Assembly (NCBI GenBank): GCA_015490895.1
Contig: WFWY01000117.1
Location: forward strand, 1 to 43,252
From: Thiotrichaceae bacterium
Lineage (GTDB): Bacteria > Pseudomonadota > Gammaproteobacteria > Thiotrichales > Thiotrichaceae
Length of the DNA stretch: 43,252 nt
Direction: 5' to 3'
Shown here: positions 1-43,252 of the stretch, in pieces
How the letters are laid out: every line of letters starts with the position of its first letter
Position numbering within the stretch: the first letter of the stretch is position 1
Notes under the pieces: generated by a model
Database searches by the model: none
What the model saw: the letters and a program-made list of their open reading frames with translations, nothing else
What the model was told of the DNA's origin: nothing
Position numbers and translations under genes: made by a program

Positions 1-1
1 A

Positions 2-76
2 GGATCTAACAGCGCTCCTGTTTACATGCCTGCTCCTGTTGCACCAGCGGCTCCTGCTGCTAAAGCTGAGAAGTAA
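2..76 (+). CDS. C-terminal end of an unidentified protein (5' truncated)
   Basis: An open frame enters from the left edge and stops at TAA (74-76). The 24 visible residues are an Ala/Pro-rich tail ending in KAEK. Such low-complexity tails occur on many secreted or envelope proteins and do not identify a family. A clear intrinsic terminator follows about 85 bases later, which supports this being the real end of a transcription unit. No function can be assigned from this fragment. Confidence 0.6.
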   Translation, partial: GSNSAPVYMPAPVAPAAPAAKAEK

Positions 77-159
77 TTCTCAAAAAAACCTGGTGGCTTT
101 AGTGATAACCTGAATCCATAACTTCAATCCTGATTCAGGAACAGCAAAAGCACACTTTT

Positions 160-190
160 AAAGGCCTGTACAAAATGCAGGCCTTTTTTA
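160..190 (+). terminator. Rho-independent terminator
   Basis: A perfect 9-bp stem (AAAGGCCTG / CAGGCCTTT) with a 9-base loop runs into six T residues. It sits downstream of the truncated gene at the left edge and reads on the + strand. Confidence 0.9.
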
Positions 191-335
191 TTGGTTGTCT
201 GAGTGCTTTCATACGTGGGAAGGCTGCGTGATATTGTGGCTCCTAGGGTCAAAGACAGACTCCGGGAAATGAAATATGGAACAAGCCTCGGTAGTTATTG
301 TTTTGACTTTCTTGACTTTATGTCGTGCAGAAGTC

Positions 336-989
336 TTAAAAAATATGGTTCTTTTTTAAAAATGCAGTTAGGGAAAAATAATCAACCGCAAATGTTCTAT
401 GGATAGAGTGGCGGTCGGTTACTCCAAAAATAACAGAAACAAGCCCGTGTTCGGTAGAAACCCCGCCACCTGATGCGCCTCTCCTTGGTTGGGTGTCATC
501 AATGACCATGGAGAGCATTTCTTTATCTTCTTCAGTTGTTATATCCAGATAACCTAGAAAACGACCTGTTGACTTGATCATTTTGCTAAAAAGTAATCCT
601 GATTTGTAGTAGATAGATGTCAGCTTTTCTCCTTTAACCGGCTGGCTGTCTGAGATTTTTGCATAATGCTGAATAGGGCAGGTATCTAGTTTCATGAGAG
701 AAAGGTCGTTTTTTTTATCAACCGAGATGACATGTGCGGCATAGTGCCGTCCATCGATGGAAACATCGACCACTTGATAGTTGCGTACAGCGTGTTCATT
801 GCTTAAGACATGGCAATTAGATACCGGCACACCACTAGAGACTTTTTGGCTACCTGCATAAACGATGGCTCCCTTCCACTGATTGACCGACGAGCTTGCG
901 GCATGCGCGCCTTGCAGCGAGAGTGCCAGCAGCGTTATCACTCCAAGTAAGTTAAGGTGTTTGGCCTGTTTAGCATGTGGTAGTAGCAT
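336..989 (-). CDS. Secreted trypsin-like serine peptidase
   Basis: This is a small chymotrypsin-fold (Trypsin_2 type) protein of 217 residues from the chosen ATG. A signal peptide is visible (basic start, hydrophobic stretch, cleavage after about Ala30 in GAHA), so it should act in the periplasm or outside the cell. The catalytic triad can be read as His60 (SNCHVL), Asp95 (KNDLSL) and Ser173 in the GASGGG motif. Cys59 and Cys104 could form a disulfide. No PDZ domain follows, unlike DegP/HtrA proteins. The frame is open upstream to a TTG at 1040, but the ATG at 989 has GAGAG about 11 bases upstream and gives a normal signal peptide. The gene stands alone, facing away from the porin gene. The substrate is unknown. 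Confidence 0.75.
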   Translation of the reverse strand: MLLPHAKQAKHLNLLGVITLLALSLQGAHAASSSVNQWKGAIVYAGSQKVSSGVPVSNCHVLSNEHAVRNYQVVDVSIDGRHYAAHVISVDKKNDLSLMKLDTCPIQHYAKISDSQPVKGEKLTSIYYKSGLLFSKMIKSTGRFLGYLDITTEEDKEMLSMVIDDTQPRRGASGGGVSTEHGLVSVIFGVTDRHSIHRTFAVDYFSLTAFLKKNHIF

Positions 990-1413
990 GGTTCTAATAC
1001 TCTCATGTTTTAGGTAATTTCTATCAAGGAAAATAGACAAGTGGCAGTTGCTGCCTGAATAGAGCCTGTATGATTAGGTACTCCAGGCTCGGGGTGGGGA
1101 TGAAAGCGTATATACTAATATACTAATATATAGCGCTAAAGTCCATACAATTTATAGAGATAATTATTTTTATTTATGTGACTGTGGGGGCTTTGAACAA
1201 ATCATGATTCGTTTTTCTGAGGCTAGAAGGCACCGGGTTTTCGCTATAAAAGTGACCACGGCTACGGCTAACTTTTGTATCAAAAACCTGACAAATTCTA
1301 TCACTCAGAAATTCCGGCCAGGCTTATTCAAGTATTCAGATACCCTCACTCACTTTAGTTGTCACAGTACAGGATCCTGAGAATAAGAAATTCATGGTAT
1401 AAAATACTTGAAA

Positions 1414-1428
1414 TGAGAATGATTAGCA
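1414..1428 (+). promoter_or_regulatory. Fur box 1 upstream of the porin operon
   Basis: TGAGAAT-G-ATTAGCA matches the 7-1-7 Fur consensus (TGATAAT-N-ATTATCA) at 12 of 14 arm positions. It lies just after a TATAAAAT -10-like element, a position where bound Fur would block transcription. Confidence 0.7.
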
Positions 1429-1449
1429 TTTAGTATCATGTCAACTAAA

Positions 1450-1464
1450 TGATAGTGATTCTCA
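1450..1464 (+). promoter_or_regulatory. Fur box 2 upstream of the porin operon
   Basis: TGATAGT-G-ATTCTCA matches the 7-1-7 Fur consensus at 12 of 14 arm positions. It is the second box in tandem, 36 bases after the first and about 80 bases before the porin start codon. Confidence 0.75.
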
Positions 1465-1543
1465 TTATGTTTATCCTCTGGGCAGGAGTTGCTTGAGTAT
1501 CACCGGTATCATCAGACTGAATCAGATTAAGAGGAGATATTCA

Positions 1544-2674
1544 ATGAGCAGAACTTCAATATGGGCACTTTGCCTGGGATTAAGTATGGCAGGTGTCGTC
1601 AATGCTGAGACAACAGAGCAGAAAATAGAGCGTCTGGAGGCTGAGTTAAATGCGTTGGCGGATGAAGTCGAGCGACAGCAAGAGAGTGCGAGTGAAGCGA
1701 AGACATCAGGCCGTACTAAAGTTGGTGGCTATGGAGAGTTGCATTTTAACTCGACGGAAACAGATGATGGCTCAGCCTCAAAAGATGAACTGGACTTCCA
1801 TCGCTTTGTACTGTTTCTCAATCATGATTTTAATGAAAAAACGCGGTTTTTCTCTGAGCTAGAGGTGGAGCACTCTAGTGCAGGCGATGGTAAAGGGGGG
1901 GCAGTTGAGCTGGAGCAGGCTTATATTGAACACGATATAGGTAGTAATTTCCAGGGAAAAGCCGGTCTGATACTGGTTCCGGTGGGAATTATCAACGAAA
2001 CGCATGAGCCAGCTACTTTTTATGGCGTAGAAAGAAACGTGATAGCCAAATATATTCTCCCTACTACCTGGCGCGTGGGAGGGGTGGGCTTATCTGGGCA
2101 CAATGCAAAAGGTTTCAGCTTCGATGCCATACTACATGAGGGTTTAAACATACCGGATACCTTCAATATTCGTAGTGGCAGACAAAGTACGGGTAATGCC
2201 GTGGCAAAAGATTTTGCAGTAACCGGTCGTTTGAAATATACCGGCATCGCCGGGCTTGAATTGGCAGCAACGGCACAATATCAGTCAGATTTTGCTCAAG
2301 GTGCCGTCTATGGTGGAAGCGCAACATTACTGGAGACTCATGCGGCGTATACCAGGGGATCGATAGGTGTCAGAGCACTTTATGCGCGCTGGGATCTGGA
2401 AGGTAGTGCTGCCCAGCTAGCTGATAAAGATGTGCAGTCAGGGGGGTATGTTGAGGCCAGCTACAAGGTGACTCCTAAAGTTGGAGCTTTTGTTCGTTAC
2501 AATGTATGGGATAACGGTGGAGTAGGTGATACTGAAATCACGCAGACGGATTTGGGTGTCAATTATTGGCTAAATGATAAAGTTGTCTTTAAGGCGGATT
2601 ATCAGAACCAGACAGCCAGTAATAACAGCAAGGCATCAGATGGATTTAACCTGGGTATGGGTTATCAGTTTTAA
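1544..2674 (+). CDS. Outer-membrane porin, O/P-like beta-barrel
   Basis: This is a 376-residue outer-membrane porin. From the ATG there is a signal peptide (cleavage after about VVNA), then a short coiled-coil segment typical of phosphate-selective-porin-like proteins (TEQKIERLEAELNALADE). A long run of alternating amphipathic strands follows, ending in the C-terminal aromatic signature GYQF used by the Bam machinery. The start is set by AGAGGAGA about 8 bases upstream; an earlier in-frame TTG at 1493 is less likely. Two Fur boxes precede it and FMN-binding and PepSY genes follow, so it is probably induced by low iron and may admit a small iron complex. That role is inference; the family otherwise transports phosphate or other anions. 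Confidence 0.8.
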   Translation: MSRTSIWALCLGLSMAGVVNAETTEQKIERLEAELNALADEVERQQESASEAKTSGRTKVGGYGELHFNSTETDDGSASKDELDFHRFVLFLNHDFNEKTRFFSELEVEHSSAGDGKGGAVELEQAYIEHDIGSNFQGKAGLILVPVGIINETHEPATFYGVERNVIAKYILPTTWRVGGVGLSGHNAKGFSFDAILHEGLNIPDTFNIRSGRQSTGNAVAKDFAVTGRLKYTGIAGLELAATAQYQSDFAQGAVYGGSATLLETHAAYTRGSIGVRALYARWDLEGSAAQLADKDVQSGGYVEASYKVTPKVGAFVRYNVWDNGGVGDTEITQTDLGVNYWLNDKVVFKADYQNQTASNNSKASDGFNLGMGYQF

Positions 2675-2678
2675 CCTA

Positions 2679-2840
2679 AGAGCTTGTCCGAGAATAGGAA
2701 GCGTGGCGAAAAGCACAGGATCGTCATAAGGTGAGATTATTGCAAGAGGCGAATAGCTGTCGCTATTTAACGATTTCAACAAGCTCAGATTAGGATGCTC
2801 ATGGGATTTGTGTAGCTCCTTAGTTTTCGGATAGCCTCCT
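2679..2840 (-). repeat. Dispersed inverted-terminal repeat element, copy A
   Basis: This full-length copy is in the opposite orientation to the reference copy at 20356-20529 and aligns with it end to end by eye. One end reads AGAGCTTGTCCGAGAATAGG and the other, reverse-complemented, AGGAGGCTATCCGAAAACTA, so the ends are imperfect inverted repeats of about 20 bases. The interior shares TTGTTGAAATCGTTAAATAG and ATAATCTCACCTTATGA with the other copies. It starts 4 bases after the porin stop codon and fills the gap before the FMN-binding gene. No transposase is present, so it resembles a MITE. Confidence 0.85.
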
Positions 2841-2871
2841 GGAATCCCCAGTTTTAAGGAAAGGTGGAAAT

Positions 2872-3447
2872 ATGTCCCGGTCAAACTTGTTAGAAAAAAG
2901 AACTGCAATGCGTTATAACGTTTTATTATGGATGCTTCTGGTAACAGGGGTACTCATGCTGACACTGAAAACAGTCTACGCTGAAGTGTATAAAACGAAT
3001 GAAGCCTTTCTCTCTGAGGTGTTTGCAGGAAAGGTGCCCACTCCTGCTCATGTTTGGCTGAGGGGAGATTTAAAGGCACAGGTTAATAAAATACTGATGC
3101 ATCCCTATGGTAAATTACGAGTGAAGTACTGGAAGTCAGCAGACAAGTCTGCCTGGATTCTGGAAGAGATTGGTAAGGAAAAGCCTATTACAACGGGTAT
3201 TGTCATTAATCAACCGGGAAAAATCAGCAAAATTGAGATTCTGGCCTTTCGTGAAAGCCGGGGGTGGGAGGTGAAATATCCTTTTTTTCTTAAACAGTTT
3301 CTCAATGCTGCTTTAAAAGCGGATCAGCAATTAGATAAACCGGTGGATGGAATTACCGGAGCAACATTGTCTGTGCGTGCTGTTACCAAGCTGGCACGGA
3401 TGGCATTGCTGCTTCATCAACATGAAACCGCAAGACAGGGCAATTAA
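2872..3447 (+). CDS. FMN-binding (flavinylated-type) membrane-anchored protein
   Basis: This 191-residue protein carries an FMN_bind domain. A single hydrophobic segment (residues 15-37) is a signal anchor or signal peptide, placing the domain in the periplasm. The C-terminal motif D159-G-I-T-G-A-T165-L-S is the flavinylation site of the NqrC/RnfG family, where ApbE attaches FMN to the Thr of (S/T)GAT. The start is fixed by AAGGAAAGGTGG 5 bases upstream. Its end overlaps the PepSY gene, implying coupled translation. With the Fur-controlled porin upstream and feoABC downstream, an extracytosolic electron-transfer role in ferric reduction is likely (inference). No apbE is in this window. Confidence 0.8.
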   Translation: MSRSNLLEKRTAMRYNVLLWMLLVTGVLMLTLKTVYAEVYKTNEAFLSEVFAGKVPTPAHVWLRGDLKAQVNKILMHPYGKLRVKYWKSADKSAWILEEIGKEKPITTGIVINQPGKISKIEILAFRESRGWEVKYPFFLKQFLNAALKADQQLDKPVDGITGATLSVRAVTKLARMALLLHQHETARQGN

Positions 3448-4258
3448 TCTCGTGCCCCTCCCACAACCTTCCTCCAGGCCAGGTGGTAGTGCTAAAAAGA
3501 AAAAGTGGTTAAGACTCTTTTTTCTACATCGCTATATCGGCCTGTTTGCGGCCTTGTTCGCCGTATTTTTATCAGTGACAGGTATCCTGTTGAATCATAC
3601 TGAGGAACTCGGCCTGCATGACCGCCAGGTGACAATAGGATGGGTCATGAAACTGTATGGTATTCAGCCTCCACAGATAGTGACAGGTTATACATCAGAA
3701 TATTTGGACAAACCAGCCTGGATTATCGACTTTGGTGATGCTGTCTTTTTCGATCAGCAGCGACTACCTTGTGATCCTCCTGTTATTGGTGCGCTTATGC
3801 AGGATGAAATTCTGGTTGTTGCCGGCCCGAAGCAGCTTTGTCTAGTCACTCCAGAAGGGGAATTGATTGATACGCTGCCGCTGGAAGTCAGCAGGGTGAC
3901 TCAACTGGGACGAAACGTCAGGCAACAGCTTTTCATAGATACGCCGGAGGGTAATTACACCCTGAACAGAGATATGACAGAGGTTGTTGTACAGCAAGAT
4001 TCATCTTCTGAAATAGAATGGCAAAAGTCACGAACACCACCGGATGAGGTGACTAAGGTGCTATTCCAGCGCTACCAGGGTACGGGGCTTCCTCTGGAAC
4101 GTATTATTCTGGATCTTCATAGTGGCCGTGCTATTGGTTTGGGGGGTGTTTATTTTATGGATGCGATTGGGTTACTTTTGATCTTTTTAGCGGTGAGTGG
4201 TGTCATGATGTGGTCAAAAAGAGCAGCGAACAAAAAAAGGAATAAGGTATCTCGTTAA
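3422..4258 (+). CDS. PepSY-associated transmembrane protein
   Basis: A 278-residue inner-membrane protein with a PepSY_TM architecture. TM1 (about residues 32-55) begins with the conserved LHRYIGLF motif, a large periplasmic domain follows, and TM2 (about residues 245-265) lies near the C-terminus, followed by a basic tail. PepSY_TM proteins often partner flavinylated or haem-dependent ferric reductases. I chose the ATG that overlaps the FMN-binding gene by 26 bases; a GTG at 3452 is an alternative, and the frame is open back to 3347. The tight overlap indicates a two-protein unit. The conserved His may ligate haem, but with only two helices this is uncertain. Confidence 0.75.
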   Translation: MKPQDRAINLVPLPQPSSRPGGSAKKKKWLRLFFLHRYIGLFAALFAVFLSVTGILLNHTEELGLHDRQVTIGWVMKLYGIQPPQIVTGYTSEYLDKPAWIIDFGDAVFFDQQRLPCDPPVIGALMQDEILVVAGPKQLCLVTPEGELIDTLPLEVSRVTQLGRNVRQQLFIDTPEGNYTLNRDMTEVVVQQDSSSEIEWQKSRTPPDEVTKVLFQRYQGTGLPLERIILDLHSGRAIGLGGVYFMDAIGLLLIFLAVSGVMMWSKRAANKKRNKVSR

Positions 4259-4338
4259 CCATAAAGTTTGAGTGAACACCGGATTCTCTGGATATGTGGA
4301 TCTATGAGTGGCGATTTTCTGATTCGTATCAAGGTTAA

Positions 4339-4353
4339 TGAGAACTATTTGCA
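4339..4353 (+). promoter_or_regulatory. Fur-like box upstream of feoA, distal
   Basis: TGAGAAC-T-ATTTGCA fits the 7-1-7 Fur pattern with 4 mismatches. It is one of two boxes in the 157-base gap before feoA. Confidence 0.5.
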
Positions 4354-4377
4354 ACAACCAGAGTCTATAGCTTATAA

Positions 4378-4392
4378 TGCGAACGATTCTTA
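4378..4392 (+). promoter_or_regulatory. Fur-like box upstream of feoA, proximal
   Basis: TGCGAAC-G-ATTCTTA fits the 7-1-7 Fur pattern imperfectly (5 mismatches) and overlaps a TATAATG -10-like element at 4373-4379. Iron repression of feo genes by Fur is well established, which raises its plausibility. Confidence 0.5.
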
Positions 4393-4415
4393 TTTAATAA
4401 AACCTGGGCGCTAAT

Positions 4416-4652
4416 ATGACACATACACATGCACTATCAACCTCCTCGGAGTCTTCTTTTTTGCACATAGCCGCTATTAAAACCAATAGTAAAACGCTGT
4501 TGCGTCTTATGGGACTGGGGCTGGTAACGGGTAAAGATATCGAGGTCTTACGCAATCGCAAAGGGGATATCGTACTGGGAAATGGCAACAGCCGGATTAG
4601 TTTGGGTCGTAGTATTGCCGAGAAAATTATGGTACATGAGGCTTCACAGTAA
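4416..4652 (+). CDS. feoA: Ferrous iron transport protein A
   Basis: A 78-residue cytosolic SH3-like protein of normal FeoA length. The core (residues 28-73) has the family pattern: a hydrophobic MGLGLVTG turn, then strands V-L-R-N-R-K-G-D and the closing SLGRSIAEKIMV segment. FeoA binds FeoB and is needed for Fe(II) uptake. Its TAA stop overlaps the feoB ATG by one base, so translation is coupled. Two Fur-like boxes lie upstream. Confidence 0.92.
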   Translation: MTHTHALSTSSESSFLHIAAIKTNSKTLLRLMGLGLVTGKDIEVLRNRKGDIVLGNGNSRISLGRSIAEKIMVHEASQ

Positions 4653-6955
4653 TGAAGCAGTGCTGTGATTCACAGAACAATTCCCAGCGTGTTCCTGACA
4701 GTGTAGAGAGCTTACAAAAGATTGCACTGATCGGTAATCCCAATGCAGGAAAAACGACACTCTTTAACCGGATGACCGGAGCCCGGCAACGTACAGGAAA
4801 CTGGCCGGGGGTGACGGTAGAGCGCAAAGAGGGCTACTTTGAGCGTATGGGTAAACACTTTACGGTGGTTGATCTGCCCGGTGTTTATATGCTGGATGGT
4901 GGTGAAACCTCGGTTGATGAGCAAGTAGCACGTCAGTTCGTCCATGAACACCCTGAATACCTGTATATCAATATTGTTGATGCCAGCACACTGGAACGTG
5001 GTTTATTCCTGACAACTGAAGTGCGTGAGCTGGGCGTCAATACCCTTGTTTTGCTGAATATGATGGATGTGGCGAACAAGCGGAATATGAAAATCAGCAG
5101 TGAAATACTCGCAGAGCAACTGGGCTGTCCGGTCGTGAGTGTTTCCCTGAAGCAGGATAAGACACTGGATGTGCTATGTGATGCGGTTATGTCATTGGAT
5201 GTCAGTGCACAAAAACCGATACAAGTTGAATACCCCGCTGCAATCGAAGCAGTGCTGCACAACTTGCAACAGGAAAAAGGGATAAGCCGAGTTGCGGCAA
5301 TTAATGCATTACAGGCAGATGACGAGCTACAGCAAAAAATTTTGCAGGAAACAGGTGAAGAGGTCGATTTTCTGCTAGCAGATGGGCGGTTTGAATATGC
5401 CAGAAATATCGCGCAGCGCTCGATTCGAAAGGTAGGCAAGGTGAGCCGCCCATTCTCCGATAAACTGGACAAATGGGTACTGGGTGGCTGGACCGGAATA
5501 CCCATCTTTTTGATACTGATGTATTTGCTGTTTCTCTTTAGTATTAACTTTGGTGGCGCCCTGGTAGATGTCTTTGATCAGGGAACCCAGGCTTTGCTGG
5601 TAGACGGGGGCAAACAATTTTTGAATTCTCTGGGGTCACCACAATGGTTGACCACTCTGCTGGCCGACGGTATCGGTGGTGGTATTCAGGTAGTGGCAAC
5701 GTTTATTCCGGTAATTGGTGCCTTGTTCCTGTTCCTGACCTTGCTGGAGGAATCTGGTTATATGTCCCGCGCGGCTTTTGTGATGGATCGGTTTATGCGC
5801 CGACTGGGTATCTCAGGAAAAGCCTTTGTCCCCCTGATCATTGGTTTTGGCTGTAATGTCCCCGGGATTATGGCAACCCGAACCCTGGATAGTCAACGTG
5901 AGCGTATTTTAACCGTGATGATGGCACCCTTCATGTCATGTGGAGCCCGACTTGCTGTTTATGTTCTGTTTGCCTCTGCCTTTTTTCCATTACAGGGGCA
6001 GAATATTGTCTTTTTACTTTATTTAATCGGTATTTTCTTCGCTATTATTACTGGTTTGTTACTAAGAAAAACCTTATTGCAAGGCAAGGTCGATGATTTT
6101 TTTATGGAGTTGCCGACTTATCAGATTCCCAGCTTGAAAAATGTCCTGATTAACACCTGGAATAAACTCAAGGGATTTATTCTGGGAGCGGGCAAGATCA
6201 TCGTGGTTGTTGTCATGCTGATCAATATCGTGAATAGCCTGGGTACCGATGGTAGTTATGGTAATGAGAACTCAGAAAAATCCGTGCTTAGTGCTGCGGC
6301 AAAAGCCGTAACTCCCCTTTTTGAACCGATGGGGATTCGTGAAGATAACTGGCCAGCAACGGTTGGTATCATGACAGGATTACTTGCCAAAGAAGTGGTA
6401 GTAGGCACGCTGGATGCTCTTTATGGAAAGATGGATCAGGCTGTTGCGCCGGTTGCAGACAGCAACCCGGAATTCCAGTTGGCAGCAAGTCTTAAGCAGG
6501 CGTTGGCAACGGTGCCTGCGAACCTGAAGGATGCACTGGAAAATGTGGCAGATCCATTAGGTATTGGAGCGGTCACCCATACCACAAATATTGCTGAAGC
6601 GGCAGCTTCCCAGGAAGTCAGTACCAGCACGTTTGGTGCTATGGTCAGTCGTTTTGATGGCAAAATTGGCGCTTTTGCCTATTTGCTGTTTATTTTGATG
6701 TATTTTCCCTGTGTCGCTGCTACCGGAGCCATGTATCGTGAAGTAGGCGCACGCTGGACACTACTCGGTGTCAGTTGGACAACAGGTCTGGCGTATACGG
6801 TTGCGGTACTCTTTTATCAGTTGGCCACTTTTAGCCAGCATCCTGCTCAGTCGCTGATGTGGGTTGGTATTTTGTCTCTGGGTTTGATGTTAGTGGTTTA
6901 CCTGTTGAACCGGGCAGGTAAGAAAGCGCCAAAAATACCAGGAGTTGTTGTATGA
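4652..6955 (+). CDS. feoB: Ferrous iron transporter B
   Basis: This is the main Fe(II) permease of the inner membrane, 767 residues, close to the E. coli length. The N-terminal G domain shows G1 GNPNAGKTT (28-36), G3 DLPG and G4 NMMD. A helical GDI-like segment follows, then a polytopic membrane region starting near residue 275. Both gate motifs are present, including the conserved Cys in FGCNVPGIMATRT and the SCGARLAVY segment. A soluble stretch around residues 590-660 interrupts the membrane domain, as in other gammaproteobacterial FeoB. The gene overlaps feoA by 1 base and feoC by 4 (ATGA). Confidence 0.97.
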   Translation: MKQCCDSQNNSQRVPDSVESLQKIALIGNPNAGKTTLFNRMTGARQRTGNWPGVTVERKEGYFERMGKHFTVVDLPGVYMLDGGETSVDEQVARQFVHEHPEYLYINIVDASTLERGLFLTTEVRELGVNTLVLLNMMDVANKRNMKISSEILAEQLGCPVVSVSLKQDKTLDVLCDAVMSLDVSAQKPIQVEYPAAIEAVLHNLQQEKGISRVAAINALQADDELQQKILQETGEEVDFLLADGRFEYARNIAQRSIRKVGKVSRPFSDKLDKWVLGGWTGIPIFLILMYLLFLFSINFGGALVDVFDQGTQALLVDGGKQFLNSLGSPQWLTTLLADGIGGGIQVVATFIPVIGALFLFLTLLEESGYMSRAAFVMDRFMRRLGISGKAFVPLIIGFGCNVPGIMATRTLDSQRERILTVMMAPFMSCGARLAVYVLFASAFFPLQGQNIVFLLYLIGIFFAIITGLLLRKTLLQGKVDDFFMELPTYQIPSLKNVLINTWNKLKGFILGAGKIIVVVVMLINIVNSLGTDGSYGNENSEKSVLSAAAKAVTPLFEPMGIREDNWPATVGIMTGLLAKEVVVGTLDALYGKMDQAVAPVADSNPEFQLAASLKQALATVPANLKDALENVADPLGIGAVTHTTNIAEAAASQEVSTSTFGAMVSRFDGKIGAFAYLLFILMYFPCVAATGAMYREVGARWTLLGVSWTTGLAYTVAVLFYQLATFSQHPAQSLMWVGILSLGLMLVVYLLNRAGKKAPKIPGVVV

Positions 6956-7212
6956 TACTGGGAGATATTCGCGATTATCTGAAACAGCGACAAACCGTAT
7001 CGTTACAGGATGTTGCCACTCATTTTGATCTGAGTGACGAGTCTGCCAGTCTGGCAATGGACTACTGGCTAAAAAAGGGCAAGGTGCGTGTATTAGCCGC
7101 GACTTGCAGTTCATCCTGTGGAAGTCACTGTGGAAGCGCTGGGGGACAGTACCAATGGGTTGGACAAAATCCTGTTCGGTGGTTTAACCTGGATACAATA
7201 AGGAGGCGCTGA
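6952..7212 (+). CDS. feoC: FeoC-like winged-helix protein
   Basis: An 86-residue small protein with an N-terminal winged-helix domain (residues 1-48) and a Cys cluster C52-x3-C56-x3-C60 in the wing. FeoC is proposed to stabilise FeoB or to act as an iron-sulfur-dependent regulator of the transporter. E. coli FeoC has four wing cysteines; only three Cys plus His59 are seen here. The start codon overlaps the feoB stop (ATGA). Transcription runs towards fur. Confidence 0.85.
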   Translation: MILGDIRDYLKQRQTVSLQDVATHFDLSDESASLAMDYWLKKGKVRVLAATCSSSCGSHCGSAGGQYQWVGQNPVRWFNLDTIRRR

Positions 7213-7225
7213 TCAAGTCCCGGTT

Positions 7226-7254
7226 CCAGGAGCTACTCTCGGATAAGCTCCCTA
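7226..7254 (-). repeat. Short derivative of the dispersed repeat, at the fur stop codon
   Basis: About 28 bases match the two ends of the long element joined without the interior: on the minus strand TAG-GGAGCTTATCCGAGAG, then TAGCTCCTGG. The TAG is the fur stop codon. The core is palindromic (GGAGCT, 11 bases, AGCTCC) and could act as a hairpin between the convergent feoC and fur genes. Its flank CTCCTGGAACCGG is shared with the right end of the copy at 20356-20529. Confidence 0.65.
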
Positions 7255-7662
7255 ATCATCTGTATCAATCACTTCTCCATAGAGAATAAGTGAATGGTCA
7301 ACTAGCTTGTAACCATGCTCTCTAGCGATTTCCCGCTGTCGTTGCTCAATAATTTCATCATGAAACTCAACAATTTTTCCTGTTTTGATATCGACAATGT
7401 GATCATGGTGTCCACCCTGATTTAGCTCAAAAACAGATTGGCCGCTTTCAAAGTGATGCCGTATGACCAAACCTGCCGTTTCAAACTGGGTGAGTACCCG
7501 GTAGACAGTAGCCAGGCCAATACCAGATTCATCTTTTAGCAAGAGCTGGTAAATGCTCTCAGCCGTAAAATGCCGCTTGGAAGAGTTTTCAAGCAGTTCT
7601 AGAATTTTGACACGAGGCTGGGTGATTTTTAGCCCGGCTTTTTTTAAATCTTTTTGATCCAT
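7252..7662 (-). CDS. fur: Ferric uptake regulator
   Basis: A 136-residue Fe(II)-dependent repressor of iron uptake genes. The winged-helix domain (residues 1-80) includes the family signature GLATVYRVLTQFETAGLV. The dimerisation/metal domain has HHFESGQSVFEL and GGHHDHIV, giving the conserved His and Glu metal ligands. The CxxC zinc motif that usually follows HHDH is absent (IVDIKTGKIVEF), and the protein has no Cys at all. The gene is convergent with feoABC, whose control region has Fur-like boxes. Its TAG stop coincides with the end of a short repeat. Confidence 0.95.
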   Translation of the reverse strand: MDQKDLKKAGLKITQPRVKILELLENSSKRHFTAESIYQLLLKDESGIGLATVYRVLTQFETAGLVIRHHFESGQSVFELNQGGHHDHIVDIKTGKIVEFHDEIIEQRQREIAREHGYKLVDHSLILYGEVIDTDD

Positions 7663-7707
7663 ACAGAGGTTAGCGCGATCACCAATAGAAAAAGTATTAT
7701 ACCGAAA

Positions 7708-7722
7708 TGAGAATGATTTGTG
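7708..7722. promoter_or_regulatory. Fur-like box upstream of fur
   Basis: TGAGAAT-G-ATTTGTG has one good half and one degenerate half (5 mismatches overall). It lies 46 bases upstream of the fur start, so fur may be autoregulated. Confidence 0.4.
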
Positions 7723-7790
7723 TTGAATATTAAAACCTGCTTTTCATTTAATAAAAGTTGCTGTATTCTCCACGCCTGAGCGAAAACTGT

Positions 7791-7867
7791 CGGGGCGTAG
7801 CGCAGCCTGGTAGCGCACCACAATGGGGTTGTGGGGGTCGAGTGTTCGAATCACTCCGTCCCGACCA
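7791..7867 (+). tRNA. tRNA-Pro (anticodon GGG)
   Basis: This is a 77-base cloverleaf with CCA encoded. The acceptor CGGGGCG pairs with CGTCCCG (one G-U). The D arm is GCGC-AGCCTGGTA-GCGC, and the anticodon stem CCACA/TGTGG encloses loop ATGGGGT with anticodon GGG. The T arm holds GTTCGAA. It closely resembles E. coli proL. It is divergent from fur. Confidence 0.97.
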
Positions 7868-7991
7868 TTTTTCACTTTCAGTCCAGTCAGTATGTTGCAT
7901 ACTCTTCTCTTCACTTTTTTGCATGTTTTTAGTATGTAACCAGTTGTTTTTTATTGGATTGTCTCTATTCGGCTGAGGATTCCAGGATGAT

Positions 7992-8909
7992 TTATCCTTT
8001 TTTAAAGTACAACGTATTCAAACCTTTACCTTCCGCTTCCCTATAGACTGAGGGTGGGGGAATATCTTCTACAAAGCGATAATGTGGTGCGAGTTGTGCC
8101 ATATGCTCCAATAAAAACTCACGTCCCAGTTCAGGCGCATTCAGGCACAATAGTAAGTGAGCTTCGGGTGCCATGAATTGATCCAGACGACGCAGGATTT
8201 TGGGGTAATCACGTTCGCTATTGACACTGCCACGTTGGAAAGTAGGTGGGTCACAGATAAGCAAGTCGAATGGCCCTCGACGCTTCAGGCGTCCAAATGA
8301 TTTGAAAATATGCAGTTTTTCGAAGGAAACTTGTTCCAGAGGGTGGTGGTTGAGTTGATGGTTCCTGCGACCGGTATTTAGCGCAGCACTACTCATATCA
8401 ATATTTAATACCGAACGTGCGCCACCGGCGATGGCAGCAACAGAAAAGCCGCAAGTATAGGCAAACAGGTTGAGCACCCGCCTGGACTGGCTGTGTTGCT
8501 GTACCCACTGTCTACCGTTACGCATATCCAGAAATAACCCGGTGTTGCGGTTTTTTCCCAGTTGAATATGGAAGTGAAGATTCCCTTCAAGGATCTCAAG
8601 CTGTTGAATGGCCCTGCCTCGAATGAGCTCTACCGGGCCGGAAGTTTCGTAGCGGTGCTGTAGCTGGATACTTTCACAGCTGGGTAAATGTACACGTAAC
8701 GCATCGGCCAGTGTTTCTACCACCTGATGAGGTTCCGGGGCGTAGAGTGTGATCAGTATAACGGGAGGCAGCCAGTCAATAGTGATGTGGTGTAGCCCGG
8801 TATAGGCGTGTCCTCGACCATGAAAAAGCCGTTGTGCCTGTACGAGCGACTGTGGGGTGGAAGGGAACTGGATATAGTCCAGCACCCGGCTTATTGGGGA
8901 GCGGGGCAT
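7992..8909 (-). CDS. Class I SAM-dependent methyltransferase, RlmI/RlmK-like
   Basis: A 305-residue Rossmann-fold methyltransferase of the Methyltrans_SAM group, which contains the 23S rRNA methyltransferases RlmI and the C-terminal half of RlmKL. Motif I is NLFAYTCGFSVAAIAGGA, the acidic SAM-ribose ligand is in LNIDMS, and motif IV is CDPPTFQRG. There is no N-terminal PUA domain, so it is shorter than RlmI (about 396 residues). The exact substrate cannot be told from sequence. Its start overlaps the upstream lipoprotein gene by 19 bases, so it is the last gene of a three-gene operon. Confidence 0.75.
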   Translation of the reverse strand: MPRSPISRVLDYIQFPSTPQSLVQAQRLFHGRGHAYTGLHHITIDWLPPVILITLYAPEPHQVVETLADALRVHLPSCESIQLQHRYETSGPVELIRGRAIQQLEILEGNLHFHIQLGKNRNTGLFLDMRNGRQWVQQHSQSRRVLNLFAYTCGFSVAAIAGGARSVLNIDMSSAALNTGRRNHQLNHHPLEQVSFEKLHIFKSFGRLKRRGPFDLLICDPPTFQRGSVNSERDYPKILRRLDQFMAPEAHLLLCLNAPELGREFLLEHMAQLAPHYRFVEDIPPPSVYREAEGKGLNTLYFKKG

Positions 8910-9694
8910 TGATAACCAATAAATAGTTGTTTAAACGAGGGTTGTAATGCTTGAGGCAGTGCCGTATAGCTTTTTTTGGCTTGACACAAAGGTGCTTGTA
9001 TACATTGTTTCTGGACTTTGAGTCGATCAGCCAGTTTTTTTCGGGAAAGTAACAGGCAGGCATCTTTATAGTTTGAAAAAGCACCCAGTTTTGAGGCGAG
9101 TAAATAGGTATGGAGTGGATGATCAGCGGGTAATGAACGACTGGCTGAATCCAGGTTTTTCATACTCTCCGAGAGTGTGTTGAGTAAGGGGTTGATATCT
9201 TTGTCAGAGGCTGTACGACCACGCAATACCAGTATTTTCTGGCGGGTTTTATCATTATCAATCAGGCTTGGCAGAATATTCATCATCACATAATCACGAT
9301 CACCCAGCGCATTATTTTGCTGTTGGTGTTGTTGTAACGCGCGTTGTTGATAGTCTTTGGCGAGTGCGTATTTTTGTAAACGCCAATAACTCATGGCTCG
9401 GAGTGCATAGGCATTGCTGAGTAACCCCATTTTCTGGAGTGAGCCTTCATCTGCTTTTGCCAGGCTGTCAATCACTGCTGAATAGGCTGCACTGATTGCC
9501 GTGCTTTCAAGCGCGGGCAATCCGGATTGGATAGCCCGACCGGAAAGCGTGTTGAGTTTCTGTTGGTTTTCTAGCTGGGCGGCTGTATTAAAGGCTTGTT
9601 GTGCTTCTTTGAGTGCATTACTTGTGCTACAACCACTGCCTGCTCCAACCAGGCAAGTGAGCAGAAAAACCGTTACAATACCTTGTATCTTCAT
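8891..9694 (-). CDS. Putative lipoprotein, function unknown
   Basis: 267 residues. The N-terminus is a lipoprotein signal (MKIQGIVTVFLLTCLVGAGS then Cys22), predicting a lipid-anchored periplasmic protein. The rest is helical, with a TPR-like stretch around residues 85-125 (ALRAMSYWRLQKYALAKDYQ). Five further Cys residues lie towards the C-terminus. The start has GAGGT 7 bases upstream. It follows the unknown 604-aa gene by 11 bases and overlaps the methyltransferase gene. I do not recognise a named family. Confidence 0.7.
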   Translation of the reverse strand: MKIQGIVTVFLLTCLVGAGSGCSTSNALKEAQQAFNTAAQLENQQKLNTLSGRAIQSGLPALESTAISAAYSAVIDSLAKADEGSLQKMGLLSNAYALRAMSYWRLQKYALAKDYQQRALQQHQQQNNALGDRDYVMMNILPSLIDNDKTRQKILVLRGRTASDKDINPLLNTLSESMKNLDSASRSLPADHPLHTYLLASKLGAFSNYKDACLLLSRKKLADRLKVQKQCIQAPLCQAKKSYTALPQALQPSFKQLFIGYQCPAPQ

Positions 9695-9705
9695 GATTTA
9701 CCTCG

Positions 9706-11520
9706 CTAGTTGATGACCTGCAATGCTTGTTGTAATTCCTGGTTAAAGGCAGGTAGATCCCAGGCTTTTCCGGACTGTATAGCAATGATTTCGTTGCTAA
9801 AGACGGTTTCTATTTGCGCCAGACTGGCCGCGTTAATTTCTGCTTTGGTCAGTGTCTCAATCGTCATTTCCATGATCTGTGCAAGCATATCGCCTTTGGC
9901 AAATTGCCAGGCTGCTGCGGATTCTTCTGGTTGCTCGCTTAGCAGCTTGCCCAGTACGACTTGAAAGAGTCGTTCCAGTATACGCTGATCTCCCTGAGCT
10001 TTATTGAAAAACTCCAGGCGTAGAGCCGCACCACGAATCCCGGCTTGCAGGATTCTGCTCCCGTTCTGACTATTAATGCGCCCAGCACCGATAGTGTTGA
10101 TGACAGTGAGCATGCTATCCAGTGCAGCTCCCAGATATTTATTATCTTCTCCTGCTTTTTTGACCAGCCATGCAGGGTTGGCTGCGACTTCTTCCAGTGT
10201 CGTATCTAACACAGCTTTTAGGTCATCACGCCCCAAACGCAGCCGCCATGGGTCCCCTGGTTCCGGCTTCTGAGCCAACCGGGATAGCAGGGTTTTGCTG
10301 GCCAACATGAGCAGGTGATCCTTTCCGGTAGTATTTTTGTCCGGCCAAAGTTGTTCGATATTGGTAGCTGATTTCTCAATAATCAGGCGGATAACATCAG
10401 GCAGTAAAGAGGGTGTTAGTGCGATTGATGGATCCAGAAGTGCTGCGCTTACATCGCTGATTACTTTCTGGATAGCCGGGTGAGTGCTGTTACTGAGTAG
10501 TTCCGGATACCGACTCACGGTGCCAATGGCGGTTTTGACTAGCGCGTCCAGTGCCGTGCGGTTAAAGGCGGAAGAAAGCTGTCCACCGGGTGCGTCCAGT
10601 ACCAGTGAAAAAATAGCGCTGCTGATATCTTTAACGACGCTTGCTTTGGCAGTATTGTCAATATCCAAAAAGGTTGTCGGGTCATTTGCAACAGCTACCC
10701 CTGCGTGTTGAATGACACTCCGAAAAATCGTTTCCGCCAGTGAAATAGCCTGAGTGTGTGCTTGTGGGTCATCGACAGTCGTGAAATAACGACTTATATC
10801 CTGTGTCAGGCCACTGGCTGTTTGCTGAATTAAACGCTGTACATTAGCATCAACCGTAATGATATCAGACTTTTCGGCGACCGTTTCCAGCAGAGAAACA
10901 GTCAGGCGCCGGGGTAGGCGTTGAATATCCTGTTTCCATTCTGCTGTAGAAAAACGTACCCCATCCATCGCCGAAAAAAGGGCGTACAGAGCCATGCCTT
11001 CGCGTGAATCGATATTCAGGCTGCCGGGTACATCCTTGAAGTAATCAACACCTATTTCCAGGAAAGTACCTGCCATTCGTTTCAGGACACTGAGGCGAGG
11101 GCTTTGTGAAAGACTGTTTTGGCGAATGCTGAACAGGTTAACCAGTGTTTCTGCAGCAACATCAGACTCCTTGAATGCGGTCTGGGCGATAATATGTTGT
11201 CTGGCTGTTTCACGGTAGGCATCCGTCTGTTTGTACCAGGTTCTGAGTGCATCCCGTAAAGATTTGCTAACTTCATTCTGAGTACTATTGAGCTCCATAT
11301 CCAGCTGGATAAGAAGTTCTTTTAACTCAGCCGGATCAGAGTCATTGGGCTGATAAGTGGAGAAGAAGTCAATAATACCGTTATCATCACGTGTGATAGA
11401 AAAGTCCAGCAGGGGAAGAACAAAAGCAGCATCACGGACGGTATCAATATAGCTGCTACGTGCTACATCACCTAAGCGTAATAAACTCTGAATAGTAAAG
11501 AGTAGCGCCTGTGGACCCAT
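9706..11520 (-). CDS. Large helical protein of unknown function
   Basis: 604 residues with no signal peptide, no transmembrane segment and no recognisable catalytic motif. It appears almost entirely alpha-helical, with leucine-rich amphipathic helices throughout, suggesting a scaffold or solenoid. Codon use and reading-frame integrity argue for a real gene; AGGA sits 6 bases before the ATG. It is first in an operon with a lipoprotein and a methyltransferase gene, and a long repeat copy lies in its upstream region. No function is offered. Confidence 0.7.
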   Translation of the reverse strand: MGPQALLFTIQSLLRLGDVARSSYIDTVRDAAFVLPLLDFSITRDDNGIIDFFSTYQPNDSDPAELKELLIQLDMELNSTQNEVSKSLRDALRTWYKQTDAYRETARQHIIAQTAFKESDVAAETLVNLFSIRQNSLSQSPRLSVLKRMAGTFLEIGVDYFKDVPGSLNIDSREGMALYALFSAMDGVRFSTAEWKQDIQRLPRRLTVSLLETVAEKSDIITVDANVQRLIQQTASGLTQDISRYFTTVDDPQAHTQAISLAETIFRSVIQHAGVAVANDPTTFLDIDNTAKASVVKDISSAIFSLVLDAPGGQLSSAFNRTALDALVKTAIGTVSRYPELLSNSTHPAIQKVISDVSAALLDPSIALTPSLLPDVIRLIIEKSATNIEQLWPDKNTTGKDHLLMLASKTLLSRLAQKPEPGDPWRLRLGRDDLKAVLDTTLEEVAANPAWLVKKAGEDNKYLGAALDSMLTVINTIGAGRINSQNGSRILQAGIRGAALRLEFFNKAQGDQRILERLFQVVLGKLLSEQPEESAAAWQFAKGDMLAQIMEMTIETLTKAEINAASLAQIETVFSNEIIAIQSGKAWDLPAFNQELQQALQVIN

Positions 11521-11550
11521 GGTTTGTCCTGTTAAGAGTTGGCGGGAAAT

Positions 11551-11718
11551 CTGGAAGCTTGTCCGAGAACCAGGAAACTACTGTAAATCTCATGAGTACT
11601 TTGATCCGGGCTTATTGAAATCGTTAAATAGCAGCGGCTATACATCTCTTTCAATCATTTTGGCTTATGGCACTTTGTGGTTTTTTACTATGCTTCCTGT
11701 AGTCCGACAGGCTTCTGG
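11551..11718 (+). repeat. Dispersed inverted-terminal repeat element, copy B
   Basis: A degenerate but near full-length copy. It starts CTGGAAGCTTGTCCGAGA and ends GTCCGACAGGCTTCTGG, with the interior match GGGCTTATTGAAATCGTTAA. It lies between the divergent 604-aa gene and tusE and must contain or displace part of their promoters. The 11519-11863 open frame crossing it is repeat-derived rather than a gene. Confidence 0.8.
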
Positions 11719-11864
11719 TGTTTATAGCGGATTAACAGGCTCTTGTCATTCAAAAATATCAGAAACCTGTGGCGGAATATCTCTATGGGTAGCCCTAATT
11801 GTATATTTCAGGAAGCTATCAAATCTTATAGAATGCCCTTCCTCTTATATTTGGATTGAATAAA

Positions 11865-12215
11865 ATGAGTTATATGAGAACCCCTCTGGATCTACCCTTT
11901 GAGCGGTGTACGGATGGCTACTTGCAAAACAGGGATGACTGGAATGAAGATGTGGCAAGACAAATGGCATCTGAGTGGAAAGGCCTGCAATTTACAGATG
12001 AGCATTTACCGGTGTTGTATTTCATTCGTGATTATCATGAAAAACATCAAACAACACCGGATGTCAGGGAGGCCGCTGAATTTCTGATGGAGACAATGGG
12101 GATGGACAAGAAGGCAGCAAAAAAGCACCTGTTCAAACTCTTTCCCAACGGCTATATGCAGCAAGGCATTCAGTTGGCAGGAATGCGACGCCCTACGGCC
12201 TGGTGTGTTGGTTAG
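11865..12215 (+). CDS. tusE: TusE/DsrC-family sulfur relay protein
   Basis: A 116-residue protein of the TusE/DsrC/DsvC family, small carriers that accept persulfide sulfur for tRNA 2-thiouridine synthesis (TusE) or for sulfur oxidation/reduction (DsrC). The fold hallmarks are visible: DGYLQNRDDWNEDVA near the start and FPNGYMQQGIQLAG in the C-terminal arm. The arm ends ...RRPTAWCVG. The conserved terminal Cys (114) is present, but the second Cys of true DsrC, 11 residues earlier, is Gln. That favours a TusE-like role. The C-terminus has one extra Gly after the usual CV. The start is the ATG at 11865; 11874 is also possible and no strong ribosome site is seen. No tusBCD or dsr genes are nearby. 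Confidence 0.8.
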   Translation: MSYMRTPLDLPFERCTDGYLQNRDDWNEDVARQMASEWKGLQFTDEHLPVLYFIRDYHEKHQTTPDVREAAEFLMETMGMDKKAAKKHLFKLFPNGYMQQGIQLAGMRRPTAWCVG

Positions 12216-12235
12216 GGTTCAGATAGAACCTGTTT

Positions 12236-13315
12236 TTAGTCATATAGAGGGTAACAACCGGGTTTTGGTTCATCAAAAAAATGCCACTTGTTGCCCGGGA
12301 TGTGCTGAAAGACCTTCTGTTTTCTTTGTTTTCCTGTATTCGAACCGGGGATATTTCTGATCAGGATTTTTTCTATGTTATCAGGGAATTTTGCATAGAT
12401 TGCTGCGTAAACTTCCGGGTCTTTTTCTCCGCTATCACCTATTAAAATAAACCGGTGGCGGGGATAGCGTTTGATGAGTGTACTAATGGCTGAAATTTTG
12501 TAGTCCATGGATGATAGGAAGAAGCGAATAAAGCTGCTGTCCATTGTGCGAAAGTTGCGTAGAGAGTAACTGCCCCTGGGGTAGTGTGTTTGCATGAAAG
12601 GTTGCAGGCTGGGGTAGAGTTGCCAGGGGGAAGCTGATATATAATGAAAGTAGGCACCTTGTTGTTGTAGATGGGCATAAAAAGCGGGCATCCCGGGTGT
12701 GGTTTCATAGTCCTTGAAAAAGATATGCTCAATGAGTGATTTTTTATCCGGTACATTACTGACTTTAATGGTGTCATCAATATCAGAAATGACACTGAGT
12801 CCAGTTTCAGGAATGAGCTGGATGTTTGCCTGAAACTGACGCATGTCGCCTTGGGGGAGTACAGCAGGAAGCTTAATCCAGGAGCTGTCAGGTGTGCTGA
12901 GTGTCGCTTTGATAGTAAAACGGGTGTGTCCATTGGCTTTACTGCGGGGGGAAGTGTATGTGTTTTGATTTAATCGCACTGTAATGCGTTTATTACGTTC
13001 GTTATCGACAAGAAACCATTTGATACGTTCTTTGAAAAGTGCAGAGTGTGCCTGCTCTTCACTGATATCTGCCAGCTCCAGTAATTCACCTATAAAAGTA
13101 CTCCCCCATTTCTGTGTCAGTGAGCCGGGCTCGGGTTCAAAAACCCAGGCATGGAGTGGTATCTGCCATTGCTTATCACCGCTTTGGTTAGCACTGGTTG
13201 GGAAAAAAATGATCTCTTCGTCCTGCTTGAGAGGGGAACCAAAAAGTATCCAGTTAGGTACCAGAAAAAGGAGTGCTATTAAACGGGCAAAGGTGTTTTT
13301 GGGTGTAGGGAGCAT
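12236..13315 (-). CDS. App1-like phosphatidate phosphatase domain protein
   Basis: This protein has the App1 catalytic domain (DUF2183), a HAD-type phosphatase first defined in yeast phosphatidate phosphatase App1. Key motifs are SDIDDTIK (DxDxT, nucleophile about Asp178 from this start), SASPWQLY and the terminal acidic motif IGDSGEKDPEVY. A hydrophobic N-terminal segment (residues 8-26) suggests a signal peptide or anchor. The frame is open upstream to an ATG at 13414, but those 33 residues are Cys/His/Gln-rich and not protein-like; neither start has a good ribosome site. It is convergent with tusE with a 20-base gap. The lipid substrate in bacteria is inferred. Confidence 0.75.
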   Translation of the reverse strand: MLPTPKNTFARLIALLFLVPNWILFGSPLKQDEEIIFFPTSANQSGDKQWQIPLHAWVFEPEPGSLTQKWGSTFIGELLELADISEEQAHSALFKERIKWFLVDNERNKRITVRLNQNTYTSPRSKANGHTRFTIKATLSTPDSSWIKLPAVLPQGDMRQFQANIQLIPETGLSVISDIDDTIKVSNVPDKKSLIEHIFFKDYETTPGMPAFYAHLQQQGAYFHYISASPWQLYPSLQPFMQTHYPRGSYSLRNFRTMDSSFIRFFLSSMDYKISAISTLIKRYPRHRFILIGDSGEKDPEVYAAIYAKFPDNIEKILIRNIPGSNTGKQRKQKVFQHIPGNKWHFFDEPKPGCYPLYD

Positions 13316-13561
13316 TGGGAGCTTAAAAAGCGTAAGCGGTTGTTGTAATGGCTGACAGTGTGTTGTTGCGTGTGTTAGGCATTTATTTTCTGTTTGAGAG
13401 CATTTTAAAAGCATGTAGAGGCAGTCACGTCAGCGTGTTTGACGCTGGTAACCGATGGTAATACAAAAAGGTGGATCGGTATACTGTGATTAGTGGTGCC
13501 TTGGCTGGATATTTCCCCTATAATACCGCATCCACAGAATCGATTGAAAACTAACTTATAA

Positions 13562-14233
<672 letters not shown>

Positions 14234-14372
14234 CTCATCTTTATAACCTGAACCTGTGATTTACTCCCTGTTATAAAGTCATGGGGTCAGGTAATAAACC
14301 TAAATTCCTCAGTTAAACACTTCCAGCATTAAATAAACTACTGATAGTATTAAAGTAAGAAACTTTATCTAT

Positions 14373-14391
14373 CTTCACTTATAGAGTGAAG
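14373..14391. other. Small hairpin downstream of adk
   Basis: CTTCACTT-ATA-GAGTGAAG forms an 8-bp stem (one G-T) with a 3-base loop. There is no T-run, so it is not a classical terminator. It lies 6 bases before a much longer palindrome. Confidence 0.5.
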
Positions 14392-14396
14392 GCGCT

Positions 14397-14516
14397 ACAG
14401 TCTATAGAGCAACCCTCTTCGGCTGACTGGCTATGTAAAAAAACTCATTAAGGATTAACCATTAATTCCTTTTTTTACTACGCCATTCAGCCGAAGAGAA
14501 TCACTTTATAGGCTGT
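14397..14516. repeat. 120-bp imperfect palindrome
   Basis: Two 60-base arms meet near 14456/14457 and match at about 45 of 60 positions when one is reverse-complemented. Conserved blocks include ACAG(T/C)CTATA, CTCTTCGGCTGA and GTAAAAAA. Transcribed, it would fold into one long hairpin. It has no coding capacity. It may be a palindromic mobile element unrelated to the other repeat family, or a processed or termination structure for adk. Confidence 0.8.
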
Positions 14517-14560
14517 CTAATTGAGGATTTCAGGATGAATAAAGGGTGTTGTAATGGTTC

Positions 14561-14714
14561 AGCTTGTCCCTCTGTTTTGCCCAATAGTTGTGTCACTTAC
14601 AGGGATAGAAATCGTTAAATTGTGACGGTTATTCGCCTCTTCCAGGAATCGCACCTTTCACCTTTTGAGAGTCCTGTAATTTTCGCTACGTCTCCTATTC
14701 CCAAACAAGTTCCT
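14561..14714 (+). repeat. Dispersed inverted-terminal repeat element, copy C
   Basis: The right two thirds (about 14605-14714) match the other long copies clearly: GAAATCGTTAAATTGTGACG, TATTCGCCTCTTCCAGGAAT and CGTCTCCTATTCCCAAACAA. The left part is decayed to AGCTTGTCCC and little else. The right terminus abuts the stop codon of the DUF1287 gene, read on the minus strand as TAG-GAACTTGTTTGGG. Frame-breaking changes suggest it is older than the others. Confidence 0.75.
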
Positions 14715-15564
14715 AACGTAATAATTCTGCGGGTATAACACCAATGCCAGGTATGGAGCGTGCTTGTGAAGTATTGTTTTGGGTGTAGTAGGTGGGGCGG
14801 TAATAACGCATTTTTCCGTTATAGCGATAATGCCCTGTGATTGGAAAGCGAAACAGAACATCCTCCATTTTGGGGCCTTCTGCAATATTGTGTACGATTA
14901 AATGACGACGTGAGTCCTGTTTGGAGCGCTCATCGACCACGATGCCGATATGCCCCTGACCGGGTCCAAGTTGCCAGGTCACGATATCTCCGGGTTTATA
15001 GTGTTGAGGGTTGCGGGTAATGGGGAGCCTGGTTCCATGACGGTTAAGAAAAGCCTTCAGGTTGTAAACACGGCGGTGGTCGATATTGGTGTCCGGCCCT
15101 TTGAGTTGCCATTTGCTAAGGTTCGGATAGGCGTTAAAGTTATTTTGCATGTCCTTATGAACCTGTTGCTGTAAGTCAATCCCCAGCTTTCGGTAACTGC
15201 GAATGACAACGTCGGTACAGACACCAATATTGGGTGGGACATCCCCCCAGGGGTACCCGATTTTAATATACCGACCGTCATAGACTACCTGGTGCTGGGT
15301 GCGGCTCTTGGCTGCATTTGATAGTCGATGGGCAAATGTATTGGTCTTAGCCAGTGTGACCGGGCGTTTGACAGGCCTGGTTTTCTTTTTTACGGGTTCT
15401 GCTTCAGGTATTTGGGTAGTAGAAGGGTCTTTTTGATTAGCCGGGTGTGTTGTACTACAGCCGGCTACGAACCCGGCGATAGTAAGCATGAGTACTAATT
15501 TCATCCAGGCTGTAGCCGGGAAGGTTGTTTTTTTTATTATCTTGTGCGCTACATTAAAAGCCAT
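14713..15564 (-). CDS. DUF1287 lipoprotein
   Basis: 283 residues. The N-terminus has a hydrophobic segment ending AGFVAGC (lipobox), so it is probably lipid-anchored in the periplasm; a Lys/Pro-rich linker follows. The DUF1287 domain starts around residue 95 and shows YDGRYIKIGYPWGDVPPNIG, VCTDVV, NIDHRRV and GHIGIVVDE. The Cys in VCTDV and the His in GHIGIV are placed like the pair in NlpC/P60-type Cys peptidases, but activity is unproven. The start overlaps the zinc-ribbon gene stop by 11 bases; an ATG at 15504 gives a shorter, more standard lipoprotein signal. The TAG stop lies at the end of repeat copy C. It is the last gene of the TelA/XpaC operon. Confidence 0.75.
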   Translation of the reverse strand: MAFNVAHKIIKKTTFPATAWMKLVLMLTIAGFVAGCSTTHPANQKDPSTTQIPEAEPVKKKTRPVKRPVTLAKTNTFAHRLSNAAKSRTQHQVVYDGRYIKIGYPWGDVPPNIGVCTDVVIRSYRKLGIDLQQQVHKDMQNNFNAYPNLSKWQLKGPDTNIDHRRVYNLKAFLNRHGTRLPITRNPQHYKPGDIVTWQLGPGQGHIGIVVDERSKQDSRRHLIVHNIAEGPKMEDVLFRFPITGHYRYNGKMRYYRPTYYTQNNTSQARSIPGIGVIPAELLR

Positions 15565-16741
15565 ATTCAAATACCGGAGGGTAGTAATACTGATCACTGA
15601 TGGTCGAGTCGAACAAGCCCGCATCGTTCAATAAGTAAATAATACCGATAAATAAAGCGATTACAAATAAAGCAGACAGAACGATCTTGATAATACTGTA
15701 GGGCCGTTCTCCCTGAATTTGTCCATTGCGCCCGTTAATAACAAAGCGATAGGTTTTACGGTTATAGCGAAAGGCAGCAGACCATACGGGTAATAAAAGG
15801 TGTTTGAAGGTCGTGTTGTCATGCTGGGTATTGCGTGCAGAAATACGTTGCTGATCGCCTCCTATATCCTGATAAATTCGCTGCGTAATAATACGGCTCA
15901 TGCGGTTACGTGCCTGTTCAAAGCCCTGATCCAGAGTGACTTGATAAATTTCACTACGAAAACCGCTCAGATAAGCTTCAGTATAAGGAACCAGGTTCTC
16001 AAGATCCCATGGATGAAGGTTGTCAATGATCGTGCGTGGCAAGGTTTTGGTGGCACCAATCAGAACATCATCAAAGTGTAAGAAAACATTACCTGACACA
16101 GGAGTCCAGCGGACTCTGGGGACATTTCTGACTTGCCGTACAGGTCGCCCATTGATAAAGGCGGTATAGACTTGTCGATCATAGTAAACGGTACCACGCA
16201 TGCCATCGTAGCGTGTTTCAGTATCACTGTCATATGTCCAGTAGGGTAGATAGATACCGGTTAGTTTTTCATCCCGTTTGGATTTGTTTTTTAATGAGGA
16301 GGGTGCAAACCAGCGACTGGTGATCCAGTTGTCAAAGATTTCCTGTGCCTGTTTTTCACGAATAATAAACGGTAATAGGGATTCAGGGTGAATATAGCGG
16401 GCATCTTCCTGACTAATGACTGCAGGGGCTCCGCAGAATGGACAGTTCCCTGCCGATTCATTGGGTTTAAGGCTAAATTTGGCACCACACGAAGGGCAAT
16501 TCAGGACAGAGATAACACGCCTGGGCTCATCTTTAAGTTTATCAAGCCTTCTGAGTGCAGCGCGAAAATCAAATTCATGGATGGGAGTCCAGTCAACCTG
16601 GATCAGGTTGACGAAACCACAATAGTCGCATTTCAGGGAGTCTGTACCGGGTGCATATACTAATTCTGCGCCACATCGCTCACAGGGAAAATGGCTCTGC
16701 TGGCGTGTCTCTTCCTCTAATGAGTAGTTTTTAACTTTCAC
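15554..16741 (-). CDS. Double zinc-ribbon membrane protein, YdjG-like
   Basis: 395 residues. Two TFIIB-type zinc ribbons are at the N-terminus: C20-x2-C23...C38-x2-C41 and C82-x2-C85...C100-x2-C103. A long middle region follows with YWTYDSDTETRYDGMRG and a paired FINGRPV/VINGRNGQ motif, then one transmembrane helix (about 346-368) near the C-terminus. Proteins of this type are often mis-named primosomal protein N'. B. subtilis YdjG, encoded with SPFH protein YdjI, has a comparable ribbon-plus-membrane design. Start is GTG with no clear ribosome site. It lies 19 bases after the SPFH gene. A membrane-stress scaffold role is inference. Confidence 0.7.
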   Translation of the reverse strand: MKVKNYSLEEETRQQSHFPCERCGAELVYAPGTDSLKCDYCGFVNLIQVDWTPIHEFDFRAALRRLDKLKDEPRRVISVLNCPSCGAKFSLKPNESAGNCPFCGAPAVISQEDARYIHPESLLPFIIREKQAQEIFDNWITSRWFAPSSLKNKSKRDEKLTGIYLPYWTYDSDTETRYDGMRGTVYYDRQVYTAFINGRPVRQVRNVPRVRWTPVSGNVFLHFDDVLIGATKTLPRTIIDNLHPWDLENLVPYTEAYLSGFRSEIYQVTLDQGFEQARNRMSRIITQRIYQDIGGDQQRISARNTQHDNTTFKHLLLPVWSAAFRYNRKTYRFVINGRNGQIQGERPYSIIKIVLSALFVIALFIGIIYLLNDAGLFDSTISDQYYYPPVFEYGF

Positions 16742-16760
16742 TCGTGATGATCGTGTATAG

Positions 16761-17852
16761 CTAGAGTTCTGGTGGAATCAGCTTGCCAATTTCCTCAACA
16801 TGACGGGCACTTTTCCAGTCTTCCATGCCTTCCGTCCACACCAGGGAGTCTGGTGTGAGCTTGCCATCCTTGATGAGGATTCTGATGGCAGCAAGGTCAT
16901 GCGGCCCTGTTGCCTTGTCATCAATAGCAACATGCCAGAGTGTTTGTGTGGGTAGTGGGGGGGGTGGTGTAGCGGGTGTTTGCCCGTCTTTACCTGTAGC
17001 AGGTGATGAGGGGGTATTGAGTGAATCTGCCATTTTATTGGCCATGGCGAATCCCATACCCATATCCATGGCGCTTGAAGCACTGCCACCTGTGCCAAGT
17101 GCTTCTGCTGACTGGTATTTAATGTATTGATCAAGGTCTCCAACCATTCCCATACTGACCCGCTTGTCCAGTGCTTCTTCGACACTGGATGGCAGGGAGA
17201 TGTTTTCTACCAGAATCTTGGTAAGTTCCAGACCATATTCTTCGAATTCGGAAGAGATAGTGTCTGTTAAGTATTTGCCCAGTTGATCATAGTTGGCAGC
17301 CAGATCCAGTACGGGGATCTTTGAGCTGCCTGCAATATTGGTAAATCGGGAGATGATCAGGTTGCGTAATTGGTCACTGATTTCATCTACGGTAAAGTGG
17401 CCATCGGTACCCGCTATTTCACGGATGAACTTCACGGGGTCTTTAATGCGTATAGCATAGGTTCCAAAAGCACGTAACCGGACACCACCAAACTCTTCAT
17501 CACGAATCATAATGGGGTTTTTTGTGCCCCATTTCAGATCAACAAACTGTTTGGTACTGCAAAAGTAGATTTCCGCCTTGAAGGGGCTTTGTAGTCCATG
17601 ATCCCAGTGTTGAATAGTTGATAAAATGGGCAGGTTTTTGGTTTCGAGTTCATACATGCCCGGTTCAATCACATCAGCGACTTCGCCTTCATTAACAAAG
17701 ACAGCGACCTGTGATTCTCGCACAGTCAGTTTTGCACCGTACTTTATTTCGTTACCATAGCGCTCGAAGCGGTAGATCAGGGTATCATGACTGTCATCTG
17801 TCCATTCTATGATGTCAATGAACTCACCGAATAGTTTGTCGAATAGTCCCAT
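16761..17852 (-). CDS. SPFH-domain protein with C-terminal GYF_2 domain
   Basis: 363 residues. Residues 1-240 form an SPFH/band-7-like domain of the YdjI or virion-core-protein type (MGLFDKLFGEFIDIIEW start, VNEGEVADVIEPGMYEL). A Gly/Ser/Met-rich and then Pro-rich linker (250-303) leads to a GYF_2-type domain (304-358) with WHVA, GP, LTPDSLVWTEGMEDWKSA. GYF_2 domains bind proline-rich or partner peptides. There is no transmembrane helix, so membrane association would be peripheral. AGAGGT lies 7 bases before ATG, and the gene begins 2 bases after telA stops. B. subtilis YdjI works with PspA; no pspA is seen here. Confidence 0.8.
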   Translation of the reverse strand: MGLFDKLFGEFIDIIEWTDDSHDTLIYRFERYGNEIKYGAKLTVRESQVAVFVNEGEVADVIEPGMYELETKNLPILSTIQHWDHGLQSPFKAEIYFCSTKQFVDLKWGTKNPIMIRDEEFGGVRLRAFGTYAIRIKDPVKFIREIAGTDGHFTVDEISDQLRNLIISRFTNIAGSSKIPVLDLAANYDQLGKYLTDTISSEFEEYGLELTKILVENISLPSSVEEALDKRVSMGMVGDLDQYIKYQSAEALGTGGSASSAMDMGMGFAMANKMADSLNTPSSPATGKDGQTPATPPPPLPTQTLWHVAIDDKATGPHDLAAIRILIKDGKLTPDSLVWTEGMEDWKSARHVEEIGKLIPPEL

Positions 17853-17854
17853 AT

Positions 17855-19063
17855 TTATACCTCTTTTTTCCCATTCTCTAGTTGCTGGGGGTTTTCCAGC
17901 TTTGTAGCTTGTTCTTCGGCACGTGCTTTGGCAGCAAGCATGGCTTCATGTAATTCGGTTTCCATTTCAGTTAGTTCGGCAACGGCTTTATGCCGGGCAG
18001 CCCGGCCTTCTTCGGCAATTTGCAGGCTGTCATTAATCGTTGCGATGAGGGAATCATTGGCTTTTCGTACAGATTCAATATCAAAAACACCTCGTTCTAT
18101 CTGCTTACGTACTTCAAGATTACCCTGTTGCAAGTTCTCGGCATTTGATTCTAACAGCTCATTCGTCAGGTCGGTGGCATTTTTGACCGAGTCTGCCGCA
18201 TCACTCATACGAAAAATAGTGACAGCTTGCGCTAGCTGATTTTTCCATAGAGGGACAGTATTGATCAAGGTTGAGTTGATTTTCGAGATCAGGGATTTGT
18301 CGTTCTCCTGTACCAGTCTGATGCTGGGCAGGCTTTGCATGGCAACCTGTCGGGTCAGACGCAGATCGTGTACGCGTCGCTCCAGGTCGTCCCGGGCACT
18401 ACGCATATCCCGGAGTTCTTGTGCCAATAGCATATCTTCCTTGTTTGCTTTGGCTTTTTCAGCCATTTCGGGCAGTATTTCGGTGTTCAGTTGTTCCAGC
18501 TTTTTCTCTCCTGCAGCAATATACAGTTCCAGCTTGTGGAAATAGTCCAGGTTAGCCTCATACAATTTATCCAGAGAGATGATATCGGTTAGCAGCTGTG
18601 TCTTGTGCTCTTCCAGGTTGTCCGTGATGACGTTGATCTGTTTGCGTACGTCATCGTATTTGCTGAGGAATTCGGCGACAGGCTTGGCTTTGCCGAAGAG
18701 TCGGCTGAAGAAACCGGGCTTACGGGTAGGGTCGAGCTGGTCAATGTCAAAGCCTTTGATGGCAACAACTATTTCATTCAGGGAACGACTGGCATTGCCA
18801 AGATCCTTGTTTTTTACCCCTTCAAGCATGTTTTCGGAGATCGTGCTCATATCCTCCTGCGCTTGTGTGCCAAAAAACAGGATAGAGTTTCTGTCTTTCA
18901 GGTCGATTTCCTCCATAATGGGGGTAATGAGGTTTTTATCTTCCTCGGATGCTTCATCATAAGCAATGATATCACTGGATATATCCTGGTCACTGGTTAG
19001 TTCTGTACCCGCAATGATTTCGGCTTCTGTTGTCGTTGTCTCTGTTTGTTGCTTGTCAGACAT
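17855..19063 (-). CDS. TelA/KlaA-family protein
   Basis: 402 residues with the TelA (toxic anion resistance) family pattern. After an acidic disordered N-terminus comes KGFDIDQLDPTRKPGFFSRL, a family-typical segment, then long coiled coils (about 170-255 and 290-395). It is soluble and probably associates with membrane partners. The family was named for tellurite resistance on plasmids but is widespread in chromosomes, where B. subtilis YaaN pairs with XpaC, as here. AGGAG lies 6 bases before ATG. The likely role is envelope or membrane stress tolerance; tellurite itself is not implied. Confidence 0.85.
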   Translation of the reverse strand: MSDKQQTETTTTEAEIIAGTELTSDQDISSDIIAYDEASEEDKNLITPIMEEIDLKDRNSILFFGTQAQEDMSTISENMLEGVKNKDLGNASRSLNEIVVAIKGFDIDQLDPTRKPGFFSRLFGKAKPVAEFLSKYDDVRKQINVITDNLEEHKTQLLTDIISLDKLYEANLDYFHKLELYIAAGEKKLEQLNTEILPEMAEKAKANKEDMLLAQELRDMRSARDDLERRVHDLRLTRQVAMQSLPSIRLVQENDKSLISKINSTLINTVPLWKNQLAQAVTIFRMSDAADSVKNATDLTNELLESNAENLQQGNLEVRKQIERGVFDIESVRKANDSLIATINDSLQIAEEGRAARHKAVAELTEMETELHEAMLAAKARAEEQATKLENPQQLENGKKEV

Positions 19064-19204
19064 GGTCTACTCCTGTCCTGGTGATAAGAGGTTGATGCCC
19101 TTTTTCTGCTTGTTAACAGGGAGCAGGAAAGGGCCGGAAAGATTACAGGTGTCGTTATCAATTCATGTGATGCACGAGGTTCCAATAAATGGAAGCGATG
19201 TTTT

Positions 19205-20059
19205 TTATGTGATTCCTTCCTGCTTTAGCTGTGTTTCCAGCACTTCAATTTGTACGTCAAGATCAAAGCGGTCGTTTTCTTTTAGCCTGGTATGTTGTGT
19301 ATCAAAGGTTTCTTCAATGGACTCCAGTACACGAATAAAGTTGGCATCCAGCGTGTCTGTAGTGGCATCTCGGCGATGAGTCTCAGCATATTTTTGTGTG
19401 ACACGCTCGGCTCCTGAAAGGTAGACTTTGAGAAACTTGCGTGCTCTTTGCAAGTCTCTGGGGTCTTCCTCGATGACGTTCAGTATTTCCCGTGCCTTGT
19501 CGATAATGCGATCAAGGCGACGTTTTAGATCCAGGTTCTTGATACTGCGTTTGGCATTTTCCAGTCCTGATATTTTAATCTCGGCGGCTTCCAGCGCGTC
19601 AATCACTTCTTCGGCTGTGACACCAAGGGAAACACTCCCCGTTTTATTTTTGCGTGGATCCAGTCCATAGGAAAACATGAACCCCAGCAACGCGGCCCCC
19701 CCCATGAGAATACTACTAAAGAGGGGTTGCGGCGTGGTGAAATAGGCCGTGAGTCCGGTTGTAATGGCGAGGATAATGGCGGCAACTGTTTTATAGGGGG
19801 TGCCGGGTGCACGGGCGAATTTTTTTCTTTCAAAGCTGGATTCTATTTTTAATCCATGACGGGCAATGATTGCAGCAACGGTAAAGCCTGCAAAGGAGGT
19901 ACCTAATACTATAGTTTTCCAGAAGTTTCCCTGTATCAGTGAAATAATGGCGGCTATCAGGATGGGCACGGGTAAAAAATAAAGCAGGACACCCTTGAGG
20001 CCGTAGCGTACTTCATGGACCACATCAGCTGTTGAATTGATGCGTTTTATTTTAGACAT
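19205..20059 (-). CDS. XpaC-like membrane protein
   Basis: 284 residues. Helical hydrophobic segments at about 23-42, 49-66, 92-110 and 115-132 form an N-terminal membrane domain. A cytosolic helical C-terminal half follows with the XpaC-family region (TAEEVIDALEAAEIKISGLE...). XpaC is annotated as a 5-bromo-4-chloroindolyl phosphate hydrolysis protein in Bacillus, but its biochemistry is not established. Adjacency to a telA gene is the classic context. A 141-base gap separates it from telA, with no obvious terminator. A 32-residue membrane ORF precedes it. Confidence 0.75.
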   Translation of the reverse strand: MSKIKRINSTADVVHEVRYGLKGVLLYFLPVPILIAAIISLIQGNFWKTIVLGTSFAGFTVAAIIARHGLKIESSFERKKFARAPGTPYKTVAAIILAITTGLTAYFTTPQPLFSSILMGGAALLGFMFSYGLDPRKNKTGSVSLGVTAEEVIDALEAAEIKISGLENAKRSIKNLDLKRRLDRIIDKAREILNVIEEDPRDLQRARKFLKVYLSGAERVTQKYAETHRRDATTDTLDANFIRVLESIEETFDTQHTRLKENDRFDLDVQIEVLETQLKQEGIT

Positions 20060-20072
20060 GATTGGTCTGCCG

Positions 20073-20171
20073 TCAGGTGGCTATCAGGTAATACAGTGCC
20101 TGTATCGAGACAACCCCAACACTAGCCAAAAGAAGTAATAAGCCAAGTAGTTTTTTAAGTATGTAGGGCAA
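20073..20171 (-). CDS. Small single-span membrane protein (32 aa)
   Basis: A TTG-initiated frame preceded by AAGAGGA at a good 7-base spacing encodes 32 residues: a short basic start (PYILKK), one hydrophobic helix (LLGLLLLLASVGVVSI) and a short tail ending LIAT. It ends 13 bases before the XpaC-like gene in the same direction, so it could be the first gene of that operon. Its composition is what is expected of a real small membrane protein, but a short frame like this can arise by chance. Confidence 0.45.
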   Translation of the reverse strand: MPYILKKLLGLLLLLASVGVVSIQALYYLIAT

Positions 20172-20206
20172 GCGTTATCCTCTTGTTAATGATACTTCAA
20201 AAGTAT

Positions 20207-20260
20207 GCATCTGAGTATAGCATCTGGTGATGTATTCAACAGGGCTATTCGATCAGATGC
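20207..20260. promoter_or_regulatory. Inverted repeat upstream of the XpaC/TelA operon
   Basis: The perfect 8-base arms GCATCTGA (20207-20214) and TCAGATGC (20253-20260) are separated by 38 bases, with an inner ATAG/CTAT pair. It lies just upstream of the small-ORF start and could be a repressor site or a hairpin. The adjacent ATACTT-CAA-AAGTAT is a second small hairpin. Confidence 0.35.
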
Positions 20261-20355
20261 AACTGTAGTATATGGGCTTATCTTTATATATAAGCATTTA
20301 CCTGAATAATCAAGCAGATTGGTAGAATTTGGGATAAGTGGCCGAAGCGGCAGGG

Positions 20356-20529
20356 CCAGGAGCCTGTCTGGAAACTAGGAAGTTACTGCAAACCCCATGA
20401 GTATCATAATCTGAATCTGAGCTTATTGAAATTATTAAATAGCGGTGGCTATTCGCCTCTTCCAATAATCTCACCTTATGATGCTCCTGTGATTTTCGCT
20501 ACACCTCCTATTCTCGGACAGGCTCCTGG
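20356..20529 (+). repeat. Dispersed inverted-terminal repeat element, copy D (reference)
   Basis: The best-preserved copy, 174 bp. The outer 13 bases are perfect inverted repeats (CCAGGAGCCTGTC / GACAGGCTCCTGG) and the match continues imperfectly inwards. The interior includes CTGAGCTTATTGAAATTATT, GGCTATTCGCCTCTTCC and ATCTCACCTTATGATGCTCC. It lies alone in the 575-base gap between the small ORF and the ferredoxin gene. The rest of that gap (20261-20355, 20530-20746) holds no gene I can support. Confidence 0.9.
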
Positions 20530-20704
20530 AACCGGTTGATAATTATTTTTTCAGACATAAATTAAGTAGAATTAAATAAAGTAGGGTTTTGTCGGAGCTA
20601 CCTGATAGAATCGCGAAAATTGTATTAGCCGATTGCTTGATTGTTGTTGTGTCTGTTTGTTTAACAGGGCAAATGGCGGAAATCTTCTGCTGTAAACATT
20701 ATAG

Positions 20705-22360
<1,656 letters not shown>

Positions 22361-22364
<4 letters not shown>

Positions 22365-23488
22365 TGGGGCTTGCCCCCTTGTGGAGAGTGTTCGGAGAGT
22401 AGCGTCACGAATTGATCCAGCGCTGTTGAAATGGTAGGCAGTGGGGGAGCCAGGTTTTGCATATCCAGTTGTTGCAAGTCAGCAATCCAGGGTTTGGCAA
22501 CAGAGGGGGCATAATACGTGTTTAGCATGTCTTCCAGTTTTTTAATATGTTCGTGATAGGCTTTATTATGACGTTGCATTAATAGTAAACGCAAGGATTC
22601 CAGGCGTAACTTTAAGAGTAAATCTATACGCTCCTTGTTGCTTTTATCCAGCACATACCGTGGGGGGTCTGTTTGCTTGCGTATTGTAATGGATTCATTC
22701 AGGTATTTTTTCACCTTACCGGGAAAGCTGTTGGTTTCCTCTATTTCAAATAGCGAAATTTCCTTACTGTTGGGCAATTCTTTTTCAATTTGAGCCAGAG
22801 GTTTAATCGCGTTTTCCAGTTTAGTTATCCGGTTTGATAGTTTTTCGATATCGGGCAGTGGAAACTGTTGTAGCCTGGCAATATCTTCAGCCAGTTTTTC
22901 TCTCACTGGCAGCCATTGTGGCGAACCGAGTTGAATCAGCAGCTGGTCTGCTTCTTCCAGCAAGGCCAGTGCGCTTTTCTTGTCATAGTTCATGTTGAGG
23001 CGTCGTTGTGCTGTTTCCAGTAAAAAGCGTATCTCGCTGAGTAGTGGCAGGGGGTTGTGGTCGGAAGTTTTTATTTGTTGTTGCAGGGTGAGTTCGGCGA
23101 TTTGGTCAGTAACTGTTTTTGCTGAATACGCTGTTTTTTCACGAATCTGATCCAGTTCCTGCAGGGAGCTGGCCAGGCGTTGTTCGGCGGCTGATGATGT
23201 TTCTTCAAAATACTCACGAAGTGTTTCTACGTGGGCTTTATTGGCAGTTTGTTCAAGCTGTTGTTGGAGGCTCTGTATTTCGGTTAGAGCAAGTTTGGCC
23301 TTATCATGGATGCGTAGCCAGTGTTTATAGCCAACAGTAATACCCAGAACAGTAAAAAATAAAGCCAGAAAAGCGATGGATAATGCAAGCCTGGAGTTTT
23401 TATGCGTTTCGGCGGTGCGTTGTTCGGCCGCTGTATTGGGGGTATCTGAGGTGTTTGTATCTGTGTGATCCGGGTCTGTGTAATTCAA
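22361..23488 (-). CDS. hemX: HemX-family membrane protein
   Basis: 375 residues. An acidic, Thr-rich cytosolic N-terminus (1-30) precedes one transmembrane helix (about 33-53), then a long coiled coil (about 60-125). The HemX domain has EIRFLLETAQRRLNM and SALALLEEADQLL. It was once annotated as a uroporphyrinogen methyltransferase, but no SAM-binding motif is present. It is probably a scaffold for HemCD/HemY. It lies 97 bases after hemD and overlaps hemY by 4. Confidence 0.92.
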
Positions 23489-23585
23489 TGTGGTTTATCC
23501 TGTCGTTTATAGGCTACAGTTTTACCCTGTTTGTTGACCTGGAGGCTCCGAGTAACTCCTGTTTCCAGGTGTTTTGTGGGATACA

Positions 23586-24377
23586 TCAGAGCCCGTCATG
23601 GTTGTCGTGTTGCTTCTTCCAGGCTAGCACAGCATCCAGCATGTTTTCATCAGATGGATTTTTGGCCGCCCACACCGGGTTGCCCCGTTGCTGTTTAATT
23701 AATGCATTGTGGATGCGTTTACTACCTGCCAGCAAAGTGGCGCTTCCTAGCCAGGGAGGAGGTTCGTCATGCAGTAGTGAAAACAGGTTTTCACTACTCT
23801 CCACACTTGTCAGGGTGATTATATCAATTTTTGTGGCTTGCAGGGCTGTTCGTAATGAACGGTCTGGAATGGGTTGTTTACGTTGGTACACTGGCAGGGT
23901 AAAAATATTGGCACCACGTGCTTTCAGCGTCTGCTGTAATTGTTGGCGCCCACCTTCCCCTTTAATGATGAGAATGTTCTTTTGTCGCACTGTTTTCAGT
24001 TCGGCGAGTGCCAGCAGGCTTTCACTGTTAAACATTTTTTCAGGTTGCAGAGTCACCGGTATATGGGCGGCTTCCAGGTGTTGTGCAGTCTTTTTTCCTA
24101 TGGCTACAACTTTGCAACGGAGTTGGCCTGGTACGGGATAGAGAAATGTGTTTATCCAGGGCTGGGCATGTTGTACGGCATTGCTACTGGTAAAAATAAT
24201 CAGGTCACAGCTTGTGGGAAGTGATGATTTATCTGGCAGGAGAGGGTGTATTTCAATGACTGGGAGGTGGTGAACGGTTGCCCCCTGCTGTTGTAATAGC
24301 CGGCAAAAATTCTCAGCCTGGTGTTGGGGGCGGGTGACCAGTACAGAGCAATGACGTAATGGGGTGCTGGTTTTCAA
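23586..24377 (-). CDS. hemD: Uroporphyrinogen-III synthase
   Basis: 263 residues of the HEM4 family, converting hydroxymethylbilane to uroporphyrinogen III. The two-lobed fold can be followed through VLVTRPQHQAENFCRLL at the N-terminus, IFTSSNAVQHA and AIGKKTAQHL in the first pass, and LTSVESSENLFSLL, then GSKRI and NPSDENMLDAVL in the second. Sequence conservation in this family is always low; position right after hemC (2-base gap) secures the call. Confidence 0.95.
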   Translation of the reverse strand: MKTSTPLRHCSVLVTRPQHQAENFCRLLQQQGATVHHLPVIEIHPLLPDKSSLPTSCDLIIFTSSNAVQHAQPWINTFLYPVPGQLRCKVVAIGKKTAQHLEAAHIPVTLQPEKMFNSESLLALAELKTVRQKNILIIKGEGGRQQLQQTLKARGANIFTLPVYQRKQPIPDRSLRTALQATKIDIITLTSVESSENLFSLLHDEPPPWLGSATLLAGSKRIHNALIKQQRGNPVWAAKNPSDENMLDAVLAWKKQHDNHDGL

Positions 24378-24379
24378 TG

Positions 24380-25309
24380 TCAGGTATGGATGCCAACGGC
24401 CTGCAACGCAGCATCGCCTCCTTGTGACAAAATGTCTTCAGCAACGCTAATTCCAATCGCTTCACCATCTTCAGCAGGCCCCTTTTTTTCGCTGCGAAAC
24501 AGGGTAGAACCATCAGGAAACCCTACCAGACCACGGAGTCGTAATGTGTTTCCCTCAAGTTCGGCATAACTTGCGATGGGAACCTGGCAGCCGCCATTTA
24601 GGCGGGTATTCATGGCTCTTTCTGCCTGTACGCGCAATGCAGTGGCCTGATGGTTCAGAGGCGCAATCAGGCTGTTTACACGTTCATCATCCAGTCGGCA
24701 TTCAATACCAATGGCTCCCTGGCCTACTGCTGGCAGGCTGCGCCCTGTTGGGATAGCCTGGGTAATACGATTGGCATACCCCAGGCGTTTTAAGCCCGCG
24801 CTGGCAAGGATAATTGCATCAAAATTCCCGTCATCCAGTTTATTGAGGCGTGTGTTGACGCTGCCTCGCAGATCCATGATACGAAGATCAGGCTGCTGCT
24901 CTCTTAATTGTGTTTGTCGCCGCAGGCTACAGGTGCCAATACGTGCATTATCGGGTAATTCATCCAGCGTGCGAAACTGATTGGAGACAAATGCATCTCG
25001 TGGATCTTCACGTTCTAGAATTACTGGCAGATACAGGCCAGCGGGAAAATCAACCGGTACGTCTTTCATGGAGTGGACAGCAATATCAGCTCTCCCTTCC
25101 AGTATCCCTGTTTCCAGCTCCTTGACGAATAAACCTTTGCCGCCAACTTTAGCCAGTGGCGTGTCCAGAATTTTATCGCCTTTTGTTGTCATGGTTACAA
25201 GTTCGACCTGTAGACCGGGGTGATGGGATTGTAACTGGCGAGCAACTTCATTGGCTTGCCACAGTGCCAGAGGGCTTTTACGGGTAGCGATTCGCAGGAT
25301 GTCAGACAT
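24380..25309 (-). CDS. hemC: Porphobilinogen deaminase (hydroxymethylbilane synthase)
   Basis: 309 residues; condenses four porphobilinogens into hydroxymethylbilane. The start at [20 protein letters not shown] fits the family; the frame is open 39 codons further upstream but that sequence is not family-like. [24 protein letters not shown] and the dipyrromethane-cofactor Cys241 in NGGCQVP are all visible. It opens the hemCDXY operon. A strong hairpin sits 33 bases upstream of the start. Confidence 0.97.
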
Positions 25310-25341
25310 GGTTATCAGGCGTGCTGGAAGAGGAAGAGAGA

Positions 25342-25375
25342 CTGTACTGTATCTTGGAGCAAGATTCCAGTACAG
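25342..25375 (-). promoter_or_regulatory. Hairpin in the hemC leader
   Basis: The arms CTGTACTG (25342-25349) and CAGTACAG (25368-25375) pair perfectly for 8 bp. ATCTTG/CAAGAT adds 6 bp after a small internal loop, closed by GAG. On the minus strand it lies between dodecin and hemC. It is followed by a pyrimidine-rich run but no clear U-tract, so it may be a weak terminator for dodecin or a leader structure of the hem operon. Confidence 0.55.
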
Positions 25376-25472
25376 CAATGGTACTGATAACCTGGTACTC
25401 TCAATGCTTGATAACGGTTTTGTCACCCCGTCCCATGAACCTGCTCTGACTTTTCCGTTGTCTCCGGTTGGT

Positions 25473-25506
25473 CGGGCATCGAGGGGGTTATCTGTTTCGA
25501 TGCCCG
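25473..25506 (-). terminator. Possible terminator hairpin after dodecin
   Basis: The perfect 10-bp stem CGGGCATCGA / TCGATGCCCG has a 14-base loop and sits 30 bases downstream of the dodecin stop. No U-tract follows on the minus strand, so intrinsic termination is uncertain. Confidence 0.45.
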
Positions 25507-25535
25507 GTTTATTGAGCAGGGCAATTTATGCGGTA

Positions 25536-25739
25536 TTAGTCATCCAGAATAAAGGTGATTTTCATCCGTACGATGTAATCAGAGATGGCACCATCCCGGA
25601 CTTTTACCTGATGGTCTGCTACCCAGGCACTTTGTATGTTTTTTAGTGTTTTGTTAGCACGGGAAATACCATTTTCGACGGCATCATCAAAGCTTTTTGA
25701 GGACGAAGAGGTGATTTCGGTTATTTTTGCTACAGACAT
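25536..25739 (-). CDS. Dodecin
   Basis: A 67-residue flavin-binding protein that assembles into dodecameric shells buffering FMN/FAD or lumichrome. The sequence is family-typical: VAKITEITSSSSKSFDDAVE, then N-I-Q-S-A-W39-V with the Trp that stacks on the flavin, and DHQVKV with the Gln that contacts it, ending in RMKITFIL. The ATG at 25739 has TTGGAG about 9 bases upstream; a longer frame to 25781 is unlikely. It may be co-transcribed with hemC or terminated by the hairpins between them. Confidence 0.92.
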   Translation of the reverse strand: MSVAKITEITSSSSKSFDDAVENGISRANKTLKNIQSAWVADHQVKVRDGAISDYIVRMKITFILDD

Positions 25740-25988
25740 ATTTGAAACTCCAATAGTGATTGTCACAGTGAGTATAGACACTAATTGTTAAATTGCATGT
25801 GTATCTACTGATGGTGCGACTAGCGTTAGTGATTTTTTGCCGAAGACGAGGGCTCAATTTATTCTGTTCAAAGATTCGACACTGCCGTAAGATGCAGGGG
25901 CAGGAAATCAGTTAGTTTTTCAGGCATAGTTACCCGGCGTGTTTCCTTCCGCATGGTACAAGAGTTGATCTAAAATAAAAGGATGTTA

Positions 25989-26828
25989 ATGATGAGTGAC
26001 GGTTTGTTTAAACGGCTGGATATTAAAATTCTAATCGTATCTTTATTTTTCTTGCCTGTGGTCGGGTGTGGTGATGAGTCATCCGGCATGCCGGACAGGC
26101 AAGGTTTATCCAGTCCAGATACATCACCTGTCCCGGCAGCTTCATCGGCACCCTCGCCATTTACCCCGGCTGATCCTGCATCAACGGTACCTGATCCTGT
26201 GTCCACCCCTTCACCTTCTCAAGCTACATCAAGGGTTATACGTATCTTGCCATTGGGAGATTCAATCACACAGGGTGGTGATGGTTATCCCAGTTATCGT
26301 CGTAGCCTATGGATGATGTTATCCGGGTTCAAGGTTGATTTTATCGGTAGCCACAACAGTTTCAATGGAAGCTCGCCCTATACGGACTTTGATCTTGATA
26401 ATGAAGGGCATTGGGCCTGGGAAGCTGGTGAGCTGGATAACAGTTTGAATAGCTGGTTAGATGGTTATACCCCGGATATTGTGTTGTTGCATGCAGGAAC
26501 AAACGATGTCGATCGGGGACAAAGTAACAGCAGCACCACCGCTGAGTTGGAAAGTATTATTGACAAGTTAAGAGCGAAAAATTCTGCTGTTATCATTTTA
26601 ATGGCAAAGTTGATACCTATGCGGCATCGGGACACTACCGATATTAATCAGGACATTGAAGTACTGGCGGCTGAGAAAAGTACGGCAGTCTCTCCCGTAG
26701 TGATTGTTGATCAGTATACCGGTTACAATCCGGCTACGGATAACCATGATAACTACCATCCTAATACTCAGGGGGAAGAAAAAATGGCCAGGCAATGGTT
26801 TGCGGCATTGCAGGCATTTTTACCCTGA
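25989..26828 (+). CDS. SGNH/GDSL hydrolase lipoprotein (CE3-like esterase)
   Basis: 279 residues. The signal sequence ends LPVVGC, with the lipidated Cys at 27. A 55-residue Ser/Pro/Ala-rich linker (about 30-83) tethers an SGNH domain. Block I is PLGDSITQG with nucleophile Ser92, block III is HAGTNDV (Asn172), and block V is DNYHPN with Asp254 and His257. The PLGDSIT form and NEGHWAWEAGEL resemble carbohydrate-esterase family 3 enzymes that deacetylate polysaccharides. Three nearby ATGs (25983, 25989, 25992) share AAAAGG; the first is too close to it. It is convergent with the phosphatase gene. The substrate is unknown. Confidence 0.82.
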   Translation: MMSDGLFKRLDIKILIVSLFFLPVVGCGDESSGMPDRQGLSSPDTSPVPAASSAPSPFTPADPASTVPDPVSTPSPSQATSRVIRILPLGDSITQGGDGYPSYRRSLWMMLSGFKVDFIGSHNSFNGSSPYTDFDLDNEGHWAWEAGELDNSLNSWLDGYTPDIVLLHAGTNDVDRGQSNSSTTAELESIIDKLRAKNSAVIILMAKLIPMRHRDTTDINQDIEVLAAEKSTAVSPVVIVDQYTGYNPATDNHDNYHPNTQGEEKMARQWFAALQAFLP

Positions 26829-26843
26829 TTTTTGCGATACCTG

Positions 26844-27653
26844 CTATTCCCGGGCAGCCTTCTGGGTATTAAAAAGGTAGTTTGTCCATTGTTCGAACAG
26901 TTGCCTGTCAGGAGAGATAACGACGGAGCGAGTTTGCATGGAAGGTTTGAAAACACTTTCATTGTCAAGGGTGCAGGCATACCCACCGGCCTCCTCCAGT
27001 ATTAACGTCCCCGCAGCCAGATCCCACAGCTTCATGCCACCATGTAAGTACAAGTGTCCACGATTGGCGGCCATCCAGGCCCACTCCAGCACACAACTGC
27101 CCAGATTACGTTGTGATTTATAAGGTGGCTGTGTCAGGATACGCATCGCCAGTGCTGGGGGGAGGCGTTTGAGGTCTACAATGGCGATTGTTTTGTCAAG
27201 GCTGAAGCCACTGGACTGGCAATGTAGTGGTGCTCCATTGAGCCAGGCACCTTGTCCTTTGATGGCGCTGAACATTTCATCACGTATGGGGTCATAGGTG
27301 ACCCCCATGACGACACGGCCTTTGCTAAAGAGTGCCAACGAGGTAGCAAACAGGGGGATGCCGGCGGCAAAATTACTGGTACCATCCAGTGGATCGAGGC
27401 ACCACAACAGCGGTTCATCTTTTACCAGCGTCTCTTGTTCTTCAGGGCTCATTTCTTCACTAAGAAATGCAATCTCAGGATAGTGTTGAGCTAATGCCTG
27501 CTGGATGCGTCGATCCGTTGCCAGGTCTGCTTCGGTTAGCAAACTGCCATCTTCTTTTATTTCATAGCCAGTTTTTAGAAAACGTGGCAGTATCTCTTCT
27601 CTAGCGATCCGTTTGATCAGGTCTTCAATAACGTATTTATCAGGTAATGTCAT
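26844..27653 (-). CDS. Inositol-monophosphatase-family phosphatase
   Basis: 269 residues with the lithium-sensitive phosphatase fold. Metal-binding motifs: LTEADLATD (39-47), LSEEM with Glu66/67, CLDPLDGTSNF (Asp87, Asp90) and W210-D211-LAAG. Family members hydrolyse inositol phosphates, fructose-1,6-bisphosphate or 3'-phosphoadenosine phosphates. The sequence does not discriminate; it differs from SuhB and CysQ in details. Start is ATG without an evident ribosome site. It is divergent from the DUF3301 gene. Confidence 0.85.
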   Translation of the reverse strand: MTLPDKYVIEDLIKRIAREEILPRFLKTGYEIKEDGSLLTEADLATDRRIQQALAQHYPEIAFLSEEMSPEEQETLVKDEPLLWCLDPLDGTSNFAAGIPLFATSLALFSKGRVVMGVTYDPIRDEMFSAIKGQGAWLNGAPLHCQSSGFSLDKTIAIVDLKRLPPALAMRILTQPPYKSQRNLGSCVLEWAWMAANRGHLYLHGGMKLWDLAAGTLILEEAGGYACTLDNESVFKPSMQTRSVVISPDRQLFEQWTNYLFNTQKAARE

Positions 27654-27706
27654 TTTATGTATCGCTTACAGGTTAAACGGGGTACATCATGTAGTGGAAT
27701 ATCTTC

Positions 27707-28042
27707 ATGAACAGTATTCTCATTGTACTCTTGATTCTGGCTGCATTAATTTTTTTCTGGCTGGATTCCATGAAAAGCCGGGAAAATGCCATCCGGGCTG
27801 CACATACAGCCTGTCGGGAAATTGATGTGCAGTTACTGGATCAGACGGTTTCCTTACAACATATAAAACTGGCACGCAATACTCGTGGCAGTTTGACCTT
27901 CAGAAGGATCTACGGGTTTGAATTTAGTGTTGAAGGGACAGAGCGTCGTTCTGGCCGGGCGATCATGAATGGGCAGAAGTTACAGCAAATTCAACTGGAT
28001 GATGAGCGCGGAGTGGTGATAGAAACCCGGCAGCAGGATTAA
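27707..28042 (+). CDS. DUF3301 small membrane protein
   Basis: 111 residues: one N-terminal transmembrane helix (about 3-20), then a compact domain with family-typical CREIDVQLLDQTVSL, LRRIYGFEF-like RRIYGFEFSVEG and GRAIMNG. Members are found in gammaproteobacteria with no known role. It is convergent with dapE across a perfect hairpin. Confidence 0.8.
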   Translation: MNSILIVLLILAALIFFWLDSMKSRENAIRAAHTACREIDVQLLDQTVSLQHIKLARNTRGSLTFRRIYGFEFSVEGTERRSGRAIMNGQKLQQIQLDDERGVVIETRQQD

Positions 28043-28067
28043 CAGGGCAGTAAGCCTCTTTTACCAT

Positions 28068-28095
28068 TTAAGGAGCCTGATCAGAGGCTCCTTAA
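28068..28095. terminator. Perfect hairpin between DUF3301 gene and dapE
   Basis: TTAAGGAGCC and GGCTCCTTAA form a 10-bp perfect stem with an 8-base loop, centred between two convergent genes. It suits a bidirectional terminator, though no T-run follows on either side. On the minus strand dapE's TAA stop is immediately followed by GGAGCCT, the same sequence found at the ends of the dispersed repeat, so it may be a minimal derivative of it. Confidence 0.6.
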
Positions 28096-29219
28096 GTTAA
28101 TAATTGCCTCACTATTTCGTAGTAAATCTGCTCCAGGGTATTCAGGTCCCTGACATTGACACATTCATTCACCTGATGGATAGTCGCATTAATGGGGCCC
28201 AGCTCCAGCACTTGTGCACCCGTGGGGGCGATAAACCGGCCATCGGAAGTGCCTCCCGAGGTGGATAGTTCGGGACTTCTTCCGGTCACTTTTTTAATGG
28301 CATCAACTGCCGCTGCAACGAGCTCTCCTTCAGGGGTAAGGAAAGGTTCACCGGATAGATGCCATTGGAGCTGGTAATTCAGGTGGTGTTTTTTCAGTAA
28401 TGACACGACCTGTCGCTTGAGTTCATCAGCAGTCACTTCAGTAGAAAAGCGGAAATTAAAGACCACTTCAGCACTCCCGGGAATGACATTGGTAGCACCT
28501 GTGCCGGCATTGATATTGGAGATTTGAAAGGTCGTTGGAGGAAAGAAGGCGTTACCTTCGTCCCATTGCATTTGTGTGAGTTCTGCCAGCATGGGAGTAG
28601 CCAGGTGAATGGGGTTGCTGGCAAGGTGCGGATAGGCAACATGGCCTTGTTTGCCGAGGATAGTCAGTACACCGCCTAACGAGCCTCGCCGTCCGTTTTT
28701 AATGATATCGCCGAGCTGCTCCGAGCTGGAAGGTTCGCCTACCAGGCACCAGTCTATTTTTTCCTGGCGCTGTTCCAGGGTTTCAATCACCCGAACCGTG
28801 CCATTTTGGGCAGGGCCCTCTTCATCGCTGGTGATCAGGAAGGCGATAGATCCCTTGTGGTTCGGGTAATCTGTGACAAAGCGGCGTACGGCTACTGCCA
28901 TGGCCGCAATACTGCCTTTCATATCAGCTGTGCCGCGTCCATAAAGTACACCGTCACGAATTTCCGGTTTGAAAGGGTCAGATGTCCATTGTTCAATGGG
29001 GCCACTGGGAACGACATCCGTATGGCCTGCAAAACAGAACAGGGGAGACTGTTTGCCTCTACGTAACCAGATGTTTTGTACATCTTCAAAATTCAGCTGT
29101 TCAGCCCGAAAGCTGGCAGCTTGCAGGTAATGGCTTAGCAATGTCTGGCAACCCTTGTCATCGGGTGTGACCGAATCGTGGGCAATAAGTTGTTGGGTGA
29201 GTTCTAAGGTGGTTAGCAT
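28092..29219 (-). CDS. dapE: Succinyl-diaminopimelate desuccinylase
   Basis: 375 residues, normal DapE length. An M20 di-zinc peptidase that hydrolyses N-succinyl-LL-diaminopimelate in lysine and peptidoglycan precursor synthesis. Ligands are visible: His66 and Asp68 in [18 protein letters not shown], the catalytic pair [15 protein letters not shown], and the C-terminal GTSDGRF and NATIHQVNE. It is followed upstream by yffB in the usual gammaproteobacterial pairing; E. coli also has yffB beside dapE. Confidence 0.96.
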
Positions 29220-29278
29220 GAGTTCCTGTCCTGGCAGTGATTTATTGTTGTTATCAGTGTCGTGTTCGGGGAGGAGAA

Positions 29279-29626
29279 TCAGGAGATAAAGGTCTGTTCA
29301 TACTGTTTCTCGTTAAAACCAACCAGTCTGCCATTAGCTGTTTCCAGTAGCGGGCGTTTAATGATAGTTGGTTGTTCTTCCATGACGTGTAATGCCAGGG
29401 CTTGATTCATATGCTGCCTGGTTTCATCAGGCAGTTGGCGCCACGTGGTACTACGCTTGTTTAGCAGTGTTTCCCAGCCGAGCTCCTCGACCCAGCTTCG
29501 TAATTGTACCGGGTTGATGCCATCTTCACGGTAGTCGTGAAACGCATAGGGGATATTATTAGCTTCCAGCCAGCGGCGTGCCCTTTTGATGGTGTCGCAG
29601 TTTTTAATGCCATACATGATATTCAT
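29279..29626 (-). CDS. yffB: ArsC/Spx-family protein YffB
   Basis: 115 residues with a thioredoxin-like ArsC fold. [17 protein letters not shown] has the single active-site Cys10 (no CxxC), and the family signature R-S-T-T-W-R-Q-L and IKRPLLE is present. YffB is probably a glutathione-linked reductase rather than an arsenate reductase. I chose the ATG at 29626 because AAGGA lies 8 bases upstream; the open frame runs back to 29692. It is co-directional with dapE, with a 59-base gap. Confidence 0.9.
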
Positions 29627-29988
29627 TCCGTGTTTCCTTATACCGGCTTCTATCGTATGACAGCAGTATATCCTTATGTGCTTCACTTGCAAATACAGGT
29701 ATACTGTGGTGATAATTCAGTCATGTAAGGACGTGGCAAGCTAGGAGACTGTTCTCGGACAAGCTCCTGTGAGGCTGTGTCTTGCTGCATTTACAGCTGC
29801 TACCCAATAAAAATAATCGGGCGTCAAGTTATCTCATATTACACATAAATATCTAATAGAAATTTCTTTATTCTCTCATGTGGTAGTCACGCAACAAGTA
29901 CTTTATAGTCTCTATATGATTCATAGATATACTAATTTGTTAAATAGCCTGTTGAAGGTTCGTCCGCTATGCTGCTCAGGGGGGCAAG
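29627..29988. other. Intergenic region between yffB and mrdA
   Basis: No gene is supported in these 360 bases. It is AT-rich in the second half and holds a short repeat derivative (29741-29769). It probably carries divergent promoters, including a TATATGAT -10-like element near 29916 facing mrdA. Confidence 0.5.
29741..29769 (+). repeat. Short derivative of the dispersed repeat
   Basis: CTAGGAGACTGTTCTCGGAC then AAGCTCCTG is a compact form with both termini and no interior, 28 bases long. It is very like the fur-end derivative (AGGAGCTACTCTCGGATAAG then CTCC), so both probably share one internal deletion. Confidence 0.65.
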
Positions 29989-31911
29989 GTGGCTAGAAAG
30001 CTGTCTATCAAGGATGAGCGTGATGAAATTCAGGTGTTTCGTTCCAGAGCCCTGATTGCCGGTGCTGTGGTGACGCTGGCAATTCTGGGTATTATTTTCA
30101 GGCTGTATTCCTTGCAAGTCTCCCAGTATGAGCATTATACGCAGCTATCGCGTGAAAATTATCAAAAGCGTATCCCGATTCCTCCTGTGCGAGGCGAAAT
30201 TTTTGATCGCAAAGGCGTTTTGCTGGCAGGAAACCATATTGAATATGTGCTTTCTGTTGTCAGGGACGAAGTGGATGATATGGATTTTAAGTTGGATCAG
30301 ATTCGGCAAATGATGTCGATGAGTGAAGCGGAAATCAAAAAAATCAAAAAGAAGATCCGGGTAAATAACCGTTATCAGCCTGTTATTATCCGGAAGAATT
30401 TGACGGAGCAGGAGATTGCCATTTTTTCATCTAACCGTCCACGTTTTGCCGGTTTCGAAATTCAGTTACAAATAGAACGCTATTACCCGCTGGGCGCGAT
30501 AGCGGGTCATGTTTTAGGCTATGTGGGGCGTATAGATAAAAAAGACCTGGAGCGTATTAACAAGGAAGATTACAAGGGAACAAGTCATATTGGTAAAGCG
30601 GGACTGGAAAAAACCTATGAAATGTTACTGCACGGAAAACCGGGTTACAAACTGGTTGAGGTTGACAGTCACGGACGACAGAAAAAATTGCTGGATGAAA
30701 AGAATCCGGTTGCAGGTAAAGATCTTTATCTTAGTCTGGATATTGCTTTGCAAATCAAGGCAGAACAGGCACTGCAGGAACTGGGACACAATGGCGCTGT
30801 TGTAGCACTGGATCCAAAGACGGGTGAAGTGCTGACAATGGCCAGTGTGCCCGCTTATGATCCCAACCTGTTCGTCAATGGTATTTCGCATCGGGATTAC
30901 AGTGCCCTGCGGGAGAACCCGGATCGCCCCCTGTATAGTCGTGCCTTTCAGGGAATTTATCCCCCGGGTTCAACGATCAAACCCATGGTGGCTATTGCTG
31001 GTCTGGAGACTGGGGTGACTACTCCGCAGCGGTCGGTTTACGGTAAAGGCTATTTCTCGGTTCCTGGAAACAGGCACCGATACCGCTGCTGGAAAAAAAG
31101 TGGTCATGGGCATATTCGTATCAATCGGGCGATTTATCAGTCTTGTGATGTATATTTTTATGACCTGGCCTACCGCATGGGAATAGATCGGTTTTCCACT
31201 GAGTTGAGAAAGTTTGGTTTCGGGGAAAAAACCGGGATCGATTTGCCGCATGAAAAAACCGGCCTGATGCCAACGGCAGCCTGGAAAGAAAAACGCTTTA
31301 AAAGGCCCTGGTATCCAGGAGATACCGTGAATATTGGTATTGGTCAGGGATTCTGGAATGCCACACCATTGCAACTGGCTCATGCGGTGGGTATTGTTGC
31401 TGTACGTGGCAAGCGACCTCGCCCACACCTGTTGAAAGGTGTACGCGAGTCAAAAGATAAACCTGTTGAGCCTGTCTCTATACAGCTATTACCACCAGTG
31501 GTGTTATCTGATGATCGCCACTGGGATGTGGCGATTAAGGGGATGCATCATGTGGTACAGGGAGCCGGTGGTACCGCTCGTCGGTCAGGTGCCGGGGCTG
31601 CTTATCAGTTTGCGGGCAAGACGGGTACTGCACAGGTTTTTGGTATTGCACAAAATAAATCCTATAATGCATCCCAGCTAAAGAAGAAGTTGCACGATCA
31701 CTCTCTGTTTGTTGCCTTTGCTCCGTTGGATAACCCTGAGATAGCACTGGCAGTTATTGCCGAGAATGCAGGTGGTGGTAGCAAGGTCGCTGCGCCACTT
31801 GCCCGGAAGATTCTGGATGCGTATTTACTCGTTGATTCTGGTGAGGAGAAGGGGAAAGCCGGGCCGGAGGTGTCGAAGAAACAAAAACATAAAAAAGGAA
31901 AAAGGCGCTAG
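29989..31911 (+). CDS. mrdA: Penicillin-binding protein 2, peptidoglycan transpeptidase
   Basis: 640 residues; the elongasome transpeptidase partnered by RodA. One transmembrane helix (about 20-42), a pedestal domain with RIPIPPVRGEIFDRKGVLLA, then the transpeptidase domain. Active-site Ser328 in PPGSTIKP, SCD at 385-387 and KTG at 544-546 are all present. The start is GTG with GGGGGG about 5 bases upstream. The last ten residues are strongly basic (KHKKGKRR), and the TAG stop is the first base triplet of a repeat end. mrdB follows after about 100 bases. Confidence 0.96.
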   Translation: MARKLSIKDERDEIQVFRSRALIAGAVVTLAILGIIFRLYSLQVSQYEHYTQLSRENYQKRIPIPPVRGEIFDRKGVLLAGNHIEYVLSVVRDEVDDMDFKLDQIRQMMSMSEAEIKKIKKKIRVNNRYQPVIIRKNLTEQEIAIFSSNRPRFAGFEIQLQIERYYPLGAIAGHVLGYVGRIDKKDLERINKEDYKGTSHIGKAGLEKTYEMLLHGKPGYKLVEVDSHGRQKKLLDEKNPVAGKDLYLSLDIALQIKAEQALQELGHNGAVVALDPKTGEVLTMASVPAYDPNLFVNGISHRDYSALRENPDRPLYSRAFQGIYPPGSTIKPMVAIAGLETGVTTPQRSVYGKGYFSVPGNRHRYRCWKKSGHGHIRINRAIYQSCDVYFYDLAYRMGIDRFSTELRKFGFGEKTGIDLPHEKTGLMPTAAWKEKRFKRPWYPGDTVNIGIGQGFWNATPLQLAHAVGIVAVRGKRPRPHLLKGVRESKDKPVEPVSIQLLPPVVLSDDRHWDVAIKGMHHVVQGAGGTARRSGAGAAYQFAGKTGTAQVFGIAQNKSYNASQLKKKLHDHSLFVAFAPLDNPEIALAVIAENAGGGSKVAAPLARKILDAYLLVDSGEEKGKAGPEVSKKQKHKKGKRR

Positions 31912-31934
31912 GAGCCTGCCCGAAAACTAAGAAG
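31909..31934 (+). repeat. Solo end of the dispersed repeat, at the mrdA stop codon
   Basis: TAGGAGCCTGCCCGAAAACT then AAGAAGC matches the left end of the long copies (compare GGAGCCTGTCTGGAAACTAG), but the interior and right end are missing. The initial TAG is the mrdA stop codon. Confidence 0.65.
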
Positions 31935-32008
31935 CGCGTAAACAATAAAAACCTATCACACTAAAGATGATCTATGACAGCTAAAAATAAAAATAGTAAG
32001 TAATACAA

Positions 32009-33115
32009 ATGACAGAAAATAATCAAATACTGGCTTTTTTACAGCGCTTGTTTTCGGATATTGACTATGTGCTGTTTTTTACTGTCCTGATACTCACTGT
32101 AGCAGGAGTCTTCACGCTTTATAGCGCCAGCGGTGAAGATATGCGGATGATGCAACGGCAGTCCCTTCATTTAATAGTAGCCTTCACAGTGATGCTGGCT
32201 GCCACCCAGCTTTCCAGCAAGCTATTGCAGCAATGGGCGATATGGATTTACCTGGGAGGGGTGCTGGTCTTGATTCTGGTGCTATTAATGGGCACAACGG
32301 GTAAAGGTGCACAGCGCTGGCTGGAACTGGGTTTTTTTCGCTTTCAGCCGTCTGAAATCATGAAGCTGGGTGTGCCCTTGATGGTGGCCCGGTACTTTGC
32401 TGACAAGTCATTACCACCACGTTTCATTGATATTTTCTGGGCATTGCTCATCGTGCTCGTGCCCGTTTTGCTGATTGCCAAACAACCCGATCTGGGGACA
32501 GCCTTACTTGTCGCCAGCGCGGGTATTTTCGGGATTTACTTCTCCGGTATTTCCTGGAAATGGATTATCGGCAGCCTGATCAGCCTGACGGTTGCGGCAC
32601 CGCTGCTGTTTTACTACGGCATGCATGACTATCAACGACAGCGGGTGCTGACCTTTCTGGACCCCGCTTCGGATCCCTACGGTTCGGGCTATCATATTAT
32701 TCAATCGACGATTGCAATTGGCTCTGGTGGTGTTGATGGAAAAGGCTGGTTGAAAGGAGATCAATCCCGTCTGGACTTTTTACCAGAGCGGCATACCGAC
32801 TTTATTTTTGCTGTATTTGGTGAAGAGTTTGGACTCACCGGTGCGATACTGCTGTTGCTGCTTTACCTGTTTATTATTTATCGGGGGCTGTATCTGGCTT
32901 TTAATGGAAGTGACACCTTCTCGCGGTTGTTATCCGGCAGCCTGGCAATGACTTTCTTTGTGTACCTGATTGTGAATACCGGCATGGTGAGCGGCTTGTT
33001 GCCGGTGGTGGGAGTGCCATTGCCCCTGGTCAGCTATGGCGGAACTTCGCTAGTTACCCTGATGGCCGCTTTCGGCCTAATGATGGGGCTACGCAGTAAA
33101 AGGCGTCTCTATTGA
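32009..33115 (+). CDS. mrdB: Rod-shape-determining protein RodA
   Basis: 368 residues, a SEDS-family peptidoglycan glycosyltransferase with about ten transmembrane helices. Signatures include GAQRWLELGFFRFQPSEIMK, AKQPDLGTALL and FLPERHTDFIFAVFGEEFG, which contains the catalytic-region acidic residues. It acts with PBP2 (mrdA upstream) to build the side wall. The start is ATG in a purine-poor context. It ends about 80 bases before rlpA. Confidence 0.96.
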   Translation: MTENNQILAFLQRLFSDIDYVLFFTVLILTVAGVFTLYSASGEDMRMMQRQSLHLIVAFTVMLAATQLSSKLLQQWAIWIYLGGVLVLILVLLMGTTGKGAQRWLELGFFRFQPSEIMKLGVPLMVARYFADKSLPPRFIDIFWALLIVLVPVLLIAKQPDLGTALLVASAGIFGIYFSGISWKWIIGSLISLTVAAPLLFYYGMHDYQRQRVLTFLDPASDPYGSGYHIIQSTIAIGSGGVDGKGWLKGDQSRLDFLPERHTDFIFAVFGEEFGLTGAILLLLLYLFIIYRGLYLAFNGSDTFSRLLSGSLAMTFFVYLIVNTGMVSGLLPVVGVPLPLVSYGGTSLVTLMAAFGLMMGLRSKRRLY

Positions 33116-33194
33116 GGCTGGTTGCTTGTATTGGTAGAAGTATTGCAGTTACAATGTGATATGGGCGCTATCAAAATATATAATGAGAAATAGA

Positions 33195-33992
33195 ATGAAA
33201 AATAATGTATTGATCGGGGCAGTGATTACTGCTTTTCTGACATCGTGTTCGTTGACAAACAATGCCAGGAAAGAGACCGAACTTGCCACTTCAGGTTGTG
33301 TGCCTGGTGAGACCAGTCAGGTCAGAGGGCAGACTTACCGTGTACTCGCTACAGCAGCCGGTTATCAGGCAGATGGGCTGGCGACAATCTACCCGCATAC
33401 CACACAGGGTGAGACGACAGCAATGTGTGAAAAGCTGGATATGAACGGATTTACAGCAGCTCATCGTACTTTGCCGCTACCGGCATATGTAAAAATCACG
33501 AATAAGAATAATGGCCAGTCTGTTGTTGTGAAAGTCAATGATCGAGGGCCGGCACGTGAGCAGGCTCTGATCCAGGTAACTCCGGCAATTGCGAATATAC
33601 TTGGAGAAAATAAGGCCTTCCCTGTCCATATTGAAGCCATCACAGCTAAAAAGCCTTTAGTTTCAGCACTTAAACCGATAACATCTTCAGCTGCCAGGAG
33701 CCCGGTCAAGTCTCAGCTTCTATCGGTGAAGAAGAGCCGGGCGGATCGTTCCCAGGCAGATCGCTATTACATTGTTGTGGGCACTTATCCTTCCAGAGAT
33801 GAAGCTTTCGAGCGTTTTGTGCGTGTTTCATCAATCGGCCTTGCGAATGTTGCTATGGAGACCCGGCAACTGAAAGGTCGCACATTACATATGGTCAGGC
33901 TTGGCCCTTACTATGACCAGGATGAAATAGACCGTGCCAAGGATCGATTAAAGAATGATGGTCTGGTCACTTTCAATGTTGTTAAAAATTAG
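33195..33992 (+). CDS. rlpA: RlpA-like septal lipoprotein, divergent
   Basis: 265 residues. A lipoprotein signal ends LTSC with Cys18. A double-psi beta-barrel domain (about 58-148) keeps the catalytic-region His90 (TAAHRTLPLP) and Asp116 (VNDRGP) of lytic transglycosylase RlpA. A C-terminal SPOR domain (about 190-265) should bind denuded glycan at the septum. The usual WYG-like first strand and the DLS motif after NDRGP are altered, so activity may differ. I chose the ATG at 33195 for its GAGA site; frames open to 33156. It lies between mrdB and dacA, its standard place. Confidence 0.88.
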   Translation: MKNNVLIGAVITAFLTSCSLTNNARKETELATSGCVPGETSQVRGQTYRVLATAAGYQADGLATIYPHTTQGETTAMCEKLDMNGFTAAHRTLPLPAYVKITNKNNGQSVVVKVNDRGPAREQALIQVTPAIANILGENKAFPVHIEAITAKKPLVSALKPITSSAARSPVKSQLLSVKKSRADRSQADRYYIVVGTYPSRDEAFERFVRVSSIGLANVAMETRQLKGRTLHMVRLGPYYDQDEIDRAKDRLKNDGLVTFNVVKN

Positions 33993-34154
33993 GCAGTGTG
34001 TTGGGTATAGAATCATCTTCTTGTAGAATGCACGCGTTTGGTACTATAGATCTACCCGGTGGCTGCATTGATAAGTTCAAGAGCATGTTTTATCAGGGCA
34101 TCCTATTGACCGCTTGGGAATAAAGATAAAGATAAAGAGATGTCGAGAGAATAT

Positions 34155-35312
34155 ATGAGAACCCCAGCAATAACGCTGATTCGTCTAGCTGTTTATGGCC
34201 TGTTAATAGTGGTATTGATGTCGGGTGCTCGTGTGGCTGGTGCCGCCGGGTCAAAGTTGCCCGATATCAATGCAGAGAGTTACTTGTTGATGGACTTCCA
34301 TTCACGTCGTGTACTGGCAAGTAAGGATGCGGATAAACGCATAGAGCCAGCGAGTATTACCAAGTTAATGACGGCTTATATTATTTACAAGGAGTTAGAA
34401 CTGGGAAATATCGACACTAAGGACCTGGTGCTTATTAGTGAAAAAGCGTGGCGCATGAAAGGCTCCCGCATGTTTGTTGAGGCGCGAAAAAAAGTACCTC
34501 TGGATCGACTTTTGCACGGCCTCATTATTCAGTCAGGTAATGATGCTGCCGTTGCCCTGGCAGAACATATATCAGGAACAGAGGCTAGTTTTGTTGAGAA
34601 AATGAATGCCGAGGCGCAACGAATGGGGTTAAAAGATACCCACTATACCAATGTAACTGGCTGGCCAGATGAGGATCATTATACGACTGCGAATGATATC
34701 GCCACGCTGACCCGTATCCTGATTAGTGAATATCCCCAGCGTTATAAGCTGTATAAAGAAAAGGAATACAGTTATAACGGTATCAAACAATACAACCGGA
34801 ATAAGTTGCTATGGCTTGATCCCTCAGTTGACGGCGTGAAAACCGGGCATACCGAGTCAGCAGGTTTTTGTCTGGTTGCTTCGGCAGACCGCAACGGTAT
34901 GCGCTTGATCTCTGTTGTTCTGGGAGCGAAGAGTGTTAAAGAGCGCTCTGATACCAGTCAGCAACTGCTGGAATATGGTTATCGGAACTTTGAAACCCAC
35001 AAGCTCTATAAGGGTGGTGGTGTGCTGGAAAATGTGCGTATCTGGAAGGGAGCAACAGAAAACATGCCGATCGGATTTATCAATGATTTTTACATCACGG
35101 TACCCAAGGGTAGCTATGAACGACTAAAAGGCAAGGTACAGTATCAAAGCGATGTTGATGCACCTGTTTACCGGGGTGACGAGATTGGTAAGATTATAAT
35201 CAAAGATGGGGATAAAGTTCTAGTTGAAGCCCCTCTGGTTGCACTAAATAGTGTGGCAGGTGGAGGATTATGGCGCAAAATGATGGATAGTATGCAAAAA
35301 GCTTTTCACTGA
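34155..35312 (+). CDS. dacA: D-alanyl-D-alanine carboxypeptidase (PBP5/6 type)
   Basis: 385 residues. A signal peptide ends near VAGA. Active-site motifs: Ser67-I-T-Lys70, SGN in QSGNDAA, and KTG in GVKTGHTESAG. The PBP5 C-terminal beta domain follows, ending in an amphipathic helix (GGLWRKMMDSMQKAFH) that anchors the protein to the inner membrane. It trims the terminal D-Ala of pentapeptides. GAGAGA lies 5 bases before this ATG; one five residues upstream (34140) is less well placed. Confidence 0.95.
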   Translation: MRTPAITLIRLAVYGLLIVVLMSGARVAGAAGSKLPDINAESYLLMDFHSRRVLASKDADKRIEPASITKLMTAYIIYKELELGNIDTKDLVLISEKAWRMKGSRMFVEARKKVPLDRLLHGLIIQSGNDAAVALAEHISGTEASFVEKMNAEAQRMGLKDTHYTNVTGWPDEDHYTTANDIATLTRILISEYPQRYKLYKEKEYSYNGIKQYNRNKLLWLDPSVDGVKTGHTESAGFCLVASADRNGMRLISVVLGAKSVKERSDTSQQLLEYGYRNFETHKLYKGGGVLENVRIWKGATENMPIGFINDFYITVPKGSYERLKGKVQYQSDVDAPVYRGDEIGKIIIKDGDKVLVEAPLVALNSVAGGGLWRKMMDSMQKAFH

Positions 35313-35374
35313 CTTATTATTTCTGAGGCTAGAATAAATAAGAACTCCTAAACGAAAAACAAGGATAGTCCTTT

Positions 35375-35659
35375 ATGCAAACACCCCCGGATATTCCACC
35401 CGAGGAGTCCCTGATTGAATACCCGTGTAACTTTGTGATCAAGGTCATGGGCGCTGCGATTCCCGAATTTCGTGAGAAAGTTTTTAACATCGCCGGTCGG
35501 CATGATCCTCGCTTTAATGAATCTCGTGTCACTGAACGCTATAGTAAAACGCAGAAATACCTTAGCTTGAGTCTCACTATTTATGCACAAAATCGTGAAC
35601 AGCTGGATGCCATCTATACCGAGCTAACAGCCTGTGAGCTGACACAGTGGGTACTTTAG
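35375..35659 (+). CDS. ybeD: YbeD/DUF493 family protein
   Basis: 94 residues with the ferredoxin-like ACT-type fold of the DUF493 family: LIEYPCNFVIKVMGAAIPEF, then SLSLTIYAQNREQLDAIYTE. Its conserved place between dacA and lipB suggests a link with lipoylation or envelope control, but its function is not established. It overlaps lipB by 13 bases. Confidence 0.93.
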   Translation: MQTPPDIPPEESLIEYPCNFVIKVMGAAIPEFREKVFNIAGRHDPRFNESRVTERYSKTQKYLSLSLTIYAQNREQLDAIYTELTACELTQWVL

Positions 35660-36285
35660 GAACAGCCACTTCACTGGATACCGCTGCCCTGTCAGCCCGG
35701 ATCAGGTATCTGGGGCAGTGTCCCTATGTTGATATTTACCAGAAAATGCAAAGGTTTCATTTGCAACGGGATTCTGCTACAGACGATGAACTCTGGATAC
35801 TGGAACATGAGCCTGTTTATACCCTGGGTCGTAATGGAAAAGAGGCGCATATACTCAAGGCAACAGAAGTCCCCGTGGTTAAAATAGACAGAGGGGGGCA
35901 GGTGACCTACCATGGCCCCGGGCAACTGATCATATACACACTGGTAGATTTAAAGCGTGCCAATATTGGCATTAAACAATGGGTTAACCATCTCGAAAAT
36001 AGTGTGATCCGTTTGCTGGAGACATATCAGATATGTGCACAGCGCGATAACCAGGCACCTGGTGTTTACGTGGGTGGAAAAAAAATTGCCGCACTAGGTC
36101 TGCGGGTAAGCAGAGGCCGCTGCTATCATGGCCTGAGTCTGAATGTGGCCATGGATCTTACGCCCTTTGAATCTATTAACCCCTGTGGTTATGCGGGGTT
36201 GCAAGTGACGCAGTGTCAGGATCTGGGTATTACCGAATCGGTAGCGACACTGGGCAAGCAGTTAAGTGAGCTGCTCACCCAGTAG
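35647..36285 (+). CDS. lipB: Octanoyl-(acyl carrier protein) transferase
   Basis: 212 residues. Transfers octanoate from ACP to lipoyl domains. RGGQVTYHGPGQL, the catalytic Lys146 in GGKKIAALG, and Cys180 in NPCGYAG are visible. The start is GTG inside the ybeD gene. lipA, usually next, is not adjacent; a Sel1 protein gene faces it instead. Confidence 0.95.
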   Translation: MGTLGTATSLDTAALSARIRYLGQCPYVDIYQKMQRFHLQRDSATDDELWILEHEPVYTLGRNGKEAHILKATEVPVVKIDRGGQVTYHGPGQLIIYTLVDLKRANIGIKQWVNHLENSVIRLLETYQICAQRDNQAPGVYVGGKKIAALGLRVSRGRCYHGLSLNVAMDLTPFESINPCGYAGLQVTQCQDLGITESVATLGKQLSELLTQ

Positions 36286-36316
36286 TTTGTTTTTCATGGC
36301 TTGAAAAGCCTGTGAT

Positions 36317-37771
36317 TTAGGGCTTTGCTGGCTGTTTTGCAGGAACCGGAACCGCTGGCTTCTCTCCTGCTGCCCTGATTTGCTCAAGAGCACTTTTTGC
36401 CCCCTTGTGTTGCTGCCTGGCTGCTTTCTGTAACCAGCTGATGGCTTTTTTCATATCAGGTTTCTGATCACCATAACCTGTTGCGTACATTGCGCCAACA
36501 CTGTACTGCGCGTGTGGCAGTCCTTCTTTGGCGGCTTTTTTGTACCAGGACATGGCTTTATTCAGATCCTTGCTCACACCGGCTCCATCGTGATACATGT
36601 CTCCAAGCATAAGCATGGCCTGGGGTAGTCCTTTTTTAGCCGCTTTTTTATACCAGGGCGCTGCCTTTCCCATATTTTTTGTGACACCAATACCGTTTAA
36701 ATACATATCTCCAAGCATGGCCATAGCGATGGGTGAACCTTTTTTGGCCACTTTTTGAAAGAGTTTAAAGGCTTTTTTGGGGTTCTTCTTGGTGCCTACC
36801 CCGTCCAGATACATAAGTCCCAAACTGTACTGTGCGTTGGGCAAGCCACCATCAGCCGCCTTTTTCATAGCGCGAAATGCCTGCTTTTCATTCTTTTGGG
36901 TACCTTTTCCATTAGCATACATAATTGCTAGCATATAGTCTGCTGAAGGGTGGCCTGCCCGGGCTGCCTTTGTTGCATAATTAAAAGCTTTTTTGGGGTT
37001 TTCTTTTACACCAGAGCCTTTCAGGTAGCGCTCGGCCAGCATTAACTGTACATCGACCATGCCACTATTGGCTGCCTGCTCATACCAGCTAATTGCCTTG
37101 CCAATATCCTTTTTAACGCCTAGTCCTTGTTCATACATAATACCGATATCACGTTTGGCATCCGGTATTTTGGGTGCGGCTTTTCTTAGCCAGGTCATTG
37201 CCTGTTTGGCGTTTTTCTGGGTACCAATCCCTTTTACCAGCATGACCCCCATGAAATATTGTGCGCCTGGATGATTTTTTTTCGCGGCTTTCTGGTTCCA
37301 GGAGAAGGCTTGCCGGGTATCTTTTTTAGTGCCTTGTCCGTTCAGGTAGAGCTGTCCCAGAATATATTCACCTGCCGGATCTCCCCGCTTGGCGAACTTG
37401 GAAGCAATGTTAAATACAGTCTTGTAATCTTTTTTCGCATAGGCGTTACGCAGCATGATATTGGGATCCTGAGGATTACCCTGTCGGGGTTGCTGTTGTT
37501 TGCCCTGTTGTGCACCTTGTTGTCCCGTAGCCAGGCCTACCGGGCCATTGCCATGTCGATGAGCATAACCTTGTGCAGGAAGTTTGTGATCATGGGTACG
37601 CCCGCCATGTGAATGTGGTTCGGCGAAGACTAGCGGGGTCGCCAGCAAGCATAAGGTGAAAATAGATAATTTCTGTAATAGTTTGTATTTATTCATAGTC
37701 GTTTTGTTGTTAGTCTCTGTTTTTTTGGCGTAGCTTAGCATAAGGGTGTCTCTATTGACTATTTTACTCAT
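36317..37771 (-). CDS. Sel1-repeat protein with His-rich N-terminus
   Basis: 484 residues. After a long N-region (about 25 residues) there is a signal sequence (LSIFTLCLLATPLVFA), so it is probably periplasmic. Mature sequence begins EPHSHGGRTHDHK and continues to HRHG: six His within about 25 residues, a likely metal-binding patch. A Gln-rich linker precedes nine Sel1-like repeats (about 130-455), each with an A..Y.LG.MY..G pattern, and a Pro/Ala tail. GTGGAG precedes the ATG at 37771; a start at 37696 would give a standard signal peptide. Sel1 arrays mediate protein contacts; the partner is unknown. It is divergent from trpF. Confidence 0.75.
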   Translation of the reverse strand: MSKIVNRDTLMLSYAKKTETNNKTTMNKYKLLQKLSIFTLCLLATPLVFAEPHSHGGRTHDHKLPAQGYAHRHGNGPVGLATGQQGAQQGKQQQPRQGNPQDPNIMLRNAYAKKDYKTVFNIASKFAKRGDPAGEYILGQLYLNGQGTKKDTRQAFSWNQKAAKKNHPGAQYFMGVMLVKGIGTQKNAKQAMTWLRKAAPKIPDAKRDIGIMYEQGLGVKKDIGKAISWYEQAANSGMVDVQLMLAERYLKGSGVKENPKKAFNYATKAARAGHPSADYMLAIMYANGKGTQKNEKQAFRAMKKAADGGLPNAQYSLGLMYLDGVGTKKNPKKAFKLFQKVAKKGSPIAMAMLGDMYLNGIGVTKNMGKAAPWYKKAAKKGLPQAMLMLGDMYHDGAGVSKDLNKAMSWYKKAAKEGLPHAQYSVGAMYATGYGDQKPDMKKAISWLQKAARQQHKGAKSALEQIRAAGEKPAVPVPAKQPAKP

Positions 37772-37839
37772 GGAGGCTCCACCTCTATAGTCTTGCAGGT
37801 TATTTTTTTAATTCCTTAAACTGGGAACGGTACAACCTT

Positions 37840-38466
37840 ATGGCACGAGTTAAAATATGTGGCATCACCTCAGTGGCTGATGCGCTGGAAGCTGCCCGCT
37901 ATGGTGCAGATGCTATTGGATTGGTGTTTTATAAAAAAAGTTCCCGTTATGTGACAGTAGACGAGGCCGTTGAAATCTGTCATGCCCTGCCACCTTTTGT
38001 TTCTGTGGTTGCACTGTTTATGAATGCCAGTAGTGAGTATGTACATGAAGTGGTCGCAGATGTTCCCTGTGACCTGTTACAGTTTCACGGTGAGGAGTCT
38101 CCCTCGTTTTGTGCTTCGTTTTCAATGCCCTATATAAAGGCTGTGCCAATGAAGCGTGATGCTTCTGAACTGTTTGATTTTGCAAGCTACGCTGATGAAT
38201 ATGTTGATGCCAAAGGCTTTCTGGTTGATGGACATGCGCCTGGCACCGCTGGTGGTTCGGGTGAAACATTTGACTGGCAACAGATACCACTTGATTACTC
38301 CCGACCTGTTATTCTGGCAGGTGGCCTGACACCGGATAATGTGGCAGACGCCTTGCAAGTTGCCAATGTATATGCGGTTGATGTCAGTAGTGGTGTAGAA
38401 TCCGAGCCAGGGGTGAAAGATGCCCAAAAAATACGACAATTTATGCAAGAGGTGAGATGTGTCTAA
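37840..38466 (+). CDS. trpF: Phosphoribosylanthranilate isomerase
   Basis: 208 residues, a TIM barrel that isomerises phosphoribosylanthranilate in tryptophan synthesis. Catalytic Cys7 in KICGIT, RYV in [22 protein letters not shown] with the catalytic Asp nearby, [10 protein letters not shown] and VDVSSGVE are all family signatures. It is a separate gene, not fused to trpC, as in pseudomonads. Its stop overlaps trpB by 8 bases. Confidence 0.96.
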
Positions 38467-39685
38467 TTCAGTGGACTTTAGCAGTATTCATTGGGATGAG
38501 TTTCCGGATAATGCCGGGCATTTCGGGGTTCATGGTGGTTGCTTCGCTGCTGAAACCCTGATGGAGGCGATTGACCTGTTGCGTGAAGCCTATTTTAAAT
38601 TGAAGGGTGATCCTGCTTTTCAGGCGGAGTTCGATGCAGACCTGAAGCATTATGTGGGACGCCCCAGCCCTCTTTATCACGCCGAGCGCTGGAGCCGGGA
38701 GCTGGGAGGTGCACAAATTTACCTGAAACGGGAAGATTTGAATCACACGGGCGCACACAAGATTAACAACACTATTGGTCAGGCCTTGTTAGCGAAGTAC
38801 ATGGGTAAAACCCGGATTATTGCAGAAACGGGAGCCGGGCAACATGGCGTGGCCTCGGCAACGATTGCGGCTCGCCTGGGGCTGGAGTGTGTGGTGTATA
38901 TGGGAGAGGTTGATGTTGAGCGCCAGGCGCCTAATGTTTATCGCATGAAGTTGCTGGGGGCTGAAGTGGTGCCGGTAACATCTGGTTCCAAAACCCTGAA
39001 AGATGCCTTGAATGAAGCTATGCGGGACTGGGTAACCAATGTTGATGATACCTTTTATATTATTGGTACAGTTGCAGGGCCGCATCCCTATCCGTTACTG
39101 GTACGTGATTTTCAGTGTGTCGTAGGACGTGAGGCCCGGCAGCAGATTGTTGAACAGACCGGACGTATGCCCGATGCACTGGTTGCCTGTGTGGGAGGTG
39201 GGTCAAATGCTATCGGACTGTTTCACCCCTTTTTGGCAGATCAGGATGTTGCGATTTATGGTGTGGAAGCAGCGGGGGATGGTCTGGATACTGGCCGTCA
39301 TGCAGCACCATTATGTAAGGGACAGCCAGGTGTACTGCATGGCAATCGCACCTATTTGATGGATGATGATGATGGGCAGATTATCGAAACACACTCTGTC
39401 TCGGCGGGACTGGATTATCCGGGTGTGGGTCCAGAGCATTCCTGGCTAAAGGATATTGGACGTGCCAACTATGTGGCAGTGACTGATGATGAAGCACTGG
39501 CAGCTTTCCATGCCCTGACACGTATTGAAGGCATTATTCCTGCTCTGGAAAGTAGTCATGCGCTGGCCTATGCCATGAAGCTGGCACCTGGCTTGTCACG
39601 TGATCAGCAAATTATTGTGAACCTCTCCGGCCGAGGAGACAAAGACATTAATACCGTAGCGGCACTTGAGGGGATAGTACTATGA
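38459..39685 (+). CDS. trpB: Tryptophan synthase beta chain
   Basis: 408 residues; condenses indole with serine using PLP. The PLP Lys101 is in [10 protein letters not shown]-type sequence ([15 protein letters not shown]), [10 protein letters not shown] is present, and GGGSNAIG binds the phosphate. The start is GTG within the trpF end. Its TGA overlaps the trpA ATG by 4 bases, giving tight coupling of the two subunits. Confidence 0.98.
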
Positions 39686-40500
39686 GTCGAATATCTGCGT
39701 GCTTCGAAAGACTAAAAAAAGAGGGAAAAACTGCATTAATCCCCTATATTGCAGCGGGTGACCCGAATTTATCCGTCACGGTACCTTTAATGCACAAGAT
39801 GGTCGATAGCGGAGCTGATCTGATTGAGCTGGGTGTTCCTTTTTCCGACCCCAGTGCTGATGGGCCAACCATACAGGCCAGCATGGAGCGTGCTCTGGAG
39901 CAGGGTATTAGCCTGTTAAAAGTACTGGATATGGTGAAGTCATTTCGGCAAGATAATACTCATACACCTATTATTTTGATGGGATATTTGAATCCGGTCG
40001 AGCATATGGGCTACCCGGTGTTTGCTGAAGCTGCGGCCAGTGCAGGAGTGGATGGTGTGTTGACGGTAGATCTCCCTCCTGAAGAGGCTGATGACTTTAT
40101 TCGGTTAATGCGTGCACATCGACTGGATAGTATCTTTTTGCTGGCACCTACAACCATTGAAGAACGGATTCATAAAATCGCTGAGTATGGTAGTGGTTTT
40201 CTGTATTATGTTTCTTTAAAAGGAGTGACTGGCTCCAACACTCTGAATGTGAAAGAGGTTGAACAAAAGTTACGAAAAATACGGAATATCACCGCGTTGC
40301 CGCTAGGGGTGGGGTTTGGTATCAAGGATGCTGACTCTGCGGCAGCGGTTGCTCAGGTGGCAGATGCTATTGTGGTTGGCAGTGCCATTATCCGGAAAAT
40401 AGAGGCCAGCCCTGATAATACAGCACATATTATGCAGGATATTGGTGATCTGCTAACAGAAATGAGAGCAGGGATGGATGGTACTATTCCGGCAACATAG
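39682..40500 (+). CDS. trpA: Tryptophan synthase alpha chain
   Basis: 272 residues, a TIM barrel releasing indole from indole-3-glycerol phosphate. Catalytic Glu49 ([12 protein letters not shown]) and Asp60 (SADGPT) are present, with [10 protein letters not shown] and [10 protein letters not shown] in the C-terminal half. It is followed by accD after 37 bases, the common gammaproteobacterial order. Confidence 0.98.
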
Positions 40501-40537
40501 ATGGGTACTGGATAGTACGCAAATAGAGGATAGAGGA

Positions 40538-41506
40538 ATGAAGCAGGAAGATGTGTTGAGCTGGTTTGAAAAACTGTTGCCCTCACGCATCAGGACAGAA
40601 GAAACAGGCAAGAAAGGCTCAGTGCCGGAAGGCCTGTGGAGTAAATGTCCTGCATGTAATGCCATGCTGTATAGCAAGGATCTGACTAATAATAACGAAG
40701 TGTGTCCCAAGTGTGACCACCATATGCGTCTGGGTGGGCGACGACGTCTGGAAGTGTTTCTTGACGAAGAAGGTCGTGAAGAAATTGCCGCTAATGTGGT
40801 ACCGGTTGATATTCTGAAGTTTCGGGATGGTAAAAAATATAAAGATCGTATTACAGCCGCCCAGAAGACCACGGGTGAAAAAGATGCCCTGATCGTTATG
40901 CGTGGAACAGTACATGGTAATGCGCTGGTTGCTGCGGCCTTTGATTTTCGTTTTATGGGCGGTTCAATGGGTTCTGTAGTGGGTGAGCGTTTTGTTCAGG
41001 GAGTGGAAGCGGCTATTGATGAAGGTATCCCGTTCGTCGTATTTTCTGCCAGTGGGGGCGCAAGGATGCAGGAGGCTCTTTTCTCCCTGATGCAAATGGC
41101 AAAAACCAGTGCTGCGCTGGCACGGCTGGCGGATGCCGGGCTTCCCTATATTTCTGTACTGACGGATCCTACCATGGGAGGGGTTTCGGCGAGCTTTGCC
41201 ATGCTAGGGGATATCAATATCGCCGAACCCAGGGCACTGATTGGTTTTGCAGGCCCCAGAGTCATTGAGCAGACGGTGAGAGAAACCTTGCCGGAAGGTT
41301 TTCAGCGCAGTGAATTCCTGCTGGAAAAAGGTGCCATTGACATGATCGTTAATCGTAATGATCTGCGTGCACAAATCTCGGATTTACTCGCTATTTTGAA
41401 GCATCGTCCGCGTCCTGTCAGTATTGACCATGAAATGATGATGGAGCCTGTCGAAGAGGATGATAATGCTCCGGATAGTACCACGGATAACCAACCCGGA
41501 GGCTGA
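40538..41506 (+). CDS. accD: Acetyl-CoA carboxylase carboxyltransferase beta subunit
   Basis: 322 residues. An N-terminal zinc ribbon (Cys37, Cys40, Cys56, Cys59) precedes the crotonase-like carboxyltransferase domain with [21 protein letters not shown] and [12 protein letters not shown]. It works with AccA, which is not in this window, to make malonyl-CoA. I chose the ATG with AGAGGA 7 bases upstream; the frame is open 20 codons further into trpA. The C-terminus is acidic. Confidence 0.97.
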
Positions 41507-41516
41507 CCGGTTCAAC

Positions 41517-42785
41517 ATGTCCTCCCGCTTTGGTACATTGCAACAGTGGCTGGACTGGCAGGAATCCCTGCACTGGACGAGTATCGACCTGGGGCTGGGG
41601 CGCATCCGCGAAGTTGCACAAAATTTGCAGCTTTTAGACCCTCCCTTTACGGTGATTACCGTTGCTGGTACCAATGGCAAAGGTTCCACTATTGCCTTGT
41701 TGGAGTCAATGCTGCTTGCCGAAGGGTATACCACAGGAGCTTACACCAGCCCTTACCTGTATCGTTACAATGAGCGTATCAAACTAACGGGCAAAGAAGC
41801 CACCGATGCACAAATTTGTGAGGCTTTTCAGGTGATCGATAATGCACGTGGGGATATTAGCCTGACCTATTTTGAATTTGCTACGCTGGCGGCTATCTGG
41901 GTATTCAAACAACAGAAGATTCAGGTAGCCTTGCTTGAAGTCGGCATGGGAGGGCGACTGGATGCGGTTAATCTCTGGGATAGTGATGTCGCGGTGATTA
42001 CCAGTATTGGTATTGATCACGTGAAATGGCTGGGGGATAACCGTGAAGATATTGCACGTGAAAAAGCGGGAATTATGCGAGTCGGGCATCCCGTTATCTC
42101 GGGCGACCTTGATCCACCATACTCCATTTCCGAGCAGGCCAGGCGGGTGGGCGCTATACTTCTACAGGCTGGTGAGTATTTTTTCTGGGAGACAGGGAAA
42201 GCCGGTTGGCAGTTATGCTGTGGTGAGACGCGATGGATCGACTTGCCGTTGCCTGCACTTAAGGGTGCTATTCAGATCAATAATGCAGCAGTGGCAGTGA
42301 CAGTGCTACAGGCTCTGCAAGATGTTTTTCCGGTTACGGAAAAGGCGATTCATGCCGGGTTGCAACACGTTGTACTACCCGGTCGCCTGGAGTGTATTCA
42401 GCACGAGCCGGAAGTCATACTGGATGTGGCACATAATGCACACGCAGCACAACAACTAGCCGCATGGTTGGCTGATCACCCTGTCCGGGGCAATACCTAT
42501 GCTTTGTTTTCCATGCTGGATGATAAGGATATTGCAGTGGTTGCAAAAATAATGGATATCGTTGTGGATGGCTGGTTTGTGGCAGGCCTTGGTGATATTC
42601 GCGGGCTGGAAGCGGATAAGCTGGTTAAGGAAATGCAACTGGAACCAGAGCGCCTGAGCAGGATAAAAGCTTTTGAGACGCTGGATCTGGCCTGGGAGTC
42701 GTGTAAAAAACAGGCAAAAAAGGCAGATAGAATTATTGTATTTGGTTCTTTTCTAGTTTTATCAGAATTTAAAGTGATTTTTTAA
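41517..42785 (+). CDS. folC: Folylpolyglutamate / dihydrofolate synthase
   Basis: 422 residues. A Mur-ligase-type enzyme that adds glutamate to folates and forms dihydrofolate. ATP-binding VAGTNGKGST, TSPYLYRYNERI, TYFEFATLAA, LLEVGMGGRLDAVN and the C-terminal LDVAHNAHA are present. The frame is open from 41460, inside accD; the ATG at 41517 fits the family start and follows GGAGG by 14 bases. accD-folC-dedD is a standard order. Confidence 0.95.
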   Translation: MSSRFGTLQQWLDWQESLHWTSIDLGLGRIREVAQNLQLLDPPFTVITVAGTNGKGSTIALLESMLLAEGYTTGAYTSPYLYRYNERIKLTGKEATDAQICEAFQVIDNARGDISLTYFEFATLAAIWVFKQQKIQVALLEVGMGGRLDAVNLWDSDVAVITSIGIDHVKWLGDNREDIAREKAGIMRVGHPVISGDLDPPYSISEQARRVGAILLQAGEYFFWETGKAGWQLCCGETRWIDLPLPALKGAIQINNAAVAVTVLQALQDVFPVTEKAIHAGLQHVVLPGRLECIQHEPEVILDVAHNAHAAQQLAAWLADHPVRGNTYALFSMLDDKDIAVVAKIMDIVVDGWFVAGLGDIRGLEADKLVKEMQLEPERLSRIKAFETLDLAWESCKKQAKKADRIIVFGSFLVLSEFKVIF

Positions 42786-42865
42786 GAAAACATGCTAAAA
42801 TACTCATAGATAAACGTAATATTATTATTTTAGTGGCTTAGAGTTCTAGGAACAGGAGACAGAAA

Positions 42866-43252
42866 ATGGAAAAGGCAGTCGTGAGACGTGGTATTGGAGC
42901 AGTGGTTTTAGCGCTGGTCGCTGCTTTGTTATTAGGGTACTTGCTGAAAGGCAAGGGCAACGAGCGTAAAGAGGTAGTAAATATGGAGCTGCCCAAGTCC
43001 CCCATACAAATATTCCCTGAAGGTGGAAACGGGGCGGCTCCCGGCGGGCAGGGTGCTCAGGCAGGCACAGGCGCAGCAACATTGGTTGCAGCGGGTTCCG
43101 GTGCAGCTACAGCCGTCGTCGATGGAGCCAAAAAAGCAGGCAAAGCTGTCGTCGATGAAGGAAAAAAAGCGGTGGGGGCTGATGCTGCCAACAAAAAAAC
43201 TGTGGCTGGTAACCTGATTGTTGACACAGAGACCGGGAACCCTCATCTGGAT
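42866..43252 (+). CDS. DedD-like inner-membrane protein (3' truncated)
   Basis: 129 residues are visible before the window ends. A short cytosolic start is followed by one transmembrane helix (IGAVVLALVAALLLGYLL), then a Gly/Ala-rich low-complexity segment with Lys-rich repeats (KKAGKAVVDEGKK). Position after folC and this topology fit DedD, a divisome-associated SPOR protein; the SPOR domain itself would lie beyond the edge. AGGAGA sits 6 bases before ATG. Confidence 0.7.
   Translation, partial: MEKAVVRRGIGAVVLALVAALLLGYLLKGKGNERKEVVNMELPKSPIQIFPEGGNGAAPGGQGAQAGTGAATLVAAGSGAATAVVDGAKKAGKAVVDEGKKAVGADAANKKTVAGNLIVDTETGNPHLD

Follow-up and report, generated by a model that had tools for sequence, protein, structure and literature searches.

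An operon joining XpaC-TelA and SPFH-zinc-ribbon genes in Thiotrichaceae, with a possible role in membrane protection

The stretch of DNA analyzed in this study (the window, 43,252 nt of a Thiotrichaceae genome) carries an operon on its minus strand. Gene calls and Pfam assignments give the order as a 32-codon membrane peptide (20073..20171), XpaC (19205..20059), TelA (17855..19063), an SPFH protein with a C-terminal GYF_2 domain (16761..17852), and a double-zinc-ribbon membrane protein (15554..16741), which is called ZnR here and in its relatives; the gene of a DUF1287 lipoprotein (14713..15564) follows. XpaC, in which N-terminal hydrophobic segments precede a presumably cytosolic helical domain, is a member of PF10112 (XpaC / Halogen_Hydrol; 1.8e-30, 106.8 bits against a Pfam gathering score of 29.8). 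TelA, devoid of hydrophobic segments, belongs to PF05816 (1.5e-113, 379.7 bits, gathering score 30). The SPFH protein also has no hydrophobic or transmembrane segment and matches PF13421 (Band_7_1; 5.9e-100, 333.6 bits, gathering score 24), as expected of the YdjI type, whereas its tail is GYF_2 (1.2e-16) and that of B. subtilis YdjI is a zinc ribbon. ZnR contains four CxxC motifs, found in 76 of 79 relatives, a conserved middle domain and a C-terminal hydrophobic segment (residues 346-378); its zinc-ribbon matches in Pfam are all sub-threshold.

TelA and SPFH are separated by 2 nt and SPFH and ZnR by 19 nt, and the DUF1287 gene, whose start may lie at 15624, 15564 or 15504, overlaps ZnR by 71 nt if read from the first ATG and by 11 nt from the ATG at 15564. 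These two gaps and one overlap had been noted in an earlier sequence-only reading of this DNA and are correct on recheck of the gene calls; two further gaps, absent from it, are 141 nt between XpaC and TelA and 13 nt between the tiny ORF and XpaC. The corresponding median gaps along XpaC-TelA-SPFH-ZnR in 67 related loci are approximately 51, 3, and 28 nt, with ORFs counted from the first start codon. Scans for promoters and terminators gave no excess over shuffled sequences (12 against 11.6 and 4 against 6.1, respectively). Direct repeats flanking the operon were considered as a mobile-element footprint and rejected, being part of a dispersed repeat family that matches the genome at least 51 times (scores for 40 of the 100 candidates). 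A PADLOC scan for phage-defence systems yielded a single weak partial match, that of ZnR (8e-5).

Microproteins of the size encoded by the first gene are often missed by gene callers. The 32-residue product starts at a TTG codon, 6 nt downstream of the end of a Shine-Dalgarno-like AGAGGA, and consists of an N-terminal KK followed by a single hydrophobic helix; it has no Pfam match at E <= 1. An orthologue lies 5' of xpaC in all 21 family loci with upstream sequence, the pN/pS ratio is 0.15-0.19, and profile matches, found in Gammaproteobacteria and Campylobacterota, are essentially confined to xpaC loci. This comparative evidence strongly supports a predicted coding function, and the tiny membrane ORF carries more weight than in the sequence-only reading. 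Many homologues have a cysteine at a lipobox-like site, yet the residue is mostly I, L or V in Thiotrichaceae and W in most Campylobacterota, so lipidation is not general to the family and the microprotein was rejected as a lipoprotein in general. Among the literature matches listed, none had an XpaC microprotein as its subject.

Both halves of the operon have known counterparts. The B. subtilis pspA-ydjGHI operon (PspA, zinc-ribbon YdjG, TPM protein YdjH, SPFH protein YdjI) similarly combines an SPFH gene with that of a zinc-ribbon transmembrane protein, but the window operon lacks PspA and a TPM gene and has XpaC-TelA instead. ZnR has the features of the YdjG type (two zinc ribbons, a middle domain, a transmembrane segment, and adjacency to SPFH), an assignment that rests on a nearly full-length alignment with the zinc-ribbon protein encoded in an SPFH-ZnR-TPM locus of Enterococcus (E 5e-34) rather than on the YdjG sequence. 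The XpaC-TelA pair itself is present as xpaC-yaaN in B. subtilis and lmo1966-lmo1967 in Listeria, both reported to be under envelope-stress regulation, whereas in the window it is fused to SPFH-ZnR and headed by the microprotein. The union of the two Bacillus partner sets, proposed in the sequence-only reading, is confirmed by gene calls, Pfam and collinearity in relatives. So is the absence of PspA: no PF04012 match was found in the six operon ORFs or anywhere in the 95%-complete genome. The operon is therefore not a phage-shock (PSP) system, which includes PspA, and, having no TPM domain, it is not of the Firmicutes ydjGHI type.

In B. subtilis, xpaC-yaaN and pspA-ydjGHI are both reported within the sigma-W regulon (PMC3498285). 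In our reading, the operon combines two half-modules already known from envelope stress, which may have been merged into one membrane-protection scaffold. We put at about 0.5 the probability that the core forms a single inner-membrane protection complex, built from two largely co-inherited half-modules and recruited to damage.

XpaC, TelA, and SPFH are collinear in all 22 other family genomes examined, and ZnR directly follows SPFH in 16 of them. In three it does not: G010 carries it on another contig, and searches of G002 and G021 (69% and 83% complete) did not find it. Of the six loci without an adjacent ZnR, three (L035, L037, and L045) have 365, 191, and 498 nt behind SPFH, respectively, that hold no ZnR frame. 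In a further genome (G012), ZnR lies behind the remainder of SPFH on another contig. Among the 80 best ZnR loci, which partly overlap with the family genomes, 67 have the complete set of four in a single order, loci from Campylobacterota among them; the fused operon occurs in many marine and sulfur bacteria. In a survey of 252 evenly drawn genomes of the class, a strong SPFH protein (over 290 bits) was found in 13 of 19 genomes with XpaC against one of 233 others (Fisher test 1.9e-16, kinship ignored), and in 12 genomes it was adjacent. The sequence-only reading was to fall if related genomes did not keep the gene set together; for the XpaC-TelA-SPFH-ZnR core they do, with the exceptions described here.

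These exceptions bear on a doubtful alternative, in which two independent housekeeping modules share one promoter and the operon is an arrangement rather than a sign of a complex. The halves do occur alone: SPFH-ZnR has no XpaC-TelA nearby in five of the 80 loci, XpaC-TelA is accompanied by no strong SPFH in six of the 19 XpaC genomes, SPFH-ZnR is present in G246, which has neither XpaC nor TelA, ZnR has no SPFH at one locus of the 80 (L065), and ZnR sits on a separate contig in G010, G091, and G221. However, one gene order is kept through Gammaproteobacteria and Campylobacterota, both halves are retained in G271 though unlinked, and the displaced ZnR genes are themselves cases of retention. 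Pairwise distances of the four core proteins also agree (correlations of 0.83-0.89, to which shared species history contributes), and six members from Campylobacterota form a single clade in each of the four protein trees. These observations argue for the reading as one complex.

We infer the envelope-stress role from published work on homologues. XpaC- and TelA-type genes are reported to rise in Listeria on garvicin KS (PMC12791056), and an E. faecium mutant whose liaFSR transcripts are raised also has elevated xpaC. In the opposite direction, a bacteriocin-resistant L. lactis mutant is reported to carry a truncated XpaC-like YnhD together with other changes, which could speak against a protective role. 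In L. lactis, XpaC- and TelA-type genes rise alongside cesSR on membrane-protein overproduction; this regulation too points to the cell envelope, and it also fits a second alternative, namely that SPFH and zinc-ribbon proteins serve in the assembly or triage of complexes in the inner membrane, with XpaC-TelA as an adaptor. Such a quality-control or chaperone function would agree with the chaperone-like roles that Ravi et al. 2024 (PMC11237479) propose for the band-7 and TPM proteins that partner PspA. These authors also propose that band-7 and zinc-ribbon partners work under the membrane, as here, though the main text uses neither the term TelA nor the term SPFH. We consider the quality-control function improbable next to the protection complex. 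Least probable of all is a tellurite or toxic-anion resistance operon, with TelA and XpaC guarding against oxyanions and SPFH and ZnR as helpers: it fits the TelA family name and a 2-fold effect on tellurite cited for Listeria when lmo1967 is disrupted, but the same passage cites a larger, 4-fold increase in nisin sensitivity for a telA-type mutant (PMC12791056), the reported regulation of homologues points to the cell envelope, and the 16 window proteins scanned contain no TerB/TerC/TerD-type domain.

Returning to the protection complex, half-module A would consist of the single-TM microprotein and multi-TM XpaC holding the long-helix TelA at the membrane. For half-module B, we infer from homologues that ZnR may recruit an oligomeric, GYF-tipped SPFH scaffold, as YdjG and YdjH recruit YdjI in B. 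subtilis, where placement of PspA at the membrane is reported to require all three Ydj proteins. Upon envelope damage or exposure to cationic peptides, the membrane components would bring both TelA and the SPFH scaffold to the site of damage, and there the two could stabilize the bilayer. XpaC-TelA would take the positions held in Firmicutes by the TPM protein YdjH and PspA. TelA and XpaC owe their names to tellurite and to a colour reaction. To our knowledge neither protein has an accepted mechanism, nor do bacterial SPFH proteins have a clear job; the Listeria study likewise gives the mechanism of its TelA-type protein as not known (PMC12791056). A largely co-inherited unit of both sets and the microprotein provides all three with defined partners. 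The operon suggests that TelA works together with an SPFH scaffold at the membrane and not as an anion-resistance protein. The literature searches returned no work joining XpaC and TelA to SPFH, nor any that links SPFH to "toxic anion resistance", and TelA with "band 7" gave unrelated titles among the matches listed. "Toxic anion resistance" with flotillin gave one paper, on Bacillus and plants.

An equivalence of TelA to PspA is speculative. Of 24 family genomes, 15 have a PF04012 match elsewhere in the genome; TelA is therefore no simple replacement of PspA. The predicted TelA structure (mean pLDDT 75) has long helices at 128-206, 211-323, and 329-390 and gave no Foldseek match at E <= 0.001. 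VIA-align returned generic long-helix matches (Z up to 12.5, 4-16% identity), including CorA/Mrs2, Smc coiled coils, alpha-pore-forming toxins, and designed bundles; long helices are often arranged in this way. PspA was absent among the matches listed, which speak neither for nor against a PspA/ESCRT-III fold of TelA. PDB sequence searches had no match for TelA, XpaC or DUF1287 and a GYF match for the SPFH protein. For ZnR they gave two weak hits to zinc ribbons (E 0.06 and 0.09), and its model (mean pLDDT 53.9, from 17 sequences) was unusable for searching. The GYF match is to the gliding-motility protein GltJ/AgmX (7z3c) and covers the GYF part only (45.5 bits, NCBIfam cut-off 450); a literature search for GYF domain and GltJ together found none. 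PPPPLP stands just before GYF_2 in the window protein, which ends in a PPEL tail. Since the GYF domain lies within a proline-rich C-terminal region and most tails have PPxL-like endings, neighbouring SPFH subunits may, speculatively, be clasped tail to GYF. An action of the microprotein on XpaC is likewise a speculation. Taken to its limit, the operon would encode a second membrane-repair machine of Gram-negative bacteria, one independent of PspA, in which the conserved microprotein detects damage to the bilayer and gates XpaC, TelA polymerizes on the membrane like PspA, and an SPFH cage with GYF-proline clasps corrals the patch via the ZnR anchor; we regard this full version as unlikely.

The lipoprotein gene stands apart from the core. 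Its product (PF06940, 1.7e-66; lipobox VAGC) is a candidate papain-like/CHAP hydrolase with a Cys-His pair: its CHAP match is sub-threshold, and Cys136, His225, and His245 (numbered from the ATG at 15624) are invariant in four sequences. The gene lies behind ZnR in the five members of the genus that have a ZnR gene, the window included, but at none of the 12 other ZnR-bearing loci of the family, and the window genome carries three DUF1287 genes. We therefore rejected it as a core part and regard it as a genus-level addition, which leaves the periplasmic arm outside the core. The sequence-only reading had described what looked like a complete machine spanning cytosol, inner membrane, and periplasm; its joined half-modules and conserved core stand, and completeness can be kept for the microprotein, XpaC, TelA, SPFH, and ZnR, but not for DUF1287 and the periplasm. 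In the alphaproteobacterial loci examined, DUF2927 is found in place of DUF1287, and such clade-specific periplasmic lipoproteins could link the cell wall with the complex.

The operon is real and conserved, and its distribution is wider than the window sequence could reveal. Gene calls, Pfam and an ORF scan of the window, which belongs to a Thiotrichaceae metagenome-assembled genome of 2.78 Mb (171 contigs, 95% complete), give the minus-strand order of a 32-codon microprotein ORF (20171-20073), xpaC, telA, a gene for an SPFH protein with a C-terminal GYF_2 domain, a gene for a double-zinc-ribbon membrane protein (ZnR), and a DUF1287 gene. The distances from the microprotein ORF to ZnR are 13, 141, 2, and 19 nt, and DUF1287 overlaps; the gene calls agree with the tight spacing claimed in the sequence-only reading (2- and 19-nt gaps, one overlap). 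By hydropathy, hydrophobic segments are N-terminal in XpaC and one lies near the ZnR C-terminus, with none in the window's TelA and SPFH proteins. The predicted TelA model (mean pLDDT 75.1, pTM 0.53) contains helices of 79, 113, and 62 residues that would suit a membrane-lining coiled coil; structure comparison gave no specific match for this model.

The XpaC domain (PF10112) is present in 23 of 24 family genomes, the window's own counted, and in none of 15 genomes of other families. The exception, G015, is a genome of 360 contigs that also lacks Band_7_1, the SPFH domain, and retains only a broken piece of ZnR. We read 24 family loci from 22 further genomes and excluded from the counts two second XpaC copies (L049, where the contig ends, and L050, detected by profile only). 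In all 22 main loci, TelA and then SPFH lie downstream of XpaC, and in 16 of them ZnR directly follows. In three of the other six (G012, G017, and G023), the contig ends at most 43 nt past the SPFH match: in G012, ZnR lies on another contig behind the remainder of SPFH, while G017 and G023 carry it on a separate contig and linkage cannot be judged. The remaining three (G010, G002, and G021) have no ZnR frame in the 191-498 nt past SPFH. ZnR is on another contig in G010, and genome searches gave no ZnR match in G002 (69% complete) or G021 (83% complete), the 191 nt available in G021 being possibly too short to decide its absence. ZnR may have been lost in G002, a member of the window's genus, where the ZnR-free stretch behind SPFH (L045, 2962-3459) ends in an open frame resembling a lipoprotein start.

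The DUF1287 gene follows ZnR in all five ZnR-bearing members of the genus, window included, and in none of the 12 other family loci with ZnR. The core of the proposed operon is thus conserved, with exceptions in the ZnR link, and DUF1287 is an addition at genus level. Two more DUF1287 genes occur in the window's genome (contigs C164 and C74), and up to five per family member. At the excluded locus L049 (G004, contig C81), the second XpaC is divergent (36% identity), and the microprotein relative ahead of it is longer, at 52 aa.

The ZnR-alignment scan of named genomes was confined to the best 80 of at least 572 relatives, a set biased to close relatives and partly overlapping the family genomes; Thiothrix caldifontis, Leucothrix arctica, and Cocleimonas are among the matches listed. 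All four genes are found on a single strand and in the same order at 67 of these 80 loci, with TelA-SPFH and SPFH-ZnR gaps below 600 nt in 62 and inserts in five. Together with the family loci, this shows that the XpaC-TelA and SPFH-zinc-ribbon partner sets are conserved together, with exceptions. Seven of the 80 loci are truncated by contig ends (L054, L072, L074, L085, L089, L106, and L128, the last counted here because its TelA begins at base 187). SPFH-ZnR stands alone at five (L113, L120, L121, L123, and L126), titled Bacteroidetes (twice), Acidobacteria, Sedimentisphaerales, and Phycisphaerae, and L065 has no SPFH, TelA, or XpaC within 5 kb upstream of ZnR. DUF2927 lipoprotein genes lie between TelA and SPFH in alphaproteobacterial L114, L119, and L122, and likewise on an annotated Paracoccus plasmid. 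Between the four proteins, correlations of pairwise distances are 0.83-0.89 (64 loci), and the six Campylobacterota members form one clade in every one of the four trees; shared species history alone would account for part of this agreement. Five Campylobacterota loci (L111, L115, L127, L128, and L130) carry a related large membrane protein gene behind ZnR; the one product scanned, from L115, is NnrS (PF05940).

In an even draw of 252 genomes of the class, XpaC exceeded the cut-off at 21 loci in 19 genomes, with TelA adjoining at 20. Strong SPFH (>290 bits) occurs in 14 genomes and adjoins XpaC-TelA in 12; weaker Band_7_1 matches, namely one in G223 (133 bits), the second of G271 (129 bits), and the many below 30 bits, were left uncounted. 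ZnR follows SPFH in nine of the 12; it is on another contig in G091 and G221, and the contig ends in G153. G271 has both halves at separate places, and G246 has SPFH-ZnR only. Strong SPFH is thus found in 13 of 19 XpaC genomes versus one of 233 others (Fisher p 1.9e-16, kinship ignored). The ZnR search, in a draw of 274 genomes, gave 14 strong and five weak short matches.

The freshest part of the finding is the microprotein, which has no Pfam match. It precedes xpaC in all 21 family loci having upstream sequence. A profile of these 21 peptides was run against the 9473 small ORFs of 55 non-family loci, 44 of which contain an xpaC start. At E <= 0.01 it gave 37 matches, 36 immediately upstream of xpaC; the other (L099) was scored as lying away from xpaC, its XpaC ORF having been extended too far up, and we read it as also sitting at xpaC. 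At E <= 1 there were 40 matches near xpaC plus L099 and one other ORF, and at E <= 10, 19 elsewhere. In 26 hand-picked sequences, pN/pS was 0.15-0.19 in each of five groups, versus 0.99 and 5.13 for the two shifted frames, with the groups pooled. By eye, the microprotein is also present at XpaC loci without a strong SPFH nearby (L150, L154, L157, L159, L161, and L164), and therefore belongs with XpaC. Inspection by eye found none at the four-gene locus L163 or at L165 and L170; L166 and L171 have doubtful candidates only, and L119 and L122 no clear homologue. In Thiodictyon, a 144-nt gene annotated as "hypothetical protein" lies at the corresponding position.

Four CxxC motifs are found in 76 of 79 ZnR proteins. 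In BLASTP, the window ZnR matches that of an Enterococcus gallinarum SPFH-ZnR-TPM locus over nearly its full length (23% identity, E 5e-34), and the SPFH proteins match as well (23%, E 2e-13), which ties the SPFH-ZnR module to the Firmicutes type that is described in the portion consulted of Ravi et al. 2024. GYF_2 is absent from the Enterococcus SPFH protein and scored in all seven SPFH proteins scanned from several phyla. Among 75 SPFH proteins longer than 330 aa from the best 80 ZnR loci, all have PPP within the last 130 residues and 56 end in PPx[LMI]; a simple GYF pattern matched 26, being too strict, as some relatives are without the W. PP ahead of the GYF domain is invariant in the family alignment, while the Campylobacterota proteins inspected have PPP in the tail only. 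GYF domains bind proline-rich sequence, and a GYF-proline clasp may link SPFH subunits.

The components are already known; their combination was not found in the literature searched. According to the parts consulted of the respective papers, the sigma-W regulon contains both B. subtilis operons, xpaC-yaaN and pspA-ydjGHI (PMC3498285), and YdjI and PspA foci require YdjG and YdjH, with cell-shape defects in alkali (PMC8581546); the PSP network is treated in PMC9239133. The portions consulted of further reports describe XpaC-like and telA1 genes upregulated upon membrane-protein overproduction in L. lactis, beside cesSR in the list (PMC3139573), a Listeria garvicin KS response that includes XpaC- and TelA-type genes, with cited data on a telA-type mutant (PMC12791056), and an E. 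faecium xpaC transcript (PMC10269926). The truncation of YnhD/XpaC, among other mutations, in a bacteriocin-resistant L. lactis mutant, as given in the part consulted of PMC7864038, could also speak for a different role.

The operon is flanked by a dispersed, MITE- or REP-like repeat of about 115 bases (2680-2790, 11604-11718, 14605-14714, and 20415-20529), several copies of which match both strands, with 51 matches in the genome from 40 of 100 candidates scored. An abutting 60+60-nt inverted repeat (14397-14516, 75% complementary) separates DUF1287 from the adenylate kinase gene. Two neighbouring minus-strand ORFs of 604 aa (9706-11520) and 267 aa (8891-9694) have no Pfam match at 0.001, and the plus-strand gene at 11856-12215 encodes a DsrC-like protein (PF04358, 2.7e-24), fitting a sulfur bacterium.
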